A stretch of DNA of 64,000 nucleotides from Frankia casuarinae (GTDB lineage Bacteria > Actinomycetota > Actinomycetes > Frankiales > Frankiaceae), in assembly GCF_000013345.1 (NCBI RefSeq), contig NC_007777.1, positions 1,426,001-1,490,000 of the forward strand, in the 5' to 3' direction. Position 1 is the stretch's first letter, and every line of letters begins with the position of its first letter. Positions 1 to 64,000 of this stretch are shown here, piece by piece. The position numbers and the translations under genes were made by a program. The notes under the pieces were generated by a model. The model worked only from the letters and a program-made list of their open reading frames with translations. It made no database searches and was not told the DNA's origin.

Positions 1-2
1 AC

Positions 3-95
3 CCCATCGCCCGCATGTACGCCGCCGCCCGCGTCCAGAGGATCTACGGCGGCACCAACGAAATCATGAAGGAGCTCATCGCCCGCTCCCTCTGA
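3..95 (+). CDS. acyl-CoA dehydrogenase, C-terminal end (partial)
   Basis: The frame is open from the window edge and ends in TGA. The last 30 residues include AAARVQRIYGGTNEIMKELI, the C-terminal FAD-binding signature of acyl-CoA dehydrogenases (the YGGT-E motif). The enzyme family oxidises acyl-CoA thioesters to enoyl-CoA with FAD. Substrate specificity cannot be judged because the body of the gene lies outside the window. Assignment to the superfamily is secure. Confidence 0.85.
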   Translation, partial: PIARMYAAARVQRIYGGTNEIMKELIARSL

Positions 96-115
96 CCGGC
101 AAGAGACCAACCACG

Positions 116-421
116 CCTGGAGCCGGGTCTGTTCGGTACGTGGGGGGTTCGGGGGGTTCGGCCCGCCCGGTGGACATGGCGGAACGACAAGGTCCGCCTC
201 CGCGCGGACACGGTTTGCCTGGAGCCGGGTCTGTTCGGTACGTGGGGGGTTCGGGGGGTTCGGCCCGCCCGGTGGACATGGCGGAACGACAAGGTCCGCC
301 TCCGCGCGGACACGGTTTGCCTGGAGCCGGGTCTGTTCGGTACGTGGGGGGTTCGGGGGGTTCGGCCCGCCCGGTGGACATGGCGGAACGACAAGGTCCG
401 CCTCCGCGCGGACACGGTTGA
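116..421. repeat. 102-bp tandem repeat, three copies
   Basis: Three nearly perfect copies start at 116, 218 and 320, each beginning CCTGGAGCCGGGTCTG and ending in a GGACACGGTT box. The period of 102 is a multiple of three, so reading frames stay open on both strands, but no start signal or recognisable protein supports coding. The array lies between the acyl-CoA dehydrogenase stop and the left attachment site. Before the element inserted, it would have followed the tRNA-Gly 3' end. Confidence 0.9.
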
Positions 422-424
422 CCC

Positions 425-473
425 AGAGTGGAGCGGGTGACCGGGATCGAACCGGCATGGCCAGCTTGGAAGG
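425..473. repeat. left attachment site, 49-bp tRNA-Gly 3' duplicate
   Basis: Identical to 10616-10664. It contains the complement of the tRNA-Gly T arm, the acceptor 3' strand with CCA, and the 3' part of the anticodon arm. Identity stops in the anticodon loop, where the sequence changes from GGCTGGGG at the tRNA to GGTTGATC here. No 5' half of a tRNA is present, so this copy is not a functional tRNA gene. Confidence 0.92.
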
Positions 474-673
474 TTGATCGCGGGCCTGTACGACCGCCAC
501 CAGCCCGACCGCAGAGTGCCACGAACGGCACTGAGTGCCCTCTAGGCCGCCCACCTACTGGCCCGTAGATGGCCTGCCGGATCGCTACCGAGTAGGGCGT
601 CTCCGGGCTGCTCAGGGCCTCGCGTTCGTCCCGCTTGTAAGCCACATCGTCACGGAAGGTAGTGGCCGGCAGT

Positions 674-839
674 CTGCTAGCGCTAGCACCTACACCTGCT
701 ATCGCTAGCAGGTGCGCTAGCAGTCCGCAGGCCGCCTGAGCAGCAGGCTAGCGGCTAGCAGGCTGACAGCTTTCCTCCCATCGACCCGCCAGGAGCCGCC
801 TCATGCACCCTCATGTCACTCCTGCTAGCGGCGCGACGC
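674..839. repeat. GCTAGC palindrome cluster with nested inverted repeats
   Basis: Seven GCTAGC hexamers occur at 676, 682, 704, 716, 747, 754 and 834. Two nested inverted repeats are visible: CTGCTAGCG at 674-682 with CGCTAGCAG at 715-723, and CACCTGCTA at 693-701 with TAGCAGGTG at 706-714 around a 4-nt loop. CTAG is normally rare in such DNA. The cluster lies in the gap (474-802) between the left attachment site and the first gene, so arm-type Int/Xis sites, an origin or transfer sites are candidates. Function is inferred. Confidence 0.7.
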
Positions 840-1246
840 CGCATCGCGAGCTGTCACCCTCGGCAACATCGGACGGAACCGCACCGTTGCCGTTTGGCGA
901 CGCCTCGCCCATCGGGGAAGATGGCCCGGTGACCGCAGGATCGCCTGACCCGGACCTCGAATGGTGGACGACGTCCGACGTGGCTGAGTACCTCGGTGTC
1001 CGCGTTGGCACGGTCAGCAGCTACCGGATACGCGGCCAGATGCCAGAACCCGACCGGACGATCGGACGCACGCACGTTTGGCGGCCGCAACGCATCCTCG
1101 AATGGCACGCCGGACGTACCCGTGTAGGTGTTGGGGGACGCGCTCGAAGCGGCGCGACTTCCGCACCAGACGAGCAGGCGTCGGGCGAGCTGCAAACTGA
1201 TCCGGAATCGGAGATCGGCGAATTTGAGGTGAATTCAGGTGATTGA
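803..1246 (+). CDS. helix-turn-helix (excisionase/MerR-like) protein
   Basis: A 147-residue protein preceded by a good ribosome site (AGGAG, 12 bases upstream of ATG). Residues about 50-100 contain WWTTSDVAEYLGVRVGTVSS followed by a Pro-Asp and WRPQRILEW pattern, which matches the winged helix-turn-helix of AlpA/Xis and MerR-type small DNA-binding proteins. The first 50 and last 40 residues are low-complexity tails. It converges on, and overlaps by 12 bp, the regulator gene on the other strand. A role in element control or excision is likely; the target site is unknown. Confidence 0.7.
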   Translation: MHPHVTPASGATPHRELSPSATSDGTAPLPFGDASPIGEDGPVTAGSPDPDLEWWTTSDVAEYLGVRVGTVSSYRIRGQMPEPDRTIGRTHVWRPQRILEWHAGRTRVGVGGRARSGATSAPDEQASGELQTDPESEIGEFEVNSGD

Positions 1247-2626
1247 TTTGGAGAGGGCCTCTACTCGCTCGTTAAATTCCTGCACCACCGACAATCTGTG
1301 ATACGGTACAAGATGCTGTCTTACCTGCTTTACGTGCCCGACGCAGCGCGCTGAATCAACCTCATTCGTGAGAGCGTCAATCGCCTGGTTGCCAATTGCG
1401 CATGCACTGTCCGGATCACCCTGTTGAGCGTAGGTGTCAGCCAACAGGGCTTGACGCAAAGCCCCTTCCCGAGTGTCTGGACCTCCTGTAACACCGGTAG
1501 ACAGGGACAGGTGGTCGCGGGCACGCTCCCAATCCCCAAGGCGCATGTAGCAGTAGCCAACCTGCTCATTCATCTGAGCCTCATTGAACCAGTAGGACCA
1601 CGGTGGTTCTCCGTGACCGGGAGGATTTCCGCCGAAGACGTCGAAGGCGGCATCGATTGCCCGGCGCGTCTCGACCGCGTCTTTCAGGTTCGCGTACGCC
1701 TGGGCGGCCCTCATGTTCAGGATTGCCGAAACTGTCGGGCTGGTACCGGCGTAGCCTGTTCTCGCGCTGTCTGCGAATCTCGCTGACTCGGTGAACTGGC
1801 CGATGTCCTTCGCCTGGCAACTCATGAACCCGAGGATGTTCGCGCCGAGCGCGCGGTCTCCGGCGGTGTGGGCGCTGCGCAGCCCTGCGGTGAAAAAGCG
1901 TTGCGCTTGACCGTGGCGCCCCGCGTCAAACGAGAGCCACCCCGCCAGGCGCAGAAGCTCGGCAAGCATTCCGTAAAGGTCTCGGCTCACCGAGTCGGTG
2001 TAGCGGCCGTTCTTCAGAAGGTCGGTGACATAGGATGCCTGGCTGCGGACTACTTGCACCAGGGGGCCGCTCCCGATCTGGTCGTCCATGCGGCGAAGCT
2101 CGTCTGTGATACGGCGCAGGTTGTCCACGATCGATGTTCCAACGAATCTCCCTGATTGACTCGAAAGATCGTTCGATGGCCGCGCAATGAGCCATTCATG
2201 TGCAGGAGAGGTGAGGGTGGAACCCGAAAGAACAAGAAATTGCCTTCGGTCCATTGGACTTCCCTCCGAGACTTCGGCTACTGCCGATAGTGTACCGTCC
2301 GGAGTCCATAGCCCCGTAGGGCTGGCGTCAACCTCTGCCTGATTTTTATTCTCGCTGGAAGTCTCCCGAGAATCTGCCCGCCGACCGTCGGCGGACAGCA
2401 GCATCCGGAATTGCTCCCGGACGTTGAAGGGCGCGCGCGCCAACGCGGCATCCAAGATTTCCTGAGCGGCAGGCCGCGGCACGACCTCTGGACGTGCCCG
2501 CCAGTTGGCGACGGTCCGAGCGGCTACGCCTAGGTGAGCCGCGAACCCCTCGTTGGACATCCTCAGCGCCTCACGCAGTGCGTCAGCCCGCGCTCCGGTC
2601 CACGATGCGACGACGTCCACGGTCAC
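1235..2626 (-). CDS. XRE-type regulator with TPR-like C-terminus
   Basis: A 463-residue protein. Residues about 14-55 form a helix-turn-helix (ALREALRMSNEGFAAHLGVA then ARTVANWRARP). After a linker of about 100 residues comes an all-helical region rich in Ala and Leu (about 200-440) with a repeated tetratrico-like pattern, for example AGWLSFDAGRHGQAQRFFTA. This is the layout of actinomycete XRE-TPR regulators. A 14-bp inverted repeat lies 12 bp upstream of the start, fitting autoregulation. The gene faces away from the replication genes, like a repressor controlling them. The signal sensed by the TPR part is unknown. Confidence 0.75.
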   Translation of the reverse strand: MTVDVVASWTGARADALREALRMSNEGFAAHLGVAARTVANWRARPEVVPRPAAQEILDAALARAPFNVREQFRMLLSADGRRADSRETSSENKNQAEVDASPTGLWTPDGTLSAVAEVSEGSPMDRRQFLVLSGSTLTSPAHEWLIARPSNDLSSQSGRFVGTSIVDNLRRITDELRRMDDQIGSGPLVQVVRSQASYVTDLLKNGRYTDSVSRDLYGMLAELLRLAGWLSFDAGRHGQAQRFFTAGLRSAHTAGDRALGANILGFMSCQAKDIGQFTESARFADSARTGYAGTSPTVSAILNMRAAQAYANLKDAVETRRAIDAAFDVFGGNPPGHGEPPWSYWFNEAQMNEQVGYCYMRLGDWERARDHLSLSTGVTGGPDTREGALRQALLADTYAQQGDPDSACAIGNQAIDALTNEVDSARCVGHVKQVRQHLVPYHRLSVVQEFNERVEALSKSIT

Positions 2627-2637
2627 GCCCCGAGCTG

Positions 2638-2670
2638 CACTGGCGATGCACTAACGGTGCATCGCCAGTG
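2638..2670. promoter_or_regulatory. perfect 14-bp inverted repeat, candidate operator
   Basis: CACTGGCGATGCAC at 2638-2651 and its exact complement at 2657-2670, separated by 5 bases. It lies just upstream of the regulator start codon at 2626. A further half-site-like GGTGCATGG follows at about 2677. Likely the regulator's own operator (inference). Confidence 0.6.
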
Positions 2671-2865
2671 CGCCGGTGGTGCATGGTCGTTCCCGTCGCC
2701 ACCCGCTTGACTTGAGTACATGAGGTCACCGCCTGCAGCCCGACGCCTACGCCTCCCCGAGTAGACCATGCGAACCGTCGCAGATCAGACGTTTTACCCA
2801 AGCGTGCGACAACGATCGGACACTCTGAGTTGATATCGATCACGGAAAGTTATGCGCCCCGTCGG

Positions 2866-2894
2866 TTGACGAGTACTGAGTTGTTCAGTACTGT
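2866..2894 (+). promoter_or_regulatory. strong promoter with embedded operator palindrome
   Basis: TTGACG at 2866-2871, a 17-base spacer and TACTGT at 2889-2894 make a near-consensus housekeeping promoter driving the gene row from 2972. The spacer holds AGTACTGA (2872-2879) and TCAGTACT (2885-2892), a perfect 8-bp inverted repeat overlapping the -10 box. A bound dimer would block RNA polymerase. This is a plausible control point for the element's replication genes. Confidence 0.65.
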
Positions 2895-2907
2895 CAGTCC
2901 ACGAAAG

Positions 2908-2935
2908 GCCCCGAGGAGCGGCAACTCCTCGGGGC
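2908..2935 (+). promoter_or_regulatory. leader hairpin downstream of the promoter
   Basis: CCCCGAGGAG (2909-2918) and CTCCTCGGGG (2925-2934) form a perfect 10-bp stem with a 6-base loop, extended by a G-C pair (2908/2935). It begins about 14 bases after the predicted -10 box, so it would be the first structure in the transcript. No U-run follows, so an mRNA-stabilising or attenuating role is more likely than simple termination. Confidence 0.55.
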
Positions 2936-2971
2936 TGGTGCACCGAACGCCCTGGTGAGAGGAACCGAACG

Positions 2972-3643
2972 ATGCTTCTTGAGCGTACTTCCGCGCGTCC
3001 GGTCGGGTCGATGCCCGCGGGTAGTCCTGTCGGGGGTCGCCCTGTTGGTGGTCCGCCGATGTTCGAGGAGGGGGAGTACGGGCCGACCCGTGGCTACCTG
3101 TCCGCGCGAGTGCCGCTGACGTACGCGGTGATGGTGGCCGCGCTGGTCGATGCCGACGTCATCGGCTGGGATGACGTGGCTACCCCGGAGCTGGTGCGGT
3201 ACGAGGTGGAGTACCAGGTTGCCGCCCGCGGGATGACGGCGGTGTACCAGACCTGGCAACGGCTGGCGGACGCCAACGTGCGCGGGGACGAGTGGGTGAT
3301 GCTTTGCCGCCGGGCCGTGCTCGACATGCTGATCGCCGAGGGTGTTCCGTCCGGCGTCGACGAGCTCACCGCCGGTGAGATGGCCGCCGCGCTGATGGTG
3401 CACAGCGACCTGTACGCCGAGCACCTGTCCACCCCGGTCGATGTCCGCCGGGAGCTGACCCGCCTGGCTTACAGCTACGGGGTTGACGCTCTGCGCAGGA
3501 CCGCTGCTTCCCTGGCCGGGGAGCCCTACCGGGTCCTCGCTCCCGCCTCCGACGCCGAGGCCCACGCCTGGCCGGCGTTCTGCCGCCGGGCCGTGGCCGG
3601 CATGCTCGCCGCCGACATCCGCGCCTTGGCGGGTGTGCGGTGA
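2972..3643 (+). CDS. hypothetical protein, first gene of the element's main operon
   Basis: A 223-residue protein starting at ATG and followed by a GTGA overlap with the next gene. It is mostly helical and soluble. An N-terminal Gly/Pro-rich stretch (residues 10-40) precedes a body containing VPLTYAVMVAALVDADVIGW and a terminal RRAVAGMLAADIRALAGV. I recognise no family. Its place directly behind the regulated promoter and ahead of the helix-turn-helix and HNH genes suggests an element-maintenance function. No catalytic motif is visible. Confidence 0.65.
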   Translation: MLLERTSARPVGSMPAGSPVGGRPVGGPPMFEEGEYGPTRGYLSARVPLTYAVMVAALVDADVIGWDDVATPELVRYEVEYQVAARGMTAVYQTWQRLADANVRGDEWVMLCRRAVLDMLIAEGVPSGVDELTAGEMAAALMVHSDLYAEHLSTPVDVRRELTRLAYSYGVDALRRTAASLAGEPYRVLAPASDAEAHAWPAFCRRAVAGMLAADIRALAGVR

Positions 3644-4074
3644 GCATCCCGGCCCTGGAGCATGCCGCGCCGCCGGCCGGGGGCGTCCCGGTGCCCGCCG
3701 GCTACCCGGCGGGGGATGTCGCAGCGGCGTTGCGGTGGCTTGCCGCCGAGGCGCTGCGTCTGCACGACCTGGTCGTCAACGCCGCCGACGCTGTCCCGGC
3801 TTCGGCGGTGGGGGAGCTGGGTCTGACGGCCAGCGACGTGCGCCGGTTGTGCGAGGACCGGAAGTGGAGCACTGGCCGTCTCATCGTCGAACTGCGCCGC
3901 GCCGCCGGGCGCCGTGGGGTGAGGCTTCCGGACAACGACAGCGTGAAGCGGACCGTGAGACGCTGGCGCAACGGCCACACTGCCGGCCTGTCGCCGTTCT
4001 ACGCCGATCTGCTTTCCGACGTGTTCGGCTCCGCGTTCACCTCCCGCCCGCCGTTGCAGGCGGTGGCCCGGTGA
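3640..4074 (+). CDS. small helix-turn-helix protein
   Basis: A 144-residue protein whose GTG start overlaps the previous stop (GTGA). Residues about 60-115 read LTASDVRRLCEDRKWSTGRL then LRRAAGRRG and a VKRTVRRWRNG segment. That is the helix-turn-helix pattern found at the N-terminus of many actinomycete regulators (a paired recognition helix ending in a WxxG turn). It has no other domain. Tight coupling with both neighbours suggests coordinated expression. It could repress or activate element genes. Confidence 0.6.
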   Translation: MSIPALEHAAPPAGGVPVPAGYPAGDVAAALRWLAAEALRLHDLVVNAADAVPASAVGELGLTASDVRRLCEDRKWSTGRLIVELRRAAGRRGVRLPDNDSVKRTVRRWRNGHTAGLSPFYADLLSDVFGSAFTSRPPLQAVAR

Positions 4075-4379
4075 GCGTCGGGAACCCGTCGACCCGCCGG
4101 CACCTGTTCGCCGCGTTCGGGGGCCGGTGCGGCTACTGCCTGACCGCCGCCGCCGATCATCTCGATCACCTCGTGCCGCGCGCCGCCGGGGGCACGAACA
4201 GCCGCTTCAACCTGATCCCGGCGTGCACCCCGTGCGGGACGTCGAAGGGTGCGCTGTCGGTCGCGGAGTGGGTGGCGCGCCGCGCCGCCGGCACCCTGAC
4301 GACCGGCGCCGGTGCGCCGCCGGTGCCGGTGTACCGGGTGCCGATGAAGCCGGTGAACCACCGCCCCATCGCGGCCTGA
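4071..4379 (+). CDS. HNH endonuclease
   Basis: A 102-residue protein with a GTG start overlapping the preceding TGA. Cys20-x2-Cys23 and Cys52-x2-Cys55 make a zinc site around DHLVPRAAGGTNSRFNLIPA, where His33, Asn47 and the following Lys59 fit the HNH motif. Such small HNH proteins nick or cut DNA, and in phages and integrative elements they often act in packaging, replication or homing. The gene is the last of three translationally coupled genes. Its exact target is unknown, but the family assignment is firm. Confidence 0.85.
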   Translation: MSVGNPSTRRHLFAAFGGRCGYCLTAAADHLDHLVPRAAGGTNSRFNLIPACTPCGTSKGALSVAEWVARRAAGTLTTGAGAPPVPVYRVPMKPVNHRPIAA

Positions 4380-4593
4380 CCTCCGGCCGGTCGTCACGTG
4401 ACGGCCGACGGGAACCCGATCCGCAGGTCGATCGGCAACCGGCCGGCACCCCGATCTGGACGTGTACGGCCCATTCGATCCGACTGTCGGTCCTGAGCTG
4501 GGCGGATCGACCCCGCGCGACCCTGCCCGGGTCGATCCGACCTGAGCGCCTACCGGTACGCCCTCCTTCCTGTCACCGAAAGGTGTTGCTCGC

Positions 4594-5088
4594 ATGCCCC
4601 GATCCAGTCCGCCCCCGCCGCGGGCGTTGCCCGATCCGTTGCGCCCGTCCGACACCGACCGTAACCGGCTCGGGGACGGCAAGAGTCCCAAGAGTCTCAC
4701 CAGCGGCCCCGCCCGGGACCCGATCCGCCCCGTTGGTGCTGGTCACCGGGGGGCCGGTAGGGACCGTGGGACTCTTGGGACTCTTGGGACTCTTACTCAC
4801 CGTGACCCCCGCGGCCCGGGGGGCGGGAAGGACAGGTACCGCCCCGCACGGGCGGTACCGCACCGCACTCCGGCCCCGTCGGCCGCTGTCCCGCCCCACA
4901 CGGCGGGGGAGACGAGATGCCCCCTCCCCCCGATCGGCACGCCGTGCGCGGTGCTGATCGTTGGGCGGGCGACCGCGCCGCGGGGTGACTTGCGGGTGGC
5001 TGGTCCGGCTGGACAGCGGCGCAACGCCGGGGGGGAGGGGCATCTCACTGCGGTGCCCCGCCGCCGCGGTGGTGGTGGCGTGCGATGA
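4594..5088 (+). CDS. low-complexity ORF overlapping 9-mer locus A
   Basis: A 164-residue frame starting at ATG behind GAAAGG and ending in a 4-bp ATGA overlap with the ATPase gene, which is the best argument for translation. The product is Pro/Arg/Gly-rich without a fold-like pattern, and 4681-4794 is occupied by the inverted 9-mer repeats. It may be a leader whose translation delivers ribosomes to the ATPase gene, or simply a frame open because of GC content. No function is assigned. The gap 4380-4593 before it shows no other signal. Confidence 0.35.
   Translation: MPRSSPPPPRALPDPLRPSDTDRNRLGDGKSPKSLTSGPARDPIRPVGAGHRGAGRDRGTLGTLGTLTHRDPRGPGGGKDRYRPARAVPHRTPAPSAAVPPHTAGETRCPLPPIGTPCAVLIVGRATAPRGDLRVAGPAGQRRNAGGEGHLTAVPRRRGGGGVR
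4681..4794 (-). repeat. 9-mer inverted-arm locus A
   Basis: Two copies of AAGAGTCCC-like 9-mers (4681-4698) face three exact copies of GGGACTCTT (4768-4794). Between them, at 4731-4755 read on the minus strand, is GGTGACCAGCACCAAC preceded by a C-run. The same core recurs in loci B and C. The distance from core to the far arm is 32 bases, as in locus C. Confidence 0.8.
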
Positions 5089-6722
5089 GCGGCGACCACG
5101 GCGACCCGACCGGTGCGCGCCGGTCGCGGCACCTGCACGTGGCGGTGCCGCCCGGTGGGCACGGTGACTCCGTGCCCGGGAAGGCGACCACTGCGGTTCC
5201 GGTCGACGTCCCGCACCAGCACGAGCACGAGCACAACCCGCATGACGAGCACGAGTCTGTGCCGGACGACGGCGGGTCGGGGTCACAGGCAACCCGGCTG
5301 GTTGCTCTGGCCCGGGAGCGGTACCGGGTCGTGCGCGGCAGCGACGGACGCGCCTACGCCGTTGACCTGGCCGGGCCGATGATCGCCCTGTCGCTGCGGG
5401 GCCGCGACGGTCTACGGACGCGTCTGGCCACGGCCTACTACGACCGGTTCGGGTCGACGCCGGGGGGCGGTGCGCTGTCCGACGCGCTGACCGTGCTGGA
5501 AGGCGCCGCCGCCGAAGCCGAACCGGAAGCGGTCGGTCTGCGGGTCGCTGCCACCGTCGACGGTGGGATCGTGCTCGACCTGGGCACCGTCGACGGTCGC
5601 TGTGTGCAGGTCGACGCGCACGGCTGGACCGTGCTGGAACGCTCCCCGGTGCTGTTTCGCCGGACCGCGCTCACCAGCCCGTTGCCGATCCCGGCCCGGC
5701 CTGGTGACCTGGCCGCCCTGCGCGGGCTGGTGAACGTGTCCGAGGCCGGGTTCCGGCTGCTGGTCGGGTGGCTGGTTGCCGCGTTCCTACCCGACATCCC
5801 GCACCCGATCCTGGTCCTCACCGGCGAGCAAGGTACGGCGAAGTCCACCGCGGCCCGGATCACCGTGTGCCTACTGGACCCTTCCCCGGCGCCGTTGCGC
5901 TCCGCCCCCCGCGATGCGCGGCAGTGGTCGATCACCGCGTCCGCGTCGTGGGTGGTCGCACTCGACAACGTCTCCGGGGTCGCGCCGTGGTTCTCCGACA
6001 CCCTGTGCAAGGCCGTGACCGGTGACGGCATGGTCGACCGGGCCCTGTACACCGACGACGACGTCACCGTCATCTCCTACCGCCGGGTGCTAGCCATGAC
6101 CTCGATCGACGCCGGAGACCTGGCCGGCGACCTCGCCGAACGCATCCTCCCGTTGGAACTCACCCGGATCGACCCGGCCCGGCGCCGAACCGATGGCGAG
6201 ATCTCCGCCGCCTACGACGCCGCCCGCCCCACCGTCCTGGCCGCGCTGCTGGACCTGCTGTCCCAGGTTCTCGCCACGCTGCCCGGCGTGCGGGTGGACG
6301 AGCTGCCCCGGATGGCGGACTTCGCCCGGGTCCTGGCCGCCCTCGACACCGTCACCGGCTGGACGACCCTGCCCGACTACACCACCGCCGCGGCCGACCT
6401 GGCCGCCGCCGTCGTGGCCGCTGACCCGGTCGCCGAGGCCATCCGCCGGCACCTGGCCAAAGTCGGTGCTTTCACCGGCACCGCCGAAGCGCTCTACGCG
6501 AACCTTCCCGCCCCCGACCCCCGGCCGCGGACCTGGCCGCGCTCCGCCCGTGGGATGTCCGGCGCCGCACGCCGCGTGGCACCCGCCCTACGCGCCCAAG
6601 GCGTCACGGTCGACTTCACCCGCAGTCGCGACATCCAACGTCAACGGCTCATCCACCTGGCCTACGACAGTTCTGCGATTCAACCGTCCGAACCGTCCAA
6701 ACCGTCCAAGGACCCCCGGTGA
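5085..6722 (+). CDS. P-loop ATPase, putative replicative helicase
   Basis: A 545-residue protein with ATG inside an ATGA overlap. Residues 1-70 are a His/Asp/Glu-rich disordered tail. The core has LTGEQGTAKSTAARI (Walker A, GxxGxAKS at 247-254), then WVVALDNVSG (Walker B-like, about 285-295), and an ERILPLELTRI segment typical of the sensor and arginine-finger side of such ATPases. This resembles the helicase-like ATPases found with primases in actinomycete plasmids and prophages. The last residues (PSEPSKPSKDPR) are encoded by 9-mer locus B, whose core supplies the stop codon. A role in element replication with the Prim-Pol protein is inferred. Confidence 0.75.
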   Translation: MSGDHGDPTGARRSRHLHVAVPPGGHGDSVPGKATTAVPVDVPHQHEHEHNPHDEHESVPDDGGSGSQATRLVALARERYRVVRGSDGRAYAVDLAGPMIALSLRGRDGLRTRLATAYYDRFGSTPGGGALSDALTVLEGAAAEAEPEAVGLRVAATVDGGIVLDLGTVDGRCVQVDAHGWTVLERSPVLFRRTALTSPLPIPARPGDLAALRGLVNVSEAGFRLLVGWLVAAFLPDIPHPILVLTGEQGTAKSTAARITVCLLDPSPAPLRSAPRDARQWSITASASWVVALDNVSGVAPWFSDTLCKAVTGDGMVDRALYTDDDVTVISYRRVLAMTSIDAGDLAGDLAERILPLELTRIDPARRRTDGEISAAYDAARPTVLAALLDLLSQVLATLPGVRVDELPRMADFARVLAALDTVTGWTTLPDYTTAAADLAAAVVAADPVAEAIRRHLAKVGAFTGTAEALYANLPAPDPRPRTWPRSARGMSGAARRVAPALRAQGVTVDFTRSRDIQRQRLIHLAYDSSAIQPSEPSKPSKDPR

Positions 6723-6913
6723 CCAGCACAAACGCGCTGGACGGTTGGCCGCGCCGATCGTCCAGTCCCGCCCGCCGACCGTCCAATCCGTCACGCACCT
6801 GGACGGTTGCCCGCTCGATTGGACGATCGTCTGTCCCCAACCGTCCAGCCCTGGCACCCATGCTGACCTGCGGAAACGTCGATGCCTGGACGGTCTGGAC
6901 GGTTCGGACGGTC
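6682..6913 (+). repeat. 9-mer inverted-arm locus B
   Basis: Three copies of AACCGTCCR (6682-6708) precede the core CCCCCGGTGACCAGCACAAA (6713-6732). Three inverted copies of YGGACGGTY follow at 6887-6913. The intervening 150 bases hold further single copies in both orientations (for example GGACGGTTG at about 6739 and 6801, and AACCGTCCA at about 6839). The left arm lies inside the end of the ATPase gene. The right arm ends 29 bases before the next small gene. Confidence 0.8.
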
Positions 6914-6942
6914 GTTTCCGCACTCTGTTGAAGGACACGCCC

Positions 6943-7050
6943 ATGAACCCGACCGCGCTCGCCGACCAACTCACCGCCGCCACCCGCGACGCCCGCCGCC
7001 ACCTCGACACCCTCCTGAAGATCCTGCGGGAGCCGGCGGCGGCCCAATGA
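6943..7050 (+). CDS. 35-residue amphipathic small protein
   Basis: ATG follows AAGGAC at good spacing, and the stop overlaps the next start as ATGA. The sequence MNPTALADQLTAATRDARRH continues as a single predicted helix with alternating Leu/Arg faces and ends PAAAQ. I recognise no family. The ribosome site and coupling make it likely to be translated. It might be a small nucleic-acid-binding or partner peptide of the element's replication proteins. Confidence 0.55.
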   Translation: MNPTALADQLTAATRDARRHLDTLLKILREPAAAQ

Positions 7051-7310
7051 CCGCCCGTCAGGGGTTGTGGACTCCCGACCTCGCCGACGACTCTCTCGAT
7101 CCGCAGGTCAGCGAGACCGCGATCGTCACGGTGAGTCAAACTCCCGAAACTCCCGAAACTCCCGCGGTGTTTCGGGGCTCCCCAGTGACCAGCGCCAACA
7201 GCCCCGGAGAGGCTGCGGGTGGGGGGGTGGACGGGAGTTTTGGGAGTTTCATCGCCGCACGGTGGGGCACGTTCGGTCACCGGACGCGACACCCTCGATA
7301 CCAACCCTGA
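7047..7310 (+). CDS. 87-residue hypothetical protein containing 9-mer locus C
   Basis: The ATG overlaps the preceding TGA (ATGA). The first 30 residues (MTARQGLWTPDLADDSLDPQ onward) look like ordinary protein. Then the 9-mers are read in frame as three TPE/ETP tripeptides, and the core is read as SPVTSAN. The C-terminal third (DGSFGSF, then Arg/His-rich) derives from the right arm. It could be a real small protein invaded by the repeat, or a frame kept open by it. No function is assigned. Confidence 0.45.
   Translation: MTARQGLWTPDLADDSLDPQVSETAIVTVSQTPETPETPAVFRGSPVTSANSPGEAAGGGVDGSFGSFIAARWGTFGHRTRHPRYQP
7138..7249 (+). repeat. 9-mer inverted-arm locus C
   Basis: Three exact copies of AAACTCCCG (7138-7164), then the core CCCCAGTGACCAGCGCCAAC (7180-7199), then after 32 bases two inverted copies CGGGAGTTT and TGGGAGTTT (7232-7249). 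The architecture matches loci A and B, but with a different 9-mer. Confidence 0.8.
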
Positions 7311-7316
7311 GTAACC

Positions 7317-7432
7317 GTCGTCAGGTCGTCGTCGCCTCGACCGTCACCCCCGCCACGACGGCCCCCAACCGGCCACAGAGCGACGAATCCCGGTCCGACC
7401 AGGACCTGACGACCTGACGACAACCTGACGAC
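7317..7432 (+). repeat. possible fourth, degenerate inverted 9-mer locus D
   Basis: GTCGTCAGG at 7317-7325 is followed by a TCGTCGTCG run. Three copies of its complement CCTGACGAC lie at 7405, 7413 and 7424. The spacing is irregular (8 and 11) and the GTGACCAGC core is missing, so membership of the family is uncertain. It fills most of the gap between the 87-residue ORF and the ORF at 7490. Confidence 0.45.
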
Positions 7433-7489
7433 GACGATCCCCCACCACCGTCCGTCATCAAACCCCAAGCACGGAGAGGCGGTACCCCC

Positions 7490-7627
7490 ATGCCCAAAAC
7501 CGTCTCTGTGCCCGCGAACCCCCACCGCTACCACCGCGCCGTGCCCTTCGAGCCACCCCCACCGAACCCCCACCCACAGACCCGACCGGCCTGGCCGGGG
7601 GCTGCTAGCAGCTCATCCCACCCCTGA
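7490..7627 (+). CDS. possible 45-residue Pro-rich peptide
   Basis: ATG follows GGAGAGG at about 9 bases. The product starts MPKTVSVPANPHRYHRAVPF and becomes Pro- and Ser-rich. The frame runs into the left arm of the large GCTAGC hairpin. Only the ribosome site and the non-repetitive first half favour translation. No family is recognised. Confidence 0.3.
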   Translation: MPKTVSVPANPHRYHRAVPFEPPPPNPHPQTRPAWPGAASSSSHP

Positions 7628-7658
7628 CCAGGGATCTAGCAGCTAGCAGCCCCCGGCC
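7593..7658. repeat. 16-bp inverted repeat with GCTAGC, large hairpin
   Basis: GGCCGGGGGCTGCTAG (7593-7608) and its exact complement (7643-7658) flank a 34-base loop that includes CCCTGACCAGGGA, itself a small palindrome, and a second CTAGCAGCTAGCAG run. It shares GCTAGC/CTAGCAG units with the cluster at 674-839. Placed just upstream of the Xis-like and primase genes, it could be a single-strand initiation or nicking site, or a terminator. Confidence 0.65.
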
Positions 7659-7733
7659 CACCACCCCCGAAACGCCCCCCACCACCCGATCCGCACCCCC
7701 CCAACCACCTGCTAGGAAGGATCACCCAACCCC

Positions 7734-8030
7734 ATGGCCGACACCGCCCCCCGCGACAACCGCACCCCGACCCGACCCGCCAGCAAACCCACCCCGGCCA
7801 CCCTCCCCGCCCCGTGCCGCGCGGTCTACACCGTCGCCGAAGCCGCCCACATGCTCTCCCTGTCCCTCGCCAGTACCTACGACCTGCTGCGCCGCGGCGA
7901 CCTCCCCGGACGGCGTCTCGGCCGCCGCTGGGTCATCCCCCGCGACCGGTTCCACACCTGGCTCGACAACCTCCCCGCCGCCGACCCCCACGACACCGAC
8001 CCCGCCGACGGGCAGGACAACCAGCCATGA
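7734..8030 (+). CDS. excisionase-family DNA-binding protein
   Basis: A 98-residue protein with ATG behind AAGGA. Residues 31-82 read VYTVAEAAHMLSLSLASTYD, then LLRRGDLPGRRLGRRWVIPR, then DRFHTWL: the full MerR/AlpA-like winged helix-turn-helix of the excisionase (HTH_17) family. The tails are charged and disordered. The stop overlaps the primase start (ATGA), so the two are made together. It is more likely a replication-associated DNA-binding or control protein than the true Xis, which is the gene next to the integrase. Confidence 0.8.
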   Translation: MADTAPRDNRTPTRPASKPTPATLPAPCRAVYTVAEAAHMLSLSLASTYDLLRRGDLPGRRLGRRWVIPRDRFHTWLDNLPAADPHDTDPADGQDNQP

Positions 8031-8914
8031 CCACCCCCCGCCCGTCGATGCTGCCCGCCGCCGTCACCTACGCCGACCAGGGATGGCCGGTGTTCGTCCT
8101 CGGACGTACCAAGCGGCCGGTGGCGAACTGTGAGCCCTGCGCGCAGGCAGGGCCAGACCACGACAGGGAAGCCTGCCCGTGTCTGACCTGCCACAGCTTC
8201 TACGCCGCCACCACCGACCGAAACCGCATCGTCGCCATGCTCGCCGCCGTCCCTGACGGCCTGTTGGCGATCCGCACCGGCACCGCCGCCGGCCTGGCCG
8301 TCATCGACATCGACCCCCGCAACGGCGGCACCCTCGACCGGTCGCTGATGACCCCCACAGCCGCCGTGGCCACCGGCGGAGGCGGATGGCACCTGTACTA
8401 CCGCCACCCCGGACATCCGGTGCTCTCCCGGCCCCTCACCGGCGCTCCCGGCATCGACATCAAGGCGGACGGCGGGTTGGTGGTCGCGCCGCCGTCACTG
8501 CACCCGACCACCGGCCGTCCCTACCAGTGGGCCGGCACCCGGCCGGTAGCCGAGATGCCCCCCGCCCTCATCGCCGCCGTGGCCGCCGATCCGCCCATGA
8601 CGAAACCCGCCCCGCCACGCAGCTGCACACCGGCCCGCGTCTCGTCACGCGCCGGAGAGGCGGGGGGCATCTCAAACCCCGCCGCGTTGCTCGCCGCACA
8701 CCTGGCCGCCGTCGCCCGAGCACCCGAAGGACGCCGCCGCACCACCCTCTACGGCGCCGCCCGCGGCATCGCCCGCATGGTCGCCGCCGGCCACCTCACC
8801 ACCACCGAAGCCTGGGCCGCGCTCACCGACGCCGGACACACCGCCGACCAGACCGACCGCGACATCAACGCCGCCATCACCGGCGGATTCCACGCCGAAG
8901 GAGTCCCCACCTGA
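8027..8914 (+). CDS. bifunctional DNA primase/polymerase (Prim-Pol)
   Basis: A 295-residue protein. VIDIDPRNGG (Asp94 and Asp96), GGGGWHLYY (His122) and GIDIKADGGLVVAPPS (about 142-157) are the three motifs of the archaeo-eukaryotic primase fold as found in plasmid and phage Prim-Pol proteins. Cys35, Cys38, Cys50, Cys52 and Cys55 form a putative zinc knuckle near the N-terminus. The enzyme would prime and extend DNA synthesis for the excised element. It is coupled to the upstream DNA-binding gene, and its helicase partner is probably the ATPase at 5085. The C-terminal third is helical without known motifs. Confidence 0.85.
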   Translation: MTTPRPSMLPAAVTYADQGWPVFVLGRTKRPVANCEPCAQAGPDHDREACPCLTCHSFYAATTDRNRIVAMLAAVPDGLLAIRTGTAAGLAVIDIDPRNGGTLDRSLMTPTAAVATGGGGWHLYYRHPGHPVLSRPLTGAPGIDIKADGGLVVAPPSLHPTTGRPYQWAGTRPVAEMPPALIAAVAADPPMTKPAPPRSCTPARVSSRAGEAGGISNPAALLAAHLAAVARAPEGRRRTTLYGAARGIARMVAAGHLTTTEAWAALTDAGHTADQTDRDINAAITGGFHAEGVPT

Positions 8915-9018
8915 ACCAGCCCACACCACACCTCAACGGCACCCCCGGCGAAGCCGACCAAGCACCCGCCGGGAGCACCCGCCCCCATCCGCTCGAAACG
9001 AAGGAAGGCACACCTATC

Positions 9019-9345
9019 GTGGCTCAATCCCTTACCAGCCCACAGGCGGGCGGTGTGGTCCTCGCGATACCCGCCCGCCACCGAGCGTCGACGCGACCGG
9101 CCGCCGGTACGACCTCCCCACCGGCGCCGTTGGGCGACATCCTGACCGTCGAGCAGGCCGCTGCCCGGATGAACATGAGTGTCCGGTACGTGCGCCGCCT
9201 GGTTGCGGAACGGCGTATCGCGTTCCACCGCATCGGCCGGTCGATCCGGCTGACCTCCGCCGACGTTGACGCCCATATCGCGGCCGGTCGTGTCGAGTCG
9301 CTCACGGTCTCCAAGGTTTGGCGCGACGTACGGAGCGTGATCTGA
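9019..9345 (+). CDS. xis: excisionase (Xis)
   Basis: A 108-residue protein starting at GTG behind GAAGGAAGG. Residues 45-95 contain ILTVEQAAARMNMSVRYVRR followed by AFHRIGRSIRLTSADVDAHI, a complete HTH_17 excisionase domain. Its stop overlaps the integrase start (TGATG), the standard xis-int arrangement of actinomycete elements. It would bend attachment-site DNA and favour excision. An upstream in-frame extension exists but lacks sense as protein, so the GTG is preferred. Confidence 0.85.
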   Translation: MAQSLTSPQAGGVVLAIPARHRASTRPAAGTTSPPAPLGDILTVEQAAARMNMSVRYVRRLVAERRIAFHRIGRSIRLTSADVDAHIAAGRVESLTVSKVWRDVRSVI

Positions 9346-10529
9346 TGGCCGCCCGTCGCCGCTTCGGCAGCATTCGCCGCCGCGAGTCCGGCCGATACCA
9401 GGTCCGCTATCCCGGGCCGGACGGACAGCAGCGCACCGCACCCGAGACATTCGCGCGGAAGAGTGAAGCGGAACGGTATTTGACCCTCATCGAGGGTCAA
9501 ATACTGCGCGGAGAATGGATCGATCCGGAGCGCGGAAAGGTTACCCTGACCGACTACGCCGCCCGCTGGATTGTCGAGCGGCCCAATCTCAGGCCACGCA
9601 CGATCGGCCTGTATTCGGGGCTCCTCACCCGGCATATCACGCCGTACATCGGGGGTATTCCGATCGGCAAGCTCACGACTCCGATCATCCGCGAGTGGCG
9701 GACAAAGCTACTCGAATCGGGCGTGTCGGTGGGTACGACGGCGAAGGCGTACCGGCTGCTGCGCGCCGTGCTCATGACTGCGGTCCGGGAAGACGAGCTG
9801 ATCAGGACCAACCCGTGCCGTATCCCCGGGGCCGATCAGGAGAACGCTCCCGAGCGTCCGGTCCTGACCGTTTCTCAGGTGTTCGCTCTCGCGGAGAAGC
9901 TTGGTGGTCGGTACCGAGCGCTCGTGCTGGTGACCACCTTTGCCTCCCTGCGGTGGGGTGAAGTGGCCGCGCTTCAGCGACGCGACCTCGACACCGACGA
10001 CGGCATCGTGCACATCAGGCAGTCCCTGGTGGAGATCGGTGGGCAAGGGGTCGTTCTCGGTCCGCCCAAGTCCCGGGCGGGTGTCCGTACCGTGTCTCTC
10101 CCAGCGGTGATTCTGCCGTGGCTTCGGATCCACCTTGCCGAATATGTGGCGGACGATCCGGCGGCATTCGTGTTCACAGGACCGAAGGGTGGATTTCTGC
10201 GCCGCGGGAACTTCCGGAAGCTCGTGGGATGGTCAGACGCGGTTGCTGCCATCGGCATGCCGAACCTGCACTTTCACGACCTGCGGCACACCGGCAACAC
10301 GCTGGCGTCTAGGACCGGGGCGAGTCTGCGGGACCTGATGACGCGCATGGGGCACGACTCGCCCCGCGCCGCGCTCATCTACCAGCACGCATCCACCGAG
10401 GCTGACGCGGCCATCGCGGACGCCCTCAGCGCCGTCCTGGCCGCGCAGCAGGGGAGCGTGCCACCTCCCGCGCCACGCCCGGACGACACCCCCGAGGACG
10501 GGGCCGCGGGGGCTCTCGTGCCGGCCTAG
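9345..10529 (+). CDS. int: tyrosine integrase
   Basis: A 394-residue tyrosine recombinase. An N-terminal arm-binding part (1-65) precedes a SAM-like core-binding domain (66-165) and the catalytic domain, with Arg203 (SLRWGE), Lys242 (PPKSRAG), His311-x2-Arg314 (HDLRHT), His337 (MGHDS) and nucleophile Tyr346 (IYQHAS) all present. It therefore looks active. It catalyses recombination between the tRNA-Gly 3' end and the element's own site. A TTG 27 bases upstream would also fit the frame, but the coupled ATG is preferred. The gene ends 87 bp from the attachment repeat. Confidence 0.95.
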   Translation: MAARRRFGSIRRRESGRYQVRYPGPDGQQRTAPETFARKSEAERYLTLIEGQILRGEWIDPERGKVTLTDYAARWIVERPNLRPRTIGLYSGLLTRHITPYIGGIPIGKLTTPIIREWRTKLLESGVSVGTTAKAYRLLRAVLMTAVREDELIRTNPCRIPGADQENAPERPVLTVSQVFALAEKLGGRYRALVLVTTFASLRWGEVAALQRRDLDTDDGIVHIRQSLVEIGGQGVVLGPPKSRAGVRTVSLPAVILPWLRIHLAEYVADDPAAFVFTGPKGGFLRRGNFRKLVGWSDAVAAIGMPNLHFHDLRHTGNTLASRTGASLRDLMTRMGHDSPRAALIYQHASTEADAAIADALSAVLAAQQGSVPPPAPRPDDTPEDGAAGALVPA

Positions 10530-10574
10530 TGGCCCGTGGATGGCCTATGACCCGATGCTGACTGTCTGAACGAT

Positions 10575-10617
10575 CTTCACCCCCTGGCCGGAACATAGCC
10601 CTGACCAGGGGGTGAAG
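10575..10617. terminator. hairpin between integrase and tRNA-Gly
   Basis: CTTCACCCCCTGG (10575-10587) pairs perfectly with CCAGGGGGTGAAG (10605-10617). It ends the integrase transcript and, read on the other strand, lies directly behind the tRNA-Gly 3' end. It overlaps the first bases of the attachment repeat. Confidence 0.7.
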
Positions 10618-10664
10618 AGTGGAGCGGGTGACCGGGATCGAACCGGCATGGCCAGCTTGGAAGG
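10616..10664. repeat. right attachment site within tRNA-Gly
   Basis: The 49-bp partner of 425-473. Identity covers the tRNA 3' end through the anticodon loop, so integration rebuilt an intact tRNA gene at this side. Confidence 0.92.
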
Positions 10665-10693
10665 CTGGGGCTCTGCCATTGAGCTACACCCGC
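10620..10693 (-). tRNA. tRNA-Gly (TCC)
   Basis: Read on the minus strand the gene begins GCGGGTGTAGCTC and ends CACCCGCTCCA, with CCA encoded. The anticodon stem CCAGC/GCTGG encloses loop CTTCCAA, giving anticodon TCC. The T loop TTCGATC is canonical. It serves as the integration target and is transcribed away from tRNA-Pro. Confidence 0.95.
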
Positions 10694-10740
10694 GAGGTGA
10701 TCGATGCGAGCTTACCCCGTAGAATGAGCAGGCGACGCCT

Positions 10741-10813
10741 CGGGGCGTAGCGTAGTGGCTAGCGCGCCTGCTTTGGGTGCAGGAGATCGGGAGTTCGAGT
10801 CTCCCCGCCCCGA
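10741..10813 (+). tRNA. tRNA-Pro (TGG)
   Basis: Acceptor strands CGGGGCG and CGCCCCG pair. The anticodon stem CCTGC/GCAGG surrounds loop TTTGGGT, giving TGG. The T arm is GGGAG-TTCGAGT-CTCCC. The CCA end is not fully encoded. It is located 57 bp upstream of the trigger factor gene. Confidence 0.95.
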
Positions 10814-10870
10814 CCGATACCCTCGGCGTGTCACCCCCTGTCCAACGTCGTACCAGGAGACCGCCGCGCC

Positions 10871-12322
10871 GTGAAGGCCACCAAGGAGACCCTCAGCCCG
10901 ACCCGGGTCAAGCTCACTGTCGAGGTGCCCTTCGACGAGCTCAAGCCCTCGCTCGAGGCCACATATCGCAAGCTTGCCCGCCAGGTCCGGGTCTCGGGCT
11001 TCCGGCCGGGCAAGGTCCCGCCGCGCATCCTGGACCAGCGGCTAGGCCGGGGTGTCATCCTGGACGAGGCCGTCCAGGAGGCGCTGCCGCAGCTCTACTC
11101 CGAGGCCGTGCAGGCCGAGGAGGTCGATGTGCTGTCCCGGCCCGAGGTGGACATCACCGAGTTCGCCGACGGCGGCCAGCTCGTCTTCACCGCCGAGGTG
11201 GATGTCCGGCCCGAGGTGACTCTGCCGGAGTTCTCGGAGCTTGAGATCACCGTTGACGCCGTCGAGGTCACCGACGAGCAGGTCGAGGAGCAGCTCGGCG
11301 CGCTGCGTGATCGTTTCGCGGTGCTCACGCCGGTGGAGCGGGCCGTGCAGGCGGGTGACTACGTCTCGCTCGACCTGTCCGCCGAGGCGGACGGCACGCC
11401 GATCGATGGTGCCGAGGCGACCGGGCTGTCCTACGAGGTCGGTAGCGGCAACCTGGTCGAGGGTCTCGACGACGCGATCATCGGCGCCACGGACGGCGAG
11501 ACCCGCACCTTCACCACGGAGCTGCTCTCCGGTGAGCAAGCCGGTCAGCCCGCCCAGGTGACGGCGACGGTCCGCGGGGTCAAGGAGAAGGAGCTCCCGG
11601 CCCTGGACGACGACTTCGCGACCACCGCCAGCGAGTTCGACACCCTCGACGAGCTGCGCGCGGACATCCGGACGCGCCTGGAGCAGTCGCGCCGCACCGA
11701 ACAGGTCGGCCAGGCCCGGGAGAAGTTGCTGGAAAGCCTCCTGGAGCGGGTGGAGGTGCCGGTGCCCGGCTCGCTGCTCGCCGGCGAGATCGAGGCCCGT
11801 GAGCACCGCCTCTCCCGCGAGCTGGAGTACATCGGCACGGACCGCCCGTCCTACCTGGAGACCCTCGGCCAGACCGAGGAGGAGTTCGACGCGGAGGTCC
11901 GCGAGTCCGCCGGCAAGGCGATCCGCTCCCAGTTCATCCTGGACGCGGTGATCGATGCCGAGTCGATCGGGATCGACCAGGGCGAGCTGATGGAGCAGCT
12001 CATCCTGCGCGCTCAGCGCTCCGGGGTGCAGCCGGACGTCTACGCTCAGCAGCTTGCGCAGGGCGAGGGTCTCACGGCCCTGATGGCCGACGTCCTGCGG
12101 ACCAAGGCGCTCTTCCTGTTGCTGGAGAACGCCAAGGTCGTCGACGGTGCGGGGACCCCCGTCGAGCTCGCTTTGCCAGCCCGTTCGCAGCCGGACACCG
12201 ATGCCGACGCCGATCATGACCGCGATGTCACCGTCGCGGCGGAGGCCGTCGCCCCCGGGGACGGGGACGCCACGGTCGAGCCGGTCGAGCCGGTCGAGGC
12301 GGAGACCGACGGCAACGGCTGA
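10871..12322 (+). CDS. tig: trigger factor
   Basis: A 483-residue ribosome-associated chaperone and peptidyl-prolyl isomerase. The ribosome-binding signature GFRPGKVPPRILDQRLG lies at about residues 45-60. The PPIase domain spans about 155-245 (GDYVSLDLSAEADG onward), and the helical C-terminal chaperone arms follow. The last 50 residues are an acidic Asp/Glu/Val tail (VEPVEPVEAE), longer than in many homologues. Start GTG lies behind AGGAGA. Its position ahead of clpP1-clpP2-clpX is the classical tig-clp arrangement. Confidence 0.96.
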   Translation: MKATKETLSPTRVKLTVEVPFDELKPSLEATYRKLARQVRVSGFRPGKVPPRILDQRLGRGVILDEAVQEALPQLYSEAVQAEEVDVLSRPEVDITEFADGGQLVFTAEVDVRPEVTLPEFSELEITVDAVEVTDEQVEEQLGALRDRFAVLTPVERAVQAGDYVSLDLSAEADGTPIDGAEATGLSYEVGSGNLVEGLDDAIIGATDGETRTFTTELLSGEQAGQPAQVTATVRGVKEKELPALDDDFATTASEFDTLDELRADIRTRLEQSRRTEQVGQAREKLLESLLERVEVPVPGSLLAGEIEAREHRLSRELEYIGTDRPSYLETLGQTEEEFDAEVRESAGKAIRSQFILDAVIDAESIGIDQGELMEQLILRAQRSGVQPDVYAQQLAQGEGLTALMADVLRTKALFLLLENAKVVDGAGTPVELALPARSQPDTDADADHDRDVTVAAEAVAPGDGDATVEPVEPVEAETDGNG

Positions 12323-12581
12323 TCAGCGCCTCGCCGCTGGCGCGGTCGCGTTCCTCCCGAAGCAACCATCGGGTCATAACAGGCGAACCGTGGGGGTTGG
12401 TCACCGTTCCCACCTGGAACCGTGGCCGGCCCCGCTGTTCGTCTCATCATCGCCGCCTTCCGTGACCGGACGGCGCCGCGCCGAACCAGCCCGCACCCGG
12501 CTGGCCATGAGCGCCCACCGGCCCCGGGCTGGCCGGGCTGGCCCGTCCTCACGCCCAGCGCGAACATCGGGCGGGAAGGGC

Positions 12582-12608
12582 GGGAACTGGGGCGTGTCAC
12601 AGATAGTG
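12582..12608 (+). promoter_or_regulatory. SigR-like promoter upstream of clpP1
   Basis: GGGAAC at 12582-12587, 18 bases, then GTG at 12606. This resembles the SigR (thiol-stress) consensus GGGAAT-N18-GTT of actinomycetes, whose regulon in Streptomyces includes Clp protease genes. The match at the second box is imperfect. The 335-bp gap after tig holds no gene. Confidence 0.35.
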
Positions 12609-12657
12609 TCGAGCCGGTCAATCAGCCGTCCCATGTGAGGAAGTCGAGGAGCTGACC

Positions 12658-13299
12658 GTGAGTAACATCGCAGCCCCGCGCCTGCCGGTTCCGGGTCCGG
12701 ACCTTCGTGCACCCGGTCAGGGTGGACCCGCGTTCGACGACCAGGTGTTCAACCGTCTGTTGGCCAACCGCATCGTCTTCCTCGGCTCGGTCGTCGAGGA
12801 CTCGATCGCCAACGCGATCTGCGCGCAACTCCTGCTGCTCAACGCGGAGGATCCGACCCGCGACATTTTCCTCTATATCAACTCGCCGGGTGGGTCGGTG
12901 AGCGCCGGTATGGCGATCTACGACACCATGCAGTTCGTCGAGAATGATGTCGCGACCGTCTCGCTCGGTCTCGCCGCGTCGATGGGGCAGTTCCTGCTCT
13001 GCGCCGGTGCGTCGGGCAAGCGCTACTCCCTGCCGCACGCGCGGATCATGATGCACCAGCCGTCCGGTGGTATCGGGGGCACCGCCTCCGACATCGCCAT
13101 CCAGGCGGAGCAGATGCTGTACACCAAGCGGATGATGCAGGAGCGCATCGCCTTCCACACCGGTCAGCCGATCGAGCAGATCGAGCGCGACTCCGACCGG
13201 GACCGGTGGTTCACAGCCGAGGAGGCCAAGGACTACGGCTTCGTCGACCACGTCGTCCAGCAGGCCCGCCAGGTTCCCAGCGAAGGCCCGGTGAGCTGA
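12658..13299 (+). CDS. clpP1: ClpP1 protease subunit
   Basis: A 213-residue serine peptidase with GTG behind GAGGAG. The catalytic Ser108 lies in LAASMGQ, His133 in MMHQPSGG and the Asp near residue 182. It forms a tetradecameric chamber, in actinobacteria usually mixed with ClpP2, and degrades proteins fed by ClpX or ClpC. An N-terminal extension of about 25 residues precedes the family core. The second subunit follows 56 bp downstream, so the two are almost certainly cotranscribed. Confidence 0.95.
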
Positions 13300-13355
13300 G
13301 CGGAGCCCCCGCTCACCGGATCGAACCGTCGTCATCCGTCCCGGAGGCAGCCACC

Positions 13356-14036
13356 ATGTTCCACGACACGCTGTACCAGCAGATGCGGCACGAGCAGGCC
13401 CGCCAGGCAGCCGCCCAGCCGCAGGGCCGCTACGTCCTGCCGAACATCATCGAGAAGACCTCCCGCGGCGAGTACGGCATGGATCCGTATTCGAAGCTGC
13501 TCAAGGAGCGGATCGTCTTTCTCGGTGTGCAGATCGATGATGTGTCGGCGAACGACGTGATGGCGCAGCTGCTGTTCCTGGAGTCCGAGGATCCCGACCG
13601 GGACATCTCGATCTACATCAACTCGCCGGGTGGGTCGTTCACGTCGTTGACGGCGATCTACGACACGATGCAGTTCGTGCGGCCGGACATCTCGACGATC
13701 TGCATGGGTCAGGCGGCGTCGGCGGCGGCGGTGCTGCTGGCGGCGGGCACGCCGGGGAAGCGGTTCGCGCTGGAGAACAGCCGGATCCTCATCCACCAGC
13801 CGTCGGCGCAGGGCGAGGGCCAGTCGAGCGACATCGAGATCCAGGCGCGGGAGATCCTGCGGATGCGGTCTCTGCTGGAGCGGATGCTCGCCGTCCACAC
13901 CGGCAAGAAGGAAGAGGACATCCGCAAGGACATCGAGCGTGACAAGATCTTCAGTGCCGACGAGGCCAAGGAGTACGGCCTGATCGACGAGGTCATCAAG
14001 ACCCGGAAGTCCTCCCGGCTCGCCACCGCTCGCTGA
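13356..14036 (+). CDS. clpP2: ClpP2 protease subunit
   Basis: A 226-residue protein starting at ATG behind CGGAGG. Ser122 (MGQAASAA), His147 (ILIHQPSA) and the C-terminal Asp complete the triad. The conserved INSPGGS loop is present at 89-95. Its N-terminal 45 residues ([20 protein letters not shown]) correspond to the ClpP2 type that docks ATPases in actinobacteria. A longer in-frame start at 13206 overlaps clpP1 and is rejected. The 362-bp gap up to clpX (14037-14398) shows no gene and no convincing motif. Confidence 0.95.
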
Positions 14037-14398
14037 GGTGCCGGGCCGGCGGTCCGAGCCCGCGGTCGGAGCCTCGCGAGGCGTGACGTCTCGTGAGGCC
14101 GGCCCGCGGTCGTCGGCCGTCGGCCGCTACCACACCCGACGCGCCGATGCGGTGAAACCCGGTCAGCGGTTCTCGTCCGTGACGCGATGGCCTAATGGGA
14201 CTGCGTGGACGGGCGAGGGCGGCCAAGGTGACCGTAGGCTGACCGGTATGAGCCGAGCGATTGGGCTCTCACCGGACGGCTCGGCGGGGTACCGTCCCCA
14301 CGGGGATGGTTGCAGGCAGACACGCGACGACTGGGCGGTGTCAACCGCCCCTGACATGCAGGCGACACCATCGTCTGGACGAAGGGACTGAGTCCTCG

Positions 14399-15685
14399 GT
14401 GGCACGCATCGGTGATGGCGGTGACCTGCTCAAGTGCTCGTTCTGCGGTAAGTCGCAGAAGCAGGTGAAGAAGCTCATCGCCGGCCCTGGCGTCTATATC
14501 TGCGACGAGTGCATCGATCTCTGCAACGAGATCATCGAGGAGGAGCTGTCCGAATCCTCCGAGCTCAAATGGGACGAACTGCCCAAGCCGCGCGAGATCT
14601 ACGAGTTCCTCGACAGTTACGTGGTGGGGCAGGAGACGGCGAAGAAGACCCTCTCCGTCGCGGTCTACAACCACTACAAGCGGGTCCAGGCGGGCGGATC
14701 CAGCGGTGACGGGAGCAAGGGCGAGGTCGAGCTCGCGAAGAGCAACATCCTGCTGCTCGGGCCGACGGGCTGCGGCAAGACGCTGCTCGCCCAGACTCTC
14801 GCGCGAATGCTCAACGTCCCGTTTGCCATCGCCGACGCCACCGCGCTGACCGAGGCGGGCTACGTCGGGGAAGACGTCGAGAACATTCTGCTCAAACTCA
14901 TTCAGGCCGCCGACTATGACGTCAAAAAGGCCGAGACCGGGATTATCTACATCGACGAGGTCGACAAGATCGCCCGGAAGTCGGAGAACCCGAGCATCAC
15001 GCGGGACGTGTCCGGTGAGGGCGTGCAACAGGCCCTGTTGAAGATCCTCGAAGGCACCACGGCCAGCGTGCCGCCACAGGGCGGGCGCAAGCACCCGCAT
15101 CAGGAGTTCATCCAGATCGACACGACGAACGTGCTGTTCATCGTGGGCGGGGCGTTCGCCGGGCTCGACCGGATCATCGAGTCGAGGATCGGCAAGAAGT
15201 CGCTGGGGTTCCGCGCCGTACTGCACGGCAAGGACGACCCGGACGGATCCGATGTCTTCGGCGACATCATGCCCGAGGACCTGCTGAAGTACGGCATGAT
15301 TCCGGAGTTCATCGGCCGGCTCCCGGTGATCACCAGCGTGTCCAACCTGGATCGTGAGGCGCTGATCCGCATCCTCACCGAGCCGAAGAACGCCCTCGTC
15401 CGCCAGTACAAGCGGCTGTTCGAGCTGGACAGCGTCGACCTCGACTTCACCTCGGACGCGCTCGAGGCCATCGCGGACCAGGCGATCCTGCGTGGGACCG
15501 GTGCTCGTGGGCTGCGGGCAATCATGGAAGAGGTCCTGCTCTCGGTGATGTACGACATCCCGAGCCGCAAGGATGTGGCCCGGGTCGTCGTCACCCGCGA
15601 GGTCGTGCTGGAGCACGTCAATCCGACGCTGGTCCCGCGCGACGTCGTGTCCAAGCGGGCTCCCCGCCAGGAGAAGTCGGCCTGA
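14399..15685 (+). CDS. clpX: ClpX unfoldase
   Basis: A 428-residue AAA+ ATPase. Cys13, Cys16, Cys35 and Cys38 form the N-terminal zinc-binding domain that recognises adaptors and substrates. Walker A GPTGCGKT is at 121-128 and Walker [11 protein letters not shown] at about 185. The sensor and C-terminal small domain are complete. GTG follows GAAGGGA. An in-frame extension upstream (from 14261) adds 46 residues before the zinc domain, unlike the family, so it is not used. ClpX feeds SsrA-tagged and other substrates to ClpP1P2. Confidence 0.97.
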
Positions 15686-15751
15686 CGGCGCCTACCCGGC
15701 GCCCACTCGGCGTGTCCCGTGCGACTCGGCGCGGCCCGCGCGTCGGGTCAC

Positions 15752-17089
15752 TCAGTGCATTCCGTGCGTCGGGTCCAGCGCGGTCAGGGTCCGGCGGGCC
15801 TCAGCCAGATGGTAGAAGGACCCGGTCACCAGGATCGCCCCACCCGGCCCCGCCGCGTCCCGCAGGGCGTGGCGGACGGCGCAGCCGACGTCGGATGCGG
15901 CGTGGGCCGGCATCGCCCGCGCCCGCGCCGCGCAGACCAGGTGCTCGGCGCGGATGGCCCGCGGTGACGCCGGTTCGCAGGCGATCAGCGAGCTGATCGG
16001 TTGGTGGCGCAGTTCCGCGAGAGTCCCCTCGTAGTCGTGACCGCGCAGCGCCCCGTAGACGACGGTCCACTCTCGCCCGGGGAACTCCTCACGCAGGGAC
16101 CGGGCGAGCGCCGCGCCCGCTGCCGGGTTGTGCGCCCCGTCAAGCACGCACAGCGGCTGTGCGCGCACGATTTCCAGGCGTCCCGGCGCCCGGACGCCCC
16201 CGAGACCGGTCCGGACCACGACGTCGGGGAGGGAATGACCGACGAAGGTCTCCACGGCGGCCAGGGCGCACGCCGCGTTGGCATCCTGATAGGAACCGTG
16301 CAGGGACAGTCGCACGTCGTCGTAGCGCGCCTGCGGGGTGCGGAAACCGCCCCGTCGACCCGCCGCGTCCGGGTGGCCGGCGACCGCGGCGAAGTCCCGA
16401 CCCAGCCGCAGGACGTCCGTGGCCGGGGTCCGGGCGAAGATGTCGTCGAAGCGGGGGTCCACCTCGCCGAGCACCAGGTGACTGCCGGGCTTGACGATCC
16501 CGGCCTTCTCGCGGGCCACGCCCGCCATACTCCCGGCGTAGTCCAGATGATCAGCGCCGATGCTGGTGACGACCGCGACCCGCCCGTCGGCGATGTTCGT
16601 GGCGTCCCAGCGACCGAGCAGGCCCACTTCGACCACGGCGACGTCGACGGCCAGGTCGGCGAACCATCGGAAGGCGGTGGCCGTCAGCAGCTCGAAGAAG
16701 GTGGGCCGTCCACTCATCGGGGCGGCCGCGTCCAGGACGGTGCCCACGCAGCGTCCGAACTCCTCGTCGCCGATCGGTCGGCCGTCGACGACCAGACGCT
16801 CGTTCACCCGCTCCAGATGCGGACTGGTGTACAGCCCCACCCGCAGCCCCGCCGCGCCCAGCAGCGCCGAGATGATCCGCGCCGTCGAGGTCTTGCCGTT
16901 CGTGCCGGTCAGGTGGATCAGCGGAACCGCCCGGTGCGGATCCCCGAGCCGGCCCGCCAGCTCCCGCATCCGGTCAAGGCTCGGCACCGGCCGACCCGCC
17001 GGCATCGTCTGCTTTTCGAGATCCACCGTGTTGTTCAGGGCGGCCCACGCCGACTCGTACGTCCACTTCACAGGCTGGTTCCACTTCAC
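15752..17089 (-). CDS. folC: folylpolyglutamate/dihydrofolate synthase
   Basis: A 445-residue Mur-ligase-type enzyme that adds glutamate to dihydropteroate or folates. The P-loop HLTGTNGKTSTA is at 60-70, followed by YTSPHLERVNER, the family Mg site GLLGRWDATN, and the late motif LDGAHNPAAG. All catalytic motifs are intact. The start is a GTG behind AAGGAGG; a second GTG 18 bases further in (the NQPVKW duplication) is also possible. It faces away from the Ndk gene row, opposite to its usual actinobacterial orientation, and shares a 160-bp promoter region with its degenerate paralogue. Confidence 0.9.
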   Translation of the reverse strand: MKWNQPVKWTYESAWAALNNTVDLEKQTMPAGRPVPSLDRMRELAGRLGDPHRAVPLIHLTGTNGKTSTARIISALLGAAGLRVGLYTSPHLERVNERLVVDGRPIGDEEFGRCVGTVLDAAAPMSGRPTFFELLTATAFRWFADLAVDVAVVEVGLLGRWDATNIADGRVAVVTSIGADHLDYAGSMAGVAREKAGIVKPGSHLVLGEVDPRFDDIFARTPATDVLRLGRDFAAVAGHPDAAGRRGGFRTPQARYDDVRLSLHGSYQDANAACALAAVETFVGHSLPDVVVRTGLGGVRAPGRLEIVRAQPLCVLDGAHNPAAGAALARSLREEFPGREWTVVYGALRGHDYEGTLAELRHQPISSLIACEPASPRAIRAEHLVCAARARAMPAHAASDVGCAVRHALRDAAGPGGAILVTGSFYHLAEARRTLTALDPTHGMH

Positions 17090-17248
17090 CGGCTGGTTTC
17101 GCCCTCCTTCGACCTGGGGTCGACAGTAGTCCGCGGACAGGTGCGCCGGACGCGTCCTTTGCGGGGGAGCGCGGGTACCGGCGTGGGCACCTGCGTAGGC
17201 GGGAGTGAACCCGGTGGACCCGTCCCATCGGGCCGTACCATCGGGGAT

Positions 17249-18679
17249 GTGACAGGCGCTGCCGGGACCGCCGGAACCACCCATGCTCCTGATCACGAGC
17301 GGGAGGGTCCACGCGCGTTCGCGGCCGAGTACTCCCAACGCCGCGACATCCGCGCCCGGCCGGGCTTCGACCGGCTGCGCCGTCTGCTGGATCTGCTCGG
17401 CCAGCCGCAGCGGGCCCTTCCGAGCATCGTGGTGACCGGTTCGGTGGGGAAGAGCTCCACGGTGTCCGCGATCACCGCACTGCTGCACTCGTTCGGCATC
17501 CGCGCGGGATCGTTGAGTTCGCCGGGCTGGCTCGGGGCCGAGCAGCGGGTGGGGTTGGCCGACGCCACGATCGATTCCGACGTCCTCGGCCGCGCCTACG
17601 CCGATATCGCGCCGTACCTGCCGCTGATCGAGGATGACGGCCGGCTGAGCGCCTTCGAGCTGCTTGCCGCCGTGGCCTTCGCCGCCTTCGCCGACGCCCC
17701 CGCCGACCTCGCCGTGATCGAGTCCGGCTGGGACGACGCCGGCGAGCTGAGCGCACTGCTCGACGCGCCGGTGTCGGTCGTCACCCCCGTGGCGGTGGGC
17801 GAGTGGGAGCCGGCGGCGGGCCTGGACCGGATCACCACGCGGACGGCGGGAGTCATCCGCGCCGACACCCTGGTCGTGCTGGCCCAGCAGGTCCTGCCCG
17901 CCGCGCAGGCGCTGCTGCGGCGCGCCGCCGAGACCGGGGCGATGGTCGCCCGGGAGGGGCTGGAGTTCGGTGTACTCGGCCGGCAGGTGGCCGTCGGGGG
18001 GCAGATGATCACGCTGAAGGGGCTGGGCGGCACCTACGAGGAGATCTTCCTGCCGCTGCACGGCGCGCATCAGGCCCATAACGCGGCGGTCGCGCTGGCC
18101 GCGGTCGAGGCGTTCCTCGGCGGCGGGCGCAACCAACTCGACGTCGATGCGGTCCGCGCCGGTTTTGCCGAGGTGGACTCCCGGGGCCGGCTGGAGGTCG
18201 TCCGCCGGTCCCCGACGATCATTCTTGACGTGGCCGGCTCGCCTGTGGCGGCGGGCGCGCTGGCCGCGGCGCTCGACGAGGCGTTCACCTTCGACGTCCT
18301 TGTCGGGGTCATCGCCATCGAGCGCGAGGTCGAGAGTGCCGCCGCTCGGGACGGTGGTGGCGAGCGGGACGGTGCCGCCGAGCGGGACGGTGCCGCCGAG
18401 CGGGAGGCAGCGGAGCTCCTGGCCGTCCTGGAGCCGGTCCTGAACACGGTGGTGGTCACCGCCGGTGCTGGGCCCGGATGGCTGCCGGTCGACGGTCTCG
18501 CCGCGGTCGCCGTGGGTGTCTTCGGCTCCGACCGGGTGGAGGTCGTACCCCGGTTGGACGACGCGCTCGACGCCGGGGTGCGCCTCGCCGAGGAGGACGC
18601 CGATCTGGGTGGCGCCGGCGTGGTGGTCACCGGTTCGGCCTCCGTCGTGGGTCGGGCCCGGGCGTTGCTGCGTCCGTGA
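17249..18679 (+). CDS. degenerate FolC/Mur-ligase-like protein
   Basis: A 476-residue protein of FolC length and order, but with altered motifs. The P-loop reads VVTGSVGKSSTV (63-72) instead of TGTNGKT. The WDATN region is ESGWDDAGELSALL, and DGAHNP is replaced by DVAGSPVAAG. An acidic 8-residue repeat (RDGAAERDGAAERE) interrupts the C-terminal domain. It occupies the position just upstream of ndk where folC usually sits in actinobacteria. It may bind nucleotide without ligating folate, or use another substrate. The GTG start gives the shortest sensible N-terminus; the frame is open far upstream only as an antisense shadow. Confidence 0.75.
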   Translation: MTGAAGTAGTTHAPDHEREGPRAFAAEYSQRRDIRARPGFDRLRRLLDLLGQPQRALPSIVVTGSVGKSSTVSAITALLHSFGIRAGSLSSPGWLGAEQRVGLADATIDSDVLGRAYADIAPYLPLIEDDGRLSAFELLAAVAFAAFADAPADLAVIESGWDDAGELSALLDAPVSVVTPVAVGEWEPAAGLDRITTRTAGVIRADTLVVLAQQVLPAAQALLRRAAETGAMVAREGLEFGVLGRQVAVGGQMITLKGLGGTYEEIFLPLHGAHQAHNAAVALAAVEAFLGGGRNQLDVDAVRAGFAEVDSRGRLEVVRRSPTIILDVAGSPVAAGALAAALDEAFTFDVLVGVIAIEREVESAAARDGGGERDGAAERDGAAEREAAELLAVLEPVLNTVVVTAGAGPGWLPVDGLAAVAVGVFGSDRVEVVPRLDDALDAGVRLAEEDADLGGAGVVVTGSASVVGRARALLRP

Positions 18680-18850
18680 CGTCCTCCTGGGTTTTCCGAC
18701 ATGTTCCCGACGCGTTCCTGATGCGGTTGCGGGGCGTTCCCGGGACGCCGCGGTCCCGTCACGGTGCGGACGTGGGCACCCTGTAAGTTGGCGAGGGATC
18801 CTTGGGTCCCTCGTCGAGGACGACGAAGTCGATGATCGAGAAGGAGTACC

Positions 18851-19264
18851 GTGTCCGTCGAGCGCACCCTCATCCTGGTCAAGCCCGATGGCGTCAGCCG
18901 TGGCCTCGTCGGTGAGGTCGTCGGCCGGCTCGAGCGCAAGGGGCTCACTCTGGTGGCGCTCGAACTGCGCACGTTGGAGCGGTCCGTCGCCGAGACGCAC
19001 TACGGAGAGCATGCCAGCAAGCCGTTCTTCGGTGAACTGGTCGACTTCATCACCTCCGGGCCGCTGGTGGCCCTCGTGGCCGAGGGGCCGCGTGCGGTGG
19101 AGGCGTCGCGTGGGCTGATCGGCGCAACCGATCCGGTCAAGGCCGCGCCCGGCTCGCTGCGTGGGGACTACGCGCTGGAGATCGGCCAGAACCTCGTGCA
19201 CGGCTCGGACTCGCCGGAGTCTGCCAAGCGGGAGATCGACCTCTTCTTCCCGGGCCTGAGCTGA
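18851..19264 (+). CDS. ndk: nucleoside-diphosphate kinase
   Basis: A 137-residue enzyme exchanging gamma-phosphate between nucleoside tri- and diphosphates. The catalytic His117 lies in NLVHGSDS, and the conserved [10 protein letters not shown] start and RGLIGATDP segment are present. GTG follows AAGGAGT. The 170-bp gap before it includes no gene. A hairpin terminator follows. Confidence 0.97.
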
Positions 19265-19281
19265 CCGCGTAGCCGTTCACA

Positions 19282-19325
19282 CCGACCGGGGCGTTCCCGA
19301 GACGCATCGAGACGCCTCCGGTCGG
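19282..19325 (+). terminator. terminator after ndk
   Basis: CCGACCGGGGCGT (19282-19294) pairs with ACGCCTCCGGTCGG (19312-19325) with one bulge, followed by ATTTC. The remaining gap to mreB (19326-19700) has a run of CTGGC pentamers at about 19337-19357 and no gene. Confidence 0.65.
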
Positions 19326-19700
19326 ATTTCGGGTGGCCTGGCCTGGCCTGGCCGGGCCGGGACCGTGGGCGTGTCGCCCTCGTGACTCATGGGTGTGCGC
19401 AGGGCGGTTCCGGCCCAAGGGTGACACGAAACCGGCCCATCACCGACCGGGGCGGCGAGGGGCCCGGTGTCGGTCTACCCTTCAAGTACTTGCCCGGAGC
19501 GTGTCCGGTGGGTCGCGGTAACCGACAGGGTCGTGGTCGGTGGCCGTGGTCGAATTCCCGGTGGGCGCCCGGGTCGTCTTGTCCGATCTACGAACTCTGT
19601 ACGTGTTCCACGCGCTTCTCCGGCTCCTCGGTAGGCCGTGCCTGTCGGTCGCGCCGGAGGCGGCCAGGACCGCATCCCCCGGGAAGGTCGGTACCCGACG

Positions 19701-20732
19701 ATGTCCAGTTCGCTGTCGTTCCTCGGTCGTGACATGGCCGTCGACCTCGGTACCGCCAACACGCTGGTGTACGTGCGTGGCCGCGGGATCGTCCTCAACG
19801 AACCGAGCGTGGTCGCGATCAATACCACCACCTCGGGCATCCTCGCCGTCGGAACCGACGCCAAGCGGATGATCGGCCGGACGCCCGGCAACGTGGTGGC
19901 CGTGCGGCCGCTGAAGGACGGCGTCATCGCCGACTTCGAGACGACCGAGCGGATGCTGCGCTACTTCATCCAGAAGGTGCACCGGCGGCGCCATTTCGCC
20001 AAGCCCAGGCTGGTCGTATGCGTGCCCTCCGGCATCACGGGCGTGGAACAGCGGGCCGTGAAGGACGCCGGCTATCAGGCCGGCGCCCGCAAGGTCTACA
20101 TCATTGAGGAGCCGATGGCCGCGGCGATCGGCGCTGGTCTGCCGGTGCACGAGCCGACCGGCAACATGGTCGTGGACATCGGCGGGGGTACCACCGAGGT
20201 CGCCGTGATCTCACTGGGCGGCATCGTCACCAGCCAGTCGATCCGTACCGCCGGGGACGAACTCGACGTCGCGATCATCTCCTACGTCAAGAAGGAGTAC
20301 TCGCTGATGCTCGGCGAACGCACCGCCGAGGAGATCAAGATGGCGATCGGGTCGGCGCACAAGGTTCCCGACGAGCCCAGCGCCGAGATCCGTGGGCGTG
20401 ACCTGATCACCGGACTGCCGAAGACGATCGTGGTGACCGCGGAGGAGATCCGCAAGGCGATCGAGGATCCGGTCAACGCGGTCATCGACGCGGTGAAGGT
20501 GACCCTCGACCGCTGCCCGCCGGAGCTCTCCGGCGACATCATGGACCGCGGCATCGTCCTCACCGGCGGCGGGGCGCTGCTGCGCGGTCTCGACGAGCGG
20601 CTGCGGCAGGAGACCGGCATGCCGATCCACATCGCGGAGAATCCACTGCATTCGGTTGCAATGGGGTCGGGCAAGTGTGTGGAGGAGTTCGAGGCCCTAC
20701 AGCAGGTACTGATCTCCGAGCCGCGGCGCTAG
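19701..20732 (+). CDS. mreB: rod-shape actin homologue MreB
   Basis: A 343-residue actin-fold ATPase. Phosphate-binding loops [14 protein letters not shown] near the start and [18 protein letters not shown] in the middle, and the adenosine motif [13 protein letters not shown] near the end, are all present. It forms membrane-bound filaments that guide wall synthesis or, in mycelial actinomycetes, spore-wall formation. The ATG follows GGGAAGG; an upstream GTG frame start at 19638 is less likely. It is the first gene of the mreB-mreC-mreD-mrdA-rodA row. Confidence 0.95.
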
Positions 20733-20752
20733 GCGCTTGCGCAGGGCCTTTG

Positions 20753-20839
20753 CCGATCCCTTCCCATTGGACCGATCCCTTCCCATTGGATATAGCCGGA
20801 GCGGTGCCTGGTGCCGCGTGGCCGTCGCCACGCGGCACC
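20753..20839 (+). repeat. 19-bp direct repeat plus 12-bp hairpin, mreB-mreC gap
   Basis: CCGATCCCTTCCCATTGGA occurs twice in tandem (20753-20771 and 20772-20790). A perfect stem follows: GGTGCCGCGTGG (20810-20821) and its complement (20828-20839) with a 6-base loop. The hairpin could partly terminate mreB transcription and so set the ratio of MreB to MreC. Confidence 0.65.
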
Positions 20840-20870
20840 GGATCGCGTAAGAGTGTGTTCGGAGGGTGTT

Positions 20871-21854
20871 GTGGGCCGTGGCACGAGGCGATCTCGCCTG
20901 GTGATCGTCGCCCTGCTCATCATCGCCTTCACTCTGATCACCTTGGACTACCGGACCGGGAGATCGGCCACCGGAGCACGTGGGGTTCTGCACTCGATCT
21001 TCGGGGGGGTCGAGAACGGCGTCACGACGGTCACCCGCCCGATTGGCCGGACCGCCTCCTCCCTGACGCATCCGAACCGCTATCACGACCGGGCGGATCG
21101 ACTCGCGGAGGAGAACGCCCGCCTGCGCCGCCAGATCGCCGACGACACCGAGATCGGCCGGATGTCGACCGAACTCGCCGACCTCCGGTTGTTGGCGGAC
21201 AAGGGCCAGTACACCATCGTGCCGGCGAAGGTGATTGCGGTCGGTGACGTGACGGGGACGGACTGGACCGTCACCATCAACGCCGGCAGGGCCGACGGCA
21301 TCGTGGTCGACAAGACCGTGCTCAATGCCGACGGGCTGGTCGGCACGGTGTCCGGCGTGACCGAGCACACCGCAATCGTCCGGCTGGCCTGCGACCCGGG
21401 TAGTCACATCGGAGCACGGCTCGAACGCACCCAGCTGCTCGGTGCCGTGGCCGGTGGGCAGGGACCGGGCACGTTGACCTTCACGCTGTACGACGCCTCA
21501 TATCGGGTGCAGAAAGGTGATCGGCTGGTCACCTTCGGCAGTCTCGACTACGTCGCCGGCGTCCCGATCGGTATGGTCACCAAGGTCACTGACGTCGATG
21601 GTCTGTCGCGGACCGCCGAGGTCAAACCGTACGCGTCGGTCGGCACCCTGGACCTGGTCGGGGTGGTGGTCGGCAAGCCACCGGCCGACCCCGGCGACCG
21701 GGTGCTGACGCCCAGGCCGGTGCCGACCGAGCCGGCCGCGTCCGTTCCGCCGACCGCGTCCGTTCCGCCGGCCCCGCTGTCACCCACCGCTGGGTCGCCG
21801 GTGGGGGGATCATTGGCCGGGGCGGCATCCGGCGTCGGGGGCGGAGCGGGTTGA
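20871..21854 (+). CDS. mreC: rod-shape protein MreC
   Basis: A 327-residue protein with GTG behind GGAGGG. A single membrane helix (VIVALLIIAFTLITL, about 10-25) is followed by a coiled-coil stretch (ADRLAEENARLRRQIADD) and the beta-rich MreC domain, including the NADGLVGTVSGV motif. It spans the membrane and links MreB to PBP2 and RodA. The C-terminal 50 residues are a Pro/Ser/Gly-rich tail with a duplicated ASVPPTASVPP. Confidence 0.93.
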   Translation: MGRGTRRSRLVIVALLIIAFTLITLDYRTGRSATGARGVLHSIFGGVENGVTTVTRPIGRTASSLTHPNRYHDRADRLAEENARLRRQIADDTEIGRMSTELADLRLLADKGQYTIVPAKVIAVGDVTGTDWTVTINAGRADGIVVDKTVLNADGLVGTVSGVTEHTAIVRLACDPGSHIGARLERTQLLGAVAGGQGPGTLTFTLYDASYRVQKGDRLVTFGSLDYVAGVPIGMVTKVTDVDGLSRTAEVKPYASVGTLDLVGVVVGKPPADPGDRVLTPRPVPTEPAASVPPTASVPPAPLSPTAGSPVGGSLAGAASGVGGGAG

Positions 21855-22402
21855 GCGTGATGTGGGGCATCGCCGGCCCTGAGGAGACCCTGCGCGGGCG
21901 CGCCGTCGTGGCCGCGGTCGTGCTCCTGACCGTCGCCCTGATCCTCCAGGTCTCCGTGATCGCCCGGCTGGGTCTGCCCGGTGGCCGGCTTGACCTCATG
22001 CTCGTTCTGTTGGCAGCGATCGCGCTGATCGAGGGGCCATTGCTCGGCGCGGTCGCCGGCTTCGTGGCGGGATTGCTGGCCGATCTGTCCTCCAGTCATG
22101 TCCTCGGTCAGACTGCTCTCGTTTTGTGTCTGATCGGTTACGCTGTCGGACTGGCGATGGATGCGGCGGAGCGGTCGGTGGTGGTTCCCCTGGCGGCGAT
22201 CGGTGGGGCGAGTGTGCTGGGCACTCTCGGATACGCCGCCACCACCTCGATCCTCGGTGAGGCGGCGTTGACGGGAGGTCAGGCTGTGCTGCGGGCGTTG
22301 GTAGCCGGCGTCTACGCCCTCCTGCTCACCCCGTTCCTGTTCCCGTTGCTGCTCGCGGGCTCCCGGCGGCTGGCCGGCGGTCGACGGCGGGAGCCGCGGT
22401 GA
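21851..22402 (+). CDS. mreD: rod-shape protein MreD
   Basis: About 180 residues with five or six hydrophobic segments, including VVAAVVLLTVALILQVSVIA and LVLLAAIALIEGPLLGAVAG, typical of MreD. It begins with TTG overlapping the mreC stop. GTG at 21857 or ATG at 21860 are equally possible and closer to family length. The stop overlaps the PBP2 start (GTGA), showing tight coupling. It stabilises the elongation complex in the membrane. Confidence 0.88.
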   Translation: MSVMWGIAGPEETLRGRAVVAAVVLLTVALILQVSVIARLGLPGGRLDLMLVLLAAIALIEGPLLGAVAGFVAGLLADLSSSHVLGQTALVLCLIGYAVGLAMDAAERSVVVPLAAIGGASVLGTLGYAATTSILGEAALTGGQAVLRALVAGVYALLLTPFLFPLLLAGSRRLAGGRRREPR

Positions 22403-24588
22403 ACGACCGGATGCGGGTCCGCGTCCTGCTGCTGCGCGTGCTGGTCGTCTCCCTGCTCATCACACTCGGCGCGCGGCTGTGGGTGCTCCAGATCCTGGAC
22501 GGTGACCGTTACCGCCGGGTTGCCGAGACCAACCGGGTCCGCGAGGTGGTGACGCCCGCGACCCGGGGGATGATCCTTGACGACAAGGGGCAGGCCCTCG
22601 TCCGAAACCGTACGTCGCTGGTCATCTCGGTGAACCGGTCGACCACGGATCGGCAGGCCGACCAGGGCAGGGCCGTCCTCGCCCGCCTCGCCGCGGTGAT
22701 CGGCACCCCCGCGGACGAGCTCGCCCGGCGAATCCGGTTCTGTAGCGCCCAGGTGAAGCCGCCCTGCTGGAACGGATCGCCCTACCAGCCGGTACCGGTC
22801 GCCAAGGACGTCAGTCCGCGGCAGGCCCTCGCCGTCATCGAACATCCCGACCGCTTCCCCGGTGTCTCCGCCGACCTGCAGGCCGTCCGCGAGTACCCGC
22901 ATGGCGCGCTGGCCGCGCACGAGCTGGGCTATCTCGCGCCGGTCAGTCAGGACCAGCTCGACAAGCAGGGGGATGAGAAGGGCTACCACCTCAACAGCCT
23001 GATCGGCGTCGCCGGTCTGGAGAGCACCTATGACGACGAGCTGCGCGGCACCGACGGGGTGGAACGCCTGGAGGTGGACCGGTTCGGCCGGGTGGCCGGT
23101 ACCGCGTCGACCATCGCGCCGCTCAGCGGTGACCACCTGGTGCTCAACCTCGACCTCGACGTGCAGCAGGCGGTCGAGCAGGCGCTGACGGAAACGATCA
23201 AGAAGCTCGGGGGCGGCCCGCGCACCGCCTCCGCGGTTGTGCTGGACGTGCGCACCGGCGGGGTGATCGCGATGGCGAGCCTGCCGTCCTACGACCCGTC
23301 GGTCTTTAGCGGTGGGGTCTCGGAGAGCGATTACCGGGCGCTGTCCGATCCCGCGAACGGCATCCCGCTGCTCTCGCGGGCCTACCAGGGGTCGGGGCCG
23401 GCCGGCTCCACCTTCAAGGCCATCTCCACCGCCGTCGCGATGCAGAACCTGGGCGCCAAGGGGAACGACCGCTACGACTGCGCGCCCAGCCTGCAGATCG
23501 GTGACCAGGTCTTCCACAATTTCGACGGCGAGTCGGCCGGTCCGATCACCCTGCACCAGGCGCTGGTCATTTCCTGTGACGTCATCTTCGACAAGTTCGC
23601 CTACGACGCCTGGCTCGCGGACGGCGGGCTGCGTAACGGCCGTGGGCCCTACTCCCCCCCGAAAGAATACTTCGTCAAGATGGCCCAGGCGATGGGCTTC
23701 GGCCGGACCACCGGGCTGGATCTGCCCGGCGAGACGCGGGGCTCCGTCGTCGACCGCGCCGGCGCCAAGGCGATCTGGGCGGAGCTCAAGGACTCCTACT
23801 GCCGGCGGGCCAAGAACGGCTACCCGGAGGAACCCGACCCGGCCAAGGCCGAGCGGTACCGCAAGTACGCCGCCGAGGCGTGCGTTGACGGCTACCTGTA
23901 CAACGCCGGTGCCGCCACCCAGTTCGCGATCGGCCAAGGCCAGTACCTGTCGCTGAGCCCGCTGCAGCTCGCCGTCGCCTACGCGGCCATCGCCAACGGC
24001 GGCACCCTGTACAAGCCCACCCTCGCCAAGGCCACCGTGTCTCCGGACGGCAAGGTCGTCAGGACCTTCGCGCCGCGCCGGGCCGGGACGCTGCCGGTCT
24101 CACCGGAGAACCTCGCCTACATCCGGGACAGCCTGCGCGGGGTGACGACGGAGGGCGGGGGCACCGCCACCGGCGTCTTCGCGGACTGGCCGAGCGACGT
24201 CGTCCCGATCGCGGCGAAGACCGGAACCGCCGAGGTTGAGGGTAAAGGGGACACCTCCTGGTTTGCCTCCTTCGCGCCGGCGAACGACCCCCAGTTCGCC
24301 GTCGTGGTCACCATCCCGGACTCCGGGACCGGCGCGGAGTTCGCGGCTCCGGTGGCCAAACAGATCTACCAGGCAATCTACGGTGTCGGCCGGCCGGCGG
24401 CGATGCCGGGTGGGAAACCGCCGGCCGGGCTGCCGAAGCTCAACCGGGACGGGACGATCGCGGCGGCGTCACCGCAGCCCGCCCCCGCGACGCTGGCCTC
24501 GCCGGCCGGATCGGCGCCGGGCCCGGCCGCCCCCCTGCCCGGCACCAGCGGCGCGGGCGTGACGGCGACGGGCCGGGCGCCGCCCTGA
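22399..24588 (+). CDS. mrdA: class B penicillin-binding protein 2
   Basis: A 729-residue transpeptidase. One N-terminal membrane helix (LLLRVLVVSLLITLGARLWV) is followed by the dimerisation domain and the penicillin-binding fold with Ser337-x2-Lys340 (GSTFK), Ser392-Cys-Asp (the SxD variant usual in PBP2) and Lys606-Thr-Gly (KTGTAEV). It cross-links new peptidoglycan in partnership with RodA. The last 80 residues are a Pro/Ala-rich extension absent from many homologues. The start is GTG, coupled to mreD. Confidence 0.95.
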   Translation: MNDRMRVRVLLLRVLVVSLLITLGARLWVLQILDGDRYRRVAETNRVREVVTPATRGMILDDKGQALVRNRTSLVISVNRSTTDRQADQGRAVLARLAAVIGTPADELARRIRFCSAQVKPPCWNGSPYQPVPVAKDVSPRQALAVIEHPDRFPGVSADLQAVREYPHGALAAHELGYLAPVSQDQLDKQGDEKGYHLNSLIGVAGLESTYDDELRGTDGVERLEVDRFGRVAGTASTIAPLSGDHLVLNLDLDVQQAVEQALTETIKKLGGGPRTASAVVLDVRTGGVIAMASLPSYDPSVFSGGVSESDYRALSDPANGIPLLSRAYQGSGPAGSTFKAISTAVAMQNLGAKGNDRYDCAPSLQIGDQVFHNFDGESAGPITLHQALVISCDVIFDKFAYDAWLADGGLRNGRGPYSPPKEYFVKMAQAMGFGRTTGLDLPGETRGSVVDRAGAKAIWAELKDSYCRRAKNGYPEEPDPAKAERYRKYAAEACVDGYLYNAGAATQFAIGQGQYLSLSPLQLAVAYAAIANGGTLYKPTLAKATVSPDGKVVRTFAPRRAGTLPVSPENLAYIRDSLRGVTTEGGGTATGVFADWPSDVVPIAAKTGTAEVEGKGDTSWFASFAPANDPQFAVVVTIPDSGTGAEFAAPVAKQIYQAIYGVGRPAAMPGGKPPAGLPKLNRDGTIAAASPQPAPATLASPAGSAPGPAAPLPGTSGAGVTATGRAPP

Positions 24589-24680
24589 CGGCCACCTCGT
24601 GCCGTGAGGACGGCGCCTCGGGATGGGGGCGGGGTCTCGGGGGATGGGGTGGGAGCCCAGGACGTGAATGTCGTGTCGGC

Positions 24681-46306: not shown

Positions 46307-47194
46307 ATGTCGCTGCAGGAACACGCTTTCGCCGACGTCGCTGATGTGCGGGAACGGCTTCGCGTGACCGGATACCTCGCGGACGAGGCGATTGCCACCA
46401 CGGTCTTCCTCGCGGATCGGCTGCGTAAACCGCTGCTTGTGGAGGGGCCCGCGGGTGTCGGTAAAACCGAGCTCGCGAAGGCGCTGGCGACCGCGGTTGG
46501 CGCCGAGCTCATTCGGCTGCAGTGCTACGAAGGGCTTGATGAAGCTCGCGCACTGTACGAATGGAACTACAAGAAGCAACTGCTGCGCATTCAGGCCGGA
46601 TCGGGAGACGGCGGCGCCGAGGGTTGGCAGCAGGCCCACGACGACATCTTCAGCGAGGAGTTCCTGCTCTCCCGGCCGCTGCTGACGGCGATCCGCCGCC
46701 AGCAGCCGACGGTGCTGCTCGTCGACGAGACCGACAAGGCCGACGTCGAGGTGGAAGGCCTGCTGCTGGAGGTGCTGTCCGACTTCCAGGTGACGATTCC
46801 GGAGCTCGGTACCATCAGCGCCACCCGCCGTCCCTTCGTCATCCTGACCTCCAACGCGACGCGGGAGCTGTCCGAGGCGCTCAAGCGGCGCTGCCTCTAC
46901 CTCAACCTGGACTATCCCTCGGCCGAGCGGGAGAAGGAGATCGTGCTCTCCCGGGTGCCCGATCTCCCGGAGAGGCACGCCGAATCGTTGGTCCGGATCG
47001 TCCGCGCGTTGCGGGCGATGGAACTGAAGAAGGCGCCCTCCATCGCCGAGACCATCGACTGGGGTCAGACCGTGCTCGCGCTCGGATTCGACACGTTCGA
47101 CGAGGCCGCCGTCGCCTCGACCCTCGGCGTCGTCCTCAAGCACGCCAGCGACCAGGCCCGAGCCATCAGTCACCTCAAGCTCGGCGCGAACTGA
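46307..47194 (+). CDS. MoxR-type AAA+ ATPase
   Basis: A 295-residue ATPase with Walker A LLVEGPAGVGKTELAKAL (about 47-63), Walker B TVLLVDETDKAD, and sensor 1 FVILTSNATREL. It is of the CoxD/MoxR type that works with VWA-domain partners as metal-cofactor or complex chaperones. ATG directly behind GGAAGG is preferred to the GTG 6 bases earlier. The VWA gene follows at 98 bp; the gap has a degenerate TCGAACYGAT repeat. Confidence 0.9.
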   Translation: MSLQEHAFADVADVRERLRVTGYLADEAIATTVFLADRLRKPLLVEGPAGVGKTELAKALATAVGAELIRLQCYEGLDEARALYEWNYKKQLLRIQAGSGDGGAEGWQQAHDDIFSEEFLLSRPLLTAIRRQQPTVLLVDETDKADVEVEGLLLEVLSDFQVTIPELGTISATRRPFVILTSNATRELSEALKRRCLYLNLDYPSAEREKEIVLSRVPDLPERHAESLVRIVRALRAMELKKAPSIAETIDWGQTVLALGFDTFDEAAVASTLGVVLKHASDQARAISHLKLGAN

Positions 47195-47292
47195 ACAGCC
47201 CGAGCCGAACCCATCGAACTGATCGAATTCATCGAACCGATTGCCAGCTGACGGCCGTCGCCACGGCCGCACGTCCACGAGGGGGCGCCGGC

Positions 47293-48741
47293 ATGAATCT
47301 GCTGGACCGCACCGTCGATTTCACCGCGGCGTTGCGCCGGGCCGGTGTCCCGGTGAGCAGCGCTGAGACCGTGGATGCCGCCAGGGCCGTCGGCGCGCTG
47401 GGCTGGGCCGAGCGGGACGCCGTCCGGGCGGCATTCGCGGCGACCCTGTGCAAGCGGCCACTGTACCGGCCGGCTTTCGACACTCTGTTCGACCTGTACT
47501 TCCCGCCCCGGATCGGGGACGGGGTGTCGCTGGACGACCTGGACGACCTGGACGACCTGGACGGCGACCCGGCCGGGGCGGCGAACGGCGCGGCGGCGAA
47601 CGCCGGCGTCGACCCCGGCGAGCTGTCGCCCGAGCAGCTGGAGGAGCTGCGTCAGGCGCTGCGCGACCAGTTGCTCGACGCGCTGCGCGACGGCAACGAC
47701 GAGGCGCTGCGCGCGCTCGCCCGGCAGGCGGTGAGCGCGTTCGGGTCGGCGCGCGGCAGCTCCGCCCGCTCGTGGTTCATCTACCGGGTGCTGCGGATGA
47801 TGTCGGCGGAGACCCTCATCGTCGATCTGCTCGCGGCGATGCTGGCAGATTCCGAACGTGGCGGACTCGCCGAACGGGCCGCCCGGCAGACCATCACCGA
47901 CCGGATCCGCGAGTTCGAGGAGATGGTGTCCACCGAGGTGCGGCGGCGGATGGCCGAGGAACGCGGCCTCGATGCGGTCGAGCGCACCGCGGTGAAGCCG
48001 CTCAGCGACCAGGTCGAGTTCCTGCGAGCCTCCCAGCGGGACCTGGTGGAGCTGCGCAGGCAGGTCTACCCGCTCGCCCGGCGGCTGGCGACCCGGCTGA
48101 CCGCGCGGCGCCGGTTCGGCCGCATCGGCCGGCTGGACTTCCGGCGCACGGTGCGGGCATCGCTGGCCACCGGCGGCGTACCGGTGGAGACCAGGCACCG
48201 CCCGCACAAGCCGCACAAACCCGAGCTGGTCGTGCTGTGCGACGTCTCCGGCTCGGTGGCCTCGTTCGCGCATTTCACCCTGATGCTGACCCATGCGCTG
48301 CGCGAGCAGTTCGCCAAGGTCCGGGCGTTCGCCTTTATCGACACGACCGACGAGGTCACCAGGTACCTGCGTGGCCTCGACCTCGGCGACATGATGGCCC
48401 GCATCTCCGGAGAGGCGGACCTCGTCTGGTTCGACGGGCACAGCGACTACGGGCATGCCATCGAGGTCTTCGCCGAGAAGTACCCCGAGGCGGTCGGTCC
48501 CAAGACGTCGTTGCTGATCCTCGGCGACGCCCGGAACAACTACCGACCGACCTCGGCGACCATCTTCAGGCGACTGTGCTCGCGGGCCCGGCACTCCTAC
48601 TGGCTCAACCCGGAGCCGCGCAGCTACTGGGGCTCGGGCGACTCGGCGACAAACGTGTACGCCGAGCTCGTTGACGAGATGGTGGAGTGCCGCAACATCG
48701 AGCAGCTCCAGGCGTTCATCGGGCGGCTTCTTCCGTCCTGA
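47293..48741 (+). CDS. VWA-domain (CoxE-like) protein
   Basis: A 482-residue protein. The C-terminal half has a von Willebrand A fold with the metal site DVSGSVASF (Asp-x-Ser-x-Ser, about residues 317-321). The N-terminal half is helical, and a 9-bp repeat gives DDLDDLDDLDD at about 80-90. Pairs of MoxR ATPase and VWA protein assemble or activate metalloenzymes such as CO dehydrogenase. No such target gene is nearby, so the client is unknown. The chosen ATG starts with conserved-looking LLDRTVDFTAALRRAG. Confidence 0.85.
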   Translation: MNLLDRTVDFTAALRRAGVPVSSAETVDAARAVGALGWAERDAVRAAFAATLCKRPLYRPAFDTLFDLYFPPRIGDGVSLDDLDDLDDLDGDPAGAANGAAANAGVDPGELSPEQLEELRQALRDQLLDALRDGNDEALRALARQAVSAFGSARGSSARSWFIYRVLRMMSAETLIVDLLAAMLADSERGGLAERAARQTITDRIREFEEMVSTEVRRRMAEERGLDAVERTAVKPLSDQVEFLRASQRDLVELRRQVYPLARRLATRLTARRRFGRIGRLDFRRTVRASLATGGVPVETRHRPHKPHKPELVVLCDVSGSVASFAHFTLMLTHALREQFAKVRAFAFIDTTDEVTRYLRGLDLGDMMARISGEADLVWFDGHSDYGHAIEVFAEKYPEAVGPKTSLLILGDARNNYRPTSATIFRRLCSRARHSYWLNPEPRSYWGSGDSATNVYAELVDEMVECRNIEQLQAFIGRLLPS

Positions 48742-48755
48742 CGGGTCCGGCAGGA

Positions 48756-50456
48756 TCAGCCGCGGGCGAGGGCGGCGTCAACGATCGACTGTGCCTCCGT
48801 GATGACCTCGTCGAGATGTCCGGGGCCCCGGAAGCTCTCCGCGTAGACCTTGTAGACGTCCTCGGTGCCGGAGGGCCGGGCGGCGAACCAGGCGTCGTCA
48901 GTGACGACCTTCACCCCGCCGATCGCCGCGCCGTTGCCCGGCGCGTGCGACAGCGCGGCGGTCACCGGCGAACCGGCGAGCGTCGTCGCGCTGAGGCTCT
49001 CCGGGGTGAGCGCGGCCAGGATCTTCTTCTGCGCTGGGGTGGCCGGCGCGTCGACCCGCCGGTAGGCCGGGGCACCGTGGACATTGGTGAGCTCCCGGTA
49101 CAACTGCCCGGGGTCCCGGCCGGTGACCGCCGTCATCTCGGCGGCGAGCAGGCAGGCGATGATCCCGTCCTTGTCGGTCGTCCACACCGCGCCGTCGCGG
49201 CGCAGGAACGACGCGCCCGCGCTCTCCTCGCCGCCGAAGCCCAGGTTCCCGTCGGTCAGGCCGGCCACGAACCACTTGAAGCCCACCGGCACCTCGACCA
49301 CGTCGCGGCCGAGGCCCACTCCGACCCTGTTGATCATGCTGGAGCTGACCAGCGTCTTGCCGATCGCCGTCCCGGTCGGCCAGCCCGGGCGGTGGCCGAA
49401 CAGGTAGGCGATGGCCGCGGAGAGGTAGTGGTTCGGGTTTAACAGCCCGGCCGTGCCGGTGACGATGCCGTGCCGGTCGGCGTCGGCGTCGTTGGCGAGG
49501 GCGACGTCGAACGAGCCGGCCAGCCGCACCAGGGAGGCCATCGCGTACGGCGACGACGGATCCATCCGGATCCTGCCGTCCCAGTCGGTCGTCATGAAGG
49601 CGAAGGTCGGGTCGATCGTGGTGTTCACCACGTCGAGGTCCAGCTTGTACCGCTCGGCGACGGCCTGCCAGTACACGAGGCTCGCCCCACCGAGCGGGTC
49701 GACGCCGATGCGCACCCCGGCGCCGCGGATCGCGTCGAGATCGATGACGTCGCCGAGGTCCGCGACATAGGCGCCGACGTAGTCGTGGACCACGGCGGCG
49801 GCGCGCGCCTGCGGGTACGGCACCCGGGCCACGCCCGCGAGGCCACCGTCGAGCAGGGCGTTCGCGCGATCCTGGATGACCTTGGTGACGCCGGTGTCCG
49901 CCGGACCGCCGTGCGTCGGGTTGTACTTGAACCCGCCGTCGGCGGGCGGATTGTGCGACGGCGTGACGACGATGCCGTCGGCGAGGCCGCGCGCCGGGCC
50001 GGTCGCGCCGGTGGCGCCGGTGGTGTCCGTCCTGCCCGTCCTGTTGCTTGGCGTGCGCTCGCGGTTGTGGCGCAGGATCGCGTGCGAGATCACCGGGGTC
50101 GGGGTGGCCTCGCCGTCCGGGGCGATGCATACCGTGACGCCGTTCGCGGCGAGGACCTCCAGGGCGCTCGCGAGCGCGGGCGCCGACAGTGCGTGCGTGT
50201 CGATCCCGACGAACAGCGGTCCGTCGACGCCTGCCTCCTTCCGGTAGTCGCAGATCGCCTGGGTGGTGGCCAGGATGTGGTCGGCGTTGAAGGAGCCGCG
50301 CAGCGCCGAGCCACGATGACCGGACGTGCCGAACGACACCCGCTGGGTCGGATCGGCGGGATCGGGATGGATCTCGTGGTAGGCGGCGAGCAGGCCGTCA
50401 ACGTCAACGAGATCCTCGGGGGCGGCGGGTTGCCCCGCACGCGGACTGGTCGGCAT
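48756..50456 (-). CDS. pgm: phosphoglucomutase
   Basis: A 566-residue alpha-D-phosphohexomutase interconverting glucose 1- and 6-phosphate. FGTSGHRGS at the start, the phosphoserine loop [13 protein letters not shown], the Mg site NDADADRHG, the sugar loop [11 protein letters not shown] and the phosphate loop [10 protein letters not shown] are intact. A short Thr/Gly repeat (TTGATGATG) is inserted before the serine loop. ATG follows GAGGAGG. It converges on the VWA gene. Confidence 0.96.
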
Positions 50457-50580
50457 GGGCGGGGCCTCCTCGCGGGGGGACGGGGCCGGCCTGCGGCCTG
50501 TGGTCAGCCTAGCCGGGTGGGCCGTTCCGGGACTGGCCCGCTTGCGGCGGGCACGGCGGTGGGCGTGAGACCGATGAGCG

Positions 50581-50640
50581 TGAGGCGCCGGTGGGTGTGA
50601 GGCGCCGGTGGGTGTGAGGCGCCGGTGGGTGTGAGGCTTT
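50581..50640. repeat. 17-bp tandem repeat upstream of nadD
   Basis: TGAGGCGCCGGTGGGTG occurs three times (50581, 50598, 50615), then a partial copy. It lies in the divergent gap between pgm and nadD (50457-50706), which holds no gene. Confidence 0.85.
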
Positions 50641-50706
50641 GTGGCACATCTCCCGCCGGGCTGCGCCAGACGGGCACGTGCGGTGATGCGGGGTTAGTGT
50701 CCGGTC

Positions 50707-51294
50707 GTGCGCCTCGGTGTCATGGGTGGGACCTTCGACCCCGTCCACAACGGGCACCTCGTCGCAGCCAGTGAGGTGGCCGCCCTGTTCGATCTGGACG
50801 AGGTGGTCTTCGTGCCGAGCGGGCAACCCTGGCAGAAGATCCATCGCAAAGTCTCCGCCGCCGAGGACCGCTATCTGATGACCTTCCTCGCGACGGCGGG
50901 GAACCCGCAGTTCACGGTCAGCCGGATCGAGATCGACCGGGGTGGCGCCACCTACACCATCGACACCCTGCGAGACCTGCGTGCGGCGCGACCGGACGAC
51001 GAGCTGTTCTTCATCACGGGGGCGGACGCGCTCGCGCAGATCTTCACCTGGCGTGACCACCGCGAGCTGTTCGAACTGGCCCACTTCGTCGGCGTGAACC
51101 GGCCCGGTTACCACCTCGCGCTGGACGCCGGCCTCCCGACCGGCGCCGTCAGCCTGCTGGAGGTCCCGGCGCTGGCGATCTCCTCGTCCGACATCCGGGA
51201 ACGGGTTGGCCGCCGGGCGCCGATCTGGTACCTCACCCCAGACGGGGTCGTGCGCTACATCGCCAAGCGGCGTCTCTACCAGGGTGCTTCCTGA
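50707..51294 (+). CDS. nadD: nicotinate-nucleotide adenylyltransferase
   Basis: 195 residues. It converts nicotinate mononucleotide to deamido-NAD. The nucleotidyltransferase motif [12 protein letters not shown] (His-x-Gly-His) is at 8-19, and the [10 protein letters not shown] signature is near the end (about 158-167). GTG start, with no strong ribosome site visible. It is followed by rsfS, as in most actinobacteria. Confidence 0.95.
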
Positions 51295-51483
51295 CCCGCC
51301 GAGCCGTCCGGACGGGCCACCGGGCCAGGCGATATCTCGATTTTTCGGCCCGTCATGGACGCGAGGAGTGCCCTGCCCGCGCGTCGATGTGTCACGCTGG
51401 ATGCAGCCGTCCGGCCCCGGACGGTGCGCGAGGTAGCCGAAGACGGATGCCTCCCGCCCGTCACCACCCTGGAGAACCCGAGC

Positions 51484-51945
51484 GTGACCGCTTCCCCGCG
51501 AGCCGTCGAACTCGCCCTCGCCGCCGCGCAGGCAGCCGCCGACAAGCTCGGCCATGACCTGCTCATCCTCGACGTGAGCGATCGGCTGGCCATCACCGAC
51601 TGCTTCGTGCTCGCATCCGCGGGCAACGAGCGGCAGGTCAAGGGTATCGTCGACGAGATCGAGGAGCACCTGCGCCGGCTGGGAGCCAAGCCCGTCCGGC
51701 GGGAGGGAGAGCGGGAGGGCCGCTGGGTCCTGCTCGACTTCGTCGACGTGGTGGTGCACGTGCAGCGGGACGAGGAGCGGGTCTACTATGCCCTCGAACG
51801 GCTCTGGAAGGACTGCCCGGTGATCCCGTTCGTCGACGCGGCGGTCGGGGTCGCGGTCGGGGCCGGTGTCTCCTCGGGGTCCACCGCGGCGAGCGGCGGC
51901 TCGGGCTCGGGGGTGGCCGGGCCCGGTACGGCGACCCCACGGTGA
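51484..51945 (+). CDS. rsfS: ribosomal silencing factor RsfS
   Basis: A 153-residue Iojap-family protein that binds L14 and blocks subunit joining in starvation. DVSDRLAITDCFVLASAGNE and the DFVDVVVHVQRDEERVYYAL signature are present. The C-terminal 35 residues form a Gly/Ser/Ala tail outside the fold. The GTG gives the family N-terminus. The stop overlaps the phosphatase start (GTGA). Confidence 0.94.
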   Translation: MTASPRAVELALAAAQAAADKLGHDLLILDVSDRLAITDCFVLASAGNERQVKGIVDEIEEHLRRLGAKPVRREGEREGRWVLLDFVDVVVHVQRDEERVYYALERLWKDCPVIPFVDAAVGVAVGAGVSSGSTAASGGSGSGVAGPGTATPR

Positions 51946-52640
51946 GGCTGCTGCTCTGGCGGCACGGCAGGACCACCTGGAACGACGTCGGCCGCTTCCA
52001 GGGGCACGCGGATCCGCCCCTCGACGCCACCGGGCGTGCCCAGGTCGCCGCGGTGGCCCCGGTCATCCAGGCGATGCGCCCGGAACTCGTCGTGTCGTCC
52101 GACCTGCAACGTTGCCGGGACACCGCGGCGGCGCTCGGCGTGCCCTTCCGCTCCGACGCGCGGCTGCGCGAGATCGATCTCGGCGCGTGGTCCGGGCTGA
52201 CCGCTGCCGAGGCGGCCCAACGCTTCCCCGCGGAGGATCGGGCCTGGCGGCGCGGGGATGACGTGCCCCGTGGCGGTGGCGAAACCTACCGGCAGGTGGC
52301 GGAGCGGGCCGGCACGGTCTTCGACGAGGTCCGGGCCGAGGGGTTTCCGGCCGAATGGGACGGTCTCGTCGTGTTTGTCCTGCACGGCGGTACTGCCCGG
52401 TCACTGATCGGTCATGTGCTCGGCCTTCCACCGGAGTTCTGGTGGCACTTCGGACCGCTCGCCAACTGCCGGTGGTCCGTCCTGCGGCTCGTCGAGGGTG
52501 GGTTCCGCCTGGTCGAGCACAACGCGGGGCCGCTGGCTGGTAAGGTCGGGACCGCCGGATCGGGGCTAACCGAGACGCTCCTGCCGAGCCAGGGGGCGCC
52601 GACAGCAGCCGACACGGAGCCTGTACACTTGCCGAAGTAG
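51942..52640 (+). CDS. histidine phosphatase family protein
   Basis: A 232-residue phosphoglycerate-mutase-like phosphatase. The catalytic RHG motif is in LLLWRHGRTTWN (His8), with a second His in VLHGGTARSL and the Glu in REIDLGAWSG. Coupling to rsfS is common in actinobacteria. The substrate is not determined; a phosphosugar or phosphoglycerate phosphatase role is most likely. Confidence 0.88.
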   Translation: MRLLLWRHGRTTWNDVGRFQGHADPPLDATGRAQVAAVAPVIQAMRPELVVSSDLQRCRDTAAALGVPFRSDARLREIDLGAWSGLTAAEAAQRFPAEDRAWRRGDDVPRGGGETYRQVAERAGTVFDEVRAEGFPAEWDGLVVFVLHGGTARSLIGHVLGLPPEFWWHFGPLANCRWSVLRLVEGGFRLVEHNAGPLAGKVGTAGSGLTETLLPSQGAPTAADTEPVHLPK

Positions 52641-52699
52641 TCCATCAGGACAGGTTTGGTGCCCGGGTGGGGTACAAGACCGGATTTGCTCGGGTCTGA

Positions 52700-52705
52700 T
52701 ATAAA
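52700..52705 (+). promoter_or_regulatory. -10 box of tRNA-Ala
   Basis: TATAAA inside GATATAAAATGAATAGC, unusually AT-rich here and 13 bases before the tRNA. No clear -35 box was identified. Confidence 0.45.
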
Positions 52706-52718
52706 ATGAATAGCAGTT

Positions 52719-52794
<76 letters not shown>

Positions 52795-52962
52795 CTAGAG
52801 TTGTTGTTAGAACCCTTGCCCCAATGCCACTGACGCTAAGTCGATCGAGCTGCGGGTTCAGCGGGTTGGTGAACCTGATCGTGGGTGGCGCATTGTGCTG
52901 GGTGCCGCGTTGGCCGGGTGATGTCGGCGGCGAGTGGCCGCAGCACACGGTGATGCTGGTCA

Positions 52963-53215
52963 TCAGGGGGGAAAAACCGGGTCGGTGACGACCCGGTCGC
53001 GGATGATCATTACGGTGCGCGGGAACTTGATCCGGTCGGGGTCGATCCCGGCGGCGGTTGCGGCCCGACACCTCAGGGCGCTGATCGCGTGGTGGGTGAG
53101 CAGGTAGCCCCAGATTTCCTGGTAGACGGTGTCGGGGTGCTTGGAGCGCAGGACCTTCCCTGGGCCGCGTAGGTAGGTCTTGGGCTGCTTGTTGCCGGTT
53201 TCGATGTGCCAGTGG
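52963..53215 (-). pseudogene. IS4-type transposase C-terminal fragment
   Basis: The frame gives KTYLRGPGKVLRSKHPD, then TVYQEIWGYLLTHHAISALR, then GIDPDRIKFPRTVMIIRD. This is the C-terminal end of IS4-family transposases common in actinomycetes. The upstream IS4 part is absent; the frame continues instead into an ISAs1-type sequence at GHWHIE. Non-functional. Confidence 0.75.
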
Positions 53216-54028
53216 CCGCGAGCAGCGCGGCCCCGGCCTGGGCGAAGCTGAGGCTGGTGAGGGCATAGACGCTCTCCCGGGAAGCCGGCCGTCCTTTCTC
53301 CCGGCGCCAGCGGTGCGGACGGATCGCCTGGACCGCGTGTCGAGATTCGCGCGGACCGTGTGCAGAGCATCGGCCGTGACCAGCACGTTCGTCAGGTCCA
53401 GCGGCCGCAGTAACCGACGGAACACCGCGGTCTCGTTGGTCTTGGCCTCGACCTCGACCTGGGCGAGTAGCCGTCCGTCGCCGTGGCTGGCCACGCCGAC
53501 AAGGTGCACCTTGGACCCGTCAGCGCGCTTCGCGTGCCGGCTCGTCTTCCCGTCGAGGGCGACCGCCGACTCCACCGGCTGGCAGCCGTGGCCCGGATCC
53601 ACCGGGGCAGCGGACGGTTCGGTTCGCTGGTCGGTATCGTCCCCCTGCTCGGCGGGCGGGTCCGGGTCCAACGGCGGATCGAGCAGAGCCACGGCGAGCT
53701 CACCGTCGTCCACGGCCTGAAGGAAGCAGTGGATCGTCGCCGTGCTCGGCAGCCGCCATCCGGCGAACGGGTCCCAGGGCAGCCGCAGCCGCGCACGTTC
53801 GGCGCCGCTGGTCCGCGCCAGCCACGCCCGGACCGCCGACACCCGGTGGTGCCCCGCAGCCGTCAGCGAGCACAGCCACACCGCGGCCAGGCACAGCCAC
53901 GAATACACCCGCCCCCGCGTCGACCGTGGATCGGTCACCCGATCCAACCGCTCCCAGATTCCCTCACGCGACACCTCGCCAGCACCCGGCACACCGGCGG
54001 CATCGCGCGACAATGCGCCCACAGGCAC
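53216..54028 (-). pseudogene. ISAs1-type transposase remnant
   Basis: The N-terminal half reads IWERLDRVTDPRSTRGRVYS, then the DDE region AVALDGKTSRHAKRADGSKV, and VLVTADALHTVRANLDT. After about 53330 the frame is lost. RESVYALTSLSFAQAGAALL appears in another frame (about 53222-53285) and then the conserved RGHWHIE. About 100 residues of the middle are missing. The gene is broken by deletion and frameshifts. Confidence 0.78.
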
Positions 54029-54204
54029 GCCGCACTCCAGACCACGAGGACTTCAGACATCCCAGTGATCTACAAGCGGCGTGCCTGCTTCTTCGCCTAC
54101 GACACGTGGCCCAGCCGTGCCCACAGCCCAGCGCAAAACCCCTCTACCGTCACCGATCACCCGAAACGGAAGGAACGCCTATTCCCGTCAAACCGCGTTC
54201 GTGC

Positions 54205-54364
54205 AAGAGTCCTGAACCGGACCCACGCCACCACCCGCTCACAAGGCGAACGAGGATTCGCGGTCCTCAAGAACTGGCACATATTCGACCGTTTCCGCGG
54301 CTGCCCACGCCGCGTCGGCACCTTCGCCCAGGCCGTCCTCGTCCTCGCTAGCGAGGGCCATTAG
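54205..54364 (+). pseudogene. IS5-type transposase C-terminal fragment
   Basis: VLNRTHATTRSQGERGFAVL, then KNWHIFDRFRGCPRRVGTFA and a stop. This is the C-terminal block of IS5-like DDE transposases (the GERxFAxLKxW motif). The rest of the gene is absent. It is opposite in orientation to the ISAs1 remnant. Confidence 0.65.
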
Positions 54365-54758
54365 AACAACCAACTTTGAAAAGGCTCAATGACTCTGTCA
54401 TGTCGGTTTCCACACGGTGGCGCCCGCAGCTGCGAGAACCCGAGCAGGCTCGGTGTCGATGCCGCGGGCGCCACCAGTGGCCAGCGCTGCCTGGCCGTTC
54501 AGACGAAATTGATCTTTGTCGCTTGTTCTTTGTTCTTTTTGGTGTTATGGCGTTATGGCCGTTGGCTCGGGGATGGAATCATCGGTGAACGTGCCACCAT
54601 TTTCGACGTTGATGACGATTCCCATCGGCCTCTCCATTTACCTGCTCGGTGAACCGGATCGCAATCACCAATGTCGATTATGAATCTGATGGCAGGTGCA
54701 AGAAATTTTCATCAGTACGCGTCGGCCCGGCTATCTATGGCAATCGTATCGCGGCATG
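54365..54758. other. gap without recognised gene
   Basis: 394 bp after the IS5 fragment with scattered open frames and no family match. Its base composition is less GC-rich (TTTGTTCTTTTTGGTGTTAT around 54530), consistent with eroded inserted DNA. Confidence 0.5.
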
Positions 54759-55430
54759 CTATCCGGAGATGACCGGCTTGCCGAGCGGCAGGCCCTTCCC
54801 GCCGGTCTCGGTGAACATGAGGTCGAGGTACAGGTAGACCGCGACCGCGATGAAGGCGAACACGACGTAGCCGCCGGCGTGGGTGAGGGCGGTGCTGGTG
54901 TTGATGGTGCCGAGTAGCAGCAGCACCAGCGCGACGTCAACGAGCCCGAGCAGCAGAGTGTAGCTGCTGGGCAGGCGCAGGGTGGCCACGGTGAACAGGA
55001 CGATGGTGACCAGCCAGCTGATGAGCCACAGCTCGGTGCTCCTGGTGGCCTGATCGGCGGGGATGTTGTACCAGTTGTGGCCGAGACCGAGGACGAACGC
55101 GGCGTAGCTGCCGTAGAACCCGAAGAACACTGCGAACAGGCTGGCCGCGGCGTTCTGCCCGAGCGCCGCCGCCCAGATCGCGGAGATCAGGAGACCGACG
55201 GTGGTGGCGGTCATGATAACGGGTATGGCTGCGCCGGCCGCGGCGGGCGGAAGCCACCCGGTGTCGACCAGCCCGAGGCCGACGGCCCCGGCGATGAAGG
55301 TGGGGATACCGATCACGCCCGGGTTGCCGCGCAGCGGGCTGAGGGGCGGCGGAGTGGGTAACGCCTCGGCTTCGTTTGGTAACGGCTGTGAGTGGGTGGC
55401 GACGGTGGCGCTGTCAGTGCTGGTGGTCAT
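54759..55430 (-). CDS. acetate-transporter-like (GPR1/FUN34/YaaH) protein
   Basis: 223 residues with six hydrophobic helices. After a 35-residue tail comes GNPGVIGIPTFIAGAVGLGL, a variant of the NPAPLG-L motif at the first helix of this acetate/succinate channel family. FGFYGSYAAFVLGLGHNWYN and the late YLYLDLMFTETGGKGLPLGK are also family-like. AGGAGG directly precedes an ATG at 55439, so the second ATG (55430) has proper spacing and is chosen. It is surrounded by insertion-sequence remnants. Confidence 0.72.
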   Translation of the reverse strand: MTTSTDSATVATHSQPLPNEAEALPTPPPLSPLRGNPGVIGIPTFIAGAVGLGLVDTGWLPPAAAGAAIPVIMTATTVGLLISAIWAAALGQNAAASLFAVFFGFYGSYAAFVLGLGHNWYNIPADQATRSTELWLISWLVTIVLFTVATLRLPSSYTLLLGLVDVALVLLLLGTINTSTALTHAGGYVVFAFIAVAVYLYLDLMFTETGGKGLPLGKPVISG

Positions 55431-55724
55431 CGGGATCATCCTCCTGAAGGGGCCGTTTCCGAGGCGGCCCGCCGTGTGTACTGCGGGTGCAGGGGGTGGA
55501 GGAGGGCCGGACGTGCCGTGGGGGACTACGCCGTCCCCGTCCTATGTCGGTGAGGCAGTGTCCGGCCTTCCCAGTTTTGCTGGGGTTGCTTGCCGTCGTG
55601 TCACGCAGCGGGCTACGCGAAACGAACGCGGGGTTTAATAATGCCTTCCTCCTTGGTTTCCTTCAACCTGAAGGCGCATTCGACTTCGTCAAACCCGACA
55701 TCTGGGTCGTCATCGCCAGTGTGA
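55431..55724. other. gap before IS630 remnant
   Basis: About 290 bp with the promoter side of the transporter gene and no gene recognised. Open frames here show no family resemblance. Confidence 0.4.
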
Positions 55725-56624
55725 TGTCCATAAACGTTTGCTGGGTCGGGAGGCGCCGGGTGGGGCTGGCGCTGCCCGGGGGCGGGATGTGCACTGTCGG
55801 TACCGACGTGTGTGACCGGTGCCGGGAGGTGGGCGTATGGCACAGCGTGTGCGGGCGCGGCGGCTGACCGGGGAGGAAAGCCGCCAGGTGCAGGCGATCG
55901 TGCGGCGGGGGACGCACTCCTCGGTCCGGGCCCGCCGGGCGACGATCATCATGGCATCGGCCGGCGGGACGACGGTGCCGGCGATCGCCCGGCTGGTTGC
56001 CGCTGACGAGGGCACGGTCCGGGATGTGATCCACCGGTTCAACGAGATCGGTCTGGCCTGCCTGGACCCTCGGTGGGCCGGAGGCCGTCCCCGCCGGATC
56101 AGCTGTGAAGACGAGGCGTTCATCATCGCGGTGGCCCGGACCCGTCCCACGAAACTGGGGCGGCCGTTCACGCACTGGAGCCTGCGTAAACTCGCCGACT
56201 ACCTGGGCGACAACCCCGACCGGGTCGTCACCGTCGGCCGGGAACGGCTGCGTCAGCTCTTGGGCCACCACCGGATCTCCTTCCAACGGACGAGAACCTG
56301 GAAGGAGTTCACCGATCCGGACAAGGAGGGAAACTCGACCGGATCGAGTACCTGACCGCCACCTGCCCGAACCGCTGCTTCGCCTTCGACCAGTTCGGCC
56401 CGGTGCGCACCGTCGTCATCGCCAGCTCCGACCACCCCAACCACACCGTGCTCGCCCGCGAACCGCAGGCCTACCCGCGCGGGCGCAACGCCGACGGCCC
56501 GCTACCCCGCCCGTCTTGGCCGCGCAACGCCGCGAACGCGCCCGCGTCCGCTCTGAACGCCAGCAACGCTGGGGACGCCCCGCACCCAAGCCGCCTAACC
56601 CAACCCAGCGAACATTTATGGACA
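55725..56624 (+). mobile_element. internally deleted IS630-type element
   Basis: Imperfect terminal inverted repeats: TGTCCATAAACGTTTGCTGG from 55725 inward, and the complement of a near-identical stretch ending at 56624. Between them lies a broken IS630 transposase. The length of about 900 bp is below that of a complete element. No TA target duplication is preserved at the edges I chose. Confidence 0.75.
55837..56572 (+). pseudogene. IS630-type transposase, frameshifted and deleted
   Basis: ATG behind GGGAGG starts MAQRVRARRLTGEESRQVQA, with helix-turn-helix segments up to TWKEFTDPDKEG (about 56330). One base is missing there, since the reading continues one frame over as LDRIEYLTATCPNRCFAFDQ, including the first catalytic Asp. 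A further deletion follows. The true C-terminal end, AAQRRERARVRSERQQRWGR, reappears at about 56510-56572 in another frame. The DDE triad is incomplete. Confidence 0.78.
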
Positions 56625-57127
56625 CCGCGCTAACGGTCGGCGTGTGCTTGGTGCTCGTGGCGCCCCGGCCACAGTGGTCGGCGGGACATCTCTGAACGTA
56701 TGGAGGAGATCCTTGCCAGCGAGGCGGCATCCATCAGAAACTCCCGAGGGGACTGACGCCTTCAGACGTCAGGGGAACTGGAGGACGCGCTGCGTACCCA
56801 TTTCGCGCTCTGATGTCGTGACGCCGCCAAGGTGTGTCCGACAGGACGCGGCGGCACCCCGGACACCCCGGTCGACACCCCGACCACCGCGGCGAGCTCG
56901 TCGGCGGTCTCCGCACCATCGGCGATCACCTGGCTGCCGACGCCGTCGGCGAAGCGGACGAGGGCGTCGACTCGTTAGGCATGGTACCCTCTCGGACCCG
57001 TATGTCCGTCTACAGAGAGTAGAAACGATATTTCTCGGAGTTGTCTCGGTGATGTCGATGGCCGCTCCGCGGGCGGGTGGCGGGCCGCCGGGCTGATCCG
57101 GGTCGGCTGGAGCGCATCCGGTCCGGA
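56625..57127. other. gap without recognised gene
   Basis: About 500 bp. Open frames give Arg/Pro-rich products with no family features. Probably eroded insertion-sequence flank. Confidence 0.4.
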
Positions 57128-57388
57128 TCAGCCCGGATGCGTGCCGACGGTGTCGCGGAGCTCGGCACCGAGGCGGCCGTCCGAAACCCGGGCACAGTGG
57201 GCGCAGCAGAAGAACCGCCCGGATACCTCGACGCCGTGCCCGATAATGCGGCAGTCGCAATGTTCGCAGCGGGGGGCAAGTTTTGCCACAGCGCATTCAA
57301 AGCAGTCAAAGGTGTATTTCTCGCCACTTATAACCTGCACCTCGAACGACATCCAGTAGTCGTTACCGCAGGTGTCGCACCTGGCCAT
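57128..57388 (-). CDS. small zinc-ribbon protein
   Basis: 86 residues with Cys pairs at CDTCGNDY (4 and 7), FDCFECAVA, PRCEHCDCRIIGHG and FFCCAHCARVS: up to ten Cys and several His in a two-ribbon arrangement. It resembles the widespread actinobacterial small metallothionein-like or zinc-ribbon proteins with the RIIGHGVE motif. Metal storage or protein binding is possible. No operon partner. It is intact despite lying beside transposon debris. Confidence 0.75.
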   Translation of the reverse strand: MARCDTCGNDYWMSFEVQVISGEKYTFDCFECAVAKLAPRCEHCDCRIIGHGVEVSGRFFCCAHCARVSDGRLGAELRDTVGTHPG

Positions 57389-57622
57389 CGTCCCGCCCCC
57401 TCTCGCCGGTCCCGACGTTAGACCGGGTGGATGCTGATCGCATCTTCCGCCCTCGGTATGTTCATCATGTCGATCGATGGGAACGGCGGGCCGATCACCC
57501 GGTAGCTGCCCAGGTCGTCAGGACCGGTGGCGCCCGTCGCGGATGGTCGGGCGGTCTGCCGGCCGGCCGCGGCTGGCCTGCCTCATCGAAAACTGCGACC
57601 GGAGCGAGGCGACAGGAGCGGG

Positions 57623-58402
57623 ATGGATCTTCAGCTGGCGGGCAAGGTGGTGCTGGTGACCGGCGGCTCGAACGGGCTGGGAGCCGCCCTGGTGCGGACG
57701 CTGGCCGCCGAGGGGGCGCGGGTGGCCTTCTGCGGGCGCGACGAGACGCGGCTGCGGGAGGTCGCCGGGCAGGCGCAGGCCGGCGGTGGCGAGGTTCTCG
57801 CCGTACCTGCCGATGTGACCAGCATCACTGACCTCGAACGTTTCGTCGCCACCGCCGTCGACCGCTGGAACGCCGTCGACGCCCTGGTGAACAACGCCGG
57901 CGCCAGCGCGGGCGGTACGTTCGAGAACCAGACCGACGAGGTCTGGAACGCCGATCTGGAGCTGAAGCTGCACGCGGCGATCCGGGCCTCCCGGCTGGTG
58001 TTGCCGTACCTGCGGCGCGCGGGCGGTGGCGGCATCGTGAACTCACTGTCCGTGGCGGCCAGAGCCCCCAGCGCCGGTTCCACCCCGACCTCCGTCACCC
58101 GGGCCGCGGGCCTCGCGCTCACCAAGGCCCTGTCCAAGGAGCTCGGCCCGGACCGGATCCGGGTCAACGCGGTGCTGATCGGCCTGGTGGAGAGCGGGCA
58201 GTGGGATCGGGCGGCGGCCCGAGAGAACATCACGGTCGACGAGCTGTACGAACGGATGGGGCGGACCTCCGGAATCCCGCTCGGTCGGGTGGGCCGGGCC
58301 CAGGAGTTCGCCGATCTGGTCGCGTTCCTGCTCTCCGCGCGGGCCGCCTACATCACGGGTGCGACGATCAACCTCGATGGCGGCCTCAGCCCGGTAGCCT
58401 GA
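57623..58402 (+). CDS. SDR-fold protein without catalytic Tyr/Lys
   Basis: 259 residues. The Rossmann motif TGGSNGLG (13-20), the NNAG motif (90-93) and a Ser near 143 are present. At the YxxxK site the sequence is [17 protein letters not shown]: Tyr is replaced by Thr156 and Lys by Arg160. The C-terminal [12 protein letters not shown] is normal. Such variants occur among actinobacterial SDR paralogues and may act in binding or an altered reaction. ATG lies behind AGGAG. The next gene, an esterase, starts 177 bp later. Confidence 0.85.
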
Positions 58403-58578
58403 CGGCAGACGGCCGGCCGATCAACCGGCGCGCGGGGTTTCGACCGGGTCCACCGCCGGGTCCGCCGCCGGTGTGGTTGCCGGTGTGGTTGCCGTCCCGA
58501 CATCGGGAATCGACGGTGTCGCGCAGGCGTCGCGGCGATGTATTCCTTCGGCCTGGTCTGGTCCGTACCGTGGGTGCG

Positions 58579-59682
58579 GTGTCCCGGAAACCGCCGCCAG
58601 CACGTTGGCATCTCGCCGTGCCGGGTGTCGTCGCGCTGACACTGGTCATTGTCGTCCAGCTGGTGCACGGTTTCGCGGGCTCGTCCGGCGTCTCCGGCAG
58701 CGTCTCTGACAAGGCAGTGCCGCGACGTTTCGCTGCCGGCTCGGGAATATCGACCGCGGGCTCCTCCTGCGTCTCACCGCGGCCGGCGGTCCCGCTGCTC
58801 TCGGGGGCACATTCCCTGGTTCTGGGTGGAGTCCGTCGCTACTACCGGTTGACACTGCCGGTGGGTCACGACGGGCGTCACGCCTATCCGTTGATCTTCG
58901 ACTTCCACGGTTTCAAGGCCGATAAGGAGTTGGAAGAGCAGCGTTCCCGCATGGGCGCCCTGGGCAGCGACCGCGGTTTCATCGTGGTGACCCCGGACGC
59001 GTTGGGGACACCACGACGCTGGAACACCCTCGGGGAGCCGGGTAAGGCGGATGACTTTGGTTTCGTGAATGCTCTGCTGGATGATCTGGATGCGCGGTTC
59101 TGCCTGGACGACCGTGCTGTCTACGCCGCCGGGCATTCCAACGGTGCCGAGTTCGCCGCCGCGCTGGTGTGCAGATCCGGTCGATTCGCGGCCGTGGCGA
59201 TGGTCTCCTCGACGTTCGAGGTCCGCTGCCCGCCCGGACGTACCCCGGCGACCATGGCCGTGCACGGCACCGCCGATCCGTCCGTGCCCTATGCGGGTGG
59301 CGCGGTGGCGGGCGGACCCGCGCACATCTCGCCGGCTCCGGCGGTGATCCGCGCATACGCCGACCGTTACGGCTGCAATCCGACGCCGGTGCTGACCGAG
59401 CCCAGAGGCGAAGTGATCATCCTGCGGTACGTCGACTGCCTCGGGGGTGCCGAGGTTCGGCTCGACACGGTGACCGGGGGCACGCATCTGTGGCCGGCCA
59501 GCCCGGAGGCCCGCCGGGACCGGTCCGACTCGGCCGCCGGCCGGTCCTTCGACGCCACCGGCGCGATCCTGGACTTCTTCACCGTGCACCACATGGATCA
59601 TTCACCCGTCATGCCGCCGCGGGTAGCCCTGGTGAGCAACTCGCCCCGCCGTGGGCCGGACCTTCGTAGGCTGGCGGGGTGA
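58579..59682 (+). CDS. secreted esterase (LpqC/PHB-depolymerase-like)
   Basis: 367 residues. A signal anchor or signal peptide WHLAVPGVVALTLVIVVQLV is near the start. The alpha/beta hydrolase core has LIFDFHGFKADKE (oxyanion region), the nucleophile in AAGHSNGAEFAAAL (GHSNG), an Asp in TADPSVPYAGG and His in TGGTHLWP. These match the family of feruloyl esterases and poly(3-hydroxybutyrate) depolymerases. GTG at 58570 is an alternative start. The stop overlaps the next gene (GTGA). Confidence 0.82.
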   Translation: MSRKPPPARWHLAVPGVVALTLVIVVQLVHGFAGSSGVSGSVSDKAVPRRFAAGSGISTAGSSCVSPRPAVPLLSGAHSLVLGGVRRYYRLTLPVGHDGRHAYPLIFDFHGFKADKELEEQRSRMGALGSDRGFIVVTPDALGTPRRWNTLGEPGKADDFGFVNALLDDLDARFCLDDRAVYAAGHSNGAEFAAALVCRSGRFAAVAMVSSTFEVRCPPGRTPATMAVHGTADPSVPYAGGAVAGGPAHISPAPAVIRAYADRYGCNPTPVLTEPRGEVIILRYVDCLGGAEVRLDTVTGGTHLWPASPEARRDRSDSAAGRSFDATGAILDFFTVHHMDHSPVMPPRVALVSNSPRRGPDLRRLAG

Positions 59683-60392
59683 CCGATCGCCTGTACTTCC
59701 GTCAACTGTTGTCCGGCCGCGACTTCGCCGTCGGCGATCCGGTCGGTACCCAGATGGTCAACTTCGTCTACCTCGTGGGTGACCGCGAGACCGGCGAGGC
59801 CTTGGTCGTCGATCCCGCCTACAAGGTCGACGACCTGCTCAACCTGCTGGCCGCCGACGGTATGCGGCTCACCGGCGCGCTCGTCACCCATTACCACGCC
59901 GATCACATCGGCGGAAACGCGTTCGGCCTGGAGATCGAGGGTGTCCGCCAGTTGCTCGGCCGGCAGAACGTCCCGATTCACGTGAACCGGGCCGAGGCGG
60001 AGTGGGTACGGCGGGCGACCGAGGTCTCCGCGGCCGATCTGGTCGAGCATGACGACGACGATGTGGTGACGGTCGGGGAGATCCCCGTGCGGCTGCTGCA
60101 CACCCCCGGCCACACCCCCGGCAGCCAGTGTTTCCTCGTCGACGATCGGCTCGTTGCCGGAGACACCCTGTTCCTCGAGGGCTGCGGCCGGATGGACCTG
60201 CCCGGCGGCGACGCGGGACTGATGTACGACAGCCTGCGTCGGTTGGCCGCGTTGCCGGACACCACCACCGTCTTCCCCGGCCACCAGTACTCTCCGCAGG
60301 CGTCGGAGGACCTTGCGGTGGTCAAGCGGATGAACCACGTCTTCCGGCCGACGAGCGCCCAGCAGTGGAAGGCGATGCTGGGCCTGTCCTGA
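59679..60392 (+). CDS. MBL-fold hydrolase, glyoxalase II-like
   Basis: 237 residues. [10 protein letters not shown] gives His71, His73, Asp75 and His76 of the metal site. [23 protein letters not shown] and FPGHQYSP complete it. This layout fits hydroxyacylglutathione hydrolases and persulfide dioxygenase-like enzymes; actinobacteria lack glutathione, so the substrate may be a mycothiol ester or persulfide. Coupled to the esterase by GTGA. Confidence 0.87.
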
Positions 60393-60472
60393 ATCCCGCG
60401 GTCGACCGGGTCGCCGCCGGGAAGACCCTCGTGTTTGCGGAACCGCATGGTCGACAAGGCGAGGAGCCCCGT

Positions 60473-61687
60473 ATGACAGCCCCGGTCCGTGCCGCCGTCC
60501 TGCAGCTCGGCTGTCCCGACGAGGAGAACGCGGCGGACCGGGTGCGCAGGGTGCTGGGGGAGATCCGGCAGACCCAGGCGGACCTGGTCGTCCTCCCCGA
60601 ACTATGGGTCACCGGCTATTTTCACTTCGATCGGTACGAGGCGGAGGCGGAGGCGTTGACCGGGCCGACGGTCACCGCCCTGCGGGAGGCCGCCCGGGAA
60701 CGCGGATGCCACCTGGTGGCCGGCAGCATCGTGGAACGGTCCGCCGACGGACGGCTTTTCAACACGACCGTGTTGATCGGTCCGGACGGGATGATCCGGC
60801 ATGCGTACCGCAAGGTGCACCTGTTCGGCTACGGCTCCGCGGAGGCCCGGTTGCTGACGCCGGGTGCCACGGTCGGAACCGTCCCCACCGAACTCGGCAT
60901 CGTCGGGCTGGCGACCTGTTACGACCTCCGGTTTCCCGAGCTGTTCCGGCTGCTGGCCGAGGGCGGTGCCGAGATCGTGGTGGTGGTATCGGCCTGGCCG
61001 TTGGCCAGGCTGGACCACTGGCGCGTGCTCACCCGGACCCGGGCCATCGAGAACCAGGTGTATCTCGTCGCCTGCAACGCCGCGGGCCGCCAGGCGGGCC
61101 GGGAGATGGCCGGGGCGAGCGTCGTCGTCGATCCGTGGGGAGAGGTGCTCGCCGAGGCCGGCCCGCGGCCCACCACGGTGCGCGCGGAGCTGGACCCGTC
61201 CCGACCGGCCGCCGTTCGTGCCGAGTTCCCGGTGCTCACGCATCGCCGGCTCGGGGTCGACCACCAGAACCGGCTTGACCCCGCGCATCTGCTCGACCTG
61301 GCCGGGCGTGGCAAGGCCTTTCTTGACTTCTGGCGAGAGCGGCACCTGTGCAGCCTGACCACCGTCCGGCCGGATGGCAGCCCGCACGTGGTCGCCGTCG
61401 GCGCGACACTTGATCCGGCGGCGGGCATCGCCCGGGTGATCACATCGGCCCGGTCCCGCAAGGCCCGTCTGATCGCGGCGGGACCGGCCCACGGCACCCC
61501 CGTCGGGCTCTGCCAGATCGACGGCCGACGCTGGTCGACGCTGGAGGGACTGGCCGTGCTCCGGGATGATCCGGCGAGTGTGGCCGACGCCGAGTTCCGC
61601 TATGCGCAGCGTTACCGCGCGCCGCGGGCCAATCCCCGGCGTGTCGTCGTGGAGGTGCGGATCACCCGCGTGCTCGGCAGCGTCTGA
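60473..61687 (+). CDS. fusion: carbon-nitrogen hydrolase plus PPOX-type domain
   Basis: 404 residues, ATG behind GAGGAG. Residues 1-270 are a nitrilase-superfamily amidase with Glu43 (LPELWVTGY), Lys114 ([10 protein letters not shown]) and Cys149 ([12 protein letters not shown]). Residues about 280-404 are a split-barrel domain of the F420/FMN-binding PPOX class ([20 protein letters not shown], then [14 protein letters not shown]). The two are joined by a 15-residue linker in one uninterrupted frame. Amide hydrolysis coupled to a flavin or deazaflavin reaction, or a sensing function, is possible. All catalytic residues of the first domain are present. Confidence 0.85.
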
Positions 61688-61690
61688 CCC

Positions 61691-62380
61691 TCAGGACTCG
61701 ATCGCCGCGGTGATGCCGACCAGCAGCCATTCCAGCCCGTCGGCGAAGTCCTCCTGCGCGTCGTCACCCATGATCGTCATGTTGCCCGGACCCAACTGCG
61801 CGAGGAAGGGATAGTCGCCGGTGGCGATCAGGCCGCGGAGGTAGGTGGTCAGCTCGACCTTGTCGACGTCGGTCCGGGAGTGGAGGTCCCGCGCCCGCAG
61901 TTCGGCGAGAACGTGCCCGATCGTGTACGTGTCGACCGCGCGCAGAATCGCGATCTTCCGGCGAGGTGGCACGGGCAGCCTGGCGACCGCTGCGGCCGAC
62001 TGCTCGGCGTGGCGCAGCGCGTTCGGTCCGTAGTGCGGCCGTCCGGCGAACGTGGTCAGCATCCAGGGATGGCGCAGGCAGCTGGCCCGGGTCTGATGGG
62101 AGATGGCACGCAGGGCGTCGCGCCAGTCGGCGGGCAGCGGGTCGGGGACGAGGATCTCGGCAGCGATCCGGTCGCTCATCAGATCGAGAAGATCGTCTTT
62201 GCGGGCGATGTGGGAGTACAGGCTCATCGGCCGGACGCCGAGAACTGCCGCGACCCGGCGGATAGAGACGGCGTCGAGTCCTTCCGTGTCGGCCAGGGTG
62301 ATCGCCGCGTCGACGATGGCCTCCCGGCTCAGCCGGGGCTTCTGGCGCGCTACGGGCCGGGTCCACAACAGGCCCTTCAT
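61691..62380 (-). CDS. TetR-family regulator
   Basis: 229 residues from the chosen ATG. The helix-turn-helix is at about 15-60 (LSREAIVDAAITLADTEGLD, then VSIRRVAAVLGVRPMSLYSH). The rest is a TetR_C-type ligand domain. The frame is open 276 bases further upstream, but that part encodes a Pro/Ala repeat (TALPTAPPTAPP) and is unlikely. It is divergent from the MFS exporter gene and probably represses it. The ends of the two genes upstream and this one nearly touch (4 bp). Confidence 0.87.
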   Translation of the reverse strand: MKGLLWTRPVARQKPRLSREAIVDAAITLADTEGLDAVSIRRVAAVLGVRPMSLYSHIARKDDLLDLMSDRIAAEILVPDPLPADWRDALRAISHQTRASCLRHPWMLTTFAGRPHYGPNALRHAEQSAAAVARLPVPPRRKIAILRAVDTYTIGHVLAELRARDLHSRTDVDKVELTTYLRGLIATGDYPFLAQLGPGNMTIMGDDAQEDFADGLEWLLVGITAAIES

Positions 62381-62704
62381 CGGGCTGTCGCATTCCTCGA
62401 CGTGCGGCGGCGCCGTCGGGGGAGCGGTCGGTAGCGCCGTCGGGGGAGCGGCCGGGCGGGCGGGAGACGGGGCGAAGCCGGTCGCAGCCGCGGGCTTCAG
62501 GCGACGTTGGGGCGTGTGCGGCCCGCCCGGGTCGCCCGACCCGGCGGTTGTGACGGGCCCGTCCGGGTCGGTGCGGGAGATCAACTCCGGGGCGGGCGCG
62601 GCGGGTGGGCCGGCCGGAGTCGACGGGACGTTCCATGCTCCCCTCGATCCGCACATACAGCGAGGTTACGTGGTCAGCGAGATTACACGGTCGGGTCCGG
62701 CGGC

Positions 62705-62751
62705 TACACCGTACGGACAAAGGTACGGCGTAGCGAAAGCGATACGGTGTA
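62705..62751. promoter_or_regulatory. candidate TetR operator region
   Basis: TACACCGTA (62705-62713) and TACGGTGTA (62743-62751) are exact inverted copies, with internal GTACGG and GATACGG half-sites between. The region lies about 100 bp ahead of the exporter gene. It is likely bound by the divergent TetR protein (inference). Confidence 0.45.
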
Positions 62752-62853
62752 TCGTCGGCGGGGTGCGGCTCGACCAGGACTATTCCCGGGCGCCTGGTCC
62801 GACTCGCCCCAGTTCGCGGCGGATGATCCTGCTCGGGTCGTACGGAGGTTGTG

Positions 62854-64000
62854 ATGGCAGCGCAGACCCAGGCGCCCGCCGCGGCGGGCGGGGGCATGAC
62901 GGGCGGTAGCGGAGATCGGCTCGATCCGGCGCTGATCCGTCTCGCCGGGATCGTCCTCGTCGGTGCGGTCGTGGTGCAGCTCGATGCGACGATCACCTCC
63001 GTGGCGATCAACACCCTCGCCCGATCCTTCAACGTCGGAATCTCGACAATCCAGTGGGTGAGTACCGGTTACCTGCTCGCGCTCGCCATGGTGATCCCGG
63101 TGACCGGCTGGTCAGCCGAGCGGTTCGGCGCCAAGCGGATGTGGCTGCTGTCGCTGGTCCTGTTCCTCGTCGGCTCGGCGCTGTGTGGGGCGGCATGGTC
63201 GGCCGGCAGTCTCATCGCCTTCCGGATCGTGCAGGGCCTCGGCGGCGGCCTGCTTCTGCCTCTGATGCAGACGATCATCGCGCAGGCGGCCGGGCCGGAA
63301 CGGCTGGGCCGCCTGATGGCGGCGGTGGGGGTGCCCGCGCTGGTCACTCCCGTGCTCGGGCCGGTCATCGGCGGGCTGATCGTCGACGATCTCGACTGGC
63401 GTTGGATCTTTTTCATCAACGTGCCGGTCTGCCTGATCGGGCTGGTCCTGGCCTGGCTGGGGATGCCGGATGTGCGGACTCCCGGGCGGCATCGCTTCGA
63501 CGCTCTCGGGTTCGCGTTGCTGTCCCCGGGGCTGGCCGCGATCGTCTACGGCTTCTCCGTGGCCGGCCGGCAGGGTGACTTCACGGGTGTGCGGGTGATC
63601 GTGCCGCTGGCCCTCGGCGCGGCCCTGCTCGTTCTGTTCACGGTGCATGCCCTGCGGACCGCCGTCGAACCGATCATCGACCTGCGGCTGTTCCGGTCCC
63701 GGGCCTTCGCCGGTTCATCGGGGATGATGTTCCTGTTCGGGATCTCGCTGTTCGGGGCGATGTTCCTGCTGCCCCTGTACGAGCAGCAGGCCCGTGGCCG
63801 CAGCGCCGCCGCCGCCGGCCTGCTCCTCGCCCCGCAGGGGTTGGGGATGATGATCGCCCTGATTGTGCTGGGCCGGGTGGCGGACCGGCGCAGCCCGCGG
63901 TTGTTCGTTCTGGTCGGCCTTCTGCTCAGCGCGCTGGGATCGGTTGCGTATACACAGGTCGCCGCCGACACCAGCGAGGTGCTGCTCGGGGTCTCCCTGA
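62854..64000 (+). CDS. MFS multidrug exporter, DHA2 type (partial)
   Basis: The frame runs without stop to the window end (382 codons). ATG lies behind GGAGG. Ten or so hydrophobic helices are visible. The DHA2 marks are VVVQLDATITSVAINTLARS (motif D1), GWSAERFGAKRMWLLSLVLF (motif A) and AFRIVQGLGGGLLLPLMQTI (motif B), followed by PVLGPVIGGLIVDDLDWRWI (motif C). It exports drugs or toxic compounds using the proton gradient. Regulated by the divergent TetR gene. Confidence 0.92.
   Translation, partial: MAAQTQAPAAAGGGMTGGSGDRLDPALIRLAGIVLVGAVVVQLDATITSVAINTLARSFNVGISTIQWVSTGYLLALAMVIPVTGWSAERFGAKRMWLLSLVLFLVGSALCGAAWSAGSLIAFRIVQGLGGGLLLPLMQTIIAQAAGPERLGRLMAAVGVPALVTPVLGPVIGGLIVDDLDWRWIFFINVPVCLIGLVLAWLGMPDVRTPGRHRFDALGFALLSPGLAAIVYGFSVAGRQGDFTGVRVIVPLALGAALLVLFTVHALRTAVEPIIDLRLFRSRAFAGSSGMMFLFGISLFGAMFLLPLYEQQARGRSAAAAGLLLAPQGLGMMIALIVLGRVADRRSPRLFVLVGLLLSALGSVAYTQVAADTSEVLLGVSL

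Follow-up and report, generated by a model that had tools for sequence, protein, structure and literature searches.

The window analyzed here, a stretch of 64,000 nt from Frankia casuarinae, carries near its left end an integrated element that spans about positions 425-10664 and sits in a tRNA-Gly gene between two 49-bp att copies. attL (425..473, minus strand) duplicates the 3' part of the tRNA-Gly gene and is identical to attR (10616-10664); the integration target, tRNA-Gly(tcc), was located at 10620..10693 (minus strand) by ARAGORN and Rfam. Three identical 102-bp tandem repeats (115-419) lie directly to the left of attL, outside the element. On its plus strand, the element encodes an HTH_17/MerR-like DNA-binding protein (803..1246; Pfam PF12728, E 1e-4), a P-loop replication-type protein (5085..6722), a Prim-Pol (8027..8914; PF09250, E 8.5e-31), an Xis-like HTH_17 protein (9019..9345; E 7e-11) and a tyrosine integrase (9345..10529; PF00589, E 5.7e-13), and on the minus strand an HTH + TPR regulator (1235..2626; Pfam TPR_12); an HNH protein and an HTH protein at 7734 are encoded as well. 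Its Int/Xis genes, tRNA att sites and own replication protein (the Prim-Pol) are shared with AICEs of the pSAM2, pMEA300 and pSE211 types, which likewise combine Int/Xis, Prim-Pol or another replication protein, and tRNA integration. For integration and excision the element uses its own Int/Xis, and its replication probably depends on the Prim-Pol and the P-loop protein that it encodes. No FtsK/SpoIIIE-type TraB, another AICE trait, is encoded among the ORFs of 425-10664.

Between attL and the gene at 803 lies a clt-like array on the plus strand, which lies about 200 bp inside attL. Unit 1, GCTAGCGCTAGC (676..687), is an inverted pair whose place and layout recur in TraB-positive relatives; unit 2, GCTATCGCTAGC (698..709), follows 22 bp after unit 1, with a 10-bp spacer that is kept in nearly all relatives. 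Next come a single half-site (716..721, with TAGC at 718-721), represented in relatives by n(n)TAGC with the palindrome being optional, and a middle box, GCCTGAGCAGCA (734..745), the counterpart of CTGANCAG or CTGGCCAG in relatives, where its position and part of its sequence are conserved. Unit 3 (747..759), a direct repeat TAGC-N3-TAGC, forms the conserved polar end of the array. Sequence comparison further assigned an RBS, a start codon and the first codons MHPHVTPAS, including a GCTAGC at 824, to 791..829 (plus strand); this segment resembles the start of a small zinc-ribbon ORF found behind AICE arrays (VDPHVTAAS at one locus, with similar starts at others).

The conserved unit is the 12-bp palindrome GCTAnnnnTAGC, present at 676-687 and 698-709 with a period of 22 bp and followed by the polar tail of TAGC half-sites. 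The hexamer GCTAGC, on which the initial annotation had focused, is not itself the unit, since it arises whenever the inner bases of GCTAnnnnTAGC are G/C. Its accumulation was nevertheless confirmed: seven copies fall within 154 bp (676-829; starts at 676, 682, 704, 716, 747, 754 and 824), and the 64-kb window contains 13 versus 6.96 +/- 2.56 in shuffled sequences. Other 6-bp palindromes reach at most five copies per 166-bp stretch of the window, including CGGCCG with a window total of 163 against 13 for GCTAGC. The tetramer CTAG is found at 16 places within the 10.2-kb element, against 9 in the 53 kb on its right side. Genome-wide, five of the nine GCTAGC pairs at most 30 bp apart and all four three-in-a-row places belong to 676-829, and the 5.43-Mb Frankia genome has no second cluster of this kind. 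The two nested inverted repeats that had been pointed out are both present (664-683/714-733 and 674-688/697-711), and the second set noted in a hairpin at 7593..7658 (plus strand) proved real by pattern match: at 7606-7647, TAGC-N27-TAGC-N3-TAGC reproduces the TAGC-N(about 27)-TAGC-N3-TAGC layout of 718-759, and thus repeats the array's 3' half in unchanged orientation. No third place with this layout exists in the 64 kb.

Pattern searches recovered an array with its parts in the same order from Streptomyces, Micromonospora, Nonomuraea, Planosporangium and other Frankiaceae, so that the conservation in related elements on which the initial annotation had made its proposal depend is strong and extends across several genera. 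The layout starts with GCTAnnnnTAGC, ten bases, a second GCTAnnnnTAGC, about seven bases and a single TAGC, and ends with about 23-27 bases containing a CTGANCAG-like box, TAGC-N3-TAGC, an RBS and a start codon; an extra GCTAGC or GCTATC is often found within the following gene, about 18-21 bases past its start. A palindrome-N9..11-palindrome pattern was detected in 97 of 327 genomes of Streptomycetaceae (the family identity having been deduced from Streptomyces loci), with a spacer of 10 bp in nearly every case listed, whereas the reversed control pattern was rare; one further family that was searched yielded no arrays. In the relatives, the array lies directly 3' of the stop codon of an FtsK/SpoIIIE-like traB and 5' of the small zinc-ribbon ORF, and thus adjoins traB in conjugative elements as known clts do, while the window itself lacks traB. 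Across 63 distinct TraB-array pairs, collected by a stop-codon search that also takes in TraBs with an in-frame TAG inside the array, the gap between traB and array in most cases measures 11-16 nt, with 2 and 58 nt as the extremes.

A scan of viral contigs (IMG/VR) gave 91 matches, the last eleven of which were looked at; three contigs from the scan carry TraB plus array, and some AICE-like elements thus appear to be filed as viruses. Exact GCTAGC triplets on genome contigs were a mixture of true arrays, simple tandem repeats and groups in front of TetR-like genes, and only the palindrome-N10-palindrome pattern separated the true arrays from the other groups. At five loci, GCTAGC groups of different layout precede the starts of TetR-like ORFs (TRRERERAER...); these are probably operators unrelated to clt.

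The central tetramer of the palindromes falls into four classes: NCGN (GCGC, ACGT, ACGC, TCGC), TCGA, CCGG and GRYC (GGTC/GACC and similar). Array class and the C-terminal motif of the associated TraB agree in 44 of 44 pairs, the classes and the wing rule having been drawn from the data first and tested afterwards; a stricter first form of the W-wing pattern gave 37/44 and was redefined before the hold-out. GRYC goes with W followed by G.G(A/T), NCGN with GRRxxGKxV(T/N)RRG, TCGA with GKFxNKRG, and CCGG with DGTR or DGRQ. With the rule fixed in advance, 19 previously unread TraBs, which are related to the training TraBs and are scored against a scheme in which NCGN is a broad class, gave 15 correct, four uncalled and no wrong assignments, the uncalled ones being near-variants (QMWG; AGTTDDGNRTT and AGTTDDGARTT; ISRRNPETNKQ). 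In a TraB phylogeny from which the last 75 residues had been removed, the class switches 12 times and the wing likewise 12 times, and phylogenetically independent pairs were concordant in 6/6 cases for GRYC and 6/6 for NCGN (sign test, p 0.03 each).

When every aligned TraB column of the 63 pairs was scanned without guidance, the six top-ranking positions fell at residues -24 to -33, and position -25 nearly separates the classes by itself: G accompanies GRYC in 32/34 cases, A/V/T/S/P accompany NCGN in 18/18, F accompanies TCGA in 4/4 and Q/R accompany CCGG in 7/7. AlphaFold predicts a winged-helix fold for the TraB C-terminal domain (pLDDT about 90 across the fold), with the class-linked residues in its beta-hairpin wing; a Foldseek search of this domain against the PDB returned weak winged-helix matches, none of them significant (best E 0.05). 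The TraB C-terminus predicted array class in 55 of 59 cases, versus 35 of 59 for the small ORF on the other side, roughly what a constant guess of the commonest class would give. This ORF lies equally close to the array and is not predictive, so hitch-hiking does not explain the co-variation. Given this co-variation of wing and palindrome center, a TraB-binding clt is the most likely identity of the array. The general idea of binding sites for a protein of the element, as put forward in the initial annotation, would therewith hold as far as protein binding is concerned, but the binder is most likely TraB, for which the element has no gene; the protein encoded at 803 may bind the array in addition.

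We put the probability at roughly 80% that the array is a TraB-loading clt and that the element is a conjugation satellite moved by the matching TraB of a helper AICE. The array at 676-759, together with the site at 824, would serve as a cis-acting loading site for a hexameric FtsK-like TraB on dsDNA, and TraB positioned there would pump dsDNA to the recipient during conjugation between mycelia. The C-terminal winged helix of TraB is predicted to occupy the GCTAnnnnTAGC palindromes in pairs along a single helix face, in line with the 22-bp phasing, with its wing reading their central bases, while the polar TAGC tail may set the direction of loading. Upon entry of an AICE with a matching TraB (wing GRRIDGKAVTRRG), the element of the window could then be transferred as cargo. 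Sequence comparison directly shows the array's layout and conservation, its place next to traB in relatives, its coupling to the TraB wing and its retention in TraB-less elements; TraB binding, loading direction and mobilization are what we infer from this.

In the window, array, RBS and first codons are kept and traB is absent, and the ORF runs on into the HTH protein. A full array without traB is what would be expected of a mobilizable element, given the role of a recognition site that the co-variation suggests for the array. Because the docking site is present and the pump absent, the element probably travels on the pumps of other elements. At E<=1e-3, no TraB of the array-linked clade was found in the organism's own genome, and hence there is no resident helper of the matching class, a point against the satellite reading.

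The same condition is encountered in a sister element from another Frankiaceae genus (L275), which is integrated at tRNA-Ala with a 44-bp att repeat and has neither traB nor a detectable Prim-Pol. It encodes homologues of the proteins at 803 (80% identity, same place), 2972, 3640, 4071 (92%) and 5085 (86%; 53% in the L313 element), while its integrase differs (29%). Window and sister element are 85% identical over array plus leader, whereas the flank between att and array, which places the sister array about 240 bp inside attL, has no recognizable likeness. Six elements from Streptomycetaceae, picked for showing several arrays, carry three arrays each (L310-L312; CCGG, TCGA and ACGC-type) or two arrays of different classes (L313-L315); L310-L312 are probably interrelated, and the six thus represent fewer than six independent cases. 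No TraB was found within the 14-18 kb fetched for each, and their arrays adjoin xis/int and are co-oriented with each other and with int, whereas twelve traB-positive loci from the same fetch have exactly one array each. A TraB-positive AICE of matching class resides beside a TraB-less element in four Streptomycetaceae genomes. The best reading of such TraB-less elements, judged from their gene content and arrays, is that of conjugation satellites mobilized in trans, several arrays per element possibly widening the range of helpers. We consider it rather probable that dsDNA-conjugation satellites with one to three clts of differing specificity, addressed through a simple code between a few TraB wing residues and the GCTAnnnnTAGC center, are widespread in actinobacteria and can thereby use several types of helper AICE.

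The alternative that survives best, although unlikely, is that the element is a relic, i.e., a decayed AICE whose traB is gone and whose clt persists by inertia. CcI3 elements without tra or rep are called remnants or mobilizable elements by Ghinet et al. (2011, PMC3218068), and one Frankiaceae locus with an array (L274) is remnant-like. However, the TraB-less layout recurs in two separate elements that occupy different tRNA genes in different genera and in which the array is conserved but its flank is not, and the relic explanation is disfavored because two to three array classes per element cannot stem from one traB loss.

Improbable, in our estimation, is a replication origin bound by the Prim-Pol or a partner helicase, another suggestion of the initial annotation. 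Most array-bearing AICEs have Prim-Pol downstream, and in the window the HTH and Prim-Pol genes follow closely downstream of the half-array at 7606-7647; the array of the sister element, however, exists without detectable Prim-Pol and is thus not confined to Prim-Pol elements, and Prim-Pol was not detected near the arrays of two traB-positive Frankiaceae loci either (L269, 9985; L273, 9998). Moreover, array class tracks the TraB wing through the 12 switches, and two to three classes in one small element would suit several pumps better than several initiators, so that we rejected the Prim-Pol origin. The same two Frankiaceae loci show TraB and array followed by an Xis-like gene and are possibly defective AICEs.

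Equally improbable is that the array is merely an operator or promoter through which a repressor of the element, or TraB itself, controls the gene behind it. In its favor, the array was captured jointly with the RBS and the start codon, and GntR/XRE-type regulators are common in array-bearing elements. Against this stand three Frankiaceae loci (L270, L272, L274) at which no correctly oriented gene was found behind the array, the position of the L310-L315 arrays beside xis and int, and co-variation with TraB rather than with the adjacent ORF; a regulatory role on the following gene could still exist in addition to the clt function. These three loci and L276, likewise from Frankiaceae, have arrays with TraB not detected; serine recombinase genes lie near the arrays of L270, L272 and L276, and a tRNA-Lys near that of L274. 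Arm-type Int/Xis sites, also raised initially, are highly implausible and were rejected: the arrays lie near attL in the window and its sister element and adjoin xis/int in L310-L315, but in TraB-positive AICEs the array sits mid-element behind traB, far from att, follows traB and not att/int across related elements, and retains one layout alongside unrelated integrases (only ~25-30% alike), and some array loci have serine recombinases in the vicinity (L270, L272, L276).

Clt sites and FtsK-like transfer are already known. In the Streptomyces plasmids pIJ101, pJV1, pSVH1 and pWTY27, clt usually adjoins tra and is a cluster, about 50-175 bp long, that contains short direct repeats (TGACACC in pWTY27, CCGCACA[C/G][C/G] in pJV1, GACCCGGA in pSVH1) and some inverted repeats. 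The pWTY27 clt, for example, comprises 16 bp of traA and the adjacent 159 bp, is rich in repeats and is bound by TraA, and published clts adjoin tra and are bound by Tra (PMC3583192). The features that our arrays would share with these clts are dsDNA transfer and binding by an FtsK-like Tra/TraB protein, the latter demonstrated in the cases of pSVH1 and pWTY27; 12-bp palindromes, 22-bp phasing, a polar tail, a distant TraB clade and the class code set the arrays apart. That known TraB/TraA sites contain direct repeats and are not mainly palindromic counts against the clt reading. Relatives of the element would transfer dsDNA by TraB as AICEs do, the element itself being devoid of traB; pSAM2 is without a described clt motif (PMC9513070), and the main text of Ghinet et al. 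(2011, PMC3218068) names no cis site for Fcci0407, Fcci1144, Fean1457 and FeuI5809. A parallel is offered by relaxase-free (non-canonical) IMEs, known for T4SS conjugation, which bear in cis the site that the helper recognizes and exploit its machinery in trans (PMC5704250); those depend on relaxase/T4SS and ssDNA, whereas dsDNA, TraB and several clts of differing specificity per element would be involved here. In the searchable literature, in which many journals are missing, we found no published description of the motif, the wing-center code or multi-clt elements. The concrete site and its specificity code are open to testing by point mutation, natural TraB-less elements seem to exploit this code, and the arrays might furnish mobilization tools for Frankia and other actinobacteria without genetic tools.

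Two minor observations concern neighboring genes. The N-terminus of the protein at 803 (803-850) seems, by sequence, to be borrowed from the AICE zinc-ribbon ORF; a further homologue (L083) aligns from residue 49 onward only. In addition, short repeat sets flank the P-loop gene at 5085 (4767-4794, 6660-6910, 7138-7164 and 7310-7430), among them three copies of TGGGACTCT, three of AAACTCCCG, many copies around CCGTCCA, and GTCGTCAGG; these repeats are iteron-like and may constitute the real replication origin.
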